A program made the position numbers and the translations under genes. Positions 1-54,272 of a stretch of DNA of 54,272 nt are shown here, piece after piece; the first letter of the stretch is position 1, and every line of letters begins with the position of its first letter. The stretch is from Candidatus Didemnitutus sp. (GTDB lineage Bacteria > Verrucomicrobiota > Verrucomicrobiia > Opitutales > Opitutaceae). The DNA lies in NCBI GenBank assembly GCA_030681265.1, contig JAUXXD010000001.1, positions 1 through 54,272 of the forward strand. The letters are read 5' to 3'. The notes beneath the pieces were generated by a model. The model made no database searches, was not told the origin of the DNA, and worked only from the letters and a program-made list of their open reading frames with translations.

Positions 1-309
1 GTCAACATGGTCGAAGCCCTCGGCAATTTGAACTCGTTCTACGCGCACGAGAGCTGCGGCCAGTGCACACCGTGCCGCGAAGGTTCGTTGTGGATGAAGA
101 AAATTACCGCCCGCATGGTCGACGGCCACGCGCGCCCGAACGACGGCGAACTCCTCAAGAACGTCGCCGACCAAATCGCCGGCCGCACCATCTGCGCGAT
201 GGGCGAAGCCTGTTCATGGCCGACCCAAAGCTTCGTCGCAAAATTCGGCGACGAATTTAAAAACTACAAAGAAACCGCGAAACCGGCTGAGGCCACCACT
301 CTCGTCTAA
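1..309 (+). CDS. nuoF: NADH-quinone oxidoreductase subunit F, C-terminal end (partial)
   Basis: The reading frame is open from the first base of the window, so only the last 102 residues are present. NuoF is the peripheral-arm subunit of respiratory complex I that binds FMN and NADH and carries the N3 [4Fe-4S] cluster. The cluster ligands are visible as SCGQCTPCREG near residues 18-28 of the fragment and a fourth Cys in TICAMGEACSWP about 40 residues later, which is the normal NuoF spacing. The stop codon TAA is followed directly by the start of the inserted four-helix-bundle gene, not by nuoG. The ATG at base 7 is an internal methionine. Family assignment is secure; the upstream part lies outside the window. 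Confidence 0.95.
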   Translation, partial: VNMVEALGNLNSFYAHESCGQCTPCREGSLWMKKITARMVDGHARPNDGELLKNVADQIAGRTICAMGEACSWPTQSFVAKFGDEFKNYKETAKPAEATTLV

Positions 310-729
310 ATGGAAACGCTTGTCTCAGGAGTCAGAAGTCAGGAGTCAGGAACCCGCAGTGGTTCCCGCGCTCCCGCTCGGACTTTTGAAGATTTGATCG
401 TGTGGCAGAAAGCGCACGCTTGGGTGTTGGGCATTTATCGTTTCTCCGATTCGTTTCCGGCGAAAGAGACCTATGGTCTGACGTCGCAGTTTCGCCGCGC
501 TGGCATTTCGATTCCCGCCAACATTGCCGAAGGTTTCAAAAAGAGAGGTGTCGCGGACAAGAAGCGCTTTATGAACATCGCACAAGGCTCGCTCGAAGAG
601 TGTAGGTATTACCTCATTCTCTCGCGCGACCTAGGTTACGGCGACTCGGCAAATCTCTTGAGCCAACTTGAAGAAGTGAGCCGCCTGCTCACCGCCTACA
701 CTAAGGCGATTGAGCTTCCTGGCTCCTGA
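310..729 (+). CDS. Four-helix-bundle protein, 23S rRNA intervening-sequence (IVP/S23) family
   Basis: A 139-residue protein. From residue 26 it matches the S23/IVP family: FEDLIVWQKAH, then GLTSQFRRAGISIPANIAEG, then a third helix with AQGSLEECRYYLILS and a C-terminal helix. These proteins form small four-helix bundles, are often encoded inside or near rRNA insertions, and are structurally related to the Avd accessory protein of diversity-generating retroelements. Their cellular role is not settled. The first about 20 residues (with SGVRSQESG) are translated from a 7-bp tandem repeat, and the last residues plus the stop codon come from an inverted copy of it. The ATG abuts the nuoF stop. The gene sits between nuoF and nuoG, which are normally adjacent, so it looks inserted as a repeat-bounded cassette. 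Family call firm; function unknown. Confidence 0.85.
   Translation: METLVSGVRSQESGTRSGSRAPARTFEDLIVWQKAHAWVLGIYRFSDSFPAKETYGLTSQFRRAGISIPANIAEGFKKRGVADKKRFMNIAQGSLEECRYYLILSRDLGYGDSANLLSQLEEVSRLLTAYTKAIELPGS
325..352 (+). repeat. Four tandem 7-bp units (TCAGGAG-type), left flank of the IVP cassette
   Basis: Four consecutive units read TCAGGAG, TCAGAAG, TCAGGAG, TCAGGAA. They lie inside the 5' end of the four-helix-bundle gene and encode its SQESG-like N-terminus. The same motif appears inverted at 716-750, so the gene core is bracketed by inverted repeats. The unit contains GGAG and could act as a ribosome binding site for an internal start, but no suitable start codon follows before the conserved domain. 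Confidence 0.8.
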
Positions 730-750
730 CTCCTATTTTCCTGACTCCTC
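716..750 (-). repeat. Inverted copy of the TCAGGAG-type repeat, right flank of the IVP cassette
   Basis: On the minus strand this reads GGAGTCAGGA, a short AAAT interruption, then GGAGTCAGGAG and a degenerate unit. It is the inverse of 325-352. It supplies the last codons and stop codon of the IVP gene and most of the untranslated leader of nuoG. As a result nuoG has a pyrimidine-rich leader with no Shine-Dalgarno sequence. Confidence 0.75.
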
Positions 751-755
751 TCCTC

Positions 756-2462
756 ATGTCTTCCGCTCCGAAACCCGCCGACCTCGTTACCGTCAACATT
801 GACGGTCAGGACCTCGTCGTGCCGAAGGGCACGAACGTGATCGAGGCCGCCAAGCAGCTCGGGATCGAAATCCCGCATTACTGCTATCACCCGAAACTGA
901 CCGTCGTGGGCAATTGCCGCATGTGTCTCGTCGAGATGGGGCTGCCTGCACTTGATCCGTCCTCGCGCCAACCGCTTGTCGACGCGACCACGGGCCAGGC
1001 GAAGGTGAATTGGATGCCGCGTGCCCAAATCGGTTGCGCGACCAACGCGATGGCGGGTCTGCACATCCGCACGAACACGCCGCTGGTGAAGGAATGCCGC
1101 GAAGGCGTGACCGAATTTCTGCTCATCAATCACCCGCTCGATTGCCCGATTTGCGACCAAGCCGGTGAATGCAAACTGCAGGAACACTCGACGGAACACG
1201 GCCGCGGCTACTCGCGCTTTGTCGAAAATAAGAACGTCAAACCGAAGCGCACCCAACTCGGTCCGCGCGTCACGCTCGATGACGAACGCTGTATTCTCTG
1301 CTCCCGCTGCATCCGCTTCTCCAAGGAAATCGCGAAGGACGACGTGCTCGGCTTCGTCGACCGCGGCAGCTACAGCACGCTCACCTGCTATCCGGGCAAA
1401 AAGCTCGCGAACAACTACTCGCTCTGCACCGTGGATATTTGCCCGGTCGGCGCGCTCACCTCGACGGATTTTCGCTTCAAGATGCGCGTCTGGTTCCTGA
1501 AACAGACGCCGAGCATCGACACCGAATCCTCCACCGGCACAAACACCGAAGTGTGGAGCCGCGAAGGCGTCATCTACCGCCTCACCCCGCGCACCAACGA
1601 CGCCGTGAACGACTCGTGGATGACGGACTCGGCGCGCGTGCTCTACCAACAAGTGCGCGCTGAAGACCGCCTGCTCGCGCCGACGATTGGCGGCGTTGCC
1701 GCAACCAACGACCTGGCGATCAAGGCCGCGGTCGATTTGCTCGCGGCCGGCTCTGTCGCCGTCGTGGGTTCGGGCCGCAGCTCGGTTGAAGAACAATTTC
1801 TCACGCGCCAACTCGCCGATGCGCTCAAGGTTTCCGCGGCGCTCGTCAGTCGGGTAGGGGAGGGCGACGGCATTTTGCTCTCCGCCGACCGCAATCCGAA
1901 TGTGCGCGGTGCACTCGTCACCGGTTTGATCAGCGCCCTACCGGAGCAAAAACTCACGTCACTCGCCGCCGCGATCGACGCTGGCAAAGTGCAGACTGTG
2001 GTCGCGATCAACGAAGACCTCGTCGCCGCCGGCTTGACCGCCGCGCAACTGGCGAAGGTCGCCGTGATTTATCTCGGCACGCATCGCCATGCGACGAGCG
2101 ACTCCGCGCGCGTGGTGCTACCGACGCTGACGGTTTTCGAAAAATCCGGCTCGTTTGTGAATCAGCAGTTCCGCCTGCAACGTTTCGCAAAAGCCGTTCC
2201 CGGTCCGCAAGACGTGGCCGATGACCTCGTGACGCTCGCGCAACTCGCTTCCGCCGCCAGCAAGACTGCGGTGCCGTGTGATCTGGCCGGTATTTGGGCC
2301 GCGCTCGCTGCGGAAAGTGCGGTGCTGGCGGGACAATCGTATGCGAAGATTCCGGCCCTCGGCGTGTCATTGGACGGTGCCGCGTGGGCGGGCCTGCCGT
2401 TTGTCGAGAGTGAGTGTCTCCACTTTAAACCCGCCGCGCTGCCTGCGGCCGCCAACGCATAA
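756..2462 (+). CDS. nuoG: NADH-quinone oxidoreductase subunit G
   Basis: This is the large iron-sulfur subunit of the complex I peripheral arm, passing electrons from NuoF towards NuoI. The N-terminal 2Fe-2S ferredoxin domain shows Cys43, Cys54, Cys57 and Cys94. The His/Cys-ligated cluster follows (His126, Cys130, Cys133, Cys139), then a 4Fe-4S site with Cys179, Cys182, Cys185 and Cys229. The rest is a reduced molybdopterin-oxidoreductase-like domain. At 568 residues it is shorter than many NuoG proteins (often 700-900), which fits a trimmed C-terminal domain. The start is the ATG after the repeat; the preceding 20 bases contain no Shine-Dalgarno. It is followed six bases later by nuoH. Secure. 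Confidence 0.96.
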   Translation: MSSAPKPADLVTVNIDGQDLVVPKGTNVIEAAKQLGIEIPHYCYHPKLTVVGNCRMCLVEMGLPALDPSSRQPLVDATTGQAKVNWMPRAQIGCATNAMAGLHIRTNTPLVKECREGVTEFLLINHPLDCPICDQAGECKLQEHSTEHGRGYSRFVENKNVKPKRTQLGPRVTLDDERCILCSRCIRFSKEIAKDDVLGFVDRGSYSTLTCYPGKKLANNYSLCTVDICPVGALTSTDFRFKMRVWFLKQTPSIDTESSTGTNTEVWSREGVIYRLTPRTNDAVNDSWMTDSARVLYQQVRAEDRLLAPTIGGVAATNDLAIKAAVDLLAAGSVAVVGSGRSSVEEQFLTRQLADALKVSAALVSRVGEGDGILLSADRNPNVRGALVTGLISALPEQKLTSLAAAIDAGKVQTVVAINEDLVAAGLTAAQLAKVAVIYLGTHRHATSDSARVVLPTLTVFEKSGSFVNQQFRLQRFAKAVPGPQDVADDLVTLAQLASAASKTAVPCDLAGIWAALAAESAVLAGQSYAKIPALGVSLDGAAWAGLPFVESECLHFKPAALPAAANA

Positions 2463-2468
2463 CGCGCC

Positions 2469-3758
2469 ATGGTTGAATTCTGGACCAATCTTCCCGTCGC
2501 CGTGCAGCTCTTCCTCAAAGGGCTGGCGGTGGTGCTTGTGGTGTTCCCCATCGGCGGGGCGTGTTCGCTCGCGGAGCGCAAAGTTTCCGCCTGGATGCAG
2601 GGACGCCCCGGTCCGAATCGCGCGCTGCCGCCGCTGCTCGGTGTGTCGCTGATTCCGTTGCCGCTCGTGCTGACGCTTGTCGGCTTCGTCGGGCGGATTC
2701 CGCTGCTCGGTCGCTTCATGCAGCGACTCGGTTTGTTCCACTTGATGGCGGACGGCTTGAAGATGCTCTTCAAGGAAGACGCGTTGCCCGGCCACGTGAA
2801 CAAGGTTTACTTCGTGCTCGCACCGATTCTCGCGATGATTCCGGCGCTGACGACGGTGTCCGCGGTGCCGTTCGGTGCCTACGTGAACGAAGCGGGTCAA
2901 ATGGTGCCGCTGATTCTCGCCAACATCGACGTGGGTATTCTCGCGGTGTTCGCCGTGTCGTCGCTCGGGGTTTACTCGCTGATTCTCGCCGGTTGGGCGT
3001 CGAATTCGAAATATCCTTTCCTCGGCAGTGTGCGCGCGTCGGCGCAACTGATCTCCTACGAACTTTCGATGACGCTGTCGGTGTTGCCGGTGTTTTTGTG
3101 GATCAATCAGCCGGGTGGTTCGGGCACGTTGAGTCTGTTCGACGTGGTGCAATTCCAGAGCGCGCCGGGCTTCCTCGGCGGCATGTGGTTTGCGTTTTTG
3201 ATGCCGGTTTCCGCAATCGTGTTCTTGATCGCGCTCTTTGCCGAAACGAATCGTCAACCGTTCGACATGCCGGAATCGGAAGCGGATCTCGTCGGCGGTT
3301 TCCACACGGAATACGGTGCGTTCAAGTGGGGTCTGTTCTTCGTGGCGGAATACGCGCACATGGCGATCGGCTCCGGCGTCTTCGTGCTCCTCTTCCTCGG
3401 CGGGTGGAATCCGTTGCCGTGGTTGCCGCTGCACACCGTGCTCGAGTGGTGCGGCGTGGCGGGCAATCCGTTCATCTTCGGAGTCGCCTCCATCGTCGTG
3501 TTTCTCGCGAAGGTGTTGTTCTTTATCTTCGTTTTCATGTGGGTGCGTTGGACGCTCCCGCGTTTCCGTTATGATCAGGTGATGGTGCTCGGTTGGCAGA
3601 AGTTGCTGCCGCTCGCCATTGGCAACCTGATTTACTACGCGCTCGCCATCGCGATCATCGATCTGCAACTGGGCTGGATGGCCCACGTCGCGCTTGGCGC
3701 GACGACACTGGTGGCGCTCGCCATCGCGTTGCGCGTGCCGAAAACCCAATCTCTCTGA
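2469..3758 (+). CDS. nuoH: NADH-quinone oxidoreductase subunit H
   Basis: A membrane subunit of complex I (429 residues, multi-spanning) that forms much of the quinone-binding chamber at the junction of the two arms. The conserved LAERKVSAWMQGRPGPNR motif is at the N-terminus and a family signature, ETNRQPFDMPESEADLVGG, lies in the second half. These acidic loop residues line the quinone channel in the family. It is somewhat longer than the typical about 330 residues because of extra loop and C-terminal helices. The start codon is in the context gcgccATGg with no Shine-Dalgarno. Operon member between nuoG and nuoI, with gaps of six and five bases. Confidence 0.96.
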   Translation: MVEFWTNLPVAVQLFLKGLAVVLVVFPIGGACSLAERKVSAWMQGRPGPNRALPPLLGVSLIPLPLVLTLVGFVGRIPLLGRFMQRLGLFHLMADGLKMLFKEDALPGHVNKVYFVLAPILAMIPALTTVSAVPFGAYVNEAGQMVPLILANIDVGILAVFAVSSLGVYSLILAGWASNSKYPFLGSVRASAQLISYELSMTLSVLPVFLWINQPGGSGTLSLFDVVQFQSAPGFLGGMWFAFLMPVSAIVFLIALFAETNRQPFDMPESEADLVGGFHTEYGAFKWGLFFVAEYAHMAIGSGVFVLLFLGGWNPLPWLPLHTVLEWCGVAGNPFIFGVASIVVFLAKVLFFIFVFMWVRWTLPRFRYDQVMVLGWQKLLPLAIGNLIYYALAIAIIDLQLGWMAHVALGATTLVALAIALRVPKTQSL

Positions 3759-3763
3759 GCGCC

Positions 3764-4303
3764 ATGGCCTACGTCGTCGAACGCAAATCCCTCTCGCTCG
3801 CGGAGCGCCTTTATCTCCCGCAAATCCTGGCGGGCATGCGCATCACGTTGAAGCATTTCTTCAAGCGCAACATCACGCTGGAATATCCGGAGCAGCGTCC
3901 GGCGATTCCGCCCGGCTATCGCGGTGTGCCGACTTTGGTGCTGGATCCGAACGGTCGCGAAAAATGTGTTTCGTGCCAGTTGTGCGAGTTCGTTTGCCCG
4001 CCGAAGGCGATTCGCATTACGCCGGGCGAAATCCCCGCCGACGCCCCGACCGCGCACGTGGAGAAAGCGCCCAAGGAATTCGAAATCGACATGCTGCGCT
4101 GCATTTACTGCGGCCTGTGTCAGGAAGTTTGTCCGGAAGAGGCGATCTGGTTGCAGAACGACTATTCGCTTTCCGGCTACACCCGGGCGGAACTGGTCAA
4201 CAACAAGGCGAAACTCTACGAACTCGGCGGGACCTTGCCGGACCTGCATCTCAAGTGGGACAAGAAACAAGCCGCCGCCAAGACGGGCAACGCCCACCAC
4301 TAA
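3764..4303 (+). CDS. nuoI: NADH-quinone oxidoreductase subunit I
   Basis: A 179-residue ferredoxin-like subunit carrying the two 4Fe-4S clusters (N6a and N6b) that relay electrons to the final cluster near the quinone. Both CxxCxxCxxxCP motifs are complete: Cys68, Cys71, Cys74, Cys78 and Cys113, Cys116, Cys119, Cys123. The ATG at 3764 was chosen because the frame upstream overlaps nuoH and lacks similarity, while MAYVVERKSLSLAERLYLP begins as the family does. The start context is gcgccATGg. Next gene nuoJ starts three bases after the stop. Confidence 0.95.
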   Translation: MAYVVERKSLSLAERLYLPQILAGMRITLKHFFKRNITLEYPEQRPAIPPGYRGVPTLVLDPNGREKCVSCQLCEFVCPPKAIRITPGEIPADAPTAHVEKAPKEFEIDMLRCIYCGLCQEVCPEEAIWLQNDYSLSGYTRAELVNNKAKLYELGGTLPDLHLKWDKKQAAAKTGNAHH

Positions 4304-4306
4304 GCC

Positions 4307-4810
4307 ATGGCCAACGTTCTCTTCTATACCTTCACCTTCCTCACCCTCGGTTGTGCGGCGCTCGTGGTTTTGAACAAGAACCCGATCAACAGCGCCATGT
4401 TTCTACTACTCTCGCTCGTGGGCATGGCGGGACTCTTCGTGATGCTCGACGCGCCGCTGCTGGCCTTCGTGCTCATCCTCGTCTATGCGGGCGCGGTGGT
4501 CGCGTTGTTTCTCTTTATTATCATGCTGCTTGATACAACGCCGGGTGCGTTCGTGCCGTTCCGCAAGATGACGATCCTCGCCGCGACCATCAGCGGATTG
4601 CTCCTGCTGCTCGGTGCGTATTCGCTGAGTGACCACGCGCCGCGCCTCGACGTGCCGGCGCACGCGGCGCCGTCGTTGAAGAATTACGCGGAGATGCTGT
4701 TCACGACTTATCTGCTGCCGGTGCAAGTCGTCGGCTTCCTGCTCTTGATCGCCATGCTCGGCGTCATCGTGCTCAGTAAAAAATTCGCACCGGTGGAGGA
4801 CTCGCAATGA
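4307..4810 (+). CDS. nuoJ: NADH-quinone oxidoreductase subunit J
   Basis: A 167-residue membrane subunit of complex I with about five transmembrane segments. The region [23 protein letters not shown] matches the conserved third helix of NuoJ, whose pi-bulge is implicated in coupling. It overlaps nuoK by four bases (ATGA), suggesting translational coupling. Length and position are normal for the family. Confidence 0.93.
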
Positions 4811-5115
4811 ACAATTTCGGACTTGAGTCCTACATCGCGGTCAGCGCGCTCATGTTTGTCATCGGCTTTGTCGGCGTATTGCTGCGCAAAAACACGCTGG
4901 TGATCTACATGTGTCTTGAACTCATGTTGCTCGCCTCAACGCTCGCGCTGGTCGCCTTCTCGCGCTTCCAAGGCACGCTCGATGGAGCGGTCTTTGTTTT
5001 CTTCATCCTCACGATTGCGGCCGCCGAAGTCGCGGTCGGTCTCGCCATCATTGTCGCTCTCTTCCGTCGCCGTCACACGGTGCAGGTCGAGGAATTGAAC
5101 GCGCTCAAGAACTGA
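4807..5115 (+). CDS. nuoK: NADH-quinone oxidoreductase subunit K
   Basis: A 102-residue, three-helix membrane subunit homologous to MrpC antiporter proteins. Conserved acidic residues sit in the membrane helices (CLELML and [12 protein letters not shown]), as expected for the proton path. Unlike most genes here, it has a clear Shine-Dalgarno, GGAGG, seven bases before the ATG, which lies within the end of nuoJ. nuoL begins one base after the stop. Confidence 0.94.
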
Positions 5116-5116
5116 C

Positions 5117-6997
5117 ATGGATCCCGTCACGTCCGCTCTCCTCCTTCTGTTCACGCCGCTCGCCTCGGCGACGGTGATCGCGCTGTTCCTGCGTCGCCAA
5201 GGCGCATTGTCGTCGTGGATTTCCACCGGCGCGGCGGCAGTCGTGGCTGCGTTGTCGCTCCAACTCGTCTTTACCGGCACCGACGTGAATGCGTCAACGG
5301 TATGGCTGAGCTTTGGCAGTTTCTCGCTCTCGCTCGGGTTCAAGATCGATGCGTTGGCGCGGCTGATGTTGTTTGTCGTCGGTTTCGTCGGCTTCCTCAT
5401 TCACGTTTTCTCGCTCGGCTACATGCACGATGACGCGGCGCGCGCGCGGTTCTTCGGCGGGTTGTCGATCTTCATGTTCTCGATGCTCGGCATCGTGGTG
5501 GCGGATTCGCTGTTCATGATTTTCATCTTCTGGGAGCTGGTCGGTTTCAGCTCGTGGTTGCTCATCAATCATTATCACGAAAAGCAATCGGCGGCCGACG
5601 CTTCGAAGAAAGCGTTCATCGTCAATCGCGTGGGCGACTTCGGTTTCCTGCTCGGAATCGTATGGACGTATTGGATGTTTGGGACGACCAATCTGACGGA
5701 CCTCGCGTTCATCGTAGAGGGCAAGATTGAAGGCGGTAGCCGCACGCTCGTTGAAACGGGAATACCGCTGCTGTTGTTCTGCGGTGCGATGGGCAAATCC
5801 GCGCAGATGCCGCTGCACGTGTGGTTGCCGGACGCGATGGAAGGTCCGACGCCGGTCTCCGCGCTCATCCATGCCGCGACGATGGTCGCTGCGGGTATCT
5901 ACATGCTGTGCCGGATCAATTTCCTGATGGTGCCCGAGGCGCTCGAAGTCATCTCGTGGATTGGCGCGGTCACGGCGATCTATGCAGCGCTCTGCGCGGT
6001 GGTGCAGCGAGACATCAAGAAGATCCTCGCTTACTCTACGCTTTCGCAACTCGGCTACATGATCGCCGCGTTTGGTCTCGGCGCGCTCAACACCGGCCAC
6101 GGCGTGATTGCGGCGGGAGTCGGCGCTGCGATGTTCCACCTAGTGACGCATGCGTTCTTTAAGGCGCTGCTCTTCCTTGGTTCCGGCTCGGTCATTCACG
6201 GCTGCCATCACGAACAGGATATTTTCCAGATGGGCGGACTGCGGAAGAAGATGCCGGTGACGTTCCTGACCTTCACGATCGGTGTCGCGGCGATTATCGG
6301 TTTTCCTTACCTCGCGGGTTTCTTCTCGAAGGATGCGATTCTCTATCTCGCGATGAGCAACAGCACGCCGATCTTCGCGGTGCTGACGTTTACGGCGGTG
6401 CTGACGTCGTTCTACATGGTGCGGATGTGGAAATTGGTGTTCTTCGGCGAAACCCGTTCGGAGAGCGCCAGTCACGCGCACGAGAGCGGCATTTCTATGA
6501 CGCTGCCGTTGGTGCTGCTCGCGATCTTGTCGGTCATCGGCGCAACTGGACCAATTGGTATTTTCCCGAAACTCGCTGGCGTGATCAATGACCTCGTGCC
6601 CGTCGCGCATGGCGCGGAGCACACGACAATCCTCCTCGTCTCGATTGCCGTGATGGTCGTGGGTGCCGGAGCGGCGTGGTTCTTTTATCCGACAGTGGCG
6701 ACGGACGCGCTCGAGACTCGCGCGGGCACGCTGTTCCGCGGTTTGAAGTCCGGTAAGGAATCGTTCAATGCAGTTTACGATTACTACGTCGGCAAGGTGC
6801 AGCAGCGCTTCGCGATGCTGTTGAATTTCATCGAGCAAATTTTCCTCGCCGGTTTGATTATTCGCGGTCTCGCGGGTTTGGTCGGGCTCTTCAGTTTTGG
6901 CACTCGTGCGCTTCACGTCGGCAACCTGCACGCCTACGTCTATTGGTTCTTGCTCGGCACCGTCCTTCTCTGGGCGTTTACCACGGGAATGTTCTAA
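5117..6997 (+). CDS. nuoL: NADH-quinone oxidoreductase subunit L
   Basis: The most distal antiporter-like proton-pumping subunit of complex I (626 residues). The Mrp/Nuo antiporter core is clear: FIFWELVGFSSWLLINHYH with the key Glu, and AMGKSAQMPLHVWLPDAMEG with the essential Lys and surrounding motif. AYSTLSQLGYMIAAFGLG and HLVTHAFFKALLFLGSG follow. The C-terminal lateral helix region is present (from about residue 520). Length is normal. The start context is ctgacATGg. Confidence 0.96.
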   Translation: MDPVTSALLLLFTPLASATVIALFLRRQGALSSWISTGAAAVVAALSLQLVFTGTDVNASTVWLSFGSFSLSLGFKIDALARLMLFVVGFVGFLIHVFSLGYMHDDAARARFFGGLSIFMFSMLGIVVADSLFMIFIFWELVGFSSWLLINHYHEKQSAADASKKAFIVNRVGDFGFLLGIVWTYWMFGTTNLTDLAFIVEGKIEGGSRTLVETGIPLLLFCGAMGKSAQMPLHVWLPDAMEGPTPVSALIHAATMVAAGIYMLCRINFLMVPEALEVISWIGAVTAIYAALCAVVQRDIKKILAYSTLSQLGYMIAAFGLGALNTGHGVIAAGVGAAMFHLVTHAFFKALLFLGSGSVIHGCHHEQDIFQMGGLRKKMPVTFLTFTIGVAAIIGFPYLAGFFSKDAILYLAMSNSTPIFAVLTFTAVLTSFYMVRMWKLVFFGETRSESASHAHESGISMTLPLVLLAILSVIGATGPIGIFPKLAGVINDLVPVAHGAEHTTILLVSIAVMVVGAGAAWFFYPTVATDALETRAGTLFRGLKSGKESFNAVYDYYVGKVQQRFAMLLNFIEQIFLAGLIIRGLAGLVGLFSFGTRALHVGNLHAYVYWFLLGTVLLWAFTTGMF

Positions 6998-7009
6998 CCT
7001 GATTTACTG

Positions 7010-8524
7010 ATGGACGCTTTCAATCCCGCTCTCGTTCTCCAACTCGCCATCGCGACGCCGCTGGTCTGCGGCTTGCTCATAGCGTTCGGCTTGCCGCAGC
7101 GTTTTGCGACCAAGTTGGCGGCATTCGCTTTTGTAGCTCCGTTCGGGGTCGCGTTGTGGCTGTGGTCGCAGTTTCAAGTTTCGGCCGGTGCGACTTACCA
7201 GTTTACGAGCGATGTGGAAACAGGTCTGACGGGCTTCGGCATCAGTCTGAAACTAGGACTCAACGGCATCTCACTGCCAATGTTCCTGCTGGCGGCGACG
7301 GTTGGTTTGGCGGCGGGCATTTACGCGCTGCGCTCAGGTGCGGAGCGTCTGCGAATTTACCTGATGCTGTTGCTCTTCATGCACGGCGGTCTGCTCGGGA
7401 CTTTTGCGTCGATCGACATTTTCTTTTTCTACTTTTTCCACGAACTCGCACTGATTCCGACTTTCATCATGGTCGGGCTGTGGGGTGGGCGGGACCGCAA
7501 CTACGCGGCGATGAAGATGACGATTTATCTTACGGCGGGTGCGATGCTGTCGTTGCTCGGCTTGATCGCGATCTACACGCAGAGCGGAGTGGAGTCCTTC
7601 GATCTCGCGGCGCTGCGCACGGAATTGGCGGCGCATCCGCTCGGCGAGACGGCGCAGAAATATATTTTCGGTCTGCTCATGTTTGGTTTTGGCACGCTGG
7701 TGTCGCTGTGGCCGTTGCACACGTGGGCGCCACTTGGTTACGGCGCGGCACCGAGTTCGGCGGCGATGCTGCACGCGGGCGTGTTGAAGAAATTTGGTCT
7801 CTACGGTCTGATCCAAATCGCCTTGCCCTTGCTGCCATCTGGCGCGCAAGCGTGGGCATGGCCGCTGGCGCTGCTGGCGGCGTTCGGCAACGTGCTGGTC
7901 GTGGGCTTCATCACCATGGCGCAACGCGACCTCAAACAAATGCTCGGTTACAGTTCGGTGATGCACATGGGTTATTGTTTCCTCGGCATCGCGACGTTGT
8001 CGGTGATCGGCGCGGGCGGTGTCGTGCTGCTCATGGTGGCGCACGGTTTGTCGGTCGCGCTGCTGTTCCTCTTGGCGACGAGCATCCATCACCGCACGCA
8101 GACTTTCGATTTGAATGAAATGGGTGGACTGGCACAGAAGGCACCGGTGCTGGCGGCGTTTTTCGTCGCCGCAACGATGGCGAGCATCGGCTTGCCGGGC
8201 TTCGCGAATTTCTGGGGCGAACTCACGGTGTTCGTCGCGTTGTGGCAGTTCTCGCCGTGGCTCACGGCAGTGGCGGTCGCGGGCGTGGTCATTTCCGCCA
8301 TCTACGGCTTGCGTGCGGCGGCCCGTGTTTTCTTCGGCCAGCCGACCGAACAATTCGCCGCTGTGATCGCGCGTCACCCGCCGACCGATCTCGTGTGGTC
8401 GGAGCGCCTCCCGGCGCTCCTTCTCCTCATCGCGTTGCTCGCCATCGGATTTTGGCCGCGTGCCATCGCTGATGGCGCCAACCACGCGCTCGCCGCGCAA
8501 CCGGCGCTCACCGCCCAACGCTGA
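7010..8524 (+). CDS. nuoM: NADH-quinone oxidoreductase subunit M
   Basis: An antiporter-like membrane subunit of complex I (504 residues, about 14 helices). Conserved features include FFYFFHELALIPTFIMVG with the coupling Glu, LWPLHTWAPLGYGAAPSSAA, MLHAGVLKKFGLYG with the central Lys, and YSSVMHMGYCFLGIA. It lies 12 bases after nuoL with no Shine-Dalgarno before the ATG. Assignment to NuoM rather than NuoL or NuoN rests on length and on order in the operon. Confidence 0.95.
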   Translation: MDAFNPALVLQLAIATPLVCGLLIAFGLPQRFATKLAAFAFVAPFGVALWLWSQFQVSAGATYQFTSDVETGLTGFGISLKLGLNGISLPMFLLAATVGLAAGIYALRSGAERLRIYLMLLLFMHGGLLGTFASIDIFFFYFFHELALIPTFIMVGLWGGRDRNYAAMKMTIYLTAGAMLSLLGLIAIYTQSGVESFDLAALRTELAAHPLGETAQKYIFGLLMFGFGTLVSLWPLHTWAPLGYGAAPSSAAMLHAGVLKKFGLYGLIQIALPLLPSGAQAWAWPLALLAAFGNVLVVGFITMAQRDLKQMLGYSSVMHMGYCFLGIATLSVIGAGGVVLLMVAHGLSVALLFLLATSIHHRTQTFDLNEMGGLAQKAPVLAAFFVAATMASIGLPGFANFWGELTVFVALWQFSPWLTAVAVAGVVISAIYGLRAAARVFFGQPTEQFAAVIARHPPTDLVWSERLPALLLLIALLAIGFWPRAIADGANHALAAQPALTAQR

Positions 8525-8536
8525 TATTTCGCCGCC

Positions 8537-10057
8537 ATGTCGATTGAACTTCTTAAAGCCGCCGCCGAGTCGAATCAATGGGCCGCCGTGCTGCCCGAAA
8601 TCATGCTCGCGTGTGGAGCGCTGTTTCTCCTCGTGATGGAAATTGCCCTTCCGCGGAGCCAGCATCGTTTTATTCCGTGGGCGGCGGTGCTCACACTCGG
8701 TGCGGTGTTGGTGGCGGTGTTGTCCAATTACTACACGACACCGTGGCTCGGCCAAACCACTTTCAACGGCCTGTTGCGCCACGGCGTGTCCAGTCAGGTC
8801 GCGCGGGTCTTCTTTGTCGTTTCCAGTTTGCTGGTGTGTTTCCTCGCCGGCTTAGTGTTGCCCCGGACCAAGCTGCCGCGCGTCGAGTTCTACCATATCG
8901 TCTTGGTAGTGACGGCGGCGATGATGCTGCTCGTGCAGAGCAATCACTTCGTGATGTTCTTTGTCGCGCTCGAGACGGTGACGGTGGGGTTCTACATTTT
9001 GGTCAGTTATTTCCGCAACAACCCGCTCACCCTCGAAGCCGGTTTGAAATACCTCATCATGGGCGCGCTCAGTTCCGCGATCATGCTGTTCGGCATCGTG
9101 TTGCTTTATGGCGCGGTCGGCCGGGTGGACGGGGTCGATGGTTTGGTGCAGAGCGGTTTCGAATTCGATGTGGTCGCCAATTATCTCTCCCAGAATCCGG
9201 AGAACATGATCGGTCTGGTCGGCGCCGGCTTGGTGTTGGCCGGCGTGGCGTTCAAGATCGGCGCGTTTCCCTTCCAAATTTGGGTGCCCGATGTTTATCA
9301 AGGGGCACCGACGCCGGTGATGGCGTTTTTGGCGGTGAGTTCGAAGGCGGCCGGGTTCGCCGTGTTGCTGACGCTCGTGCGCGAAGTCTTTGTGCCGTTG
9401 CAGGCGATGCTCGTGCCGCTGCTGTCCGCCGCCGCGATGGGCACGTTGATTTTCGGCAACGTGGCCGCGCTCACGCAGCGCAATGCCAAGCGGTTGATGG
9501 GGCTCTCCGGTGTCTCGCACGCGGGCTTCCTGCTCATCGGCGTGGTGGCGTCGATGACGGTCGATTGGGCGCCCGAAGCCGTGTGGTTTTACCTCTTTAC
9601 CTACTTGCTCGCGTCGATGGCCGTGTTTGGCGTGATGGCGCATCTCGCCGGCGAAGACGACACGGTGGCGGAGCTCGATAGCTACGACGGGTTGGCCAAG
9701 TCGCATCCATTGCTCGGGGCCGTGCTGGCTATCGGCGTGGGTTCGCTCGCGGGGATTCCGCCGTTGGCAGGCTTCATCGGAAAACTGTTTATCTTCATGG
9801 CGGCGTTCGAAGCGCAACTTTACGGGGTGCTCGCCGTGGCGGTGGGCTGCGTGATCATTTCGATTTATTACTACTTTGGGTGGATCAAGGCGGCGTGGTT
9901 TGCCACGTGGTTGCCGGAAGGCGAAGTGCCGGAATCCACCCAACCAGTCGCCACCGTCACGCGTTTCCGCGCCGTGGTGCTGTTGTTGTTGGCGGGTGCG
10001 ACGGTGCTGCTCGGCTTCTTCCAGCAGCCGCTGACGCAGTGGTTACTGCTGAAGTAG
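8537..10057 (+). CDS. nuoN: NADH-quinone oxidoreductase subunit N
   Basis: The third antiporter-like subunit of complex I (506 residues). It contains FFVALETVTVGFYILVSYFR with the coupling Glu, FKIGAFPFQIWVPDVYQGAP, and the later FLAVSSKAAGFAVLL helix, all typical of NuoN. It is the last nuo gene; the next gene starts 60 bases on and is unrelated. No T-rich terminator follows, but an inverted repeat lies at 10087-10117. Confidence 0.95.
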   Translation: MSIELLKAAAESNQWAAVLPEIMLACGALFLLVMEIALPRSQHRFIPWAAVLTLGAVLVAVLSNYYTTPWLGQTTFNGLLRHGVSSQVARVFFVVSSLLVCFLAGLVLPRTKLPRVEFYHIVLVVTAAMMLLVQSNHFVMFFVALETVTVGFYILVSYFRNNPLTLEAGLKYLIMGALSSAIMLFGIVLLYGAVGRVDGVDGLVQSGFEFDVVANYLSQNPENMIGLVGAGLVLAGVAFKIGAFPFQIWVPDVYQGAPTPVMAFLAVSSKAAGFAVLLTLVREVFVPLQAMLVPLLSAAAMGTLIFGNVAALTQRNAKRLMGLSGVSHAGFLLIGVVASMTVDWAPEAVWFYLFTYLLASMAVFGVMAHLAGEDDTVAELDSYDGLAKSHPLLGAVLAIGVGSLAGIPPLAGFIGKLFIFMAAFEAQLYGVLAVAVGCVIISIYYYFGWIKAAWFATWLPEGEVPESTQPVATVTRFRAVVLLLLAGATVLLGFFQQPLTQWLLLK

Positions 10058-10086
10058 TTTGGTGGCCGCACAAATGCTTCGCCAGC

Positions 10087-10117
10087 GCGCGGGAAACTGT
10101 TTCGAGTTTTCCTGCGC
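10087..10117 (+). promoter_or_regulatory. Inverted repeat directly abutting the next start codon
   Basis: GCGCGGGAAA (10087-10096) can pair with TTTCCTGCGC (10108-10117) as a 10-bp stem with one G-T pair and an 11-base loop. The right arm ends on the base before the ATG of the ThyX-like gene. It has no following T-run, so it is a poor intrinsic terminator. It could mark the end of the nuo transcript or shape the translation-initiation region of the next gene. The structure is seen in the sequence; its function is a guess. Confidence 0.35.
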
Positions 10118-11464
10118 ATGAAGGTAACCGGACTCGCCCTCGTTCCCCCGCCGACTGCGGCTGATCTCCCCAAGGTCACGCCCGAATTGCTCGCGTCCGT
10201 GCTGGCGCGCTACTCGCGCAGCAACGAAGGCATTGGCAACATCCTCGCCAAGGTTGATCTCGCGAACCCCGACGAATCGATCGACCGCATCCTCAAGTTC
10301 GTCGATTACGGTCACGCCTCGATCGGCGGACTGACCGGTGGACTCGCGATCACATTGGACGGCGTCTCGATGTGGCTCGCCTACAAAATTTTTGAAATCG
10401 CCCAGATGGCGGACGGCCAGGAATCGAGCACGCGCTACATCACGATGGATGCGGCGAATCTGCCCGCAGCGGACGAGATTGGTATTCCCGCTGACCTCGC
10501 GCCGCGCTGGGTGGCGTTGATGGCGAAAGCGTTTGCCGCTTATCACGCCGAATACACGCGGCTCGACCAACTCGGGCAGGCGCAGCCGGAATTGATTCGC
10601 CTCCCGGCCAATGCGAAACCAGCGGTGGTGAATCGCATTCGCAAAAACTACGCGCTCGATCGCGCACGCTACTTCATCCCGCTCGCGACACGCACCAATC
10701 TCGGCCTGGTGCAAAGTTCACGGATGTGGGCGACGACGGTGAAACATCTCGACTCGCTCGCGCATCCGGAGGCGCAAACCGCCGCGCGTTTGATTCGCGA
10801 CGAGTTGATCAAGATTTCGCCACGCTTGATGCGCCACAGCTCGGCGGAAAAATCCTTTCAGGAACAGGCTGCGCAGGAACTGGCGACATCGGTCCGACTG
10901 GGATTGGCGCGCCTGTCGACCGCGCCGCTGGCCGATGAAGTCTGGGTCAACGTCGACCGCTCCACGCCGCCGTGGCTGACGGAGGAGCAACCCCTTGCCG
11001 AAGCGCTCCGTCATCGCGCCAATCGCTACGGTTACCAAGGCACCGCCACGCGCCGGATGCGGGTCAACTTTGCGTGGAATAACATGGCGATCGCCGAGCT
11101 GCGCGACCTCAACCGTCACCGCACCGGTCACCGTTATACGCCGTTGATTCAGGCCGGTTTTTATCTGCCGCCGGAGATTGCCCACGCCAGCCATGCGGCG
11201 CTGCTCGACGAACAAGTGGCGCTCACGCGCGAGTTGCTGGAGCGCGGATCGGCGGCCTACGTGTATTCGCTGTTGCTCGGCGCGCAGACGCCGTTTGAGC
11301 ACACCACACAGGGCGACAAATTTATTTACGAAGCCGAGTTGCGCACGGGGATGGGCGCGCATTTTCGCTACGCGGAGCACTTGAGCGCGGCGTTGCGGGA
11401 GTTCTTCCAACAAGTGCCGGAAGCGCGGAGTTGGGTGGTCGAAGGCACGGCCGAGCCGGAATAA
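10118..11464 (+). CDS. Tandem ThyX-like (FAD-dependent thymidylate synthase family) protein
   Basis: A 448-residue protein that looks like two ThyX-type halves. The first half has GHASIGGLTGG, an aligned QESSTRYI segment and ARYFIPLATRTNLGLVQSSR, in the order seen in ThyX. The second half has FAWNNMAIAELRDLNRHRTG, a partial version of the RHRxxSxxxxSxRY signature, then TPFEHTTQGDKFIYEAELR. Neither half carries a complete catalytic signature, so dTMP synthesis from dUMP using FAD and methylene-tetrahydrofolate cannot be assumed. The two halves may form one composite site. Single ThyX proteins are about 220-300 residues, so the length fits a duplication. Family call from recognised motifs; exact activity uncertain. 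Confidence 0.6.
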   Translation: MKVTGLALVPPPTAADLPKVTPELLASVLARYSRSNEGIGNILAKVDLANPDESIDRILKFVDYGHASIGGLTGGLAITLDGVSMWLAYKIFEIAQMADGQESSTRYITMDAANLPAADEIGIPADLAPRWVALMAKAFAAYHAEYTRLDQLGQAQPELIRLPANAKPAVVNRIRKNYALDRARYFIPLATRTNLGLVQSSRMWATTVKHLDSLAHPEAQTAARLIRDELIKISPRLMRHSSAEKSFQEQAAQELATSVRLGLARLSTAPLADEVWVNVDRSTPPWLTEEQPLAEALRHRANRYGYQGTATRRMRVNFAWNNMAIAELRDLNRHRTGHRYTPLIQAGFYLPPEIAHASHAALLDEQVALTRELLERGSAAYVYSLLLGAQTPFEHTTQGDKFIYEAELRTGMGAHFRYAEHLSAALREFFQQVPEARSWVVEGTAEPE

Positions 11465-11572
11465 TTGACTTGCTGCAAGGGCAGTCGAATCGGACATTTA
11501 GCGTGCAGTTCACGCCGTTGCTGAGCCCTGTTTTGCCGCTGTTAAACTGGTAGCGACTGGACCGCAAATCTG

Positions 11573-12352
11573 ATGCCCGTCCGCTTCAAAATCCTGCAGT
11601 TTAACATGCAGTTCGGCCAAGGTTGGCGAACTGAGGATCCGGACAACGCGCCGATCAATCTCGCGCTGACGATTGCGGAAATCAAAAAACACGACGCGGA
11701 CTTGATCTGTTTGCAGGAAGTCGAGCGCGCCGAACCGGGTGGCACGCAGCCGCCGATGCCGCCGAATTACACGCGGTTATGCGAAGAGTTGTCCGGCTAC
11801 GACAGCTATTTCGCCTTTCCGCGGGAAGACCCGCGCGAACTCCCCTTTGGTATCGGCCTCGCGATTTTTGCCCGCACGCCTTTGCGCGATTGCGCCCGGC
11901 GCGACCTGCCTTCACCGCCGCTGGGATTCAAATTTGACGGGGTGCAAAAGACACCGACCGACCGCCTGCTCATCAGCGCCACGACGACGATCGGTGGGCG
12001 CGACATTCGGGTGATGAATACGCACTTGCTCGCGTTCTTCATGCTCAACTCCAGCAGCGATGTGCACGGCGAACAGCGTCGCATGGTCGTCGAGGAATTG
12101 CGCAACAGTTCGGCCCCAACCGTGCTCGCGGGCGATTTCAACGTCCGGCAACACGAGTCGCTCGTCGCGCAGTTCGGCGCGGCCGGTTATCGCACCGTGC
12201 AAAGCGAGGAAATCACTTGGCGCAGGTTTCCCTACGTGCTCGACCATGTTTTTTACAGCGGACACTTCCGGCTGCGCAGTCACGCGGTGCATCCGACGCC
12301 GGCCTCGGATCACCACGCGTTGGTGGCCGAGTTTGAATTGACCGACTCGTGA
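11573..12352 (+). CDS. Endonuclease/exonuclease/phosphatase family protein
   Basis: A 259-residue protein of the EEP superfamily (Mg2+-dependent phosphodiesterases such as DNase I, ExoIII and sphingomyelinase). Motifs in order: LQFNMQFG near the start (metal and phosphate site Asn), DADLICLQEVE with the metal-binding Glu, VMNTHLLA, VLAGDFNVRQHE with the catalytic Asp/Asn pair, DHVFYSG, and TPASDHHALVAEFEL with the catalytic Asp-His. All catalytic residues are present. There is no signal peptide, so it is probably cytoplasmic. The substrate (nucleic acid, lipid or sugar phosphate) cannot be told from sequence. It stands alone on the plus strand and converges with the small minus-strand gene at 12363. 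Confidence 0.82.
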   Translation: MPVRFKILQFNMQFGQGWRTEDPDNAPINLALTIAEIKKHDADLICLQEVERAEPGGTQPPMPPNYTRLCEELSGYDSYFAFPREDPRELPFGIGLAIFARTPLRDCARRDLPSPPLGFKFDGVQKTPTDRLLISATTTIGGRDIRVMNTHLLAFFMLNSSSDVHGEQRRMVVEELRNSSAPTVLAGDFNVRQHESLVAQFGAAGYRTVQSEEITWRRFPYVLDHVFYSGHFRLRSHAVHPTPASDHHALVAEFELTDS

Positions 12353-12362
12353 GGCGGCGCAA

Positions 12363-12641
12363 CTAGGCGCGACGCGCGCGCTCTTTTTCTGCGTCGCGGT
12401 CCTCTTCCAAACGGGCGCGTTCGCTCGCGATCTGTTTGCGCACGAGGTCGGCCTCGTCCAGTTGCCGTGCAGCCAACGCCGTGTTGAGCTGCTGTTGGAG
12501 AAAAATTTCCCGCTCCGCAATGCGGCCTTGGTAGACACGGTCGATCTCCGCCAGTCGTTCCTTTTGCGCCGTGGTCAGGGGCTGGCGGGCTGGCTCTGCT
12601 GCGGCGAGGCGTTCCATCGCGAGTTCGTAGGCGCTTTTCAT
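12363..12641 (-). CDS. Small charged coiled-coil protein, unknown function
   Basis: A 92-residue, highly charged (Glu/Arg/Ala-rich) protein predicted to be almost all helical, with heptad-like spacing through EIDRVYQGRIAEREIFLQQQ and the C-terminal segment ending KERARRA. There is no membrane segment or signal peptide. It begins 19 bases downstream of the comEC-like stop and may be co-transcribed with it. I do not recognise a characterised family. Codon use resembles the neighbours and the frame is fully open, so it is probably a real gene. Confidence 0.6.
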   Translation of the reverse strand: MKSAYELAMERLAAAEPARQPLTTAQKERLAEIDRVYQGRIAEREIFLQQQLNTALAARQLDEADLVRKQIASERARLEEDRDAEKERARRA

Positions 12642-12660
12642 ACGCAGAGAATGGGCAGGC

Positions 12661-14301
12661 TTAGAGCAATTTCACACCCAAAATCATCGCGACGACCAAA
12701 GTTAGCAGCGGGAGCCAGTGTCCGTGGACCCTACGCCGACTCGCCGCGAGGAGCATCGTGCCTAACACGCACACCACTGCGGCCGGCCCCATCCAGTGCT
12801 CGGCAAACTCCGCCGGAAAATACGTGCCGGGCACCTTCGTCGCCCGTCGCACCAACGCATCCATTGTCACAATCAACAGCGCTGCCGCGTGATTGAGCAA
12901 CAGACTCACCGGGAGCAATCCCACCAATCCGAACAGCAAGGAGACGAATCCACTGATAATCGCGAGCGACGCAAGCGGCACAATCACGAGATTGCCGAAC
13001 AGCGCGCCCGGCGAGAAGAGCCCGAAATTGCCGATGCTCCCGGGCGTGCTGGCAATGACGGCCGCCCACGTGATCGCCGCTGCCGCGAGAGTCGCATGTC
13101 CGGCACCGCGCAGCGCGAACCGAGGCCAACCCCAGTGCGTTTCCGGCAAATCGCGCCATGGCCGCCACGCCGTGCGCCAACGGTCGGCGAGGGGACCGCC
13201 CATCACCACCAGTGCAGTCACGACCGAGTAGGACATCTGAAAACCCGTGAGGAAGAGTTGCCGCGGTTCGAGCAACAATGTCGTCAATGCCGCCGCCGTG
13301 AGCGCGGCGAGCGGATTACCGGGCAAGCGGAAAACTTGCGACGAAATGAGAAACGCGATCATCAAAAAGGCGCGCTCCGCCGGCGTGCTCGCTCCCGTGA
13401 CTTGCACGTAAAGCCAGAGAACGCCCAGTCCGAGCAGGCTCGCCTCGCGTCGCGGAATGCGCAGCACCGTGAGCACACTCATGATCGCGACAGCGATGAC
13501 GCCGACGTGTAGTCCGCTGATGGAAAAAATATGAAACACGCCACTGCGCATGAATGCGCTTTGCTGCTCGTTGGAGAGAACGGCCTTTTCGCCGAGCAAC
13601 ATCGCTTGGTAGAGCGCGCCGACGTCGCGTTGGCGCCCGAGCCCGTGTTGCAAAATATCCGTCAACCGATCCTGCGCCCGCGCGCAGAACAATCGAAACC
13701 AGCGCGGCGGACGCTCCTGCTGGTGCAGGTAGCCACGCATCAGCCGCAACTTGATGCCGTGGCTGTGGAGGTAACGTTCGAAACCGCGCGCGCCACTGAC
13801 CGGTGCGGGCACAGGTTCGATCAGGCCGCGGAAGCGATAGTGTCCCGACTCCTCGGGCAAAATACTGATGCGCCGGATCGCCGCGAAATACACGCGCTGA
13901 CCCCGCAAACCTGACGCGGCGTTTTCAGCGGACACAATGCGTGCGAGGCCACTGAAAGTTTTGCGCTGCGGCGCGGGCGGAAACAATTGTTCGATTTCCA
14001 GCACGACTTCGATTTCGCGCACGGGTGCCGACCAGGTCGCCGCGACCGGCGAACGCAGCGGCAGCCACAAATAACCCGCAATTCCCGCACTCGCCAACAC
14101 CGCGAAGCTCCACAGCCACGCGACCGGACCGCGGTCGCGGCGCCGACCCAACCACGCAACTACGACCAAAACCATTGCCAGTCCCGCCAACCACGGCACG
14201 AGCGCGGCGGAGAGCGGGAACAGTTCAGCCGCGGCAATTCCCGCCATGAATGGCAGAAGTAACCACAACAACGGAGCGCGGGGAACGACGGGCAAGGACA
14301 T
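12661..14301 (-). CDS. comEC: ComEC/Rec2-family DNA-uptake channel protein lacking the nuclease-like domain
   Basis: A 546-residue polytopic membrane protein. N-terminal helices are followed by the soluble DUF4131-type (OB-like) region, then the Competence domain with GVFHIFSISGLHVGVIAVAI and SSPAERAFLM-like segments (here TGASTPAERAFLMIAF). ComEC forms the inner-membrane channel for single-stranded DNA in natural transformation. Many ComEC proteins end in a metallo-beta-lactamase-like domain; here the protein stops after the channel helices. The start at 14301 (ATG) was preferred over an upstream TTG at 14343 because GAGG lies nine bases before it and the family begins with similar hydrophobic sequence. 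Divergent from rarA. Confidence 0.85.
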   Translation of the reverse strand: MSLPVVPRAPLLWLLLPFMAGIAAAELFPLSAALVPWLAGLAMVLVVVAWLGRRRDRGPVAWLWSFAVLASAGIAGYLWLPLRSPVAATWSAPVREIEVVLEIEQLFPPAPQRKTFSGLARIVSAENAASGLRGQRVYFAAIRRISILPEESGHYRFRGLIEPVPAPVSGARGFERYLHSHGIKLRLMRGYLHQQERPPRWFRLFCARAQDRLTDILQHGLGRQRDVGALYQAMLLGEKAVLSNEQQSAFMRSGVFHIFSISGLHVGVIAVAIMSVLTVLRIPRREASLLGLGVLWLYVQVTGASTPAERAFLMIAFLISSQVFRLPGNPLAALTAAALTTLLLEPRQLFLTGFQMSYSVVTALVVMGGPLADRWRTAWRPWRDLPETHWGWPRFALRGAGHATLAAAAITWAAVIASTPGSIGNFGLFSPGALFGNLVIVPLASLAIISGFVSLLFGLVGLLPVSLLLNHAAALLIVTMDALVRRATKVPGTYFPAEFAEHWMGPAAVVCVLGTMLLAASRRRVHGHWLPLLTLVVAMILGVKLL

Positions 14302-14405
14302 CAGTGGGTGCCTCGGCCCGTGAGGAGACTGCCCCGTCAGCAAAACAGTTCGCCGCGCGCCTTCAAACTTGTTTCGCAGGGACGACCGACCAAAGCTGAC
14401 TCCTC

Positions 14406-15752
14406 ATGGCAGGCGACACCGATCAAGGCTCACTGTTTGGCGAGGATGTGCCGTCCGCGCCCGCGGAGGAATTGCCGCGCGATATTGCGCATCAACCGCT
14501 CGCCGCCCGCATGCGCCCGCGGGCCTTGGCGGAAGTGGTCGGGCAGGAACACCTCACGCGAGAAGGCAGTTTGTTGCCGCGACTGATCGCGACGAATCGT
14601 TTTGGGAGTTTGATTTTCTACGGTCCGCCCGGTTGCGGCAAAACGAGTTTCGCCGAAGCGATCGCCCGCGAAACCGGCAGTCGGTTCGTGCGAGTCAACG
14701 CCGTGATGAGCAACGTCGCCGAGTTGCGCGAAATCCTGGCGCTGGCCCGGCGGCGCCCGGAAGCGCGCACCCTGTTGTTCATCGACGAGCTTCATCGCTT
14801 CAACAAAGCGCAACAAGACCTGCTGCTGCCCGACGTCGAGGAAGGTAATGTGCGGTTGATCGGCGCGACGACGCACAATCCGGGTTTTTATGTGAATCCG
14901 CCATTGCTCAGTCGCAGTCACTTGTTCCGCCTCGAACCGCTGCCGACGGCGGCGGTGGCGAGTGTGCTAGCACTGGCGTTGACCGACATCGAGCGCGGCC
15001 TTGGTGCACGCAGGCACGCGGCGGCGCCGCAGGTGTTGGCGGACTTGGCGGTGTTGTGTGACGGCGATTTGCGGCGCGCGCTCAACGCGCTCGAGGTCAT
15101 CGCGCTGTCGTTGGTGGAAGGCGCGCCGATTACGACGAGCGAGATCGAGCTGTTCGCGCGCGAACGGCGGATTCGTTACGACGCGGATGAAGACGAGCAC
15201 TACGACACGATTTCGGCGTTCATCAAGAGTTGTCGCGGCAGTGATCCGGATGCGGCGATGTATTGGCTGGCGAAGATGCTCGCGGGCGGCGAGGACGCGC
15301 GCTTCATCGCGCGGCGCTTGGTGATTCTGGCGAGCGAAGATGTTGGTTTGGCGGACCCGCTGGCGTTGCCGCTGGCGGTGGCGTCGCACCATGCATGCGA
15401 TTTCATCGGGTTGCCCGAGGCCGAGCTCACGCTGGCGCACGCGACGCTCTACATCGCGACGGCGCCGAAGAGCAATTCAGCCACGCTGGCGCTCGGTGAG
15501 GCGCGGCGGGTGTTGCAGGAGCAACCGGTGCAAGCCGTGCCGCTTTACTTGCGCGACAAAAGCGGACAAGCGAGCAAGCGCGCGGGGCACGGTCAGGGTT
15601 ACCGCTATTCGCACGATTTTCCGGAGAACATTTCCGGACAGACCTATCTGGAGCAGCCGTTGACGCTGTTTACGCCGAAAGCGGTCGGGGCGGAGGCGAA
15701 GATTGCGGAGCGATTGGCGCGTTGGCGGAATTTGCGCAACGAGACGCCATGA
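14406..15752 (+). CDS. rarA: Replication-associated recombination protein A (AAA+ ATPase)
   Basis: A 448-residue clamp-loader-like AAA+ protein of the RarA/MgsA/WRNIP1 family, which acts at stalled replication forks. Walker A is GPPGCGKT (73-80), Walker B LLFIDELHRFNKAQQD, sensor 1 IGATTHNP, followed by the arginine-finger region with SRSHLFRLEPL. The C-terminal tetramerisation region has the family signature SKRAGHGQGYRYSHDFPENI. Length is standard. The start follows a pyrimidine-rich leader without Shine-Dalgarno. Divergently transcribed from the comEC-like gene. Confidence 0.95.
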   Translation: MAGDTDQGSLFGEDVPSAPAEELPRDIAHQPLAARMRPRALAEVVGQEHLTREGSLLPRLIATNRFGSLIFYGPPGCGKTSFAEAIARETGSRFVRVNAVMSNVAELREILALARRRPEARTLLFIDELHRFNKAQQDLLLPDVEEGNVRLIGATTHNPGFYVNPPLLSRSHLFRLEPLPTAAVASVLALALTDIERGLGARRHAAAPQVLADLAVLCDGDLRRALNALEVIALSLVEGAPITTSEIELFARERRIRYDADEDEHYDTISAFIKSCRGSDPDAAMYWLAKMLAGGEDARFIARRLVILASEDVGLADPLALPLAVASHHACDFIGLPEAELTLAHATLYIATAPKSNSATLALGEARRVLQEQPVQAVPLYLRDKSGQASKRAGHGQGYRYSHDFPENISGQTYLEQPLTLFTPKAVGAEAKIAERLARWRNLRNETP

Positions 15753-15821
15753 GCGGTGCTGCAGGGAGGGAGTGTTTTGCGGCAGACTTGCCGTTCACGA
15801 GCGGTGGGTTAAGGTAGTGAT

Positions 15822-16250
15822 ATGAGAAAGATCCACTGGCTTCTGGCGTTGGTGCTATTCGGCGCGGTTTTCGCCACGGCACCGGCGCAGCCCAAGCGTC
15901 CGGCGGATAAGAATGCGGCGAAGGCAGCGCCGACAATCGAAGGCATGGAGATCAAGCGCGGCGATGGCACCTATCTCGGGCTCACGTTGCTGGACGGAAA
16001 GTTTAAGCTGACTTTCTATGACAAGGAGAAGGAGCCCATGCAGGCGAACGTGATCCGCGTGGTCGCGCGTTGGCCGAATGTTCACGGGCCGGGACACAAT
16101 CGCACCGTGCTGCTCCCAGCGGGTGACGGCACGTTTTTGCACGGCGCGCAATTCGTGCGCCCACCGCACGCGTTTAAGCTCTATTTGATTTTGGTGGCGG
16201 TCGAAGGTTCGAACGAAACGGAGAACATCAACGTCGATTTTCGCGGCTAG
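15822..16250 (+). CDS. Secreted protein of unknown function
   Basis: A 142-residue protein with a clear Sec signal peptide (MRKIHWLLALVLFGAVF, cleavage likely after ATAPA, about residue 24). The mature part is small, mixed-charge and likely beta-rich, with no recognised motif and no cysteines. A weak Shine-Dalgarno (AAGG) precedes the ATG. It lies 18 bases before the phosphate-symporter gene, so the two may be co-transcribed. I do not recognise the family. Confidence 0.65.
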   Translation: MRKIHWLLALVLFGAVFATAPAQPKRPADKNAAKAAPTIEGMEIKRGDGTYLGLTLLDGKFKLTFYDKEKEPMQANVIRVVARWPNVHGPGHNRTVLLPAGDGTFLHGAQFVRPPHAFKLYLILVAVEGSNETENINVDFRG

Positions 16251-16268
16251 CTCTCGCGTTAATTTTCC

Positions 16269-17912
16269 ATGGCTCTCTTGCATATTGCGGGCGGCGTTGC
16301 CCTGATGATTTTCGGAATACGGTTCCTGCGCAAGGGACTGGAACGGATGTTCGGGCACGCGCTGCATGCGTGGATCGAGCAGATGAGCTCGAATCGCGGT
16401 CGGGCTGCGATCGCGGGACTGGGCTTTGGTTCGCTGGCACCATCGAGCACGGCGCAGACGTTGCTCACGTTGCAGTTGCTCAATGCCGGAAAGCTGCCCG
16501 CGGAACGGATGCTGATGTTTCTGCTCGGTGCCAACGTCGGTATCACGGTGATGGTGCAACTGATCGCGTTTCGCCTGTTTGATTACAACGCGCTGTTCCT
16601 GCTGACGGGGGTGGCGGCGTATTTGGGGGCGCGCTCGGAGACGATGCGGGGAGCGGGGCAGACGTTGCTCGCGCTCGGGTTTATCTTCCTGGCGATGGGA
16701 TTGATCAGTGCCGCGGCGGGTGGGTTGGCGACTAACGCGGACTTTCAGACGCTGATGGTGATGTTCAGCAGCCATCCGTATTTGCTGGTGGTGCTGGCGG
16801 CGGGGCTGACGTTTGCCACGCAGAGTTCCACGGCGGTGATCGGACTCGTGATCGCGTTGGCCGATGCGGGCACGTGCACACTTTCGACGGTGTTGCCGGT
16901 GGTGCTCGGCGCGAATCTTGGACTGGGTTTGACGTCGCTGGTGGTGGGGTGGGCGACGCTCGCGGGCAAGCGTCTGGCGACGGCGAATCTGGTGCTGAAA
17001 TGCGCGGTGATTATTCCAGTGTTGGTGCTGTTGCCGGTGGTGTTGGAGTGGATCGAGGCCATGCCGGGCGGCATTCCGCGGCAGAGCGCGAACGCGCACA
17101 CGACGTTCAATCTGCTCGTGGCGGTGCTCGGCGCGATGCTGGCGGGCGTCGTCGGGCGGATAGTGGAACGCGCGGTGCGCGCCGCGCCGAAGCCGACGGA
17201 CATTGGCACGCTGACGACGCATCTTGATCCGACCGCGCTGATCAGTCCGGTGTTTGCATTGGCTAACGCGACGCGGGAGACGTTGCGGTTGACGGAGGAG
17301 ATTAAAGGCATGCTGAACACCAGTTGGCGCGGCTGGGGCGGGCGCGACGCGGCGCTGGTGCAACAGGTGCGCGAGCACGACAACCGCGTCGATGAACGGC
17401 ACGCAGCGATCAAGCATTACCTCAGCCAGATTCCCGCTGATCAGATGACGCCGCGCGACAGTCAATTGCAGTTCGGCCTGCTGCATTTTGCCAGCCAGTT
17501 GGAGACGATCGGTGACGTGATCGATAAAAGTTTTTGCCACCAGATTTTGAAACAAATCGCCGATCCGCTGCCGTTTTCGGAGCAGGACATGGCAGATTTG
17601 AGCGAAATGCACCGGCGCACGACGCAGCGGCTCGATTTGGCGATCCTCGTCTTGACGACGCGTGACAAGGCGGCGGCGCGACGCTTTCTGCGGGATGGCG
17701 ACGATTTGAAGACGTGGTGCATCCAAGCGCAACGGGCGCACTACCAACGGTTGATCGGCAGCGACGGGCGCACCTTGGAAGCGAGCACGCGTTACCTCGA
17801 TTTGATCAATGCGCTCCGGCGCATCAGCGGTCAGCTCAACACCATCGGCCACACTTTTGCGGGCGAGAAGCCGGAAAAGTTGGCGGCGCCCGACGTCGGC
17901 CAAAGTGATTAA
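16269..17912 (+). CDS. Na+/phosphate symporter family protein with PhoU-like C-terminus
   Basis: A 547-residue protein. The N-terminal about 310 residues form the Na/Pi-cotransporter (NptA/YjbB) membrane domain. It contains two inverted repeats with the family's paired QSS-type motifs: SLAPSSTAQTLLTLQLL in the first half and TFATQSSTAVIGLVIAL in the second. The C-terminal about 200 residues are helical and PhoU-like. These proteins move inorganic phosphate with sodium across the inner membrane. The first motif reads PSSTAQT rather than the usual QSSSA, so substrate details could differ. It starts 18 bases after the secreted-protein gene. Confidence 0.87.
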   Translation: MALLHIAGGVALMIFGIRFLRKGLERMFGHALHAWIEQMSSNRGRAAIAGLGFGSLAPSSTAQTLLTLQLLNAGKLPAERMLMFLLGANVGITVMVQLIAFRLFDYNALFLLTGVAAYLGARSETMRGAGQTLLALGFIFLAMGLISAAAGGLATNADFQTLMVMFSSHPYLLVVLAAGLTFATQSSTAVIGLVIALADAGTCTLSTVLPVVLGANLGLGLTSLVVGWATLAGKRLATANLVLKCAVIIPVLVLLPVVLEWIEAMPGGIPRQSANAHTTFNLLVAVLGAMLAGVVGRIVERAVRAAPKPTDIGTLTTHLDPTALISPVFALANATRETLRLTEEIKGMLNTSWRGWGGRDAALVQQVREHDNRVDERHAAIKHYLSQIPADQMTPRDSQLQFGLLHFASQLETIGDVIDKSFCHQILKQIADPLPFSEQDMADLSEMHRRTTQRLDLAILVLTTRDKAAARRFLRDGDDLKTWCIQAQRAHYQRLIGSDGRTLEASTRYLDLINALRRISGQLNTIGHTFAGEKPEKLAAPDVGQSD

Positions 17913-17981
17913 ACCCGCAAGGCGGCGAGGCGCGGATTTGACACCACTGGCCGCACGGCGGATGCTCGCGACTCTTTTGTG

Positions 17982-19064
17982 ATGACAACTTCCCCTTTTG
18001 ATTCGGTCGAGACGGCGATCCAAACGATCGCGGCCGGTGGCATGGTCATCGTGACGGATGACGAAGGTCGTGAGAACGAAGGCGATCTGCTCTTTGCGGC
18101 GGAGCAGGCGACGCCGGAAATGGTCAACATGATGATTCGCCACGCGCGGGGTTTGATTTGTGTGCCGATGAGCGAGCCGCAGTTGAAGCGACTCGCGATC
18201 AATCCGATGGTGCAGCAAAATCGCGAGGCGCTGGGGACGGCGTTTACCGTTTCAGTGGATGCCGCCGAAGGCATCACGACTGGGATCAGCGCGTTTGATC
18301 GCGCACGCACGATTCGCTTGCTCGCGGCAACTGAGACGCGGCCCGACGACTTGGTGCAGCCCGGACATATTTTCCCGCTCAGCGCGCGCGCCGGCGGCGT
18401 GTTGGAACGGGCGGGGCACACGGAAGCGGCGGTGGATTTGGCGTTGTTGGCCGGATTGCGGCCGGCGGCGGTGATTTGCGAGATTCTCAGCGACGACGGC
18501 ACGATGGCGCGCTTGCCGGAATTACTGGAGTTCAAACAACGCCACCAACTCCCACTCGTCTCCATCGCGGCGTTGATCGAATACCGTCACAAACGCGAGA
18601 AACTCGTCGAGTGCGTCACCACGCGTCCGTTCGCGTCAGAATACGGTGATTTCACGCTCCACGTGTTTCGCAGCAAAATCGACGGGCGGCATCACCTTGC
18701 GTTTGCCATGGGCGAACTCGGGGCTGGGCCGACGCTCGTGCGGGTGCACACGGAGAATTTGTTGAGCGATGTGTTTCACGGGCGCGACATGGATAGTCAC
18801 CACTCGCTGATCGTCTCGCTCGAGCGCGTGGCCAAGGCCGGGCACGGCGTCATCGTTTACATGGAGCAAAATGGCCGCATGCAGGAAGCGGTGCTCCATG
18901 CGGGCAAACCGGGCCGCATCTCCAACTTGCGCGATTACGGCACGGGCGCGCAGATTCTGACTGCGCTTGGTTTGAAACAGATTCGCCTCCTGGCGCATTC
19001 CAGTCGCCGCGTGGTGGGACTGGATGGTTACGGACTGGAAATCGTCGAACAGGTCCCGGTGTGA
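17982..19064 (+). CDS. ribB: 3,4-dihydroxy-2-butanone 4-phosphate synthase with degenerate GTP cyclohydrolase II domain
   Basis: A 360-residue protein. Residues 1 to about 200 are a complete RibB domain: DDEGRENEGDLLFAAE (metal and substrate acids), ITTGISAFDRARTI, and HIFPLSARAGGVLERAGHTEA. It makes the four-carbon riboflavin precursor from ribulose 5-phosphate. The C-terminal half aligns with GTP cyclohydrolase II (RibA), but the zinc-binding region near residue 250 reads RVHTENLLSDVF followed by HGRDMDSH. All three zinc Cys of RibA are absent, so cyclohydrolase activity is unlikely. An in-frame GTG lies one codon upstream; ATG was chosen. No FMN riboswitch is visible. ribH follows after 54 bases. 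Confidence 0.9.
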   Translation: MTTSPFDSVETAIQTIAAGGMVIVTDDEGRENEGDLLFAAEQATPEMVNMMIRHARGLICVPMSEPQLKRLAINPMVQQNREALGTAFTVSVDAAEGITTGISAFDRARTIRLLAATETRPDDLVQPGHIFPLSARAGGVLERAGHTEAAVDLALLAGLRPAAVICEILSDDGTMARLPELLEFKQRHQLPLVSIAALIEYRHKREKLVECVTTRPFASEYGDFTLHVFRSKIDGRHHLAFAMGELGAGPTLVRVHTENLLSDVFHGRDMDSHHSLIVSLERVAKAGHGVIVYMEQNGRMQEAVLHAGKPGRISNLRDYGTGAQILTALGLKQIRLLAHSSRRVVGLDGYGLEIVEQVPV

Positions 19065-19068
19065 CGCC

Positions 19069-19097
19069 GCGGATTTCGGGTTGCGGATTCCCGATTT
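19069..19097 (+). repeat. Imperfect 14-bp direct repeat between ribB and ribH
   Basis: Two consecutive units, GCGGATTTCGGGTT and GCGGATTCCCGATT, fill most of the 54-base gap between ribB and ribH. The pattern is one of several short-period intergenic repeats in this window and resembles strings I recall as dispersed in PVC genomes. No gene function is implied. Confidence 0.6.
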
Positions 19098-19118
19098 GGC
19101 TCCGCCAATAGACCCTTC

Positions 19119-19604
19119 ATGAGTTTAGATTCACCCAGTCCAATGGCGCAACAAGGTGCCGGCTTCCGCTTCGGCATCGTCGCGGCGTGCTTTAATCCGG
19201 TGCTGGTCGACGGCCTGCTGGCGCGTGCCACCGAGGTGTTGTTGGCCGCCGGGGTGCGCGTCGGGGATCTCACCATTGTGCGCGTGCCGGGTTCACACGA
19301 AGTGCCGTGGGCTGCCCAGCAATTGGCCGCGCAGAAGACTTGCGACGGCGTCCTCGCCCTCGGCGTGCTGATAGGCGGCGACACGAACCACCACGAGATG
19401 GTCGGCCACAGCGTCTCCCACGCGTTGCAACAGGTCGCCCTCACCACCGGCAAGCCCGTGATCAACGGCGTGATCGTGGCCGACACGCTCGCGCAAGCCC
19501 GCGCGCGTTGCGTGGGTAAAATCAATCGCGGCGCCGAATTCGCCCACGCCGCACTCGCCACGGCCGCGCTCGGCCGCACTTTTCGCCGGAGCAAACGACC
19601 ATGA
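19119..19604 (+). CDS. ribH: 6,7-dimethyl-8-ribityllumazine synthase
   Basis: A 161-residue enzyme that condenses the RibB product with 5-amino-6-ribitylaminouracil in the penultimate step of riboflavin synthesis, usually as a hollow 60-mer. Motifs: FGIVAACFNP (substrate loop), VPGSHEVPWAA, and GVLIGGDTNHHEMV with the active-site His. The end, KINRGAEFAHAAL, is close to the family's NRGxEAA. It overlaps nusB by four bases, a pairing common in bacteria. The genes for RibD and RibE are not in this window. Confidence 0.94.
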   Translation: MSLDSPSPMAQQGAGFRFGIVAACFNPVLVDGLLARATEVLLAAGVRVGDLTIVRVPGSHEVPWAAQQLAAQKTCDGVLALGVLIGGDTNHHEMVGHSVSHALQQVALTTGKPVINGVIVADTLAQARARCVGKINRGAEFAHAALATAALGRTFRRSKRP

Positions 19605-20047
19605 GCACCCAATTTAGCCAACGCCGCGAAAGCCGCGCCGCCGCCCTGCAATTCCTCTATTCCTGGAGCATCAACAAGCCCGCCAACATGGCGGACGAAT
19701 TACACCAATTTTTCCAGGCGCTCGAAAAGCCGCGCGATGCCTACGCGTTCGCCGAGGAAATTATCCATGGTGTGATTGCCAATCTTGAGGAAATCGACGG
19801 TTACATCCGGACGCTCGCACACAATTGGGAATTCGAACGCATCGCCCGCATCGACCTCGCTATCCTGCGCATCGCCATCTTCGAGATGCTGCATCGCAAA
19901 GACATTCCTCCGGTGGTTTCGATCAACGAAGCGATCGACCTGAGCAAAAATTTCTCCACCGCGGATTCGAAGCGTTTCATCAACGGCATCCTCGACCGTA
20001 TGAAGGATAAATTAGGCCGCGACGCGCGCAAGTCGGCGACGGAGTAA
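19601..20047 (+). CDS. nusB: Transcription antitermination factor NusB
   Basis: A 148-residue helical protein that binds boxA RNA together with NusE (S10) in rRNA antitermination. The family pattern is clear: RRESRAAALQFLYSW at the N-terminus, then RIARIDLAILRIAIFEML, PPVVSINEAIDLSKNFST and FINGILDRM. It starts within the last codon of ribH (ATGA) and has GGAG nine bases upstream, one of few visible Shine-Dalgarno sequences in the window. Confidence 0.95.
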   Translation: MSTQFSQRRESRAAALQFLYSWSINKPANMADELHQFFQALEKPRDAYAFAEEIIHGVIANLEEIDGYIRTLAHNWEFERIARIDLAILRIAIFEMLHRKDIPPVVSINEAIDLSKNFSTADSKRFINGILDRMKDKLGRDARKSATE

Positions 20048-20103
20048 GCGCGGCTTGCCTTCGGCTACTTTAGCTCACCGCTGAATCGCGCGCGACTGCA
20101 GTC

Positions 20104-21021
20104 ATGTTTTCCCTCTTCAAGAAATTCAAAGACGGCCTGACCAAGACGGTCGCGGCCATTGCGAGCAAGACCCACGGACTCTTTGGCGGGCGAAAGATTG
20201 ACGCGGCTTCGCTCGAAGAACTCGAGGAGGCGCTCTACACGGCGGACTTCGGCGTCGAAACGACGACGGAGATTCTCGAGCAAATCAAAGCCGCCTACAA
20301 ACAGGATAAGGAACTGCGCGGCCAGCAAGCGGCCGCCATCGGGGTGGCGGTGTTGCAACGCGTGCTCGCGGGTGCCGAGGGCGTGCTGCCTCCTCCGACG
20401 GATAAGCCGGTCGTGATTGCGATGATTGGCGTCAACGGTTCCGGCAAGACGACCACCACCGCGAAGCTCGCGCACAAACTCAAGGCCGATGGACAAACCG
20501 TCATCGTCGCGGCCTGCGACACGTTTCGCGCCGCAGCCGTCGAGCAATTGCAGAGTTGGGCCACGCGGCTCGATCTGGAAATTGTCGCGAGCCACACCGG
20601 CGCCGATTCGGCCGCGGTGGCGTTCGATGCGTGGCAAGCGGCGAAGTCGCGCGGTCACGACTGGTTGATCGTCGATACGGCCGGCCGACTGCACACGAAG
20701 AGCAATTTGATGGACGAGTTGGCGAAAATTCGCCGTGTGCTGCAAAAACACGATGCGAACGCGCCGCAACATCGCTGGTTGGTCGTCGATGGCTCGCTCG
20801 GCAGCAACTCGATCGAACAGGCGCGCGTGTTTCACCAGAGCTTTGGTCTGACGGGATTAGTCGTCACCAAACTCGACGGCACGAGTCGCGGCGGTGCCAT
20901 CGTCGGTATCTACCGTCAGTTGCGCATTCCGATTTATTTCATCGGACTCGGCGAGCAGCCCGACGATCTGCAGCCGTTCTCAATTGAGAACTACAGCAAA
21001 GCGGTTTTCGGCCTCGACTAA
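20104..21021 (+). CDS. ftsY: Signal recognition particle receptor FtsY
   Basis: A 305-residue SRP GTPase that docks ribosome-nascent chain complexes at the membrane. The N domain is followed by the G domain with GVNGSGKTTTT (109-119), DTFRAAAVEQLQ, DTAGRLHTKSNLMDEL, TKLDGTSRGG and GLGEQPDDLQPF. It lacks the acidic A domain of the E. coli protein, as is usual in shorter FtsY forms; a short basic-hydrophobic start (FSLFKKFKDGLTK) probably provides membrane contact. Confidence 0.95.
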   Translation: MFSLFKKFKDGLTKTVAAIASKTHGLFGGRKIDAASLEELEEALYTADFGVETTTEILEQIKAAYKQDKELRGQQAAAIGVAVLQRVLAGAEGVLPPPTDKPVVIAMIGVNGSGKTTTTAKLAHKLKADGQTVIVAACDTFRAAAVEQLQSWATRLDLEIVASHTGADSAAVAFDAWQAAKSRGHDWLIVDTAGRLHTKSNLMDELAKIRRVLQKHDANAPQHRWLVVDGSLGSNSIEQARVFHQSFGLTGLVVTKLDGTSRGGAIVGIYRQLRIPIYFIGLGEQPDDLQPFSIENYSKAVFGLD

Positions 21022-21119
21022 CTGGTCGCGCCGCCCCGGGAGGGTGCCTGTCATAACCCAAGGGCATTCTTGACCCGTCCCGCCTGCTCCGGCATCAATC
21101 AGGCAACAATTATTTCGAA

Positions 21120-21221
21120 ATGACCCAGCGCACCTCACTTCTACTGAGCCTGCCCGCCGCGATTATTATCGTGGTCGTCATTCTGCTTACCCCGACTTCA
21201 GGGCGGCATTCGCATTCTTAA
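21120..21221 (+). CDS. Branched-chain amino acid leader peptide of the ilv operon
   Basis: A 33-codon reading frame in the 325-base gap before ilvD. Its core reads LLLSLPAAIIIVVVILL: six Leu, four Ile and three Val codons among residues 7-23. This is the composition expected of an attenuation leader peptide for the ilv genes that follow, as in the enteric ilvL and ilvB leaders. The stop codon (TAA at 21219) lies downstream of a GGGCGGC segment that can pair with the terminator's left arm. No Shine-Dalgarno is visible, as with most genes here. A possible -35 TTGACC at 21070-21075 lies about 50 bases upstream, with only a weak -10. Not a chance ORF in my judgement, because codons, position and RNA structure agree. 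Confidence 0.8.
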   Translation: MTQRTSLLLSLPAAIIIVVVILLTPTSGRHSHS

Positions 21222-21282
21222 AGAGCACAACACTCCCCAAGTTTCGAAAAGGCCGCCCAGACCGGGCGGTCTTTTTGTTTTT
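21201..21282 (+). terminator. Attenuator: antiterminator segment and intrinsic terminator before ilvD
   Basis: The terminator is GGCCGCCC (21251-21258), loop AGACC, GGGCGGTC (21264-21271; one G-U pair), followed by TTTTTGTTTTT. A competing segment GGGCGGC (21201-21207) inside the leader-peptide gene is exactly complementary to GCCGCCC (21252-21258), so either structure can form but not both. Expected behaviour: a ribosome stalled at the Ile/Val/Leu codons (21162-21188) leaves 21201-21207 free to form the antiterminator. A ribosome reaching the stop at 21219 covers it, and the terminator forms. Pairings are read from sequence; regulation is inferred from known attenuators. Confidence 0.82.
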
Positions 21283-21346
21283 AAAACCATGACCTTCGCT
21301 TCTCTCCAATTGCCCCTCTCCAACTCACGGAGAAATTTCTTTTCCC

Positions 21347-23017
21347 ATGACTGATCTTCGACGCAATTCCCGTGTTATCACCGAGGGCCCGCATCGTGCG
21401 CCGGCCCGGGCAATGATGAAAGCAGTCGGTTTCACCGACGCGGATTTGGAGAAGCCGCTCATCGGCATCGCCAACACGTGGACCGAAATCGGGCCCTGCA
21501 ATTTCCATCTTCGCGAGTTGGCGGAGCATGTGAAAGCAGGCGTGCGCGCCGCCGGTGGCACGCCGTTGGAGTTCAACACGGTCTCTATTTCCGACGGTAT
21601 CACGATGGGCACCGAGGGCATGAAGACCTCGCTGATCTCGCGCGAAGTCATTTGCGACTCGATCGAACTCGTCACCCGCGGCAACGCCCTCGACGGCCTC
21701 GTCTGCCTTTCGTCGTGCGACAAAACCAACCCCGGCGTCATGATGGCGCTCGCGCGGCTCGATGTGCCCGGTCTCGCGCTCTACGGCGGTTCGATCAATC
21801 ACGGCACTCATGGCGGAAAAGCGTTGACCGTGCAGGATGTCTTTGAAGCCGTTGGCGCGTTTTCCGCCGGCAAGATCGACGCTCAAGAGTTTAAGTGCAT
21901 CGAAGATGCCGCGTGTCCCACGGCCGGTGCGTGCGGCGGTCAATTCACCGCGAACACGATGGCAACGATCATGGAAGCAATTGGCATCTCGCCGGTCGGC
22001 GCCAATGGAATTCCCGCCACCGATCCGGCGAAAGCCGAGGCGGCGTTTCGCTGCGGTGAAATAGCCGTGGAATTAGTGCGACAGGATTTGCGTCCGTCGC
22101 GCATTTTCACGCGACCAGCATTCGAAAACGCCATCACCTCGGTCGCGGCGTCGGGTGGTTCGACGAACGCGGTTTTGCATCTGCTCGCCCTCGCGCGCGA
22201 AGTCACCGTGCCACTCACGTTGGAAGACTTCGACCAAATCAGCGCGCGCACGCCGACCATCGCGACGTTGAAACCCGGCGGACTTTACACGGCGGTGGAA
22301 ATGCACGCCGCGGGCGGCATGTCGCTGCTTTTGCGCCGTCTTTTCGAAGGCGGTTTTCTCGCCGCCGATTGCGCGACCGTCACCGGGCGCACGCTCGGCG
22401 AAGAAGTGCGCGAAGCGCCCGAAACGGCGGGCCAGCAAGTCATTCGTCCGACGAGCAAACCTTTCAAGCCGCACGGTGGTTTGGTGATCTTGCGCGGTAA
22501 TCTCGCTGCGGAAGGTTGCGTGTTAAAAATTGCCGGCAGCAGCGTCGAGCGGCACCGCGGCCCGGCGCGTGTTTTTAATTGCGAAGAAGACGCGATGGCC
22601 GCCGCGAACAAGCAGGCGATCAAAGCCGGCGATGTCGTCGTGATCCGCTACGAGGGACCCAAGGGCGGTCCCGGCATGCGCGAAATGCTCGGCGTCACTG
22701 CCGCACTCGCCGGGGCGGGTTTGGCCGAGTCGGTGGCGCTGCTCACTGACGGACGATTCTCCGGGGCGACGCGTGGTTTCTCCATTGGACACGTCGCACC
22801 CGAAGCGGCAGTCGGTGGGCTGATCGCCTTCGTGAACGAAGGCGATACCATCGAAATCGATGTGGCGAAACGACTCCTGCACCTCGACGTGTCGGACGCC
22901 GTGCTCGCCGAGCGTCGCCAAGGTTGGACCAGTCCCGCTCCGCGTTATCAACGCGGCGTGATGGCCAAATATGCCGCAACCGTGTCTTCCGCTGCGACCG
23001 GTGCTTATACAACTTAA
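21347..23017 (+). CDS. ilvD: Dihydroxy-acid dehydratase
   Basis: A 556-residue iron-sulfur enzyme that dehydrates dihydroxy acids to 2-oxoisovalerate and 2-oxo-3-methylvalerate, the third common step of Val and Ile synthesis. Cluster cysteines are in LSSCDKTNPG and DAACPTAGACGGQFTANTM. The C-terminal GRFSGATRGFSIGHVAPEAA with the catalytic Ser motif is intact. First structural gene after the attenuator, with a 64-base gap from the terminator T-run. ilvB begins 30 bases downstream. Confidence 0.97.
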   Translation: MTDLRRNSRVITEGPHRAPARAMMKAVGFTDADLEKPLIGIANTWTEIGPCNFHLRELAEHVKAGVRAAGGTPLEFNTVSISDGITMGTEGMKTSLISREVICDSIELVTRGNALDGLVCLSSCDKTNPGVMMALARLDVPGLALYGGSINHGTHGGKALTVQDVFEAVGAFSAGKIDAQEFKCIEDAACPTAGACGGQFTANTMATIMEAIGISPVGANGIPATDPAKAEAAFRCGEIAVELVRQDLRPSRIFTRPAFENAITSVAASGGSTNAVLHLLALAREVTVPLTLEDFDQISARTPTIATLKPGGLYTAVEMHAAGGMSLLLRRLFEGGFLAADCATVTGRTLGEEVREAPETAGQQVIRPTSKPFKPHGGLVILRGNLAAEGCVLKIAGSSVERHRGPARVFNCEEDAMAAANKQAIKAGDVVVIRYEGPKGGPGMREMLGVTAALAGAGLAESVALLTDGRFSGATRGFSIGHVAPEAAVGGLIAFVNEGDTIEIDVAKRLLHLDVSDAVLAERRQGWTSPAPRYQRGVMAKYAATVSSAATGAYTT

Positions 23018-23047
23018 CCCCACGCGATAAACTTCAATTCCACATCC

Positions 23048-24820
23048 ATGAAACTCACCGGTGCAGAAATTATTTGGGAATGCCTCATCCGCGAAGGCGT
23101 CGATGTCGTGTTCGGCTACCCGGGCGGCGCCATTTTGCCGACCTACGACGCGATGACGAAATATCCGCAAATCCACCACGTGCTCACACGCCACGAACAG
23201 GGCGCGACGCACATGGCGGACGGTTACGCGCGGGCCAGCGGCAAAGTCGGTGTGGCCATCGCCACTTCCGGCCCCGGTGCGACCAACATGGTCACGGGCA
23301 TCGCCACCGCCATCATGGATTCGTCCCCGATCGTGTGCATCACCGGCCAGGTCGGCTCCAAGGCCCTCGGCACCGACGCGTTCCAGGAAACCGACGTCAC
23401 GGGCGTCACGTTGCCGATCACGAAACACAATTACCTCGTCACGCGCGCCGGCGACATCGCCCGCGTGTTGCGCGAAGCGTTCTACATCGCCAAGAGTGGT
23501 CGTCCGGGCCCGGTCCTCGTCGACATCACCAAGGATGCGCAACAATCCAGCGCCGAGTTTGATTGGGATGGCGTTGCGCCAAGTCTGCCGGGTTACCGTC
23601 CGAATCTCCGCGCACTGCCCTCGGAATACGAACGCGCGCTCCAATTGCTCAATTCCGCCAAGCGCCCCGTGATTCTCGCGGGCCAAGGTATTCTCAAGGC
23701 CAGCGCGACCGCGCAAGTGCTCGAGTTCGCGACGGCCGCCGGCGTTCCGATTGCCGTGACCTTGCTCGGCATCGGTGCGATTCCCGCGTCGTCACCGCTC
23801 AACCTCGGTATGATGGGCATGCACGGTGAGGCGTGGGTGAATCAGGCGATTCAACAAGCCGACTTGCTCATCGCACTCGGCATGCGTTTCGACGATCGCG
23901 TCACGGGCAATCTCAAGACTTACGCTCCGAACGCGAAAAAAATTCACGTCGAAATCGATCCATCCGAAGTGAACAAGAACGTGCACGTCGACGTCGCGTT
24001 GATCGGTGACTTGTTGGAAATCATCACCGAACTTCGCCCGCGCGTGGAGACCAATGCGCGCGCCGAATGGTGGGCCAAGATCGCCGAAATGAAAGGCGAC
24101 TCCGCCGTGCTCGACATTCAGGCGTTGCCGGACAACGGCCACCTCTACGCCGCGCATGTCATCAACGACATTTGGCGCGCCACGAAGGATCGCGAAACCA
24201 TCGTCGTCACTGACGTCGGCCAGCACCAAATGTGGGAAGCGCAATACTACCGTCACGAAGCGCCGCGTTCGCTCATCACCTCCGGCGGTCTCGGCACGAT
24301 GGGTTTTGCGCTGCCCGCGGCCATTGGCGCGAAATTCGCCTGCCCGGAAAAAGACGTTTGGGTCGTCGTGGGCGACGGCGGTTTCCAAATGACGATGCCA
24401 GAACTCGCGACGATCGCGCAGGAGAAAATCAAAATCAACGTCGCCATCATCAACAACGCCTTCCTCGGCATGGTGCGGCAATGGCAGGAATTTTTCTACG
24501 ACAAACGTTACGCCGCCACCCCGTTGCTGGGACCGGATTTCGTGAAACTGGCCGATGCCTTCGGTTTGAAAGGCGTGCGCGTCACCCAGCGCTCCGAAGT
24601 TACGCCCGCCGTGCTCGACGGCCTCGCCCACGAAGGCACGGTCGTCTTTGACTTCCGCGTCGAACAAGAAGATTCGGTCTTCCCGATGGTGCCGGCGGGC
24701 GCGGCCCTCGACAAAATGATCCGCCGACCGAAGCGCGACGTGCTTGCCGAGACGGGCTCCGACAAAGAGTGGCAAATGCCGACCGCGAAAGCGCCCGCCG
24801 CCACGACCGAAAACTCCTAA
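23048..24820 (+). CDS. ilvB: Acetolactate synthase, large (catalytic) subunit
   Basis: A 590-residue ThDP- and FAD-dependent enzyme catalysing the first common step of Val/Leu/Ile synthesis. Visible features: GYPGGAILPTYD, RHEQGATHMADGYARASG with the catalytic Glu, the central FAD-binding domain with GMHGEAWVNQAIQQADLLIALGMRFDDR, and the ThDP motif GDGGFQMTMPELAT ending in NN. Length is standard for the anabolic enzyme with a regulatory partner, which follows 12 bases downstream. Confidence 0.96.
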   Translation: MKLTGAEIIWECLIREGVDVVFGYPGGAILPTYDAMTKYPQIHHVLTRHEQGATHMADGYARASGKVGVAIATSGPGATNMVTGIATAIMDSSPIVCITGQVGSKALGTDAFQETDVTGVTLPITKHNYLVTRAGDIARVLREAFYIAKSGRPGPVLVDITKDAQQSSAEFDWDGVAPSLPGYRPNLRALPSEYERALQLLNSAKRPVILAGQGILKASATAQVLEFATAAGVPIAVTLLGIGAIPASSPLNLGMMGMHGEAWVNQAIQQADLLIALGMRFDDRVTGNLKTYAPNAKKIHVEIDPSEVNKNVHVDVALIGDLLEIITELRPRVETNARAEWWAKIAEMKGDSAVLDIQALPDNGHLYAAHVINDIWRATKDRETIVVTDVGQHQMWEAQYYRHEAPRSLITSGGLGTMGFALPAAIGAKFACPEKDVWVVVGDGGFQMTMPELATIAQEKIKINVAIINNAFLGMVRQWQEFFYDKRYAATPLLGPDFVKLADAFGLKGVRVTQRSEVTPAVLDGLAHEGTVVFDFRVEQEDSVFPMVPAGAALDKMIRRPKRDVLAETGSDKEWQMPTAKAPAATTENS

Positions 24821-24832
24821 TTACTTCCCGCC

Positions 24833-25408
24833 ATGGCTAAACATACTCTCATCGCTTACGTCGAAGACGTGCCCGGCGTCTTGAATCGCGTCGCGTCGCT
24901 CTTTCGCCGCCGCAACTTTAACATCGATTCCCTCACCGTCGGCCGCACGGAAAAAGCCGGCGTCTCCCGGCTCACCGTCGTCGTTGACGCCACCGAGGCC
25001 GGTGCGCGCATCGTCGAGGCAAACCTCTACAAACTCGTCAACGTGCTCCGCGTCGACGACCTCAGCCACAAGGCTTCGCTGCACCGCGAACTCGCATTGG
25101 TGAAGGTTGGGGTGACGCCGGAATCCCGCTCTCAAGTGCTGCAACTCGTCGATGTCTTCCGCGCCCGCATCGTCGATGTGGACGAGGAATCACTCGTCAT
25201 TGAAGTTACCGGCACGCCGGAGAAAATTAGCAAATTTGAAATCATGATCCGTCACTACGGCATCCTTGAAATGGTGCGCGCGGGCACGGTTTCGATGGCG
25301 CGCGGGCACGACAAACTCACCGCCAACCCGCCGCTCGTGCGCGCGGAAGTTCCCGATGCCAGCGCGCCCCACGATCCCGCTGACGCCGGTATCTCCATGT
25401 CAGTTTAA
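24833..25408 (+). CDS. ilvN: Acetolactate synthase, small (regulatory) subunit
   Basis: A 191-residue regulatory partner of IlvB. The N-terminal ACT domain (TLIAYVEDVPGVLNRVASLF, then RRNFNIDSLTVG) is the valine-sensing site in this family. The C-terminal domain, including FEIMIRHYGILEMVRAGTVSMARG, matches the ilvH/ilvN second domain. It activates the large subunit and confers feedback inhibition. About 20 residues longer at the C-terminus than short forms. The start context is cccgccATGg. Confidence 0.94.
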   Translation: MAKHTLIAYVEDVPGVLNRVASLFRRRNFNIDSLTVGRTEKAGVSRLTVVVDATEAGARIVEANLYKLVNVLRVDDLSHKASLHRELALVKVGVTPESRSQVLQLVDVFRARIVDVDEESLVIEVTGTPEKISKFEIMIRHYGILEMVRAGTVSMARGHDKLTANPPLVRAEVPDASAPHDPADAGISMSV

Positions 25409-25439
25409 CCCAACCTCCAACGTCTAATCCCGATTTACC

Positions 25440-26456
25440 ATGGCTAAAGTCTACTACGATAAAAACGCGGATCTCGAACTGATCCGTTCCCGCAAAGTCG
25501 CCATTGTGGGCTACGGCTCGCAAGGCCACGCCCACGCGCTCAACCTGCGCGACAGCGGCGTCGACGTTCGCGTCGGCCTCGCCAAGACGAGCAAGTCGCG
25601 CGCGAAAGCGAAGAAAGCCGGCCTCAAGGTTGATACGGTTGAAGGCGTCGCCAAGTGGGCCGACCTCATCATGCTGCTCGTGCCGGATCACACGCAGGCG
25701 CAGGTTTACCGCGACTCGATTGCGCCGCACCTCACGCCGGGGAAGGCGCTGTTTTTCGCGCACGGTTTCAACATCCGCTTCGGTGCCATCCAACCGCCGC
25801 CGGGCGTCGATGTCGCGATGGTTGCGCCGAAAAGCCCCGGTCACCGCGTGCGCGAAGTGTTTCAGGAGGGCGGCGGCGTCCCCGGCCTTTTCGCGGTGCA
25901 TCAAGACGCAACAAAGAAGGCGAAGAAACTCGCGCTCGCCTATGCGCGCGGCGTCGGTTGCACCCGCGCGGGTGTGTTGGAAACGACCTTTACCGAAGAA
26001 ACTGAAACGGATTTGTTCGGCGAACAAGCCGTGTTGTGCGGCGGCTGTGCAGAACTCGTCAAAGCGGGCTTCAAGACGCTCGTTGATGCCGGTTACCAGC
26101 CCGAGATCGCCTACTTCGAGTGCATGCACGAGTTAAAGCTGATCGTCGATCTGATGTATCGCGGCGGCCTCAACTACATGCGCTACTCCGTGTCCGACAC
26201 GGCGGAGTGGGGCGACTACGTTTCCGGTCCGCGCGTCGTCACCAAGCAGACGCAGCAGGAAATGAAGCGCATCCTCGCCGACATTCAGTCGGGCAAGTTC
26301 GCCAAGCGCTTCATGGCCGAGAATAACCAATACGGTCGCAAGACCATGAACAAGTTCCGCCAGACCGAGCGCAAACAAAAGATCGAAGTCGTCGGCGCGA
26401 AGCTGCGCAAGATGATGCCGTTTCTCAATCCCGTTACGATTAAGCCAGGCGATTAA
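25440..26456 (+). CDS. ilvC: Ketol-acid reductoisomerase (class I)
   Basis: A 338-residue enzyme for the second common step of Val/Ile synthesis (isomerisation and NADPH reduction of acetolactate). The Rossmann motif is [17 protein letters not shown], with SKSRAKAKK following, where class I enzymes bind the NADPH phosphate. Knotted C-terminal domain motifs: [32 protein letters not shown] and [12 protein letters not shown] with the metal-binding acids. Length is class I (about 330). A GC-rich hairpin lies 28 bases after the stop. Confidence 0.97.
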
Positions 26457-26484
26457 TTCACCTGTTTTGTTATTAGTCACGGGT

Positions 26485-26504
26485 GGGCGGCCGTTCAGCC
26501 GCCC
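26485..26504 (+). repeat. Palindromic GC hairpin after ilvC
   Basis: GGGCGGC, loop CGTTCA, GCCGCCC: a perfect 7-bp stem followed by a CCTTCC tract, not by a T-run. It could slow or end transcription between ilvC and leuA. It also resembles two other palindromes in the window (46844-46863, 52610-52637), so it may belong to a dispersed hairpin family. Confidence 0.5.
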
Positions 26505-26543
26505 GCCCTTCCTCCGCTCCATTCACCTCAACTCCCTATTATT

Positions 26544-26750
26544 ATGCTTAAGATCAACTCTACGAAATCCGGTGAATTCCGCGTGCTCGACCTCTTCTCT
26601 CCCAGCGATTCATCCGCGAATCCGTTTCCCGCAAACAAAGCGCCTGCGCCAGCGGTTACGCCTGCTGTCGAAACGAGCGACTCGTTTGTGTTCGTCAATC
26701 CTCTCTTCGCGCCCCCGTCGCCCCCCCCACCGTCTGAGCGGCAGGCTTGA
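26544..26750 (+). CDS. Possible small Ala/Pro-rich protein between ilvC and leuA
   Basis: A 68-codon frame in the 327-base gap between ilvC and leuA. The first half (MLKINSTKSGEFRVLDLF) has codon choices like neighbouring genes, with G/C at most third positions. The second half is Pro/Ala/Ser-rich and ends in a C-rich run coding SPPPPSERQ. No Shine-Dalgarno, signal peptide or known domain. It ends 33 bases before leuA. It may be a real small gene, a leader region, or chance. No terminator comparable to the ilvD attenuator is visible here. Confidence 0.35.
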   Translation: MLKINSTKSGEFRVLDLFSPSDSSANPFPANKAPAPAVTPAVETSDSFVFVNPLFAPPSPPPPSERQA

Positions 26751-26783
26751 GCGCGGTATCTTGCGCTGCTAACCTCTCTCCAC

Positions 26784-28391
26784 ATGGACTCGAATTACGT
26801 TCGCATTTTCGACACCAGCCTCCGCGATGGGGAGCAAGCCCCCGGCGCTTCGATGACTTCGGCTGAAAAGCTTGAAGTCGCGCGCACACTGGCACGACTA
26901 GGAGTGGACGTAATCGAAGCGGGCTTCCCCGCGGCCTCGCCCGACGACTTGCTCGCAGTGCAAACCATTGCGACCGAAGTCGGCAAAACCGTCCTGGAAG
27001 GGAGTCCGCAAACCGAGCCGCCGATCATCTGCGGTCTCGCGCGCTGCACTCGGGGCGACATCCAGACCGCGTGGGAAGGAGTCAAAGGGGCCAAGCGCCC
27101 GCGCATCCACACGTTTCTCGCGACGAGCGATATTCATTTGCAGCACAAGCTGCGCATGAGTCGCGCCGAAGTCGTTGCGCGCGCCACCGAAATGGTCGGT
27201 TTCGCGCGTTCCTTGTGCGCTGATGTGGAATTTTCCCCGGAAGACGCTGGTCGCAGCGATCCTGAGTTTCTCTACGAAGTGTTGGGCGCAGTGATCAAAG
27301 CTGGAGCGACCACGCTCAATATTCCCGACACCGTCGGCTACACTTTACCCGACGAATTTGGCGGACTCATCGCGGGCATCATTGCCAACACGCCCGGCGC
27401 GAAGGACGTGATCATCTCCGTCCATTGCCACGACGATCTTGGCATGGCCGTGGCCAACAGCCTCGCCGGTCTTCGCGCCGGTGCCCGCCAGGCGGAAGTC
27501 ACCGTCAACGGTATCGGTGAACGCGCGGGCAACGCTTCGCTCGAAGAACTCGTGATGGCGCTGCGCACGCGCGGCGAAAAGCTCGGCCTCCGCACCGGTA
27601 TCGATGCGCGGCAACTTTGTCGCGCATCGAAATTGGTTTCGCGCAGCACCGGCTATCCCGTGCCGCCGAACAAAGCCATCGTCGGCGCCAATGCGTTCGC
27701 GCACGAATCCGGCATTCACCAAGACGGCATGATAAAGAATGCGCAGACCTACGAGATCATGCGCCCTGAAGATGTCGGTGCGGTGCAAACGACGCTCGTG
27801 CTTGGCAAACATTCCGGACGCAACGCCGTGTCGAAGCGTCTCGCCGAACTCGGCTACCCACTCGAAGGCGAAGCGCTCAATCGCGCCTTTGCAGAATTTA
27901 AAAAACTGGCTGACCGTAAGAAAGCGGTGCTCGATGCCGACCTCATCGCGCTCTCCAGTGACGAACGGACTCCCGTGCCCGAGTTGTGGGTGCTGGAGGA
28001 TTTGCAGGTCGCTTGTGGCACGACGGGGTTGCCCACCGCAACGGTGCGCCTGCGTGGTCCCGACGGCACCAAGTTTGTGCATGCGGCCGTCGGCACGGGT
28101 CCGGTCGATGCGACTTACAAGGCGATCGATGCTCTCGTCAAAGTTCCGGTCTCGCTGCTCGAGTTCGTCGTCAATGCCGTTACCGAAGGCATCGATGCGC
28201 TCGGTGAAGTCTCGGTGCGCGTGCGCCACGACGACCAGCGCTCATGCCACGGTCACGGCGCCGACACCGACATCATTGTTGCCAGCGCCAAGGCTTACTT
28301 GGCCGCCGTAAATCTTGTGCTCTCCCGCCAATCTTCGGCGCATGTGCACGCGCAGAAATCTTCCGTCGAATCCCCTTCTCCTGCCAAATGA
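26784..28391 (+). CDS. leuA: 2-isopropylmalate synthase
   Basis: A 535-residue enzyme condensing acetyl-CoA with 2-oxoisovalerate, the first committed step to leucine. The DRE-TIM barrel begins [33 protein letters not shown] and the [14 protein letters not shown] segment are typical of LeuA, and [10 protein letters not shown] is the subdomain helix conserved in IPMS. The C-terminal about 130 residues are the leucine-binding LeuA dimer domain, so feedback inhibition is likely. It overlaps leuC by four bases. Confidence 0.96.
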
Positions 28392-29836
28392 GTAAGTTTC
28401 CCCGCACTCTCTTTCAAAAAATCTGGGACGCGCACGTCGTCGCCGAACAGCCCGGCGCCCCCGCGATTCTCTACATCGACCTGCACCTCGTGCACGAAGT
28501 GACGTCGCCGCAGGCGTTCTCCGTTTTGCGCGAGCGCGGCCTGAAAGTGCGTTGCCCCGAACGCACGGTGGCGACGATGGATCACTCGATTCCGACGCGC
28601 GGCGGTTATGAAGCCGCCGACGAAATGGGTCGCTTGCAACTGCGCCTTTTGGAATCCAACGCCAAGGAACACGGCGTGCGCCTCTACGGATTGAATTCCG
28701 TCGAGCGTGGCATCGTGCACGTCATTGGGCCAGAGCAGGGCTACACGCAGCCGGGCATGACGATTGTGTGCGGCGACAGCCATACCTCGACGCACGGCGC
28801 GTTTGGCGCGCTCGGTTTCGGCATCGGCACCAGCGAAGTCGGCCACGTGTTGGCAACGCAGTGTTTGTTGCAACGCAAAGCCCGCACCTGCGAGGTGCGC
28901 GTCGATGGTGGCCTTCAGCCCGGTGTGACCGCGAAGGACATCATTCTCGCGCTGCTCGCGAAGATCGGCGTCGGCGGTGGCACGGGCCACGTTTTTGAAT
29001 ACACCGGCGAAGCGATTCGCGCGCTTGATATGGAAGGCCGCATGACGATCTGCAATATGTCGATCGAAGGTGGCGCGCGCGCCGGCATGATCGCGCCGGA
29101 CGAAAAGACTTTCGCGTTTGTTGCCGGTCGTGACTTCGCGCCCAAAGGCGCGGCGTGGGACAAAGCACTCGCGTATTGGCGCACGTTGCCGACCGACGAG
29201 GGAGCGACCTACGACCGCACCGTCACACTCGATGCAGCGACGTTGGAGCCGATGGTGACTTTTGGCACGAATCCCGGCCAAGGCGTCTCGATCAACGCGC
29301 CGCTCCCATTGCCGTCGAGCCTCAGCGATCCGGCCGAGCGCGCCGGATTGGAAAAATCACTCGCCTACATGAAACTCGAGGGCGGCAAACCGTTGCTCGG
29401 GCAGAAAGTCGATGTCGTGTTTCTCGGTTCGTGCACGAATTCCCGTCTCGTCGATTTGCGCGCCGCCGCCGAGATGTTGCGCGGTCGCAAAGTCGCCCAA
29501 GGCGTGCGCATGATGGTGGTGCCCGGCTCTCAATCCGTGAAAAACGCCGCCGAAGCCGAAGGTCTCGATAAAGTGTTCAAGGAAGCCGGAGCCGACTGGC
29601 GCGAAGCCGGTTGCTCGATGTGCATCGCGATGAACGGCGACCAACTCGCCCCCGGCGAACTCGCCGTTTCGACGTCGAACCGCAATTTTGAAGGCCGCCA
29701 AGGCAAGGGCGGTCGCACGGTGCTCGCTTCGCCGCTCACCGCCGCCGCGGCCGCGATCACGGGCTGCGTGACGGATCCCCGCACCATCGGCCCGAACACA
29801 CCTGTCGTGCTTGGGGAAAAGGAGGTGGCCTCATGA
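28388..29836 (+). CDS. leuC: 3-isopropylmalate dehydratase, large subunit
   Basis: A 482-residue aconitase-family subunit that interconverts 2- and 3-isopropylmalate and also acts on citramalate. Cluster ligands are in GSCTNSR and [29 protein letters not shown] and PGSQSVK are also present. The start at 28388 overlaps the leuA stop (ATGA); the frame is open further upstream inside leuA, but that part has no family similarity. Works with LeuD, encoded next. Confidence 0.95.
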
Positions 29837-30432
29837 GCGCCCCGCAATTTACCGCGCTGACCGCCCGCGCCGTGCTGTTGCCGATTACAGACGTCGACAC
29901 GGATCAAATCATCCCGGCTCGTTTTCTTAAAGTCACCGACAAGCAAGGGCTGGGCAAAAACCTGTTCTGCGATTGGCGTTACAACGATGACGGCTCACCG
30001 AAGCCGGACTTCGTGCTCAATCGCCCCGAGTCGCAAGGCGCGGAAATTCTCGTGGCCGGACACAACTTCGGATGCGGTTCGTCGCGCGAACACGCGCCGT
30101 GGGCACTCGTTGGTTGGGGACTGCGCGCCGTGGTTTCCACGATGTTCGCCGATATTTTCCGCAACAACTCGCTCAAAAACGGCTTCGTGCCGGTGACGGT
30201 TGAACCAGCGGTGCATGCCGCGTTGCTCGCCGCCCTGGCGAAGGAGCCGAACATGCCCGTGACGGTTGATCTCGGCGGTGCAGAAGCGAGCGTAAGTTGG
30301 CCGGGCCAATCGCCGGTCGCGTTCCCCATCGATCCGTTCGCGCGCGATTGTCTGCGCCGCGGCGTCGATGAACTCGGTTATCTCCAGGCGCACGAAGCGC
30401 AGGTCAAAGCCTATGAAGCCGCCCGCGCCTGA
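29833..30432 (+). CDS. leuD: 3-isopropylmalate dehydratase, small subunit
   Basis: A 199-residue swivel-domain partner of LeuC. Signature segments: [32 protein letters not shown] with substrate-binding residues, and GFVPV. It starts in a four-base overlap with leuC and has a strong Shine-Dalgarno (AAGGAGGT) six bases before the start, one of the best in the window. It overlaps the 5' end of cimA by 20 bases. Confidence 0.95.
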
Positions 30433-32047
30433 TCGCAATCTGCCCGCCGAAGTCGAGGTTTTCGACACGACGTTGCGTGACGGCACGCAGCGCGAAGGTA
30501 TTTCCTACTCGCTCGAAGATAAACTGCGCATCGCGCAGAAACTCGATCTGCTCGGCGTGATGTTCATCGAGGGCGGTTGGCCGGGTTCGAATCCGAAGGA
30601 CGCCGAATTTTTTGCGCAAGTGCGCGAGCTGAAGCTAAACACCGCGAAGATCGTCGCGTTCGGCGCGACGCGTCGCGCCAAGCTGGCGCCGGCGGATGAT
30701 CCGAGTGTGCGCGCGCTGGTCGATGCCGGCACGGAAGTCTGCGCGATCTTCGGCAAATCTTCGCCGTTGCAAGTGAAGGAAGTCCTGCGTTCCACGCTCG
30801 AAGAGAACCTCGCGATGATCGAAGAGACCGTCGCTTACCTGCGTTCGCAGGGGAAGCGCGTGATCTACGATGCGGAGCATTTCTTCGACGGCTTTGACGC
30901 TGATCGTTTTTACGCGCTCGAAACGTTGCGCGCCGCGATGCGCGGTGGGGCGGAGACCCTCGTGCTCTGCGACACCAACGGCGGCCACTTGCCGTGGCAG
31001 GTGGAGGAAGCGGTGCGCGTGGTCAGTTGTCACTTTGGCGCGACGGTGCGCATCGGCATTCATGCGCACGACGACACGGGTTGCGGCGTAGCCAACACGG
31101 TCGCCGCGGTGCGCGGTGGCGCGGCGCACATTCAGGGCACGATCAACGGTTACGGCGAACGCTGCGGCAACGCCAACCTGTGCATCGCGATTCCGGCGCT
31201 CGAATTGAAGTTGGGCGTGCGCGCGTTGCCGAAGGGGAAGCTGCCGCACTTGCGCGACGTGGCGCGCTTCGTCGCCGAAGTCGCGAATCTCGCGCCGGAC
31301 GACCACATGGCCTACGTGGGCAACAGCGCGTTCGCGCACAAGGCCGGCGTGCACGTCGCCGCGCAGCAACGCGCTCCCGAAGCCTACCAACACATCGACC
31401 CGACGCTTGTTGGTAACGCCAGTCGCGTGGTGGTGAGTGAACTGTCGGGCCGCGCCAATGTGTTGGCGAAAGCCGAAGAATTTGGTTTCGCTGGTCTCGA
31501 TGCGCAGGCGGGCATTCGCGTCGTCGAGGAAATCAAATTGCTCGAACATGCCGGATTTTCCTTTGAAGCCGCCGAAGCAAGTGTCGCGTTGATGGTGCGT
31601 CGCCAAGCCGCCGATTACGTCGCGCCGTTCAGCCTGGTCGATTACCGCGTGATGGTCGGTCGGCACGCCGACAAACGTTTCGCCGAGGCGACGATCAAGT
31701 TGCAAAGCGGCAAGGACGAGTTGCACACCGCCGCGAGTGGCGATGGTCCGGTGCACGCGTTTGACCGCGCGTTGCGCAAGGCGCTGGAGCCGATTTTTCC
31801 GCGTGTGCATGAGATGCATCTTGCCGATTACAAGGTCCGGATTCTCAACGGCAGCGCCGGCACGGGCGCGATTACGCGCGTGTTGATCGACTGGCATTAC
31901 ACCGGCGAAGGCACGACGACCGCCCCGCGCTGGAGCACGGTCGGTGCGGGCACAAACATTCTTGAAGCGACCTGGTTGGCGTTGGCCGACGGCTATGAAT
32001 TCGGCCTCACCACCGCTCCTGCTACTCCCAAGGAAATTTCTGCATGA
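30413..32047 (+). CDS. cimA: (R)-citramalate synthase
   Basis: A 544-residue DRE-TIM enzyme condensing pyruvate with acetyl-CoA to citramalate, which LeuCD and LeuB then convert to 2-oxobutyrate for isoleucine. [21 protein letters not shown] and [13 protein letters not shown] distinguish the CimA branch from Leu[18 protein letters not shown] and [12 protein letters not shown] follow. The C-terminal regulatory domain is present. The ATG at 30413 was chosen as the first in frame close to the conserved region, giving a 20-base overlap with leuD. It sits between leuD and leuB, whose products it needs. No threonine dehydratase gene (ilvA) is in the window. Confidence 0.92.
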
Positions 32048-33150
32048 ATGCTATTATTGCCCTGACGCCCGGTGACGGCATCGGTCCGGAAGTCGTGGCG
32101 GAAGCCCGGCGCACGCTCGAAGCGGTCGGCGAACGCTTCCACCATCAATTCAAATTCACCGAGCATCTGCTCGGCGGTTGCGCGATCGATGCGCATGGCA
32201 CCGCACTGCCCGCCGGCACACTCGCGGGTTGCCGCGCCGCGGATGCCATTTTGCTCGGCGCTGTCGGGGGCCCGAAGTGGGACGACCCGCAGGCGAAAGT
32301 GCGTCCCGAGCAAGGACTGCTCGCGATTCGCAAGGAGCTCGGTCTCTACGCGAACTTGCGCCCGGTGTGTCCGCATCCGGCCTTGGCCAAATTATCCCCA
32401 CTCAAACCCGAACGCGTGGCCGGCGTCGATATCATGGTGATTCGCGAACTTACCGGCGGCCTCTACTTCGGCACGCCGAAAGGCCGCGAGCAAACGCCGG
32501 AAGGCGAGCGCGCCGTCGATACACTGGTTTACACGGAAGTTGAAATTCGACGGATCGTGCGTCTCGCATTTCAAGTCGCGATGAAGCGCCGCAAGTTGGT
32601 CACGTCGGTGGACAAAGCCAACGTGCTCGAATCGTCCCGTCTTTGGCGCAAGGTCGCCAGCGAAGTCGGCAAGGAATTTCCCGAAGTGAAACTCGAGCAC
32701 CAGCTCGTTGATTCCTGCGCGATGCGTTTGATCACACACGCGGCGCAATTCGACGTAATCGTGACGGAAAATATGTTCGGCGACATCTTGACCGACGAAG
32801 CCGCGGTGCTCGCGGGCTCGCTCGGTCTGTTGCCGAGCGCGTCACTCGGTGAAGGCAAACGCGGCCTCTACGAACCGATCCACGGTTCCGCGCCCGACAT
32901 CGCAGGCAAGGGCATCGCGAATCCGACGGGCACAATCTTGTCCGTGGCGATGTTGCTCCGGCACTCGTTGGGCTTGGAGAAGGAAGCACGTTCCATCGAA
33001 GTGGCGGTGGCTTGTGCGCTCGACGACGGCGAGTTCACGGCCGATCTCGGCGCCGTGCGTCCGCTCACGACGGAGCAAATGGGCGCGGCGATTCGCGAGC
33101 GGCTCGATATCTCGGAAAATCCGCGCACTGCTTCGCGCAGTTTGGATTAA
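32044..33150 (+). CDS. leuB: 3-isopropylmalate dehydrogenase
   Basis: A 368-residue NAD+-dependent oxidative decarboxylase, third step of leucine synthesis and, with citramalate intermediates, of the CimA route. Motifs: LTPGDGIGPEVVAEA, LLGAVGGPKWDD, RELTGGLYFG, the metal-site MFGDILTDEAAVLAGSLGLL and NAD-binding PIHGSAPDIAGKGIANP. It overlaps cimA by four bases with AAGGA ten bases upstream. Last gene of the cluster; a strong terminator follows. Confidence 0.96.
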   Translation: MNAIIALTPGDGIGPEVVAEARRTLEAVGERFHHQFKFTEHLLGGCAIDAHGTALPAGTLAGCRAADAILLGAVGGPKWDDPQAKVRPEQGLLAIRKELGLYANLRPVCPHPALAKLSPLKPERVAGVDIMVIRELTGGLYFGTPKGREQTPEGERAVDTLVYTEVEIRRIVRLAFQVAMKRRKLVTSVDKANVLESSRLWRKVASEVGKEFPEVKLEHQLVDSCAMRLITHAAQFDVIVTENMFGDILTDEAAVLAGSLGLLPSASLGEGKRGLYEPIHGSAPDIAGKGIANPTGTILSVAMLLRHSLGLEKEARSIEVAVACALDDGEFTADLGAVRPLTTEQMGAAIRERLDISENPRTASRSLD

Positions 33151-33182
33151 CGCGACAACGGCCTGCGCCCGTTTTTATTTCG

Positions 33183-33206
33183 GCCCACCGTCAGGGTGGG
33201 CTTTTT
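33183..33206 (+). terminator. Intrinsic terminator of the leu cluster
   Basis: GCCCACC, loop GTCAG, GGTGGGC, then TTTTT. A perfect 7-bp GC-rich stem plus T-run 32 bases after the leuB stop. It ends the ilv-leu transcript and separates it from the converging esterase gene. Confidence 0.9.
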
Positions 33207-33215
33207 GCGCGCAAC

Positions 33216-33947
33216 TCAGAAGCGAGTTTCAAGGTAGTGGGGGAGCATTTTGCGCCACCACGGCCAGTCATGGCGGACGTCTGCGCCCCATAAGTCGATT
33301 TCGTGCGGCACTCCTTTTTCGGTCAGGATGTTGCCGATATCCACGGCGGACGACGGTTTCTCATGGGCGCCTTGGCCGCTGACGAAGTGAATGTGTTTTT
33401 TGGCGCGCAGGAGATCGAGCAGATGCGGATCGGTGAGGCGCGGGAGGTAATCGATGGGCGAGTTGAAGTAGACGTCGTCGTCCCAGTAACCGTTCGTGTA
33501 ATCCTTAAGGTCGTAGCTGCCGGACATGGCGATGCAGCCGTCGATCAAATCAGGCCGACGGAAAAGCGTGTTGGCGCTGTGCAGTGCGCCGAACGACGCG
33601 CCCGCGGTGATGATCGAAACCTGGCCGCTGCAGTGCGCATGGATGAACGGCACCACTTCCTCGGCGACGTAACTGTTGAACTGTTGATGACGGATCGCCT
33701 TGTAGCGCGGATGCATCGAATCGTTCAACCAGCTCTCGTTGTTGATTGAGTTGATCGAGAACACCTTGACCTTGCCCGCGTTGATGAAGGGCGCGATGGA
33801 CGCGATGACGTGGAAGCGTTCGTATTCGAGATAATCCGCCGCGGCGGTGGGGAACATGAGCAATGCGAACCCGTAGTGGCCGTAGACGGCGACCTCCATG
33901 TTCTTGTCGAGGCGGGGACTGTGCCACTGGTGAACTTCGCGATGCAT
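33216..33947 (-). CDS. Putative esterase (alpha/beta hydrolase, Esterase-D-like family)
   Basis: A 243-residue protein resembling the PF00756-type esterases found across bacteria. The nucleophile elbow is ITAGASFGALHSANTL (Gly-Ala-Ser-Phe-Gly), the acid is likely in the DIGNILTEKG region, and HDWPWWRKMLPHYL contains the probable catalytic His. No signal peptide. The start at 33947 (MHREVHQWHSPRL) was chosen because the 25 codons upstream are Arg-rich and coincide with a strong palindrome. Substrate unknown. Converges on leuB. Confidence 0.8.
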   Translation of the reverse strand: MHREVHQWHSPRLDKNMEVAVYGHYGFALLMFPTAAADYLEYERFHVIASIAPFINAGKVKVFSINSINNESWLNDSMHPRYKAIRHQQFNSYVAEEVVPFIHAHCSGQVSIITAGASFGALHSANTLFRRPDLIDGCIAMSGSYDLKDYTNGYWDDDVYFNSPIDYLPRLTDPHLLDLLRAKKHIHFVSGQGAHEKPSSAVDIGNILTEKGVPHEIDLWGADVRHDWPWWRKMLPHYLETRF

Positions 33948-33968
33948 AGGGCGGGGGTAGTTGGGGGT

Positions 33969-33997
33969 GACGACGGCGGCGGGTCGGCGCCGTCGTC
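33969..33997 (-). promoter_or_regulatory. Strong hairpin in the leader of the esterase gene
   Basis: GACGACGGCG (33969-33978) and CGCCGTCGTC (33988-33997) form a perfect 10-bp stem with a nine-base loop, 22 bases upstream of the esterase start on the minus strand. No T-run follows in either direction. It could influence mRNA stability or translation; it may equally be a remnant repeat. Confidence 0.35.
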
Positions 33998-34091
33998 GGC
34001 AGGCAAGCCTATCCACTCGCATCCGGCAAGTGTGCAGGATGCGACGATTGGCGCCCGCGGCGGGAACGCGCGGGCGAGGAGCGCTAACGCG

Positions 34092-34538
34092 CTAGGCCGA
34101 CTTGTCGCGCGGCGGCACGATCACCACGCCGCATTTGGCTTTCTTCACCACACCGCTGGCCGTGCTACCCACGAGGAGATCATAGAGGCGTCCGTGGCCG
34201 TGCGAACCCATGATGATGTAGTCGGCGCCGCAGCTTTGCGCTTCTTCGAGAATGAGCGTCACGCTTGGGCCATGGGTCACGCGCCCTGCGCTGGGAATTT
34301 GCGCGGCGCTCAACGTAGCGAGGCAATGGTCCAACTTGGTTTGTGCGATTTTCTCGGCGCTGGTTACGGCCTCCTGTATAACTTCGACCGGCAGGCCAAA
34401 TTCGCTCGTGACCACCGGTGGTTGCACGACGTTGATGAGGACGACCCGTCCGCTGAAGGCGCGGGCGAAGGTGATGGCGGTGTTGATTACATCTTCAGTC
34501 ACCGCGGAGAAGTCGATTGGAGCGAGGAACGTTTTCAT
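34092..34538 (-). CDS. Universal stress protein (UspA family)
   Basis: A 148-residue single-domain Usp protein. The N-terminal strand FLAPIDFSAVTEDVI and the ATP-binding motif IIMGSHGHGRLYDLLVGSTASGVVKKA (G-x2-G-x9-G-S/T type) are complete, so it is probably an ATP-binding form. Such proteins are induced by stress and growth arrest; specific partners are unknown. The ATG at 34538 was preferred; a GTG five codons upstream is possible. Divergent from the EF-hand gene. Confidence 0.88.
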   Translation of the reverse strand: MKTFLAPIDFSAVTEDVINTAITFARAFSGRVVLINVVQPPVVTSEFGLPVEVIQEAVTSAEKIAQTKLDHCLATLSAAQIPSAGRVTHGPSVTLILEEAQSCGADYIIMGSHGHGRLYDLLVGSTASGVVKKAKCGVVIVPPRDKSA

Positions 34539-34674
34539 GGCATTATTGTGCACCTAAATCGTCGAAAACGCACAGCAATCTTTGGCAATTCCAACGCACC
34601 TATTTCCGCGGTCGTAAACGCCCCTTTTCCTGTTTGCCAGCAGGTCGGAAAAGACCGATGCATGACCCAACAAT

Positions 34675-36846
34675 ATGGCTGCCTCACACACGTGGACATT
34701 CTTCAGCACGGGCGGATTGGAGCAGGTCTCGCTGCGCTCCGGCGCCGATTTGCTGCATCTCGACCAACTTGATCCGAAGCTGTGGGTCGCGTTGAGTTGT
34801 CCGGTCAAGGGACTGGAGTTGGATGAGAAAACGCTGACGCTGATTGATGCCGATGGCGACGGGCGCATCCGCGTGCCGGAACTGATCGCCGCCGTGAAAT
34901 GGGCGGCAGCTCGCGTCAAGGATCCGGGCGTGTTGTTGCAAGGCTCCGAGGCGCTCGCGCTCGACGCGATCAACGACGACACGCCGGCGGGCAAGATCCT
35001 CGTCGCCTCCGCGCGGCAGATTCTGGCCAACCTCGGCAAACCGACCGCCGCCGCGATCGCCGTGAGTGAATCGAGTGACACGGCGAAAATATTCGCCTCC
35101 AGCGCGCTCAATGGCGACGGCGTGATTCCGCCGGAAGCAACGGAAGATTCAGCGACACAAATTTTGATTAAAGAAATCGTCGCCACCTATGGCGGCGTCA
35201 ATGACCGCACCGGTGCCGTCGGCACCACCGCCGCGCAGATCGAGCGCTTCTTCACCGAACTGCAGTCTTATGTGGCTTGGGTCGGACCGAGTGCCGCGAA
35301 GAATATCGCGGTCCTCGGCGAAGCAACCAACACCGCCATCGGCGCGTTGCGTGTCGTGCGTCCTAAAATCGACGACTATTTTGGGCGCTGTCGTCTCGCC
35401 GCCTACGACAGTCGGGCGCTTACCGCGCTCAACCGCGCCGAGAGTGACTACCTTGCGTTGACGGCCAAAGACATGAAAATCTCGACGGAAGAGGTCATTG
35501 GTTTTCCGTTGGCGCGGGTGGTTGTGGGGCAACCGTTGCCGCTGTTCGAAGGTATTAATCCCGCGTGGGCCACGGCACTGGCGAATTTCCATCGCGAGGT
35601 TGTGGGCCCGCTGCTGGGCGCTGAAAAACGGGCGCTGACCGAAGCGGAGTGGCTCGATCTCAACCATCGTTTTGCCGCCTACGAAACCTGGCTCGGTGGT
35701 AAGCCCAGCAATGCCGTGGAGAAGCTGGGTCTCGCGCGCGTGAAGGAAATTCTCGCCGGTGAGGGCCGCGCGGCCTTGACCGAGTTGGTGGCGAAAGACA
35801 AGGCGCTCGAACCACAATACAAGGCGATCAGCGATGTGGATCGGCTCACCCATTATTGCCGCGACCTGCGGGCGCTGCTCTGCAATTTCGTCAACTTCGA
35901 GGATTTTTATTCGCCGGATCGCTACGCCGTCTTTCAGGCGGGCACGCTATTTCTCGATAGCCGCAGCACCGAACTCTGTCTGTTTGTCAATTGTCCGAGC
36001 CCGCTCGCGGCAATGAGCAAAGCCTACGTGGCCTACTGCGATTGCAAAAGAGCCGGGCAACCGCCGATGAAAATCGCGGCCTGCTTCACGCAAGGGGACA
36101 GCGACTACTTGTTCGTCGGGCGCAACGGGGTCTTCTACGACCGCCAAGGTCGGGATTGGGACGCCACGATTACCAACATCATCGAGAACCCGATCAGCGT
36201 CGGGCAGGCATTTTGGTCGCCGTATAAAAAATTCGTCCGCATGATTGAGGAGCAAGTGGCCAAACGCGCGGCGAGCGCAGAGTCGGCCTCGACCGGCAAA
36301 CTCGCCAGTGCCGCAGAGACTGCCGCCAATGCCGACAAGGCCGCGCCCAAGCCCGCCGAAGCGCCCAAGAAGTTCGATCTGGCGCTCATCACCGGTATCG
36401 GCGTCGCACTCGGATCGATCGGCACGTTTCTTGCGATGATGTTCACGCGTTTTCTCGATCTCGGACCGTGGATCCCCGTGGGCATCTTCGGCGTGATGCT
36501 CGTGATTTCCACTCCGTCGATGATCATCGCGTGGATGAAACTCCGCCAGCGCACCCTCGGCCCCGTGCTCGAAGCGAATGGCTGGGCGATCAATGGTCGC
36601 GTGAAAATCAACATTCCCTTTGGTTCGAAGCTCACGGAAATGGCGAAACTGCCACCCGGTTCGCATCGTTCGCTGGTCGATCCCTATGTGGATCAAGTCG
36701 CCGTGCGCCGCCGTCGCCTGATCTGGGTTGCGCTGGTCCTTTTCGTGATCGTCGGCGTGCGCGTGCACCATGATTATTTTAACCACGGTCGCTATTTCTG
36801 GCAAAAGACCGCTGCCGCCACCGTCACCCCGACACCCGCGCCATAA
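34675..36846 (+). CDS. Large EF-hand, C-terminally membrane-anchored protein of unknown function
   Basis: A 723-residue protein without a recognised enzyme domain. Residues 58-69 (DADGDGRIRVPE) form one perfect EF-hand loop, so calcium binding is plausible. The middle about 400 residues are mostly soluble and include a Cys-bearing segment around 390-470 (RDLRALLCNFVNFEDFY, then SRSTELCLFVNCPS). After an Ala/Lys/Pro-rich linker (about 525-565) there are two strong transmembrane segments (ALITGIGVALGSIGTFLAMM and WIPVGIFGVMLVISTPSMII), and a further hydrophobic helix close to the C-terminus. No signal peptide. I recall similar long proteins in PVC genomes but know of no function. Stands alone, divergent from the Usp gene. 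Confidence 0.75.
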   Translation: MAASHTWTFFSTGGLEQVSLRSGADLLHLDQLDPKLWVALSCPVKGLELDEKTLTLIDADGDGRIRVPELIAAVKWAAARVKDPGVLLQGSEALALDAINDDTPAGKILVASARQILANLGKPTAAAIAVSESSDTAKIFASSALNGDGVIPPEATEDSATQILIKEIVATYGGVNDRTGAVGTTAAQIERFFTELQSYVAWVGPSAAKNIAVLGEATNTAIGALRVVRPKIDDYFGRCRLAAYDSRALTALNRAESDYLALTAKDMKISTEEVIGFPLARVVVGQPLPLFEGINPAWATALANFHREVVGPLLGAEKRALTEAEWLDLNHRFAAYETWLGGKPSNAVEKLGLARVKEILAGEGRAALTELVAKDKALEPQYKAISDVDRLTHYCRDLRALLCNFVNFEDFYSPDRYAVFQAGTLFLDSRSTELCLFVNCPSPLAAMSKAYVAYCDCKRAGQPPMKIAACFTQGDSDYLFVGRNGVFYDRQGRDWDATITNIIENPISVGQAFWSPYKKFVRMIEEQVAKRAASAESASTGKLASAAETAANADKAAPKPAEAPKKFDLALITGIGVALGSIGTFLAMMFTRFLDLGPWIPVGIFGVMLVISTPSMIIAWMKLRQRTLGPVLEANGWAINGRVKINIPFGSKLTEMAKLPPGSHRSLVDPYVDQVAVRRRRLIWVALVLFVIVGVRVHHDYFNHGRYFWQKTAAATVTPTPAP

Positions 36847-36870
36847 GCGACACCGTTCCGCGAGCATGCC

Positions 36871-36903
36871 TTGCGCTAACGGAAGAGAATCTCGTTAGCG
36901 CAA
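36871..36903. terminator. Bidirectional hairpin between convergent genes
   Basis: TTGCGCTAACG (36871-36881) and CGTTAGCGCAA (36893-36903) form a perfect 11-bp stem with an 11-base loop. It lies between the stop of the EF-hand gene and overlaps the stop codon of the minus-strand spermidine-synthase-like gene. Flanking T-runs are weak. Position suggests a shared terminator. Confidence 0.6.
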
Positions 36904-39174
36904 CACACCAAAGAGACCGGCGCGATCATCCGTCCAAAGGATGCGCGTGGCGGTGTCGTCGGACGGTTCGTCCGCTGCCTCCAGAATGGCGGGAGTGAGC
37001 AATTTCGCAGGGTCCCGACTGAGGAGCACCCACGTTGTGCGGTAGAGCCACCAATCGTCCTCGTCGGGATTGTGCGAGACGGTGACGAGGGAGAGCGCGA
37101 AGTGCGCCGCGAGCGCCTCCAGCACGGGACGCAGATCGAGATGACGGTTGGAAATATGCACCGCGATAACGCCGTCCGACTTCAGGTGCTCGAGGTAAAT
37201 CGCCATGGCTTCGACGGTCAGCAAGTGGATCGGGATGGCATCGCTGCTGAACGCATCGAGGGCGAGCAAATCGAATTGTTGCGAGGCGCGGTGTTGTCGT
37301 TCCGCCGCGAGCGTGAGACGCGCGTCGCCGAGCACGATTTGCACCGCCGCTTCAGTTTGCGCGAGGTAGGTGAAGCGTTCGCGCGCGAGTTGCACCACCA
37401 TCGGATCAATTTCGTAGAAACGAAGGCGATCTGCCGGCTGGCCGAAGGTCGCGAGCGTGCCAACGCCGAGTCCGACGACGCCGATGTGGCGCCCCGCACT
37501 CGCCGCGCCGATCGCGTCGAGCGCGAGCCCGATGCCGCTGGCGGCGCCGTAGTAGGTGGTCGGCCAGCGGGTATACTCTTCCTCGGTGAATTGCAGGCCG
37601 TGCGTCGTGATGCCGTGACTAAGGACTAAATTGTGCGACGAAGAGCCCGGCGCACCGTAGGTGCGCACTTGCAGCGCGCCGTAGAAATTGCGCGAGGCCG
37701 CCACGACGTCGGTTTGGCCGTTGCGGATTTGCAGCAAAAAAACGGCCCCGAGCATGACAACCAACAGCGACGGCAACAATGCGTGCCACGTGCGCGTAGC
37801 TCGGCGCTGATCAGCCGCGCCGCTCAGAAACAACACCGCTACCGCCACAAGAACTGGCAGCGTCCAGGGCCAATACGCATTTGTGCAATGGAGGAATTCG
37901 TCCGCGTAATTTTGGCCCCACGCGAAGATTCCCGTCGCTGCGGGCTCAGTGGACAACGCGGGCAACACCAGGAGGCCGAGCAACGCACCCACGCCTGCGC
38001 CAACAACGATGGCCCGACTGCGTTGTTGCCAGGCTAGCCACGCGAGCACGACCGCGACCAACCAGAGACCGAGTTGAAATTCGTAGTAATTGCGAAACAG
38101 CAGCGGCGCGATGATCGCGACAAACAACCCACCTAACGCTCCACCGGCCGAAATCCAGAGGTAATAGGCCGTCAATTGCGCAGGGGCAGGGCGCAAGCGA
38201 TAAAGTTCGCCGTGACAGATCATCCCGGCGGCAAACAACGTGCCGCCATAGGCGACGAGTTGCAGTGGCACGGGAGCGTTCGCGCCATGCACGAGCAAGT
38301 AACCCACCGACACGCAGCCGACGACGAATAGCGCGCAAAACACCCCGCGCGAATACCAGCGCGGATGATCGAAACAGAGAATAAAGGTGACCAAATAAAG
38401 CGACAGCGGCAGCACCCAAAGGAACGGAATGACCGCAACATCGACGCAAAGCTTGCTCGTCGTCGCGATGAGCAGCACCGACGCGAGTGCCGGCAACAAA
38501 ATCCACGCCCAGCGCCCTACGGTTGTCTCCGCGGCGGATTTTTCCGCAGTTTCCGGCGGATTCTCCGTCGACGAAGTTACGTCTGACACGGTCGTTAGTA
38601 TGCGCACGCGCCGTGCGCAAAGGACGCAAAGCACGGCGAAGAAAATCCACGCCACCGACCAACCCCACGCCTGTTGCGTGCGCGAGAAATTAGGTTCGAT
38701 CAGAAATGGATAACCGAGCAACGCGAGTAATGACCCCGCGTTCGACAGCGCATAGAGTCGATATGGCGAGTGCGTGGGATAACGGTAATGGAACCAGCGT
38801 TGCAGGAGTGGCCCCGTGGCGGCGAGCAATCCAAAGGGCAGGCCGAGCGTCGCGGTTAACAGCAGCAAAATCCGCAGCGTCGGTTCGGTGCCGGGTTCCG
38901 GTTGCCACGCTACATCGGGCGCGATCGGCAACCACAGCAGTGCGAGTCCGAGCAAGACGACATGCACGACGCCTTGGGTGCGTGGCGGGAACCGCGTCGA
39001 GAGCGCGTGGGCGTAGGCGTAGCCGCCAAGCAAGAGCGTTTGAAAAAAGAGCAGGCAGGTCGTCCAGACGCCGGGGCTGCCACCGAACCACGGCAAAATG
39101 AACTTGCCGATCAACGGCTGCACCAAGAACAGCAGAAACGCGCTGACGAAGATCGTGGCGGCGAAGAGCGGCAT
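36895..39174 (-). CDS. Fused multi-spanning membrane / spermidine-synthase-like protein
   Basis: A 759-residue protein. Residues 1 to about 480 contain roughly a dozen transmembrane segments, starting FVSAFLLFLVQPLIGKFILP, a motif typical of the fused MFS/spermidine synthase family. The C-terminal about 260 residues form a Rossmann methyltransferase-like aminopropyltransferase domain: GVVGLGVGTLATFG, FYEIDPMVVQLAR, VLGDARLTL and LLALDAFSSDAIPIHLLT. Whether it makes polyamines is unknown; many members lack substrate residues. It ends within a hairpin shared with the converging EF-hand gene. Confidence 0.85.
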   Translation of the reverse strand: MPLFAATIFVSAFLLFLVQPLIGKFILPWFGGSPGVWTTCLLFFQTLLLGGYAYAHALSTRFPPRTQGVVHVVLLGLALLWLPIAPDVAWQPEPGTEPTLRILLLLTATLGLPFGLLAATGPLLQRWFHYRYPTHSPYRLYALSNAGSLLALLGYPFLIEPNFSRTQQAWGWSVAWIFFAVLCVLCARRVRILTTVSDVTSSTENPPETAEKSAAETTVGRWAWILLPALASVLLIATTSKLCVDVAVIPFLWVLPLSLYLVTFILCFDHPRWYSRGVFCALFVVGCVSVGYLLVHGANAPVPLQLVAYGGTLFAAGMICHGELYRLRPAPAQLTAYYLWISAGGALGGLFVAIIAPLLFRNYYEFQLGLWLVAVVLAWLAWQQRSRAIVVGAGVGALLGLLVLPALSTEPAATGIFAWGQNYADEFLHCTNAYWPWTLPVLVAVAVLFLSGAADQRRATRTWHALLPSLLVVMLGAVFLLQIRNGQTDVVAASRNFYGALQVRTYGAPGSSSHNLVLSHGITTHGLQFTEEEYTRWPTTYYGAASGIGLALDAIGAASAGRHIGVVGLGVGTLATFGQPADRLRFYEIDPMVVQLARERFTYLAQTEAAVQIVLGDARLTLAAERQHRASQQFDLLALDAFSSDAIPIHLLTVEAMAIYLEHLKSDGVIAVHISNRHLDLRPVLEALAAHFALSLVTVSHNPDEDDWWLYRTTWVLLSRDPAKLLTPAILEAADEPSDDTATRILWTDDRAGLFGVLR

Positions 39175-39265
39175 GGCGTGGGATCGGCTTAGTCGTGCGT
39201 GCGCGCGATGGTGCCGGTTGGCCGAGCCTCACACGGGTGTCGAGGGCAGCGACTTGCGGCCACCG

Positions 39266-39961
39266 TCACTTGGTGGTGTAGAACGGATTGGGCAACTTGA
39301 AAGTCCTCTCCGAGTAACCGCCATCGAGGTCGCTGTGCTGATCGCCGACGTTGGCGATGATCGTGTAACCGTCCTCGGTGATCTTCCGGCGCGTCGCGGT
39401 TTTGAACGACTGCGTCGTGTCCATGTAGTCGTTGGGCTTGAAATAGAGGCCCGCGTAATCGTCGAGTCCGGTGAGCTGCAGGTTCTTGATCGTGCCGGGT
39501 GCGTCGGTGGTCTTCCGGCCCGTCATGTAGAACACGGTGACGTTGTTCGCACGCGCGGCGCGATACACGGCGACGACCGGCTCAATGACCGGACAATCCG
39601 CAGAGGCGACCCAGTTGTCCCAGAGCGGCGGCACGTAGCCGAAATCCATCGAGCGGATGTGCTTCATGTTGGAGAGCAGTGTCTCATCGAGATCGAAAAT
39701 AATCGCGAGTTTGCCGCCCTGCGCGGCGCGCTGCTCCACCCACGCTTTAGCCTGTGCCGCCACCTCGGCAATCCCGGCTTCGTAACGCCCGTCGTCGAGG
39801 TAGGCCATCAGCTCCCACTTCAGCACCGACAGGTTGTTCGGTTCGGCAATGGTGACGCGTTCGGACGCCGGGGCCGCCGGAGCGGCCTGCAAAATGGTGC
39901 AACCGGTGACGGCTAAAGTCAGACCCAAGGCGATCAACGGAGCGTAAAGGCGATTTAACAT
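39266..39961 (-). CDS. Lipoprotein HAD-family acid phosphatase (subfamily IIIB, e(P4)-like)
   Basis: A 231-residue exported lipoprotein. The signal peptide ends in the lipobox LAVTGC with Cys21 as the lipidation site. HAD motifs: FDLDETLL (nucleophile Asp and acid Asp), MTGRK (motif II), the Lys region before ITEDG, and NVGDQHSDLDGG (motif IV acids). The family includes the H. influenzae e(P4) nucleotidase and class B-like acid phosphatases, so nucleotide or phosphomonoester hydrolysis outside the cytoplasm is likely. Downstream of a repeat-containing gap. Confidence 0.88.
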   Translation of the reverse strand: MLNRLYAPLIALGLTLAVTGCTILQAAPAAPASERVTIAEPNNLSVLKWELMAYLDDGRYEAGIAEVAAQAKAWVEQRAAQGGKLAIIFDLDETLLSNMKHIRSMDFGYVPPLWDNWVASADCPVIEPVVAVYRAARANNVTVFYMTGRKTTDAPGTIKNLQLTGLDDYAGLYFKPNDYMDTTQSFKTATRRKITEDGYTIIANVGDQHSDLDGGYSERTFKLPNPFYTTK

Positions 39962-40003
39962 CCCGGCAAAGTGCGACTTCCGGACAAAAACACAACCGGT
40001 TTA

Positions 40004-40072
40004 GCACGGAAGGGACGAAGCCACGGATGGTTCGGAAGGAGGCCACCACGAAACACACGAATCACACGAAAG
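40004..40072 (+). repeat. Short-period CACGAA/CACGGA repeat tract
   Basis: The 249-base gap between the acid phosphatase and the symporter contains degenerate units: GCACGGAAGGGACGAAG, CCACGGATGG, then CCACGAAACACACGAATCA followed by CACGAAAG. The period is 8-10 bases with the shared core CACGAA. Related strings are common, from memory, in intergenic regions of environmental bacteria. Nothing else supported in this gap. Confidence 0.6.
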
Positions 40073-40210
40073 GGTGCGGAACGGAAAACGGAGCGCCCGT
40101 GACCCCGGAGGGGGAACCCAAGATGAGTGGGGATGGGTGGTGCTTCGTCCTGTCCCGGTCGTCGTTCCCTCTGCAACCTCGTGTGAAAATGGATTTGAGT
40201 CCTCTGAACA

Positions 40211-41779
40211 CTAGCCGCGGGACTCGGCCGTCCCCGACTCCTGCGACGGTTCTCCCGGCCAGACGGTTTTCACCAGCCACGCCACGCCGAGCGTGAGGCT
40301 CGTGCCGATCAGGGTGAACCACGGCCAGAACACCTCGCCGCCGAAGGTCTGCAGCCACCAGTCGCGCCAGGCAGGCACGTTGGCCGGCCAATACAGCGCA
40401 TTCATCACGACCACCGATGTCACCATGCCGGCCATCGCGGCGCGCGCGCCGAGGCGTCGCCAGAACAGCGCAATCACCAACGCGCCAAGCAGCGCCCCGC
40501 TCGTGAGCCCGCGGAGCGAGAAGGCGGCATTCAACACAAATTGCACCTCGCGGGTCAGCCACGCCACGCCCACCAGCGCCGCCGACCAAAACACCGTCGA
40601 GTAGCGACTGAGTCGGAGGAAGTAGGCTTCGCTCCGGTCTTTCCAAAATTGCCGCGCGAAGTCCATCGTCGAGACCGACGCGAGGGCGGAGATCGCCGAG
40701 CTGATCGACGACATCGCCGCCGACAAAATCGCCACGATCAAGAATCCCTTCAGCACCGGCGGCACTTCGGTGATGATGAAGACGGGGAAGATGAAATCGT
40801 TGGCGCGGAGGCCGGGACGGGTTTCCGGCAGCGGGATTTGAAACGGATGGTGTTGGTAGAACACCCACAGCAACGCGCCCACGAGCAGGAAAATCAGAAA
40901 CAGCGGGAAAATCAGCACGGCGCTAAACACGAGTGCCTTTCGTCCTTCCGACACGCTGCCCGCCGACAGGACGCGTTGCACGATGAGTTGTTCGGCTCCG
41001 TGGGTGGACAACACCATCACGGTGCCGCCGATGATGCCCATCCAGAGATTGAACGGCGCGGAGAAAGTGAACTGCAGATTGAGCCACTCCAGTTTGCCCG
41101 CTGCGCTCGCCTCCGCCAGCGCCGCGCTCCAGCCGCCCTCGATCAACGTCGGAATGTAAAACAACGCGAACAGCCCGCCGCCGACAAAGAGCAGCATCTG
41201 CACCGCATCGGTCCACACCACCGCCTTGACGCCGCCGACGTAGGTGTAGATCAGCGACAGGACCACAAAGAGCAGAATCGCTCCCAGGATCGGATCGACC
41301 ATGCCGCCGAGGCTGCACACGGAGTCACCCAGCATCAGCCGCACCGGGATGCACGCCACATAGACGCGGACGCCGGCCGACATCGTTTCGAGGAAGAGGA
41401 AGAAAACGCCCGCCAGCCGCCGCGGTCCGCGCCCGAGGTGTTGCTCGAGCAATTGGTAGGGCGAGTAGATTTCGCCCTTCAGGTAATGCGGCACGAGCAC
41501 GACCGCCAGAATGATGCGCGCGATCACGTAGCCGACGATCATCTGGATAAACATCAGGTTCCCGCCGAAGGCGATCGCCGGCACGCCGATGATCGTCAAC
41601 GCACTGGTCTCGGTGGCGACAATCGACGCGCCGATCGCCCACCACGGCAGGTTGCGTCCGCCGAGGAAATAGTCGCGCGTGGTGCGCTGGTCCTTGCCGA
41701 ACCACACGCCAAGCGCGATCACGGCTCCGAGATAGAGCAAAATGACCAACCAATCGCCGGTGCCGAAATAGCCGTTCAT
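40211..41779 (-). CDS. Sodium:solute symporter (SSS family)
   Basis: A 522-residue inner-membrane transporter with about 13-14 helices. Family features: WWAIGASIVATETSALTIIGVPAIAFG in helices 1-2, YVGGVKAVVWTDAVQMLLFVGG, and GFLIVAILSAAMSSISSAISALASVSTMDF with the sodium-site serines. The substrate is not clear: it resembles the SGLT/panF-type sugar or organic-acid branch. The next gene upstream on the strand is the alcohol dehydrogenase, 21 bases away, so the two are probably co-transcribed. Confidence 0.88.
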   Translation of the reverse strand: MNGYFGTGDWLVILLYLGAVIALGVWFGKDQRTTRDYFLGGRNLPWWAIGASIVATETSALTIIGVPAIAFGGNLMFIQMIVGYVIARIILAVVLVPHYLKGEIYSPYQLLEQHLGRGPRRLAGVFFLFLETMSAGVRVYVACIPVRLMLGDSVCSLGGMVDPILGAILLFVVLSLIYTYVGGVKAVVWTDAVQMLLFVGGGLFALFYIPTLIEGGWSAALAEASAAGKLEWLNLQFTFSAPFNLWMGIIGGTVMVLSTHGAEQLIVQRVLSAGSVSEGRKALVFSAVLIFPLFLIFLLVGALLWVFYQHHPFQIPLPETRPGLRANDFIFPVFIITEVPPVLKGFLIVAILSAAMSSISSAISALASVSTMDFARQFWKDRSEAYFLRLSRYSTVFWSAALVGVAWLTREVQFVLNAAFSLRGLTSGALLGALVIALFWRRLGARAAMAGMVTSVVVMNALYWPANVPAWRDWWLQTFGGEVFWPWFTLIGTSLTLGVAWLVKTVWPGEPSQESGTAESRG

Positions 41780-41800
41780 GCGGCGCGCGTCGGACGGCGC

Positions 41801-42865
41801 TTACTTGAGCGAGGCCATGTCGATTACGAAGCGGTATTTCACATCGCTCTGCAGCATGCGTTCGTAGGCTTCGTTGATCTGATCCATGCGGATCATCTCG
41901 ATCTCGGCGGTGATGTTGTGCTTCCCGCAGAAATCGAGCATCTCCTGCGTCTCGGGCAGACCGCCGATGAGGGAGCCGGAGAGTGAGCGGCGGCGCATGA
42001 GCAGCGGGAACGCCGCGACGGGCAACGGCTTCTCCGGGGCGCCGACGAGCGTCATGTTGCCGTCACGCTTCAGCAAATTCATGTAGGTGTTGAGGTCGTG
42101 GTCCGCCGAGACGGCATCAAGGATGAAGTCGAAGCTGCCGGCGTGCGGTGCCATCTGTTTCTCGTCCGTGGAAACGACGACGTCGTGGGCGCCGAGGCGT
42201 TTCGCATCTGCGACCTTGCTCTTCGACGTGGTGAACAGCACGACGTGCGCCCCGAAGGCGCGGGCGAATTTCACGGCCATGTGTCCGAGTCCGCCGAGAC
42301 CGACGACGCCGACCTTTTGGCCCGGTCCGATCTTCCAGTGCTTCAGCGGCGAATAGGTGGTGATGCCCGCGCAAAGCAGCGGGGCGGCGGCGGCAGGATC
42401 GAGGTTGGCTGGCATGCGGAGAACGAAGTCTTCCGTCACGACGATGCTTTGCGAGTAGCCGCCGAGCGTCGGCGTGTTGAGGTGCTTGTCCCAGCCGGCG
42501 TAAGTGCCGCCCGCGAGGCCGAGGTCGCAGAATTGCTCCAATCCCTCGCGGCAGCTTGCGCACGTGCGGCACGAATCGACGAGGCAGCCGACGCCGACCG
42601 TGTCGCCCACTTTGAACTTTTGCACGGCGCTGCCGACGGCCGTGACGCGCCCGACGATCTCGTGTCCGGGCACGGCGGGATACTGGGTGAAATGCCACTC
42701 GTTGCGCGCGAAATGCAGGTCCGAATGGCAGACGCCGCAGTAGAGGATCTCGATCTTCACGTCGCTGGGCAACGGCTCGCGGCGCTCGATGACAGCGGGG
42801 GCGAGCGGCGAGGTGGCACTGGGTGTGAGGTAGGCTTTGACGGAAAAACAAACAGGTTTCGACAT
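41801..42865 (-). CDS. NAD(P)-dependent zinc alcohol dehydrogenase (YahK/cinnamyl-alcohol dehydrogenase type)
   Basis: A 354-residue medium-chain dehydrogenase. The catalytic zinc Cys is in YCGVCHSDLHFA, with PAVPGHEIVGRV. The structural zinc lobe is CLVDSCRTCASCREGLEQFC with four cysteines. The cofactor site is VGVVGLGGLGHMAVKFARAFG, and TTSKSK after strand 2 suggests NADPH preference. These enzymes reduce aldehydes broadly. Likely in one transcript with the sodium:solute symporter gene downstream. Confidence 0.9.
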   Translation of the reverse strand: MSKPVCFSVKAYLTPSATSPLAPAVIERREPLPSDVKIEILYCGVCHSDLHFARNEWHFTQYPAVPGHEIVGRVTAVGSAVQKFKVGDTVGVGCLVDSCRTCASCREGLEQFCDLGLAGGTYAGWDKHLNTPTLGGYSQSIVVTEDFVLRMPANLDPAAAAPLLCAGITTYSPLKHWKIGPGQKVGVVGLGGLGHMAVKFARAFGAHVVLFTTSKSKVADAKRLGAHDVVVSTDEKQMAPHAGSFDFILDAVSADHDLNTYMNLLKRDGNMTLVGAPEKPLPVAAFPLLMRRRSLSGSLIGGLPETQEMLDFCGKHNITAEIEMIRMDQINEAYERMLQSDVKYRFVIDMASLK

Positions 42866-43025
42866 GGGGTGGGGAGGGATTGTGCGTGACGCTGGCGATA
42901 AATCGGGGGCGCGGCAACGTGCGAATGGGTTGGCGCAAGATTTTACGGCGCGGGTGGCACGACTCGCGTTCCGTGGGTTGACATGGAATAGCCACCGGAG
43001 TGGGCTGCCCGCCGCGCGTCAAACC

Positions 43026-43739
43026 ATGACTGAGCACATTTTCCCTCCCGACTACGCACGCATCAAGATGGTGCAGAGTTTCGCCGAGCTCCTCGCGACA
43101 CCTTTCACCGACGGCGTGAACGCGTTGTGCTGGGCGCGCACGTTGACGGGCGATTTTGCGGAGATTGTGACAGCAGTGGGAGAAAGCGAAGGCATTGCGA
43201 ATCTCGATGAGGAGACGCTGCAGTCGCTCACGTTGAGTGAGGTGGGCAAGGCGGCGCGCGACGTCGTGCTCGCTGACTTGCGACTCCTCCGCGCGCACGG
43301 ACTCGCGCCGGCGGTCGATTGCATCGCGAATTATCCGCGGGATGACGATCCGGCAGGTGTGGCGACAGATGTCTATTCGTTTCACGCTGACAGCGCGCCG
43401 GTGGCGGCCGAGACGTATCTATGCACTTACAGCGGCGCGTGCTCGGAAGGCCTGCGCAACGAGCAAGCCGTCCGCCGCATCGACGTGCCGGAGACGCGCG
43501 CGCAGTTGCTCGCGCTTTATGGCGGTGAGGAAGGCGGAGCGTTCGATGTGTTTCTCCGTGAGCATTGCTACGATTTGCACTACGCGCCTGTGGCCGGCGC
43601 GCGCCCGTATTCCTTCGGAGTTGGCCATCTTTGGCGCATCGCCATCGCGCATCCGGATTGTCCGGTTCCCCCCTGCATCCACCGCGCGCAGGCTGAAGCT
43701 CGGTGCCCCTGTTGCCCACGCTGCGGATGCGGGACATGA
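43026..43739 (+). CDS. DUF1826-like protein with rearranged C-terminus
   Basis: A 237-residue frame. The body, including FHADSAPVAAETYLCTYSGACSEGLRNEQAVRR and FGVGHLWRIAIAHPDCPVPPCIHRA, resembles the DUF1826 family (function unknown, sometimes near metal-regulated genes). After CIHRA (base 43688) the sequence changes to a Cys-rich tail (QAEARCPCCPRCGCGT) that is simply the antisense of a vsr gene fragment. So the natural C-terminus is missing and the gene has been fused to foreign sequence by a deletion. The ATG at 43026 is chosen over more distal starts that overlap the alcohol dehydrogenase gene. Possibly still folded; function unknown. Confidence 0.6.
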   Translation: MTEHIFPPDYARIKMVQSFAELLATPFTDGVNALCWARTLTGDFAEIVTAVGESEGIANLDEETLQSLTLSEVGKAARDVVLADLRLLRAHGLAPAVDCIANYPRDDDPAGVATDVYSFHADSAPVAAETYLCTYSGACSEGLRNEQAVRRIDVPETRAQLLALYGGEEGGAFDVFLREHCYDLHYAPVAGARPYSFGVGHLWRIAIAHPDCPVPPCIHRAQAEARCPCCPRCGCGT

Positions 43740-43776
43740 CCTCGGAGCGTTTCCGTTTGGAGAAGATGTCGGGCAT
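43696..43776 (-). pseudogene. N-terminal fragment of a very-short-patch repair endonuclease (Vsr)
   Basis: The minus-strand frame starting with ATG at 43776 encodes 27 residues beginning MPDIFSKRKRSEVMSRIRS and reaching GNRGTEL. This matches the N-terminus of Vsr, the T/G mismatch endonuclease that accompanies Dcm-type cytosine methylases. After TEL the frame runs into the 3' end of the DUF1826-like gene and similarity stops, so the catalytic core (about 100 more residues) is absent. No methylase gene is in the window. The remnant marks a lost restriction-modification or repair module. Confidence 0.7.
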
Positions 43777-43796
43777 GTCCGGTCTTTCCGAACCGA

Positions 43797-44213
43797 TCAG
43801 GCCTTGGCGGTCAGCCGGACAAAATTCTCCGGTGTCACGGCCTTTACGGGCGAACGGCGGAAGTCGGCGGTGTTGCGTGTCACGATGTGGGTGGCGGCGA
43901 CGCTTTCGGCCAGGGCGACAATCATCGCGTCCTCGAAATCGGACACGGGCAGTTCGATGGCGCGCAACAGTTCGCGGTCGGAGCCGCCGGCGATGTCGAG
44001 GCGGGCCACCAGTTCGCCGACCAGCGATCGCACGGCATCCCGGCCGCTGTGCCGGCCGAGAAAATAGGCCAGGGTCGCCACCGAGTGCCAGGCAAGGCAG
44101 GCTTTGCCGGGATGCTCGAATCCCCAAGTCAGGGCGGCGCGGCTGGAAGCGGCCAGTTGCGGGCGGTCCAGCGCCACGTCGAGCACGATGTTGGTGTCGA
44201 AGAGCGCTTTCAC
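43797..44213 (-). CDS. PIN-domain ribonuclease toxin (VapC-like)
   Basis: A 138-residue PIN-domain protein. The first metal-binding Asp is in LFDTNIVLDV (Asp6), later acids are in SDFEDAMIVALAE, and the last region TRNTADF is typical. PIN toxins cleave RNA, often tRNA or rRNA. It overlaps the upstream antitoxin-like gene by four bases (ATGA), the arrangement of a type II toxin-antitoxin operon. Acidic residues appear complete, so it is probably active. The gene ends just before the vsr fragment. Confidence 0.85.
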   Translation of the reverse strand: MKALFDTNIVLDVALDRPQLAASSRAALTWGFEHPGKACLAWHSVATLAYFLGRHSGRDAVRSLVGELVARLDIAGGSDRELLRAIELPVSDFEDAMIVALAESVAATHIVTRNTADFRRSPVKAVTPENFVRLTAKA

Positions 44214-44452
44214 CGCACGTGTTTGGCCATGATCGCGGCGACACGTTCATCCTTGAGGGCGGCGGGGTCGATTTTGAACGATCCCTGCCAGCGGGCAAAG
44301 AAGGCCTCGCTGTCGTGTTTGCCGGCGACAGGGGCCAGACGGTCGAAATGCTCCTCGACGAGGCGGGAGAGCGGCACGCCGCGGCGCCGGGCGACGGCCT
44401 TGGCCCGTTGGACGGACTTGGCGCTGACCGAGAGGGTGAGCTTGGTCTTCAT
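44210..44452 (-). CDS. Antitoxin (DUF6364-type) partner of the PIN toxin
   Basis: An 80-residue protein. The N-terminus MKTKLTLSVSAKSVQRAKAVA, followed by RRRGVPLSRLVEEHF, resembles a ribbon-helix-helix DNA-binding domain of the DUF6364 antitoxin group; the C-terminal tail would neutralise the toxin. Its stop overlaps the toxin start. Two copies of the 7-mer CATACGT at 44450-44456 and 44469-44475 flank the start codon and may be an operator for autoregulation. Confidence 0.8.
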   Translation of the reverse strand: MKTKLTLSVSAKSVQRAKAVARRRGVPLSRLVEEHFDRLAPVAGKHDSEAFFARWQGSFKIDPAALKDERVAAIMAKHVR

Positions 44453-44475
44453 ACGTGGAAACCAAAACCATACGT
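44450..44475 (-). promoter_or_regulatory. Candidate toxin-antitoxin operator (direct repeats)
   Basis: CATACGT occurs at 44450-44456 (including the antitoxin start codon) and again at 44469-44475, a 19-base offset close to two helical turns. TTGACT at 44487-44482 on the minus strand could be a -35 element, but a convincing -10 was not found. Ribbon-helix-helix antitoxins commonly bind such direct repeats; binding here is inference. Confidence 0.35.
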
Positions 44476-44546
44476 AGGCGGAGTCAAGCCGCGCCTTCCG
44501 TCGGTCGGCCTTGCCTTTGATTTAATGGTTCGGCAGTTGTTTCGCA

Positions 44547-46538
44547 GTGGAGAATTTCACCCCAACTGCAGTCGTATCGAGAGCTTGGTATGGGGCTTTG
44601 ATCCCTGAGTTCAGGAGTGCTGATCCCGATGCTGTGTTTGGCATCTTGGCGAAGAATCCTGATTTCGACCTTGCTGCGACACAGAAAGGTGCATGGTTGG
44701 AGCAGATTGCGTTTCTGCAGAAGAATCTGGATGGCATAAAGGGGACGCTCTACTTGGAATTTAACATTCCGCGCATGGGCAGCAGGGTTGATGCGGTCTT
44801 GTTGATTGGCACGGTAGTGTTCGTCGTGGAGTTCAAGGTAGGGGAAGCGACTTTTGATCGGGCAGCGATTGATCAAGTCTGGGACTATGCGCTCGATCTC
44901 AAGAATTTCCATGAGGCGAGTCATCAAGCATCCTTGGTGCCTATTTTGATCGCTACGGAGGCCAAGGAATCGGCGCCGATGAGGCTGACGGCCGATGCGG
45001 ATGGAGTTTATCATCCGATGCAGATACATCCGGGAGGGTTTCGGACAGCCATTGAGATTGCCTTGAACGCTATCGGTGGGAGTGCGCTAGATCAAAACCA
45101 GTGGGCTCAGGGTGCCTACAGGCCGACGCCGACGATCGTCGAAGCAGCACGAGCGCTTTACGCCCATCACGGAGTGGGGGCGATCAAGGCTTTCGATGCA
45201 GGGAAGAAGAATCTGGGCGAGACTTCGCGGCGAATTGAGGAGTTGATAGATGAGGCGAGGGCGAAGGAACAGAAGATCATCTGTTTCCTCACGGGTGTGC
45301 CCGGTGCAGGAAAAACTTTGGTGGGACTCAACGTAGCCACCCAACATGCAAGAACCGAGAGCCCGACGCATGCAGTGCTGTTGTCCGGCAATGGCCCGCT
45401 CGTTGCTGTGCTCCGGGCAGCCTTGTCGCGAGACGAAAAGGCGCGCTTGAAGAAGAAGGGACTGAAGCCCAAGAAGAGCAGCGATCCGGTGAAGCAGTTT
45501 ATTCAAAACGTGCATCACTTCCGAGACGAGGCACTCAAGAGCGAGGCGCCACCGGCGGATCACGTGGTGGTGTTCGACGAGGCCCAACGCGCTTGGAATC
45601 AGCCGATGACGGCTGATTTCATGAAGCGGAAAAAAGGCGTCGCAAACTTCACTGATTCAGAGCCGCAATATTTGATTCGCTATGTAGACCGGCACAAGGA
45701 TTGGGCGGTGATTCTATGCTTGGTTGGTGGCGGACAGGAAATTAACCGCGGCGAATCTGGCATCGGTGCCTGGCTGGATGCGGTCAAAAAGTCTTTCCCG
45801 CACTGGGACATGTATATCTCGTCCCGGCTGACCGATAGTGAATATGCGGCTGCGGAGACGATTGGCACCGTGAAGGAAACGCGTGGAGTGTATTTCGATG
45901 ACAATCTGCACCTGTCCGTTTCGATGCGCTCATTCCGGGCTGAGCATGTCTCGGCTTTTGTGAAAGCTTTGCTCGATTGTGAGCAAGGCCAGGCCCGGGA
46001 GACCCTGGCCAAACTGAAACGGTATCCAATCGCTGTGACGCGAAACTTAGCCTTGGCGAAGCAATGGGTCCGGTCCAAGGCCCGCGGGAGCGAGCGCTAC
46101 GGGTTGGTGGCTTCCTCAAAAGCCCAGCGCCTGAAACCTCACGCCATTGATATTCGAGTGAAGACAGACCCGGTGCATTGGTTTCTGGACGGGAAGGAAG
46201 ATACGCGGTCGAGTTATTACCTCGAGGATGTGGCGACCGAGTTTCAGGTGCAGGGATTAGAGGTCGATTGGGCGGTCGTTACTTGGGATGGGGACTTTCG
46301 GTTCAAAGGTTCAGGATGGGGCTTTCACGACTTTCGCGGTGCCAAATGGCAGAACGTGAAGAATCCAGAAAACCAAAGCTACCTGAAGAACGCCTATCGC
46401 GTGTTGCTGACCCGTGCTCGGCAAGGAATGGTGATCTTCGTGCCGGAGGGTAATCCAGCGGACCACACCCGGCCGCCGGCCCACTATGATTCGACTTACC
46501 AATATCTGGTCGATGTCGGTATACCCGTGCTCAACTAG
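44547..46538 (+). CDS. Nuclease-helicase protein with DUF2075 (Schlafen group 3-like) domain
   Basis: A 663-residue protein. The N-terminal region has a PD-(D/E)xK-like nuclease pattern: SRVDAVLL (Asp82) then VVFVVEFKVGE (Glu95, Lys97). A P-loop helicase-like DUF2075 domain follows with FLTGVPGAGKTLVGLN (Walker A about 250-257), VVVFDEAQRAW (Walker B), and RVLLTRARQGMVIFVPEG near the end (motif VI-like). This architecture is reported in defence-associated loci; the function is probably nucleic-acid processing. The GTG start was chosen as the most upstream. Base composition and codon use are less GC-rich than the neighbours, suggesting horizontal acquisition. It lies beside a toxin-antitoxin pair and gene remnants. 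Confidence 0.75.
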   Translation: MENFTPTAVVSRAWYGALIPEFRSADPDAVFGILAKNPDFDLAATQKGAWLEQIAFLQKNLDGIKGTLYLEFNIPRMGSRVDAVLLIGTVVFVVEFKVGEATFDRAAIDQVWDYALDLKNFHEASHQASLVPILIATEAKESAPMRLTADADGVYHPMQIHPGGFRTAIEIALNAIGGSALDQNQWAQGAYRPTPTIVEAARALYAHHGVGAIKAFDAGKKNLGETSRRIEELIDEARAKEQKIICFLTGVPGAGKTLVGLNVATQHARTESPTHAVLLSGNGPLVAVLRAALSRDEKARLKKKGLKPKKSSDPVKQFIQNVHHFRDEALKSEAPPADHVVVFDEAQRAWNQPMTADFMKRKKGVANFTDSEPQYLIRYVDRHKDWAVILCLVGGGQEINRGESGIGAWLDAVKKSFPHWDMYISSRLTDSEYAAAETIGTVKETRGVYFDDNLHLSVSMRSFRAEHVSAFVKALLDCEQGQARETLAKLKRYPIAVTRNLALAKQWVRSKARGSERYGLVASSKAQRLKPHAIDIRVKTDPVHWFLDGKEDTRSSYYLEDVATEFQVQGLEVDWAVVTWDGDFRFKGSGWGFHDFRGAKWQNVKNPENQSYLKNAYRVLLTRARQGMVIFVPEGNPADHTRPPAHYDSTYQYLVDVGIPVLN

Positions 46539-46544
46539 CCATGA

Positions 46545-46725
46545 AAACCGAGCCGGGTCACTGAATTCTTCGCAGATAAAGGCGTCGTCGGGATTAAATC
46601 CTGATTCGAGAGAGATAGTCGGCGGTTTTGGTCCATGCTTCGGCGCGGAGCCGTAGGCCGTCGAGCAATTGGCCGACATCGTGGGTGCTGAGTGTGCGTT
46701 GGAATTCCTTGGGATTGGCAGGCAC
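46545..46725 (-). pseudogene. Frameshifted remnant of a small PVC-type conserved protein
   Basis: On the minus strand, GTG at 46725 opens a frame reading VPANPKEFQRTLSTHDVGQ, then LLDGLRLRAEAWTKTADYL. It ends in a stop soon after. In another frame directly afterwards the sequence continues ESGFNPDDAFICEEFSDPA. Deleting one TCTC from the TCTCTCTC-like stretch at about 46608-46617 restores a single frame through TADYLESGFNPDDAFICEE. I recall related small proteins with AEAWxKTAxYL and FxxEECSD motifs in PVC genomes. The C-terminus is missing, cut at the DUF2075 gene end. A broken gene, reasonably supported. Confidence 0.5.
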
Positions 46726-46805
46726 CCGCGGAGCCTAGCGGATTGTGGACTATCAGGCCACGGACGATGAGTCACAATTTGCACAGAACCAGAACCCGGA
46801 CTTTG

Positions 46806-46825
46806 CCACGGATCTGCACGGATGA
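46806..46825 (+). repeat. CACGGAT direct repeat
   Basis: CCACGGATCTGCACGGATGA contains two CACGGAT units ten bases apart. It is one of several short-period intergenic repeat types in this window and, from memory, a common intergenic string in environmental bacterial genomes. Confidence 0.5.
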
Positions 46826-46843
46826 GTTTACACCAAGGCACGC

Positions 46844-46863
46844 GGCCCGTCAGGAGACGGGCC
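46844..46863 (+). repeat. Palindromic hairpin GGCCCGTC-AGGA-GACGGGCC
   Basis: A perfect 8-bp stem with a four-base loop in the gap between the remnant gene and the PIN remnant. No T-run follows. Similar in plan to the palindromes at 26485-26504 and 52610-52637, so possibly a dispersed hairpin family. Confidence 0.5.
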
Positions 46864-46872
46864 CTCCAAGGA

Positions 46873-47045
46873 TCAACCGGCCATCGGGTTCAGGCCCTTG
46901 AGCATGAAGTGCGGGGCGGCGGCCAGCAGGTGGGTGTCATTCGAATACACGGCCTTGAAGCCGTTGGCGGCGGCGGTGGCCAGGTGCAGGGCGTCGGCTC
47001 CGCGAAGGTAAACCTCTCCGCCTTGAAAGCAGGCAGCAGGATGCG
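46873..47045 (-). pseudogene. C-terminal remnant of a PIN-domain (VapC-type) toxin
   Basis: The minus-strand frame ending at 46873 encodes [18 protein letters not shown], then [20 protein letters not shown] and ends [15 protein letters not shown] and [11 protein letters not shown] are the fourth-acid and last motifs of VapC-type PIN domains. The N-terminal half with the first active-site Asp is not found upstream, so only about the last 55 residues survive. The rest of the 46539-47135 gap holds the frameshifted gene and repeats listed separately. Confidence 0.55.
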
Positions 47046-47103
47046 CCGGGCGAAATAGGGCGTGGTCGGGGCGGGGGTCGCTCCCACCCTTTCAGCACAC
47101 CCT

Positions 47104-47130
47104 CTCCGCGTCTCCGCGTCTCCGCGTGAG
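47104..47130 (+). repeat. Three tandem CTCCGCGT units after parC
   Basis: CTCCGCGT occurs three times in tandem (47104-47127), ending GTGAG, directly beyond the 3' end of the minus-strand parC gene. A related inverted pair lies at the other end of parC (49326-49402), so parC is bracketed by this repeat type. Confidence 0.7.
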
Positions 47131-47135
47131 ACCCG

Positions 47136-49304
47136 TTATTTCAGCGCGAGGTCGTTAACCTTTACGTCCTTGATCGCCCACTTGGTCACCGTGAGGCCCT
47201 TGGCGGTGCGCGTGGAAACCGGCACCGGAGTCAGATCGAAATCAAACTCGCGCACGCGGGCGCCGGAGCGGCCGTCCAGGGAAACGTGCACGCTCCTGGG
47301 CATGTCCTTCTCCTTGGTCTGGATGTCCAGCCACACGATCTTGGAGTTCTCGCTCTTCACGAGGGGGTAGAGCTTGTCGCGGCTGAGGCCGCCGATCTGA
47401 AATTTCTTGGCGAAGGCCTTCCCGGTGGCGCCGTCCTGGTAGATCATCGTGTAGAAGTTCGCGTCGCCCTCCTTGGGCCAGATCGCGACGTGGATGATCT
47501 CGCGGCCCATGAAGGTCTTGTCGGCGACCTTCGAAACCTTCAGCGAGCCGTCCTTCATGATCGTGAGCACGCTGTCGAGGATCGTGCACTCGGTGACGAA
47601 CTCGTGCTGGCGCCAGTTGAGCCCGATGAAGCCGTCCTCGCGGTTGACGTAGAGGCGCTGGTTGGCCGACACGACTTCCGAGGCGTCGATCTGCTCGATC
47701 TCGTCGTAACTGGTGCGGCGCTTGAGGCCCTTGCCGTATTTCTCGGCAAGCATCTCAAACCAGGCGACGGCGTAGGCGGTGAGGTTCTTGAGGCTGGCCT
47801 TCGTTTCCTTGATGCCTTCCTCGGTTTTCTTCATGGCCTCGTCGGCCTGGAAGCGGTTGTAGGCGGAGATGCGCTTGATGCGGATCTCGGTCAGGCGCGC
47901 GAGGTCGTCGTCGGTGATCGCCCGGCGGAGCTGCTTCGCGAAGGGTTTCAGGCCCTCGCGGATTTCCGCGAGGACGCTTTCCCACGTCTTGGACTTTTCG
48001 ATCCGCCGGTAGATGCGCTCCTCGATGAAGATGCGTTCCAGCGAGTCCCAGTGCCACTGCTGCTCGAGTTCGCCGAGCCTGATCTCCAGCTCGCGCCTGA
48101 GGAGTTCCCGCGTCGCCTCGACACTGCACTTGAGAATCTCGCGCACCCCGAGGAACTGCGGCTTGTCCTTCCCGGTCTTCTCGTCGCGGACGATGACGCA
48201 GGCGGCGGGAGAGAGCTGGATCTGGCAGCTCGTGAACACGTAGAGCTGCTGGATGACCTTCTCCGGCTCGCTGCCCTGGGGCAGGTGGATGAGGATCTCG
48301 ACCTTGTCGGCGGTGTTGTCGTCGACGTGCCTGACCTTGATCTTGCCCTTGGCGTTGGCGGCGAGGATCGACTCGATCAGCGAGGCGGTGGTCACGCCGT
48401 GGGGCAGCTCGGTCACCGCGAGAAGATATTTGGAGCGTTCCTCGATCTTGGCGCGGACCTTCACCTTGCCGCCGCGTTCGCCGTCGTTGTATTCCGAGAA
48501 ATCGGCGGTGCCTCCGGTGGGAAAGTCGGGCAGGATGCGGAAGGTTTTTCCCTGAAGGTGGTTGATCGCCGCGCGGCAGAGGTCGTTGAAGTTATGCGGG
48601 AGGATCTTGGTGGACAGGCCGACCGCGATGCCGTCGGCGCCCTCGAGGAGGACAACGGGGAACTTGGCGGGGAGCGTGATGGGCTCCTTGTTGCGGCCGT
48701 CGTAGCTGAGCTGCCAGGCGGTGGTCTTCGGGTTGAAGAGGACATCCTTGGCGAAATGGGTCAGGCGCGCCTCGATGTAGCGGGGCGCGGCGGCATCGTC
48801 GCCGGTGAGCATGTTGCCAAAGTTGCCCTGCGGCTCGATCAGCCAGCCGCGCTGGGCGATGGCCACCAGTGCGGCGCCGATCGAGGCGTCGCCGTGCGGG
48901 TGGAGCTTCATCGTCGCGCCGACGACGTTGGCGACCTTGTGGAAGCGGCCGTCGTCCATGTCCCACAACGTGTGGAGCACGCGGCGTTGCACGGGTTTCA
49001 GGCCGTCGTCGAGGTGGGGAACGGCGCGATCGAGAATGACGTAGCTGGCGTAGTCGAGGAACCAGTTGCGATAACTCTGCGCGAGTGGGGCCTGCTCGTG
49101 CTGGACCTTTTCGCCCTTCTTGCGCTTGGGCGCGGCGGCTTCGGTGTCGGGCGCGGCGGCGGCATCGTCGTCGCCGCCGGCTGGCGTGGGCGTGGACGGC
49201 GTCGGCGCAGCTTCTGGGGTAACGGTTTCCGGGGTGGACGCCACGGCGTCGAGCGGGAGTTCCGGCTGGTCGTTCTGGTTCTTGGAAGATTTTTTCTTGG
49301 CCAT
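47136..49304 (-). CDS. parC: DNA topoisomerase IV subunit A
   Basis: A 722-residue DNA-cleaving subunit. The N-terminal about 70 residues are an Ala/Pro/Lys-rich low-complexity tail. The breakage-reunion domain follows with YASYVILDRAVPHLDDGLKPVQRRVLHTLW, the catalytic Tyr in AAPRYIEARLTHFAKD, and DGIAVGLSTKILPHNF. The C-terminal region is short, as in the Bacteroidetes/Verrucomicrobia-type enzymes, rather than a full six-blade pinwheel. With ParE it decatenates chromosomes. Its base and codon composition looks more GC-rich than parE and other neighbours. parE lies 108 bases upstream, separated by repeats. Confidence 0.88.
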   Translation of the reverse strand: MAKKKSSKNQNDQPELPLDAVASTPETVTPEAAPTPSTPTPAGGDDDAAAAPDTEAAAPKRKKGEKVQHEQAPLAQSYRNWFLDYASYVILDRAVPHLDDGLKPVQRRVLHTLWDMDDGRFHKVANVVGATMKLHPHGDASIGAALVAIAQRGWLIEPQGNFGNMLTGDDAAAPRYIEARLTHFAKDVLFNPKTTAWQLSYDGRNKEPITLPAKFPVVLLEGADGIAVGLSTKILPHNFNDLCRAAINHLQGKTFRILPDFPTGGTADFSEYNDGERGGKVKVRAKIEERSKYLLAVTELPHGVTTASLIESILAANAKGKIKVRHVDDNTADKVEILIHLPQGSEPEKVIQQLYVFTSCQIQLSPAACVIVRDEKTGKDKPQFLGVREILKCSVEATRELLRRELEIRLGELEQQWHWDSLERIFIEERIYRRIEKSKTWESVLAEIREGLKPFAKQLRRAITDDDLARLTEIRIKRISAYNRFQADEAMKKTEEGIKETKASLKNLTAYAVAWFEMLAEKYGKGLKRRTSYDEIEQIDASEVVSANQRLYVNREDGFIGLNWRQHEFVTECTILDSVLTIMKDGSLKVSKVADKTFMGREIIHVAIWPKEGDANFYTMIYQDGATGKAFAKKFQIGGLSRDKLYPLVKSENSKIVWLDIQTKEKDMPRSVHVSLDGRSGARVREFDFDLTPVPVSTRTAKGLTVTKWAIKDVKVNDLALK

Positions 49305-49325
49305 CGAAATTCAGTAATTGGTGCC

Positions 49326-49402
49326 GCACGCAGAGGCGCGGAGAGACATGAAGATATTGGGGGCCTGGTTGATTCTCGGTGCCTCTGCGTCTCTGCATGA
49401 GC
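49326..49402. repeat. Inverted CTCTGCGT-type repeats between parE and parC
   Basis: GCACGCAGAGGCGCGGAGAG (from 49326) and GGTGCCTCTGCGTCTCTGC (from 49379) are inverted relative to each other around a core of about 31 bases. The unit is the same type as CTCCGCGT at 47104. They fill the parE-parC spacer, which otherwise has no recognisable signal. Confidence 0.65.
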
Positions 49403-49412
49403 GCATGGGAGC

Positions 49413-51254
49413 TTAGGCCTCGATGAGGTCTTTTTCGACGCGGAGGTTGCCGATGATGAAATCCTGTCGTTCGGGCGTATTCTTGCCCATGAAGAACGCG
49501 AGGAGTTCGTCGCTGCTGTGCAAGTGATTCATGGAGACGGGTTCGAGGCGGATGTTTTCGCCGATGAAATCCTTGAACTCGCCGGACGAAATTTCACCGA
49601 GACCTTTGAAGCGTGTGATCTCGTGTGTGGCGCCGAGTTCGGCGATGGCGGATTGCTTTTCTTGCTCCGTGTAACAATAGATCGTGCGCTTCTTGTTGCG
49701 CACGCGAAAGAGCGGCGTTTCGAGGATGAAGAGGTGGCCGTTGCGAATCAGGTCGGGGAAAAACTGCAGGAAGAACGAGAGCAACAACAGACGGATGTGC
49801 ATGCCGTCCACGTCGGCATCGGTGGCGATGACGACGCGGTTGTAACGCAAGGAGTCGAGACCTTCCTCGATGTTGAGCGCGGCTTGGAGGAGGTGGAATT
49901 CCTCGTTCTCGTAGATGACTTTCTTGGAGAGGCCGTAGGTGTTGAGTGGTTTTCCTTTCAACGCGAAGACGGCCTGCGTCTGCACGTCGCGACACGAGGT
50001 GAGCGAACCGGCGGCGGAATCGCCTTCGACGATGAAGAGCGTGCTTTCCTCGGCGCGCGGGTTGCGGTCGCCGAGGTGGAGGCGGCAGTCGCGCAGCTTG
50101 CGGTTGTGCAGCGAGGCTTTCTTGGCGCGTTCGCGGGCAATGTTGCGGATGCCGGCGAGTTCTTTGCGCTCGTGTTCGTTTTCCTCGATCTTGCGCTTGA
50201 TGATGTCGGCGACGTCGCGGTTCTTATGCAGAAACGTGTCGAGCGATTGCTGCATGAACTTGCCGACAAATTCCTTTAACGACGGGCCGGTCGGGCCGAT
50301 GTCATTCGAGCCGAGTTTGGTTTTCGTCTGCGATTCGAAGACCGGTTCCTGCACGCGGACGGCGACGGCGGCGTCGATCGATTGGCGGATGTCGGCGGCG
50401 TCGTAGTCTTTCTTGAAGTGATTGCGGATCGTGGTGACGAGCGCGTCGCGGAACGCCGCGAGGTGTGTGCCGCCCATCGTGGTGTGCTGGCCGTTGACGA
50501 AGGACCAATATTCCTCGCCGTAGTGGTTGCCGTGGGTGAGGGCGACTTCGATGTCCTCACCTTCGAGGTGGATGATGGGGTAGAGCGGTTCGCCGCTGAG
50601 TTCTTTGGTAAGAAGATCCTTGAGGCCGTGTTCGGAGCGGAACGATTTACCGTTCAGCGTGAGCGTGAGGCCGCGGTTGAGGAAGGCGTAGTTCCACAAC
50701 ATGTCTTCGATGAACTCGGGGCGAAAACGGAAGTCTTTGCCGAAGAGTTGTTCGTCCGGCGTGAATTCGATCAGCGTGCCGTTGCGTTCGGTGGTCTTGG
50801 TGACCTTGGACTGTGATTTGAGTTTGCCCTTCTCAAAATCGACGACTTTCGTCTCACCGTCGCGTATGGCTTGGGCGCGGTAGGTGAGGGCGAGGGCGTT
50901 GACCGCTTTTTGGCCGACGCCGTTGAGGCCCACGGCTTTTTGAAACGACTCGGAATCGTATTTCGCACCGGTGTTGATGATGGAGACGCAGTCGACGAGT
51001 TTGCCGAGCGGGATGCCACGGCCGTAATCGCGGACACGCAAGGTGCGTTCGCGGAGTTCGACTTCGATGCGTCGCCCCGCGCCCATCGTGAATTCGTCGA
51101 TGGAGTTGTCGATGGTCTCCTTCAGCAGCACGTAAATGCCGTCTTCGGCGTGGGTGCCGTTGCCGAGTCGGCCGATATACATGCCGGGTCGGAGCCGGAT
51201 GTGCTCGAGGGAGCTGAGGGTCTTGATGCTGGCTTCAGTGTAGTTGGACGCCAT
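49413..51254 (-). CDS. parE: DNA topoisomerase IV subunit B
   Basis: A 613-residue ATPase subunit. The GHKL region has [25 protein letters not shown] (Glu/Asn for ATP and Mg), DYGRGIPLG and [14 protein letters not shown]. The TOPRIM domain has [17 protein letters not shown] and [23 protein letters not shown] with the metal acids. It lacks the long insertion of Gram-negative GyrB, consistent with ParE. Upstream of parC in the same direction, so a parE-parC operon. Confidence 0.92.
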
Positions 51255-51662
51255 GAGCTATGGCCGGAAAAAGAGGGCGAGGGGCGGACACTGCAAGCGT
51301 GTTTCAGGATTTGGGGAACTTAGCCGGGCAAACCTCGCCTCCTGCTCCGTCGGTCGCGAGAGGTGTCGCGCTTGCCCAAGCCGATCAAGGCGGCATAACC
51401 CCGCGCCATGAAGCCGTGTTTCCCGGGCTGGCCCTTCTTTATCTAGCCGGTGGTCGCCATGGGGTGCGCTTTGTTGAGGGAGTCGGCCGACACCGGCGTG
51501 CGCCACTTCGTGCGCATCCTCGACCGCGAGGGCAATCATCGCGCGTCGCGCCGGAAGCACTAGGCGGTGCGCTGCCGGGGCCTAAGCCGCCGCCATGGCG
51601 CTGGGGTGTTGCGGCACACGCTGGCGGATTGACCGCGGCGCGGCAGTGGCGGACGATGCGGC
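51255..51662. other. Gap upstream of the DsbA-like gene, no gene supported
   Basis: A 408-base stretch between the divergent parE and DsbA-like genes. A plus-strand frame of 151 codons from 51260 is open but is Gly/Arg/Pro-rich, has no motif, and overlaps both neighbours, so I do not call it. Promoters for both genes must lie here; none stands out. Confidence 0.4.
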
Positions 51663-52319
51663 ATGAAAATCACCTACTACCTCGAGGTTCTTTCATCGTG
51701 GTGCTACTGGGCTGAACCGACGTGGGCGGAACTGAAAGCGCGCTACGCGGGCCGCGTGGAATTCGAGTGGAAAATCGCCAACATGCGACCGGAGGATTTT
51801 CCGACCACACGGGAGCAATGCGATTGGTTCTACCGCCGCAGCGAGATGGTGATGCGGTCGCCGGTGATGCTGAACTCCGGTTGGATCGACTCACGGCAAA
51901 GCGGGGTGCCGTCCGCGGCCAACTACGTCGCGGAGGCCGGCAAGGATTTTGGCGTGGTCGGCGACGAGTTGCGACTCGCCCTCGCGCACGCCGGGGAACG
52001 CGAAGGCAAACCCGTCGCCGCTTTCGACGGAGCAATCGCCGTCGCGGTGGCCGCGACCGGACTCGCGGCGACCATACTACGCCAACGCGCAGAGTCGCCC
52101 GAGGTGGCGGCGCGCGTTGCGGCGAGCACAGCGGATTTTTTTCAACACCAACTCACGCAGCGTCCCGCGTTTGTGCTCACGAGTGCGATTGGCGACAAGG
52201 CGGTGTTCTCCGGCGTCGTGCGACTGGAGCCGTTGGTGGCAACGATCGAGGCGATGTTGGCGGATGTGGCCGCCTACGCGGTGCATCGTGCGCATTTCGG
52301 CGATCCACCGGCAGCGTAG
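51663..52319 (+). CDS. DsbA-family (thioredoxin-fold) oxidoreductase-like protein
   Basis: A 218-residue cytoplasmic protein resembling the DsbA/FrnE/2-hydroxychromene-2-carboxylate isomerase group. The active-site position reads SSWCYWAEP: the first Cys is present but the second is replaced (C-Y-W-A), so dithiol exchange is unlikely; a glutathione-type or other single-thiol role is possible. The helical insertion and the C-terminal thioredoxin half with VLTSAIGDKAVFSGVVRLEPL are typical. No signal peptide. Preceded by no Shine-Dalgarno. Confidence 0.75.
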   Translation: MKITYYLEVLSSWCYWAEPTWAELKARYAGRVEFEWKIANMRPEDFPTTREQCDWFYRRSEMVMRSPVMLNSGWIDSRQSGVPSAANYVAEAGKDFGVVGDELRLALAHAGEREGKPVAAFDGAIAVAVAATGLAATILRQRAESPEVAARVAASTADFFQHQLTQRPAFVLTSAIGDKAVFSGVVRLEPLVATIEAMLADVAAYAVHRAHFGDPPAA

Positions 52320-52583
52320 GTTGCGCGCGGCGGGAGTGATTTCCCTGCAATTGTGCGTCGCGAGGCGTGAAAAGGAGGATGTGGCGCTGTGCATATTTTG
52401 CGCCGCCAACGTCACCGCAACATCTGCGTAGCCAATCGGCGCACGTTAATGACCAACGGATGCGAGGCCGAACGCACACGTTTCGGCTATCTTCGCCCCG
52501 TCAAGCCTTCAGCAGCGAGACTAGTGCAAGTGGTTCAATGTTCTTTCCCCCTAATTCGTCAGTTTTGACGGGAGGGTATTTAA

Positions 52584-52637
52584 GCTCCGTTTAACGGAGC
52601 ACTAAACGACAGGGCGGGCAGCGTGGAGCCCGCCCTG
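52584..52637 (+). ncRNA. Candidate structured RNA: two tandem perfect hairpins
   Basis: In the 419-base gap after the DsbA-like gene, GCTCCGT-TTA-ACGGAGC (52584-52600) is followed nine bases later by CAGGGCGGGC, an eight-base loop and GCCCGCCCTG (52610-52637). Both stems are perfect; the second is followed by TTCGTTT. This could be the 3' part of a small RNA, or a terminator plus a dispersed palindrome. TTGACG at 52565 is a possible -35, but no good -10 follows. The remainder of 52320-52738 shows no gene. Confidence 0.35.
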
Positions 52638-52721
52638 TTCGTTTGGGGGAATCGAAATCGTCTCGTTGTGGCGCAAAAAATCCGCCGGCCGCGATCAAGC
52701 GGCGAGGCGGACGACAAACCG

Positions 52722-52740
52722 AAGCGGGCGCAGCCCGCTT
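52722..52740 (-). terminator. Hairpin overlapping the stop of the small acidic protein gene
   Basis: AAGCGGGC, loop GCA, GCCCGCTT: a perfect 8-bp stem whose end overlaps the minus-strand stop codon at 52739. It is likely the transcript end of that gene, although the following T-run is weak on the minus strand. Confidence 0.5.
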
Positions 52741-52978
52741 AAGCAGGCTGCACTTCGGCAACTTTCCGATAACGGCCGGGTGGGATCTTAAAACGGTGAC
52801 CGGAATCCATGTCGGTGAAGATGTGCCACTCCGCGCTCTCGGTCTTGTGCACAAATACCTCCAGGATTTGGCCTTCGCTGTAGGAATATTCTTCCATGGT
52901 GAACTCGTGGTCGGCGTGTTCGATCGCCTCCCCGAGTTCTCCGCTGTGTGGTTCAGTGATCTCGATTTTCCAAGTCAT
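52739..52978 (-). CDS. Small acidic protein of unknown function
   Basis: A 79-residue protein rich in Glu and His (MTWKIEITEPHSGELGEAIE, then HADHEFTMEEYSYSEGQI). It has a likely beta-sheet pattern and a C-terminal segment SGHRFKIPPGRYRKVAEVQ. No Cys, signal peptide or membrane segment. I do not recognise a family. Frame and codon use look genuine, and it has its own hairpin terminator. Confidence 0.6.
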   Translation of the reverse strand: MTWKIEITEPHSGELGEAIEHADHEFTMEEYSYSEGQILEVFVHKTESAEWHIFTDMDSGHRFKIPPGRYRKVAEVQPA

Positions 52979-53202
52979 GATGACAAGCAGGGTTGAAGCT
53001 TCGCGTCAGTGACAAGGCGCTGGGTCGTCCGAAGTCCGAGAAAAATCCGCGGCCAACGGAAAGCGTCTTGGGCGCAAGGGCAGCATCGGACAGTCGGACG
53101 AATGGGTCAAGCCCCCCCCTAGCGCAGTTGTTGGCCGACGCAGCGCGAGAATTGCCGACAGGAAGGCTCGCCAACCCGCTGCGCGTGCGCCTTGCTCGCG
53201 TG

Positions 53203-53772
53203 ATGCAAACTCTCGTGCGCCTCGTGTTGTTCTCGTTTGCCATTTCGTGGTCTGCCGCTTCGACGCAGGACGAGTTTTGGCAGCGCCTCCAATCGCTCTG
53301 TGGTCAATCCTTTGCCGGTCGCATGGCCGAAGGCACCGCGCCATCGGACGCGGCGTTTGGTGACAAAGTAATGACGATGCACGTGCGCCAATGCGGCGAG
53401 GACGAGATTCGCATCCCGTTCTTTGTCGGCGAGGATCGCTCGCGCACGTGGGTGCTCACCCGCACGCCCACGGGCTTGCGCCTCAAACACGACCACCGCC
53501 ACGAAGACGGCTCCGAAGACGCCGTGACACAATACGGCGGCGACACCGCTGACGCCGGCACCGCCGCGCAACAGGAGTTTCTCGCCGATGCGTTTACGGG
53601 CGCGCTGATCCCCGCGGCCAAGTCGAATATCTGGACGATGATTGTAGAACCCGGCCAACGTTTCACTTATGCGCTGCGGCGCGAAGCGGAAAACCGCCGC
53701 TTCCGCGTCGAGTTTGACCTCACCACGCCCGTCGCCACTCCGCTGCCGCCCTGGGGCAGTGAGGACAAGTGA
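53203..53772 (+). CDS. Secreted protein of unknown function
   Basis: A 189-residue protein. MQTLVRLVLFSFAISWSAAS is a Sec signal peptide, cleaved around residue 19. The mature part begins TQDEFWQRLQSLCGQSFAGR and includes HVRQCGEDEIRIPFFVGEDRSRTWVLTRTP and LRLKHDHRHEDGSEDAVTQYGG. Two Cys (in LCGQ and QCGE) could form a disulfide. Similar exported proteins are known to me only as uncharacterised. The ATG at 53203 was chosen because it starts the signal peptide; the open frame upstream (from 52993) looks non-coding. Confidence 0.7.
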   Translation: MQTLVRLVLFSFAISWSAASTQDEFWQRLQSLCGQSFAGRMAEGTAPSDAAFGDKVMTMHVRQCGEDEIRIPFFVGEDRSRTWVLTRTPTGLRLKHDHRHEDGSEDAVTQYGGDTADAGTAAQQEFLADAFTGALIPAAKSNIWTMIVEPGQRFTYALRREAENRRFRVEFDLTTPVATPLPPWGSEDK

Positions 53773-53801
53773 GCGGCGCACCCCCTTTGGTGGTGCGGGA
53801 A

Positions 53802-54272
53802 TTAATTTTTCGAGGCTGCTTCCAACAACGCCAATAGTCGCGTCCACGCTTGTTCGGCGGCGGTGCGGTTTGCCGCGGAGGCATCAGGCTCTTCGCCCGC
53901 GCGCAAGAAGGCGTGGCCTGCGCCGTCGTAGAGCACCGGCTCGAAAATCTTGCTGGCGGCGAGCACGCCCGCGGCGGTTTTTTCCAACGTCGCATTTACG
54001 CGCGCATCGTTGCCGCCGTAGAAGCCGTGCACGGCCGTCGTGAGTTTCGCAAAATCAGCCGGGTTGGGCGCGGTGCCGTAAAACGGACAGGCGAGGACCA
54101 GCGCTTCGCCGGCCAGCGCGAGTCGCCACGTCTGACTGCCGCCCCAGCAAAATCCGATAACAGCCAACTTGCCACTGGCGGCAGGCACCGTGCGGGCGAA
54201 TGCCGCCGCCGCCTGCAAGTCGGCGAGCACGTTGACCGGTTGCAACTGCCCGATCGCGTCGCGCGCGGCGTC
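53802..54272 (-). CDS. Dienelactone hydrolase family protein (partial)
   Basis: The frame runs off the window end, so the N-terminus is missing; 156 residues are visible. The nucleophile elbow is VIGFCWGGSQTWRLAL with a Cys nucleophile, as in dienelactone hydrolase. The acid is in FYGGNDARVNAT and the catalytic His in YDGAGHAFLRAGEE. Members hydrolyse lactones or esters; a specific substrate is not indicated. An N-terminal signal peptide is possible but not visible. Confidence 0.88.
   Translation of the reverse strand, partial: DAARDAIGQLQPVNVLADLQAAAAFARTVPAASGKLAVIGFCWGGSQTWRLALAGEALVLACPFYGTAPNPADFAKLTTAVHGFYGGNDARVNATLEKTAAGVLAASKIFEPVLYDGAGHAFLRAGEEPDASAANRTAAEQAWTRLLALLEAASKN

Follow-up and report, generated by a model that had tools for sequence, protein, structure and literature searches.

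The ilvGMEDA and ilvBN attenuators of Escherichia coli and Salmonella combine a leader run of Ile/Val/Leu codons with competing antiterminator and terminator hairpins, and genes for branched-chain amino acids (BCAA) lie downstream. In the classical scheme, as given in the part of PMC1183508 that names these two attenuators, a stalled ribosome leaves region 2 of the leader transcript free, and a ribosome that completes the peptide covers it. According to excerpts of PMC1262725 and PMC10272879, actinobacterial ilvB leaders and the Corynebacterium ilvB-II motif comprise a short Ile/Leu/Val (I/L/V) ORF and a terminator, ilvB-II also having a competing antiterminator, and a later example, a leucine-rich attenuator peptide of Staphylococcus aureus, is named in the title of PMC5794164. 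The Veillonella ilvD motif WRC-18-2 is an RNA element before ilvD, in some cases with terminators (excerpt of PMC8632094). For other pathways, His_leader (RF00514) and Phe_leader (RF01859) are devices of the same kind as those found here before hisG and the DAHP synthase gene, and in PMC8632094 the Acholeplasma element uORFC-13-1 upstream of aroF, a DAHP synthase gene, is described as a leader that carries one or more Phe codons and a terminator.

Here, we analyzed a window of 54,272 nucleotides (the whole stretch of DNA studied) from Candidatus Didemnitutus sp. of the Verrucomicrobiota; it corresponds to contig C74 in a draft genome of 3.56 Mb. Judged by its sequence, the gap before ilvD is very probably a classical ribosome-mediated transcription attenuator that senses Ile, Val, and Leu.

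A leader ORF with an Ile/Val/Leu codon run upstream of a BCAA gene cluster

The gap between the upstream gene, assigned by eye as ftsY, and ilvD comprises 325 bases and contains a short ORF, a terminator, and the motif GGGCGGC. The ORF (21120-21221, + strand) starts with ATG at 21120, stops with TAA at 21219-21221, and would encode a peptide of 33 aa, MTQRTSLLLSLPAAIIIVVVILLTPTSGRHSHS (32-34 aa in relatives). The Ile-Ile-Ile-Val-Val-Val-Ile-Leu-Leu run at codons 15-23 (21162-21188, + strand), on which the preliminary description was built, was confirmed from the sequence and the ORF list. It is the only run of at least nine I/L/V codons in the six frames of the 54-kb window, and no nine-codon run occurred in 100 dinucleotide shuffles of the window. 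As in described attenuators, a short ORF, predicted to be translated, offers codons for the amino acids that the operon produces. Substitutions of the coding type were found in leaders of the Lacunisphaera type (defined below): among 12 hand-picked ORFs of equal length (34 codons), 11 of them distinct, there were 285, 222, and 426 differences at codon positions 1, 2, and 3, respectively, and the NG86 values for the same 11 were dN 0.14 versus dS 0.34. The pattern points to a leader ORF that is coding, though not strictly conserved.

The proposed cluster reaching leuB was recovered in full, with all genes on the + strand between 21347 and 33150. It consists of ilvD (21347-23017; TIGR00110, 684 bits), ilvB (23048-24820; TIGR00118, 732 bits), ilvH for the acetolactate synthase small subunit (24833-25408; TIGR00119, 169 bits), ilvC (25440-26456; TIGR00465, 434 bits), leuA (26784-28391; TIGR00973, 694 bits), leuC (28385-29836, start picked by eye; TIGR00170, 709 bits), leuD (29833-30432; TIGR00171, 179 bits), cimA for citramalate synthase (30368-32047; TIGR00977, 668 bits), and leuB (32044-33150; TIGR00169, 493 bits). 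A terminator scan gave no + strand site in the gaps between the genes from ilvD to leuB, the scan being weak (19 sites versus 16.9 expected). It gave a further weak + strand site at 21317-21333, between the leader terminator and ilvD.

Conservation of the leader among relatives

The short ORF with an I/L/V run was expected to recur in relatives, and it did so in 11 of 11 loci of the genus with this ilvD and in 23 of 23 named loci from Verrucomicrobiota; seven loci are common to both sets, giving 27 in total. The leader core was present in 11 of 13 genus genomes, the same 11 that have this ilvD (split in G006 and G010); the two genomes without ilvD and leader are 73-74% complete. The named set comprised 80 loci, of which the 23, close relatives by their IlvD, belong to Candidatus Didemnitutus, Opitutus, Lacunisphaera, or Oleiharenicola or are labeled Opitutaceae, Opitutia, or Verrucomicrobia. 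Eighteen of the 23 leaders were detected by script, one locus (L104) is a contig of genus genome G005, and four (L107, L109, L112, and L120) were recognized by eye; all were measured. Because the script caught 18 of 23 verrucomicrobial leaders, little weight attaches to its silence elsewhere (Acidobacteria, Rokubacteria, and other loci), and at L162 and L177 the upstream sequence was too short. Two leader types were distinguished: that of the window, LIIAVVILLTPSTGRLSHT, in seven of the 23 named loci (with a shorter end in L104), and a Lacunisphaera type, VALIALITVVLALLATDPNTHGRLAKATSS, in 16. In both the genus and the named loci, codon run, region 2, stop, and terminator lie at near-constant distances from one another, and in 11 of 11 genus loci GGGCG lies exactly 36 nt from the core start. 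By eye, the gene upstream differs among relatives; the leader stays with ilvD.

A covariance model, R1, was built from the 11 genus leaders. It picked up further ilvD leaders in two other genera, g56 (G152) and g61 (G160, G166, and G169). Across the family, 226 of 252 genomes gave matches at E values up to 1, many of the listed ones spanning the terminator end alone. A class-wide scan of 384 genomes with R1 gave full-length matches outside the family, of which L205, L206, and L212 were inspected, together with the partial match L204; by eye these four are terminators after genes and were rejected, and G371, G558, and the other partial matches were left out.

Nineteen ilvD loci outside the genus had no leader within 600 nt by script (only 266 bases upstream in L022), and weak hydrophobic ORFs preceded ilvD in L019, L021, L023, and L028; no locus was obtained for 19 of the 49 genomes in which ilvD was matched. 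Likewise, no leader was found in the 450 nt upstream of ilvB at 18 loci of other genera; here, no locus was obtained for 22 of the 52 genomes that matched ilvB. The device does not occur in all relatives: it was absent from the examined loci of genera that carry other, ordinary verrucomicrobial ilv genes.

Mutually exclusive terminator and antiterminator hairpins

An intrinsic terminator lies between the ORF and the first gene (21245-21282, + strand). Its stem of 14 pairs spans 21245-21277, with GCCGCCC at 21252-21258 as the core of the 5' arm and GGGCGGT at 21264-21270 in the 3' arm, and is followed by a T run. The fold has -23.7 kcal/mol (z -4.65), and the helix is paired in 121 of 121 cells across 11 sequences. 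The preliminary description was right to place a terminator after the ORF but too narrow in its extent, which it gave as 21251-21271.

Region 2, GGGCGGC at 21201-21207 (+ strand), is located inside the ORF in Gly-Arg codons and would form the 5' arm of the antiterminator; its proposed complementarity to GCCGCCC at 21252-21258 in the 5' arm of the terminator is exact. In the predicted antiterminator hairpin (21201-21258, + strand) 21201-21207 pairs with 21252-21258, 21209-21212 with 21245-21248, 21217-21219 with 21239-21241, and 21223-21225 with 21233-21235, and the segment 21200-21259 folds with -21.8 kcal/mol (z -3.86). Since both structures use 21252-21258, terminator and antiterminator cannot coexist, and the mutual exclusivity suggested at the outset holds.

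This exclusion is evident from sequence and folding; covariation is weak because the GC arms barely vary: in each helix a single pair shows a change on both sides, a count also reached in 45 and 77 of 500 shuffles. The outer antiterminator is paired in 95.5% of 110 cells. For its inner segment, all 11 genus sequences gave a more stable fold than their dinucleotide shuffles did (z -2.11 to -4.35); being related, they are not independent tests. In G004 and G010 the inner stem GAGA/UCUC is replaced by an alternative, AAAUC/GAUUU. Compensatory changes, predicted for both stems, are thus few in the GC arms and take the form of a replaced inner antiterminator stem in two genomes. RNAalifold returned the outer helix alone because MAFFT misaligned the inner antiterminator stems. 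Lacunisphaera-type leaders have an outer antiterminator stem of 8-9 pairs, and the inner segment reaches z < -1 in just 2 of 15 distinct sequences.

A candidate region 1, CUGCCC at 21150-21155 (+ strand), can pair with 21201-21206; its fold in the window (z -1.51) is not significant. Such a 1:2 protector stem had z < -1 in 11 of 22 distinct leaders, with a mean of -0.95. Many leaders could form such a pairing between regions 1 and 2, but it is statistically weak, and these values are no more than suggestive of it.

Putative promoter region

Upstream of the ORF, TTGACC at 21070-21075 (+ strand) is the probable -35 element, and TTGAC is found in 11 of 11 genus loci. The distance from TTGAC to the ATG is 50 nt in the window, 44-51 nt in the 11 genus loci, and 39-50 nt in the 23 named loci. 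With a spacing of 17 nt, the -10 hexamer would fall on the weak CATCAA at 21093-21098 (+ strand); a promoter scan gave no consensus promoter and no consensus -10. Transcription would then start at about 21105, leaving a 5' leader of roughly 14 nt. By eye, no evident Shine-Dalgarno sequence precedes the ilv leaders or those of DAHP synthase described below.

A further box, TGTCATAA (21049-21056, + strand), lies upstream of the putative promoter. All 11 genus loci have TGTCATA 20-24 nt ahead of TTGAC, and the box is also present in 15 of 23 named loci, the other eight having been scanned over only 25-46 bases before TTGAC. The pattern TGTCATA-N10-16-TTGAC had 18 matches in the 13 genus genomes, 10 of them at the ilvD leader, compared with six in a backward control; 0.01 pairs of TGTCATA and TTGAC at a spacing of 8-20 are expected in the window.

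The terminator might merely end the ftsY unit, with the promoter of ilvD located after 21282: the gap follows directly on ftsY, and the terminator is strong. This is very unlikely, as relatives have another upstream gene and yet retain leader and terminator, and as the TTGAC box before the leader is conserved. A terminator of ftsY alone was rejected, since the leader persists while the upstream gene changes.

Proposed mechanism

Attenuation by ribosome stalling, the reading first put forward for this locus, is supported by the ORF, its codon run, the two predicted hairpins and their exclusivity, the conservation, and the gene order. A short transcript would start just upstream of 21120, with translation following immediately. 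If charged tRNA for any one of Ile, Val, and Leu is scarce, the ribosome would stall within 21162-21188 and leave region 2 (21201-21207) free to pair with 21252-21258; the resulting antiterminator would allow RNA polymerase to continue into a cluster that would be co-transcribed from ilvD to leuB. When all three are plentiful, the ribosome would reach the stop at 21219 and, given the size of a ribosome footprint, cover region 2, so that the terminator at 21245-21277 would form.

Measured from the start of region 2, the stop begins at a distance of 18 nt in the window, 12-21 nt in the seven named loci of the window's type, and 27 nt in the 16 Lacunisphaera-type loci. Because of the latter distance, it is doubtful that a ribosome at the stop covers region 2 in the Lacunisphaera type, which would need a ribosome in the loop hindering the hairpin, or the 1:2 stem.

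There is only a slight chance that the leader acts mainly by another route, Rho-dependent, translation-coupled, or through a protein or ligand that binds the RNA. According to an excerpt of PMC1262725, mutation of the ilvB and leuA leaders of Actinobacteria gave results unlike those of classical attenuators, which lends this some weight; here, however, the intrinsic terminator and the antiterminator are clear, and an Rfam scan of the window gave no match at gathering thresholds, including leader families, riboswitches, and T-box. For L001, a locus with this leader, no Rfam match was obtained at E values up to 1.

Leaders for other pathways in the same genomes

The device is not confined to ilv: these genomes additionally carry predicted leaders for the aromatic and His pathways. 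Matches of R1 were obtained before DAHP synthase genes as well, including that of the window's own genome (contig C102, L080, from 1154 onward), where the leader is rich in Phe and Tyr (MIRFSAYFFFAFAGYFAPRNMGG). In a protein search of 26 chosen genomes, five lacked a close homologue of DAHP synthase, and 11 of 21 loci, from eight genera, had a leader rich in Phe/Tyr(/Trp); no leader was found within 420 nt at the other 10. By script, a region 2 matching the terminator was present in seven of the 11 leaders (G000, G004, G010, G021, G027, G152, and G160) and absent from those of G005, G032, and G033, the last of which also had no terminator; G015 was doubtful. The ATG lies 37-38 nt after TTGACA in 15 of 15 measured DAHP leaders, which were picked by R1, and the transcripts may be nearly leaderless, with a 5' leader of 1-2 nt. 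Phe_leader RF01859 scored 28.2 bits in L080 versus a threshold of 55, a chance-level match (E 0.58).

His-rich leaders of 10-11 aa preceded hisG in 19 of 37 loci, namely 11 of 11 in the genus, seven of seven in g61, and G021; their hairpins were assessed by eye. In the window's own genome the leader reads MITHHHHLHVS (L200, 1156-1191, contig C196). No His-rich leader was found within 550 nt at 18 of the 37 loci, and 18 further genomes with hisG yielded no locus. His_leader RF00514 scored 35.8 bits in L195 versus a threshold of 49 (2208-2321, - strand, with hisG also on -). For trpE, four of 11 loci above the cut-off were viewed, and no ORF with two Trp in nine residues was found within 450 nt. 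In G015, an Ile/Val/Met-rich leader with CTCAGGG facing CCCTGAG precedes a gene that by eye resembles threonine dehydratase.

These findings bear on whether the ORF before ilvD and the terminator after it are an independent unit for a small hydrophobic (membrane) protein that lies next to ilvD incidentally. The hydrophobic core of the 33-aa peptide and its end just before a strong terminator would fit. We nevertheless consider this highly improbable, since the ORF stays with ilvD (23 of 23 named and 11 of 11 genus loci) though the upstream gene varies, region 2 and the terminator arm are complementary, and short ORFs with Phe/Tyr/Trp or His precede DAHP synthase and hisG, those with His not being hydrophobic.

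The residues of the leaders match the pathways downstream: their shares were 38% I/L/V in the 23 ilvD leaders, 29% F/Y/W in 23 DAHP-synthase leaders, and 45% H in the 19 hisG leaders, where the DAHP and hisG lists hold positives alone, picked for those residues. Outside region 2 and the terminator, ilv and aromatic leaders resembled each other with a mean z of 1.84 for the window's type (55 pairs, -0.36 to 5.83) and of 0.56 for the Lacunisphaera type (44 pairs). Because kinship is weak there, common descent of the sensor halves is unsupported; the GC platform is common to both.

Leader-like ORFs with GC terminators were also seen repeatedly before genes for a small protein, roughly 107 aa long, whose domain resembles DUF6538 (PF20172, E 9e-6, below the cut-off), at L081, L082, L083, L079 (own genome, contig C91), L090, L304, L305, and L317. 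One leader-like type, MMSRLTWLPINDTTSKHVVVILFAPIAGRLSHT, appears by eye as a chimera of a second type (..LTPWYATSKAI..) and the ilv leader. Before genes of this family in L091 (2555-2688) and L092 (2605-2738), both on the - strand (G004 and G005), there is a SAM-I/IV-riboswitch-like element with a terminator after it; the elements score 38.8 and 38.4 bits, just under the threshold of 41.1.

Possible movement of the leader with the ilv operon

In a quick tree of IlvD, the window, the 22 leader-bearing Verrucomicrobiota, and two Anaerolineales formed a group of 25 (SH-aLRT 99), separate from the IlvD of four other Opitutaceae genera. The frame-broken row L171 was omitted and L159 included; an earlier tree with L171 agreed. 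At this locus (L171/L010, G006) the ilvD frame is broken near the start, with two overlapping matches in different frames and stops in the read-through, possibly an assembly fault. The two Anaerolineales loci (L118 and L119), which have the closest IlvD outside, show the order ilvD-ilvB-ilvH, each with an I/L/V leader, and in G021 (L226) a similar leader precedes an ilvB 78% identical to that of the window. The leaders of L118, L119, and L226 end in RVTR, RVTRR, or RVTRK, and by eye they contain GGTTGGG or CAGTTGG complementary to terminator arm plus loop.

Exchange of the ilv operon between phyla would be the simplest reading of these sequences. A wider picture can be offered tentatively, at somewhat less than even confidence: several Opitutaceae genera would have leader-peptide attenuators for the BCAA, aromatic, and His pathways; those of the first two would share a GGGCGGC(U)/(A)GCCGCCC terminator/antiterminator platform, fitted with different sensor runs through duplication and recombination; and the ilv operon would have been exchanged with its leader between Verrucomicrobiota and Chloroflexota.

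Comparison with known systems

The proposed attenuator would explain how one peptide controls a BCAA cluster reaching leuB, and it would place ribosome-mediated attenuation, for several pathways at once, in a phylum for which no report of attenuators was found in the literature searched; Lopatovskaya et al. 2010 and Vitreschak et al. 2004 are the likely places for one. Comparable leaders before different operons are useful for studying the origin of attenuators, the change of sensor codons, and movement with operons, and the analysis names small genes that annotation often overlooks.

Compared with ilvGMEDA and ilvBN, a single leader here precedes ilvD and a cluster extending to leuB, in Verrucomicrobiota, and the likeness noted is one of design. 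In the actinobacterial leaders, as far as the excerpts cited above describe them, the first gene is ilvB and the sequence is another; here the first gene is ilvD, and the last part of the ORF contains region 2. WRC-18-2 differs in being a weak riboswitch candidate from Firmicutes only, with no I/L/V ORF mentioned in the excerpt of PMC8632094, and uORFC-13-1 belongs to another phylum, with no Tyr/Trp run mentioned there. Relative to Phe_leader, the aromatic leaders found here also carry Tyr and, in some genera, Trp. The kind of device is known; the lineage is, as far as checked, a new one for it, and several pathways use it.
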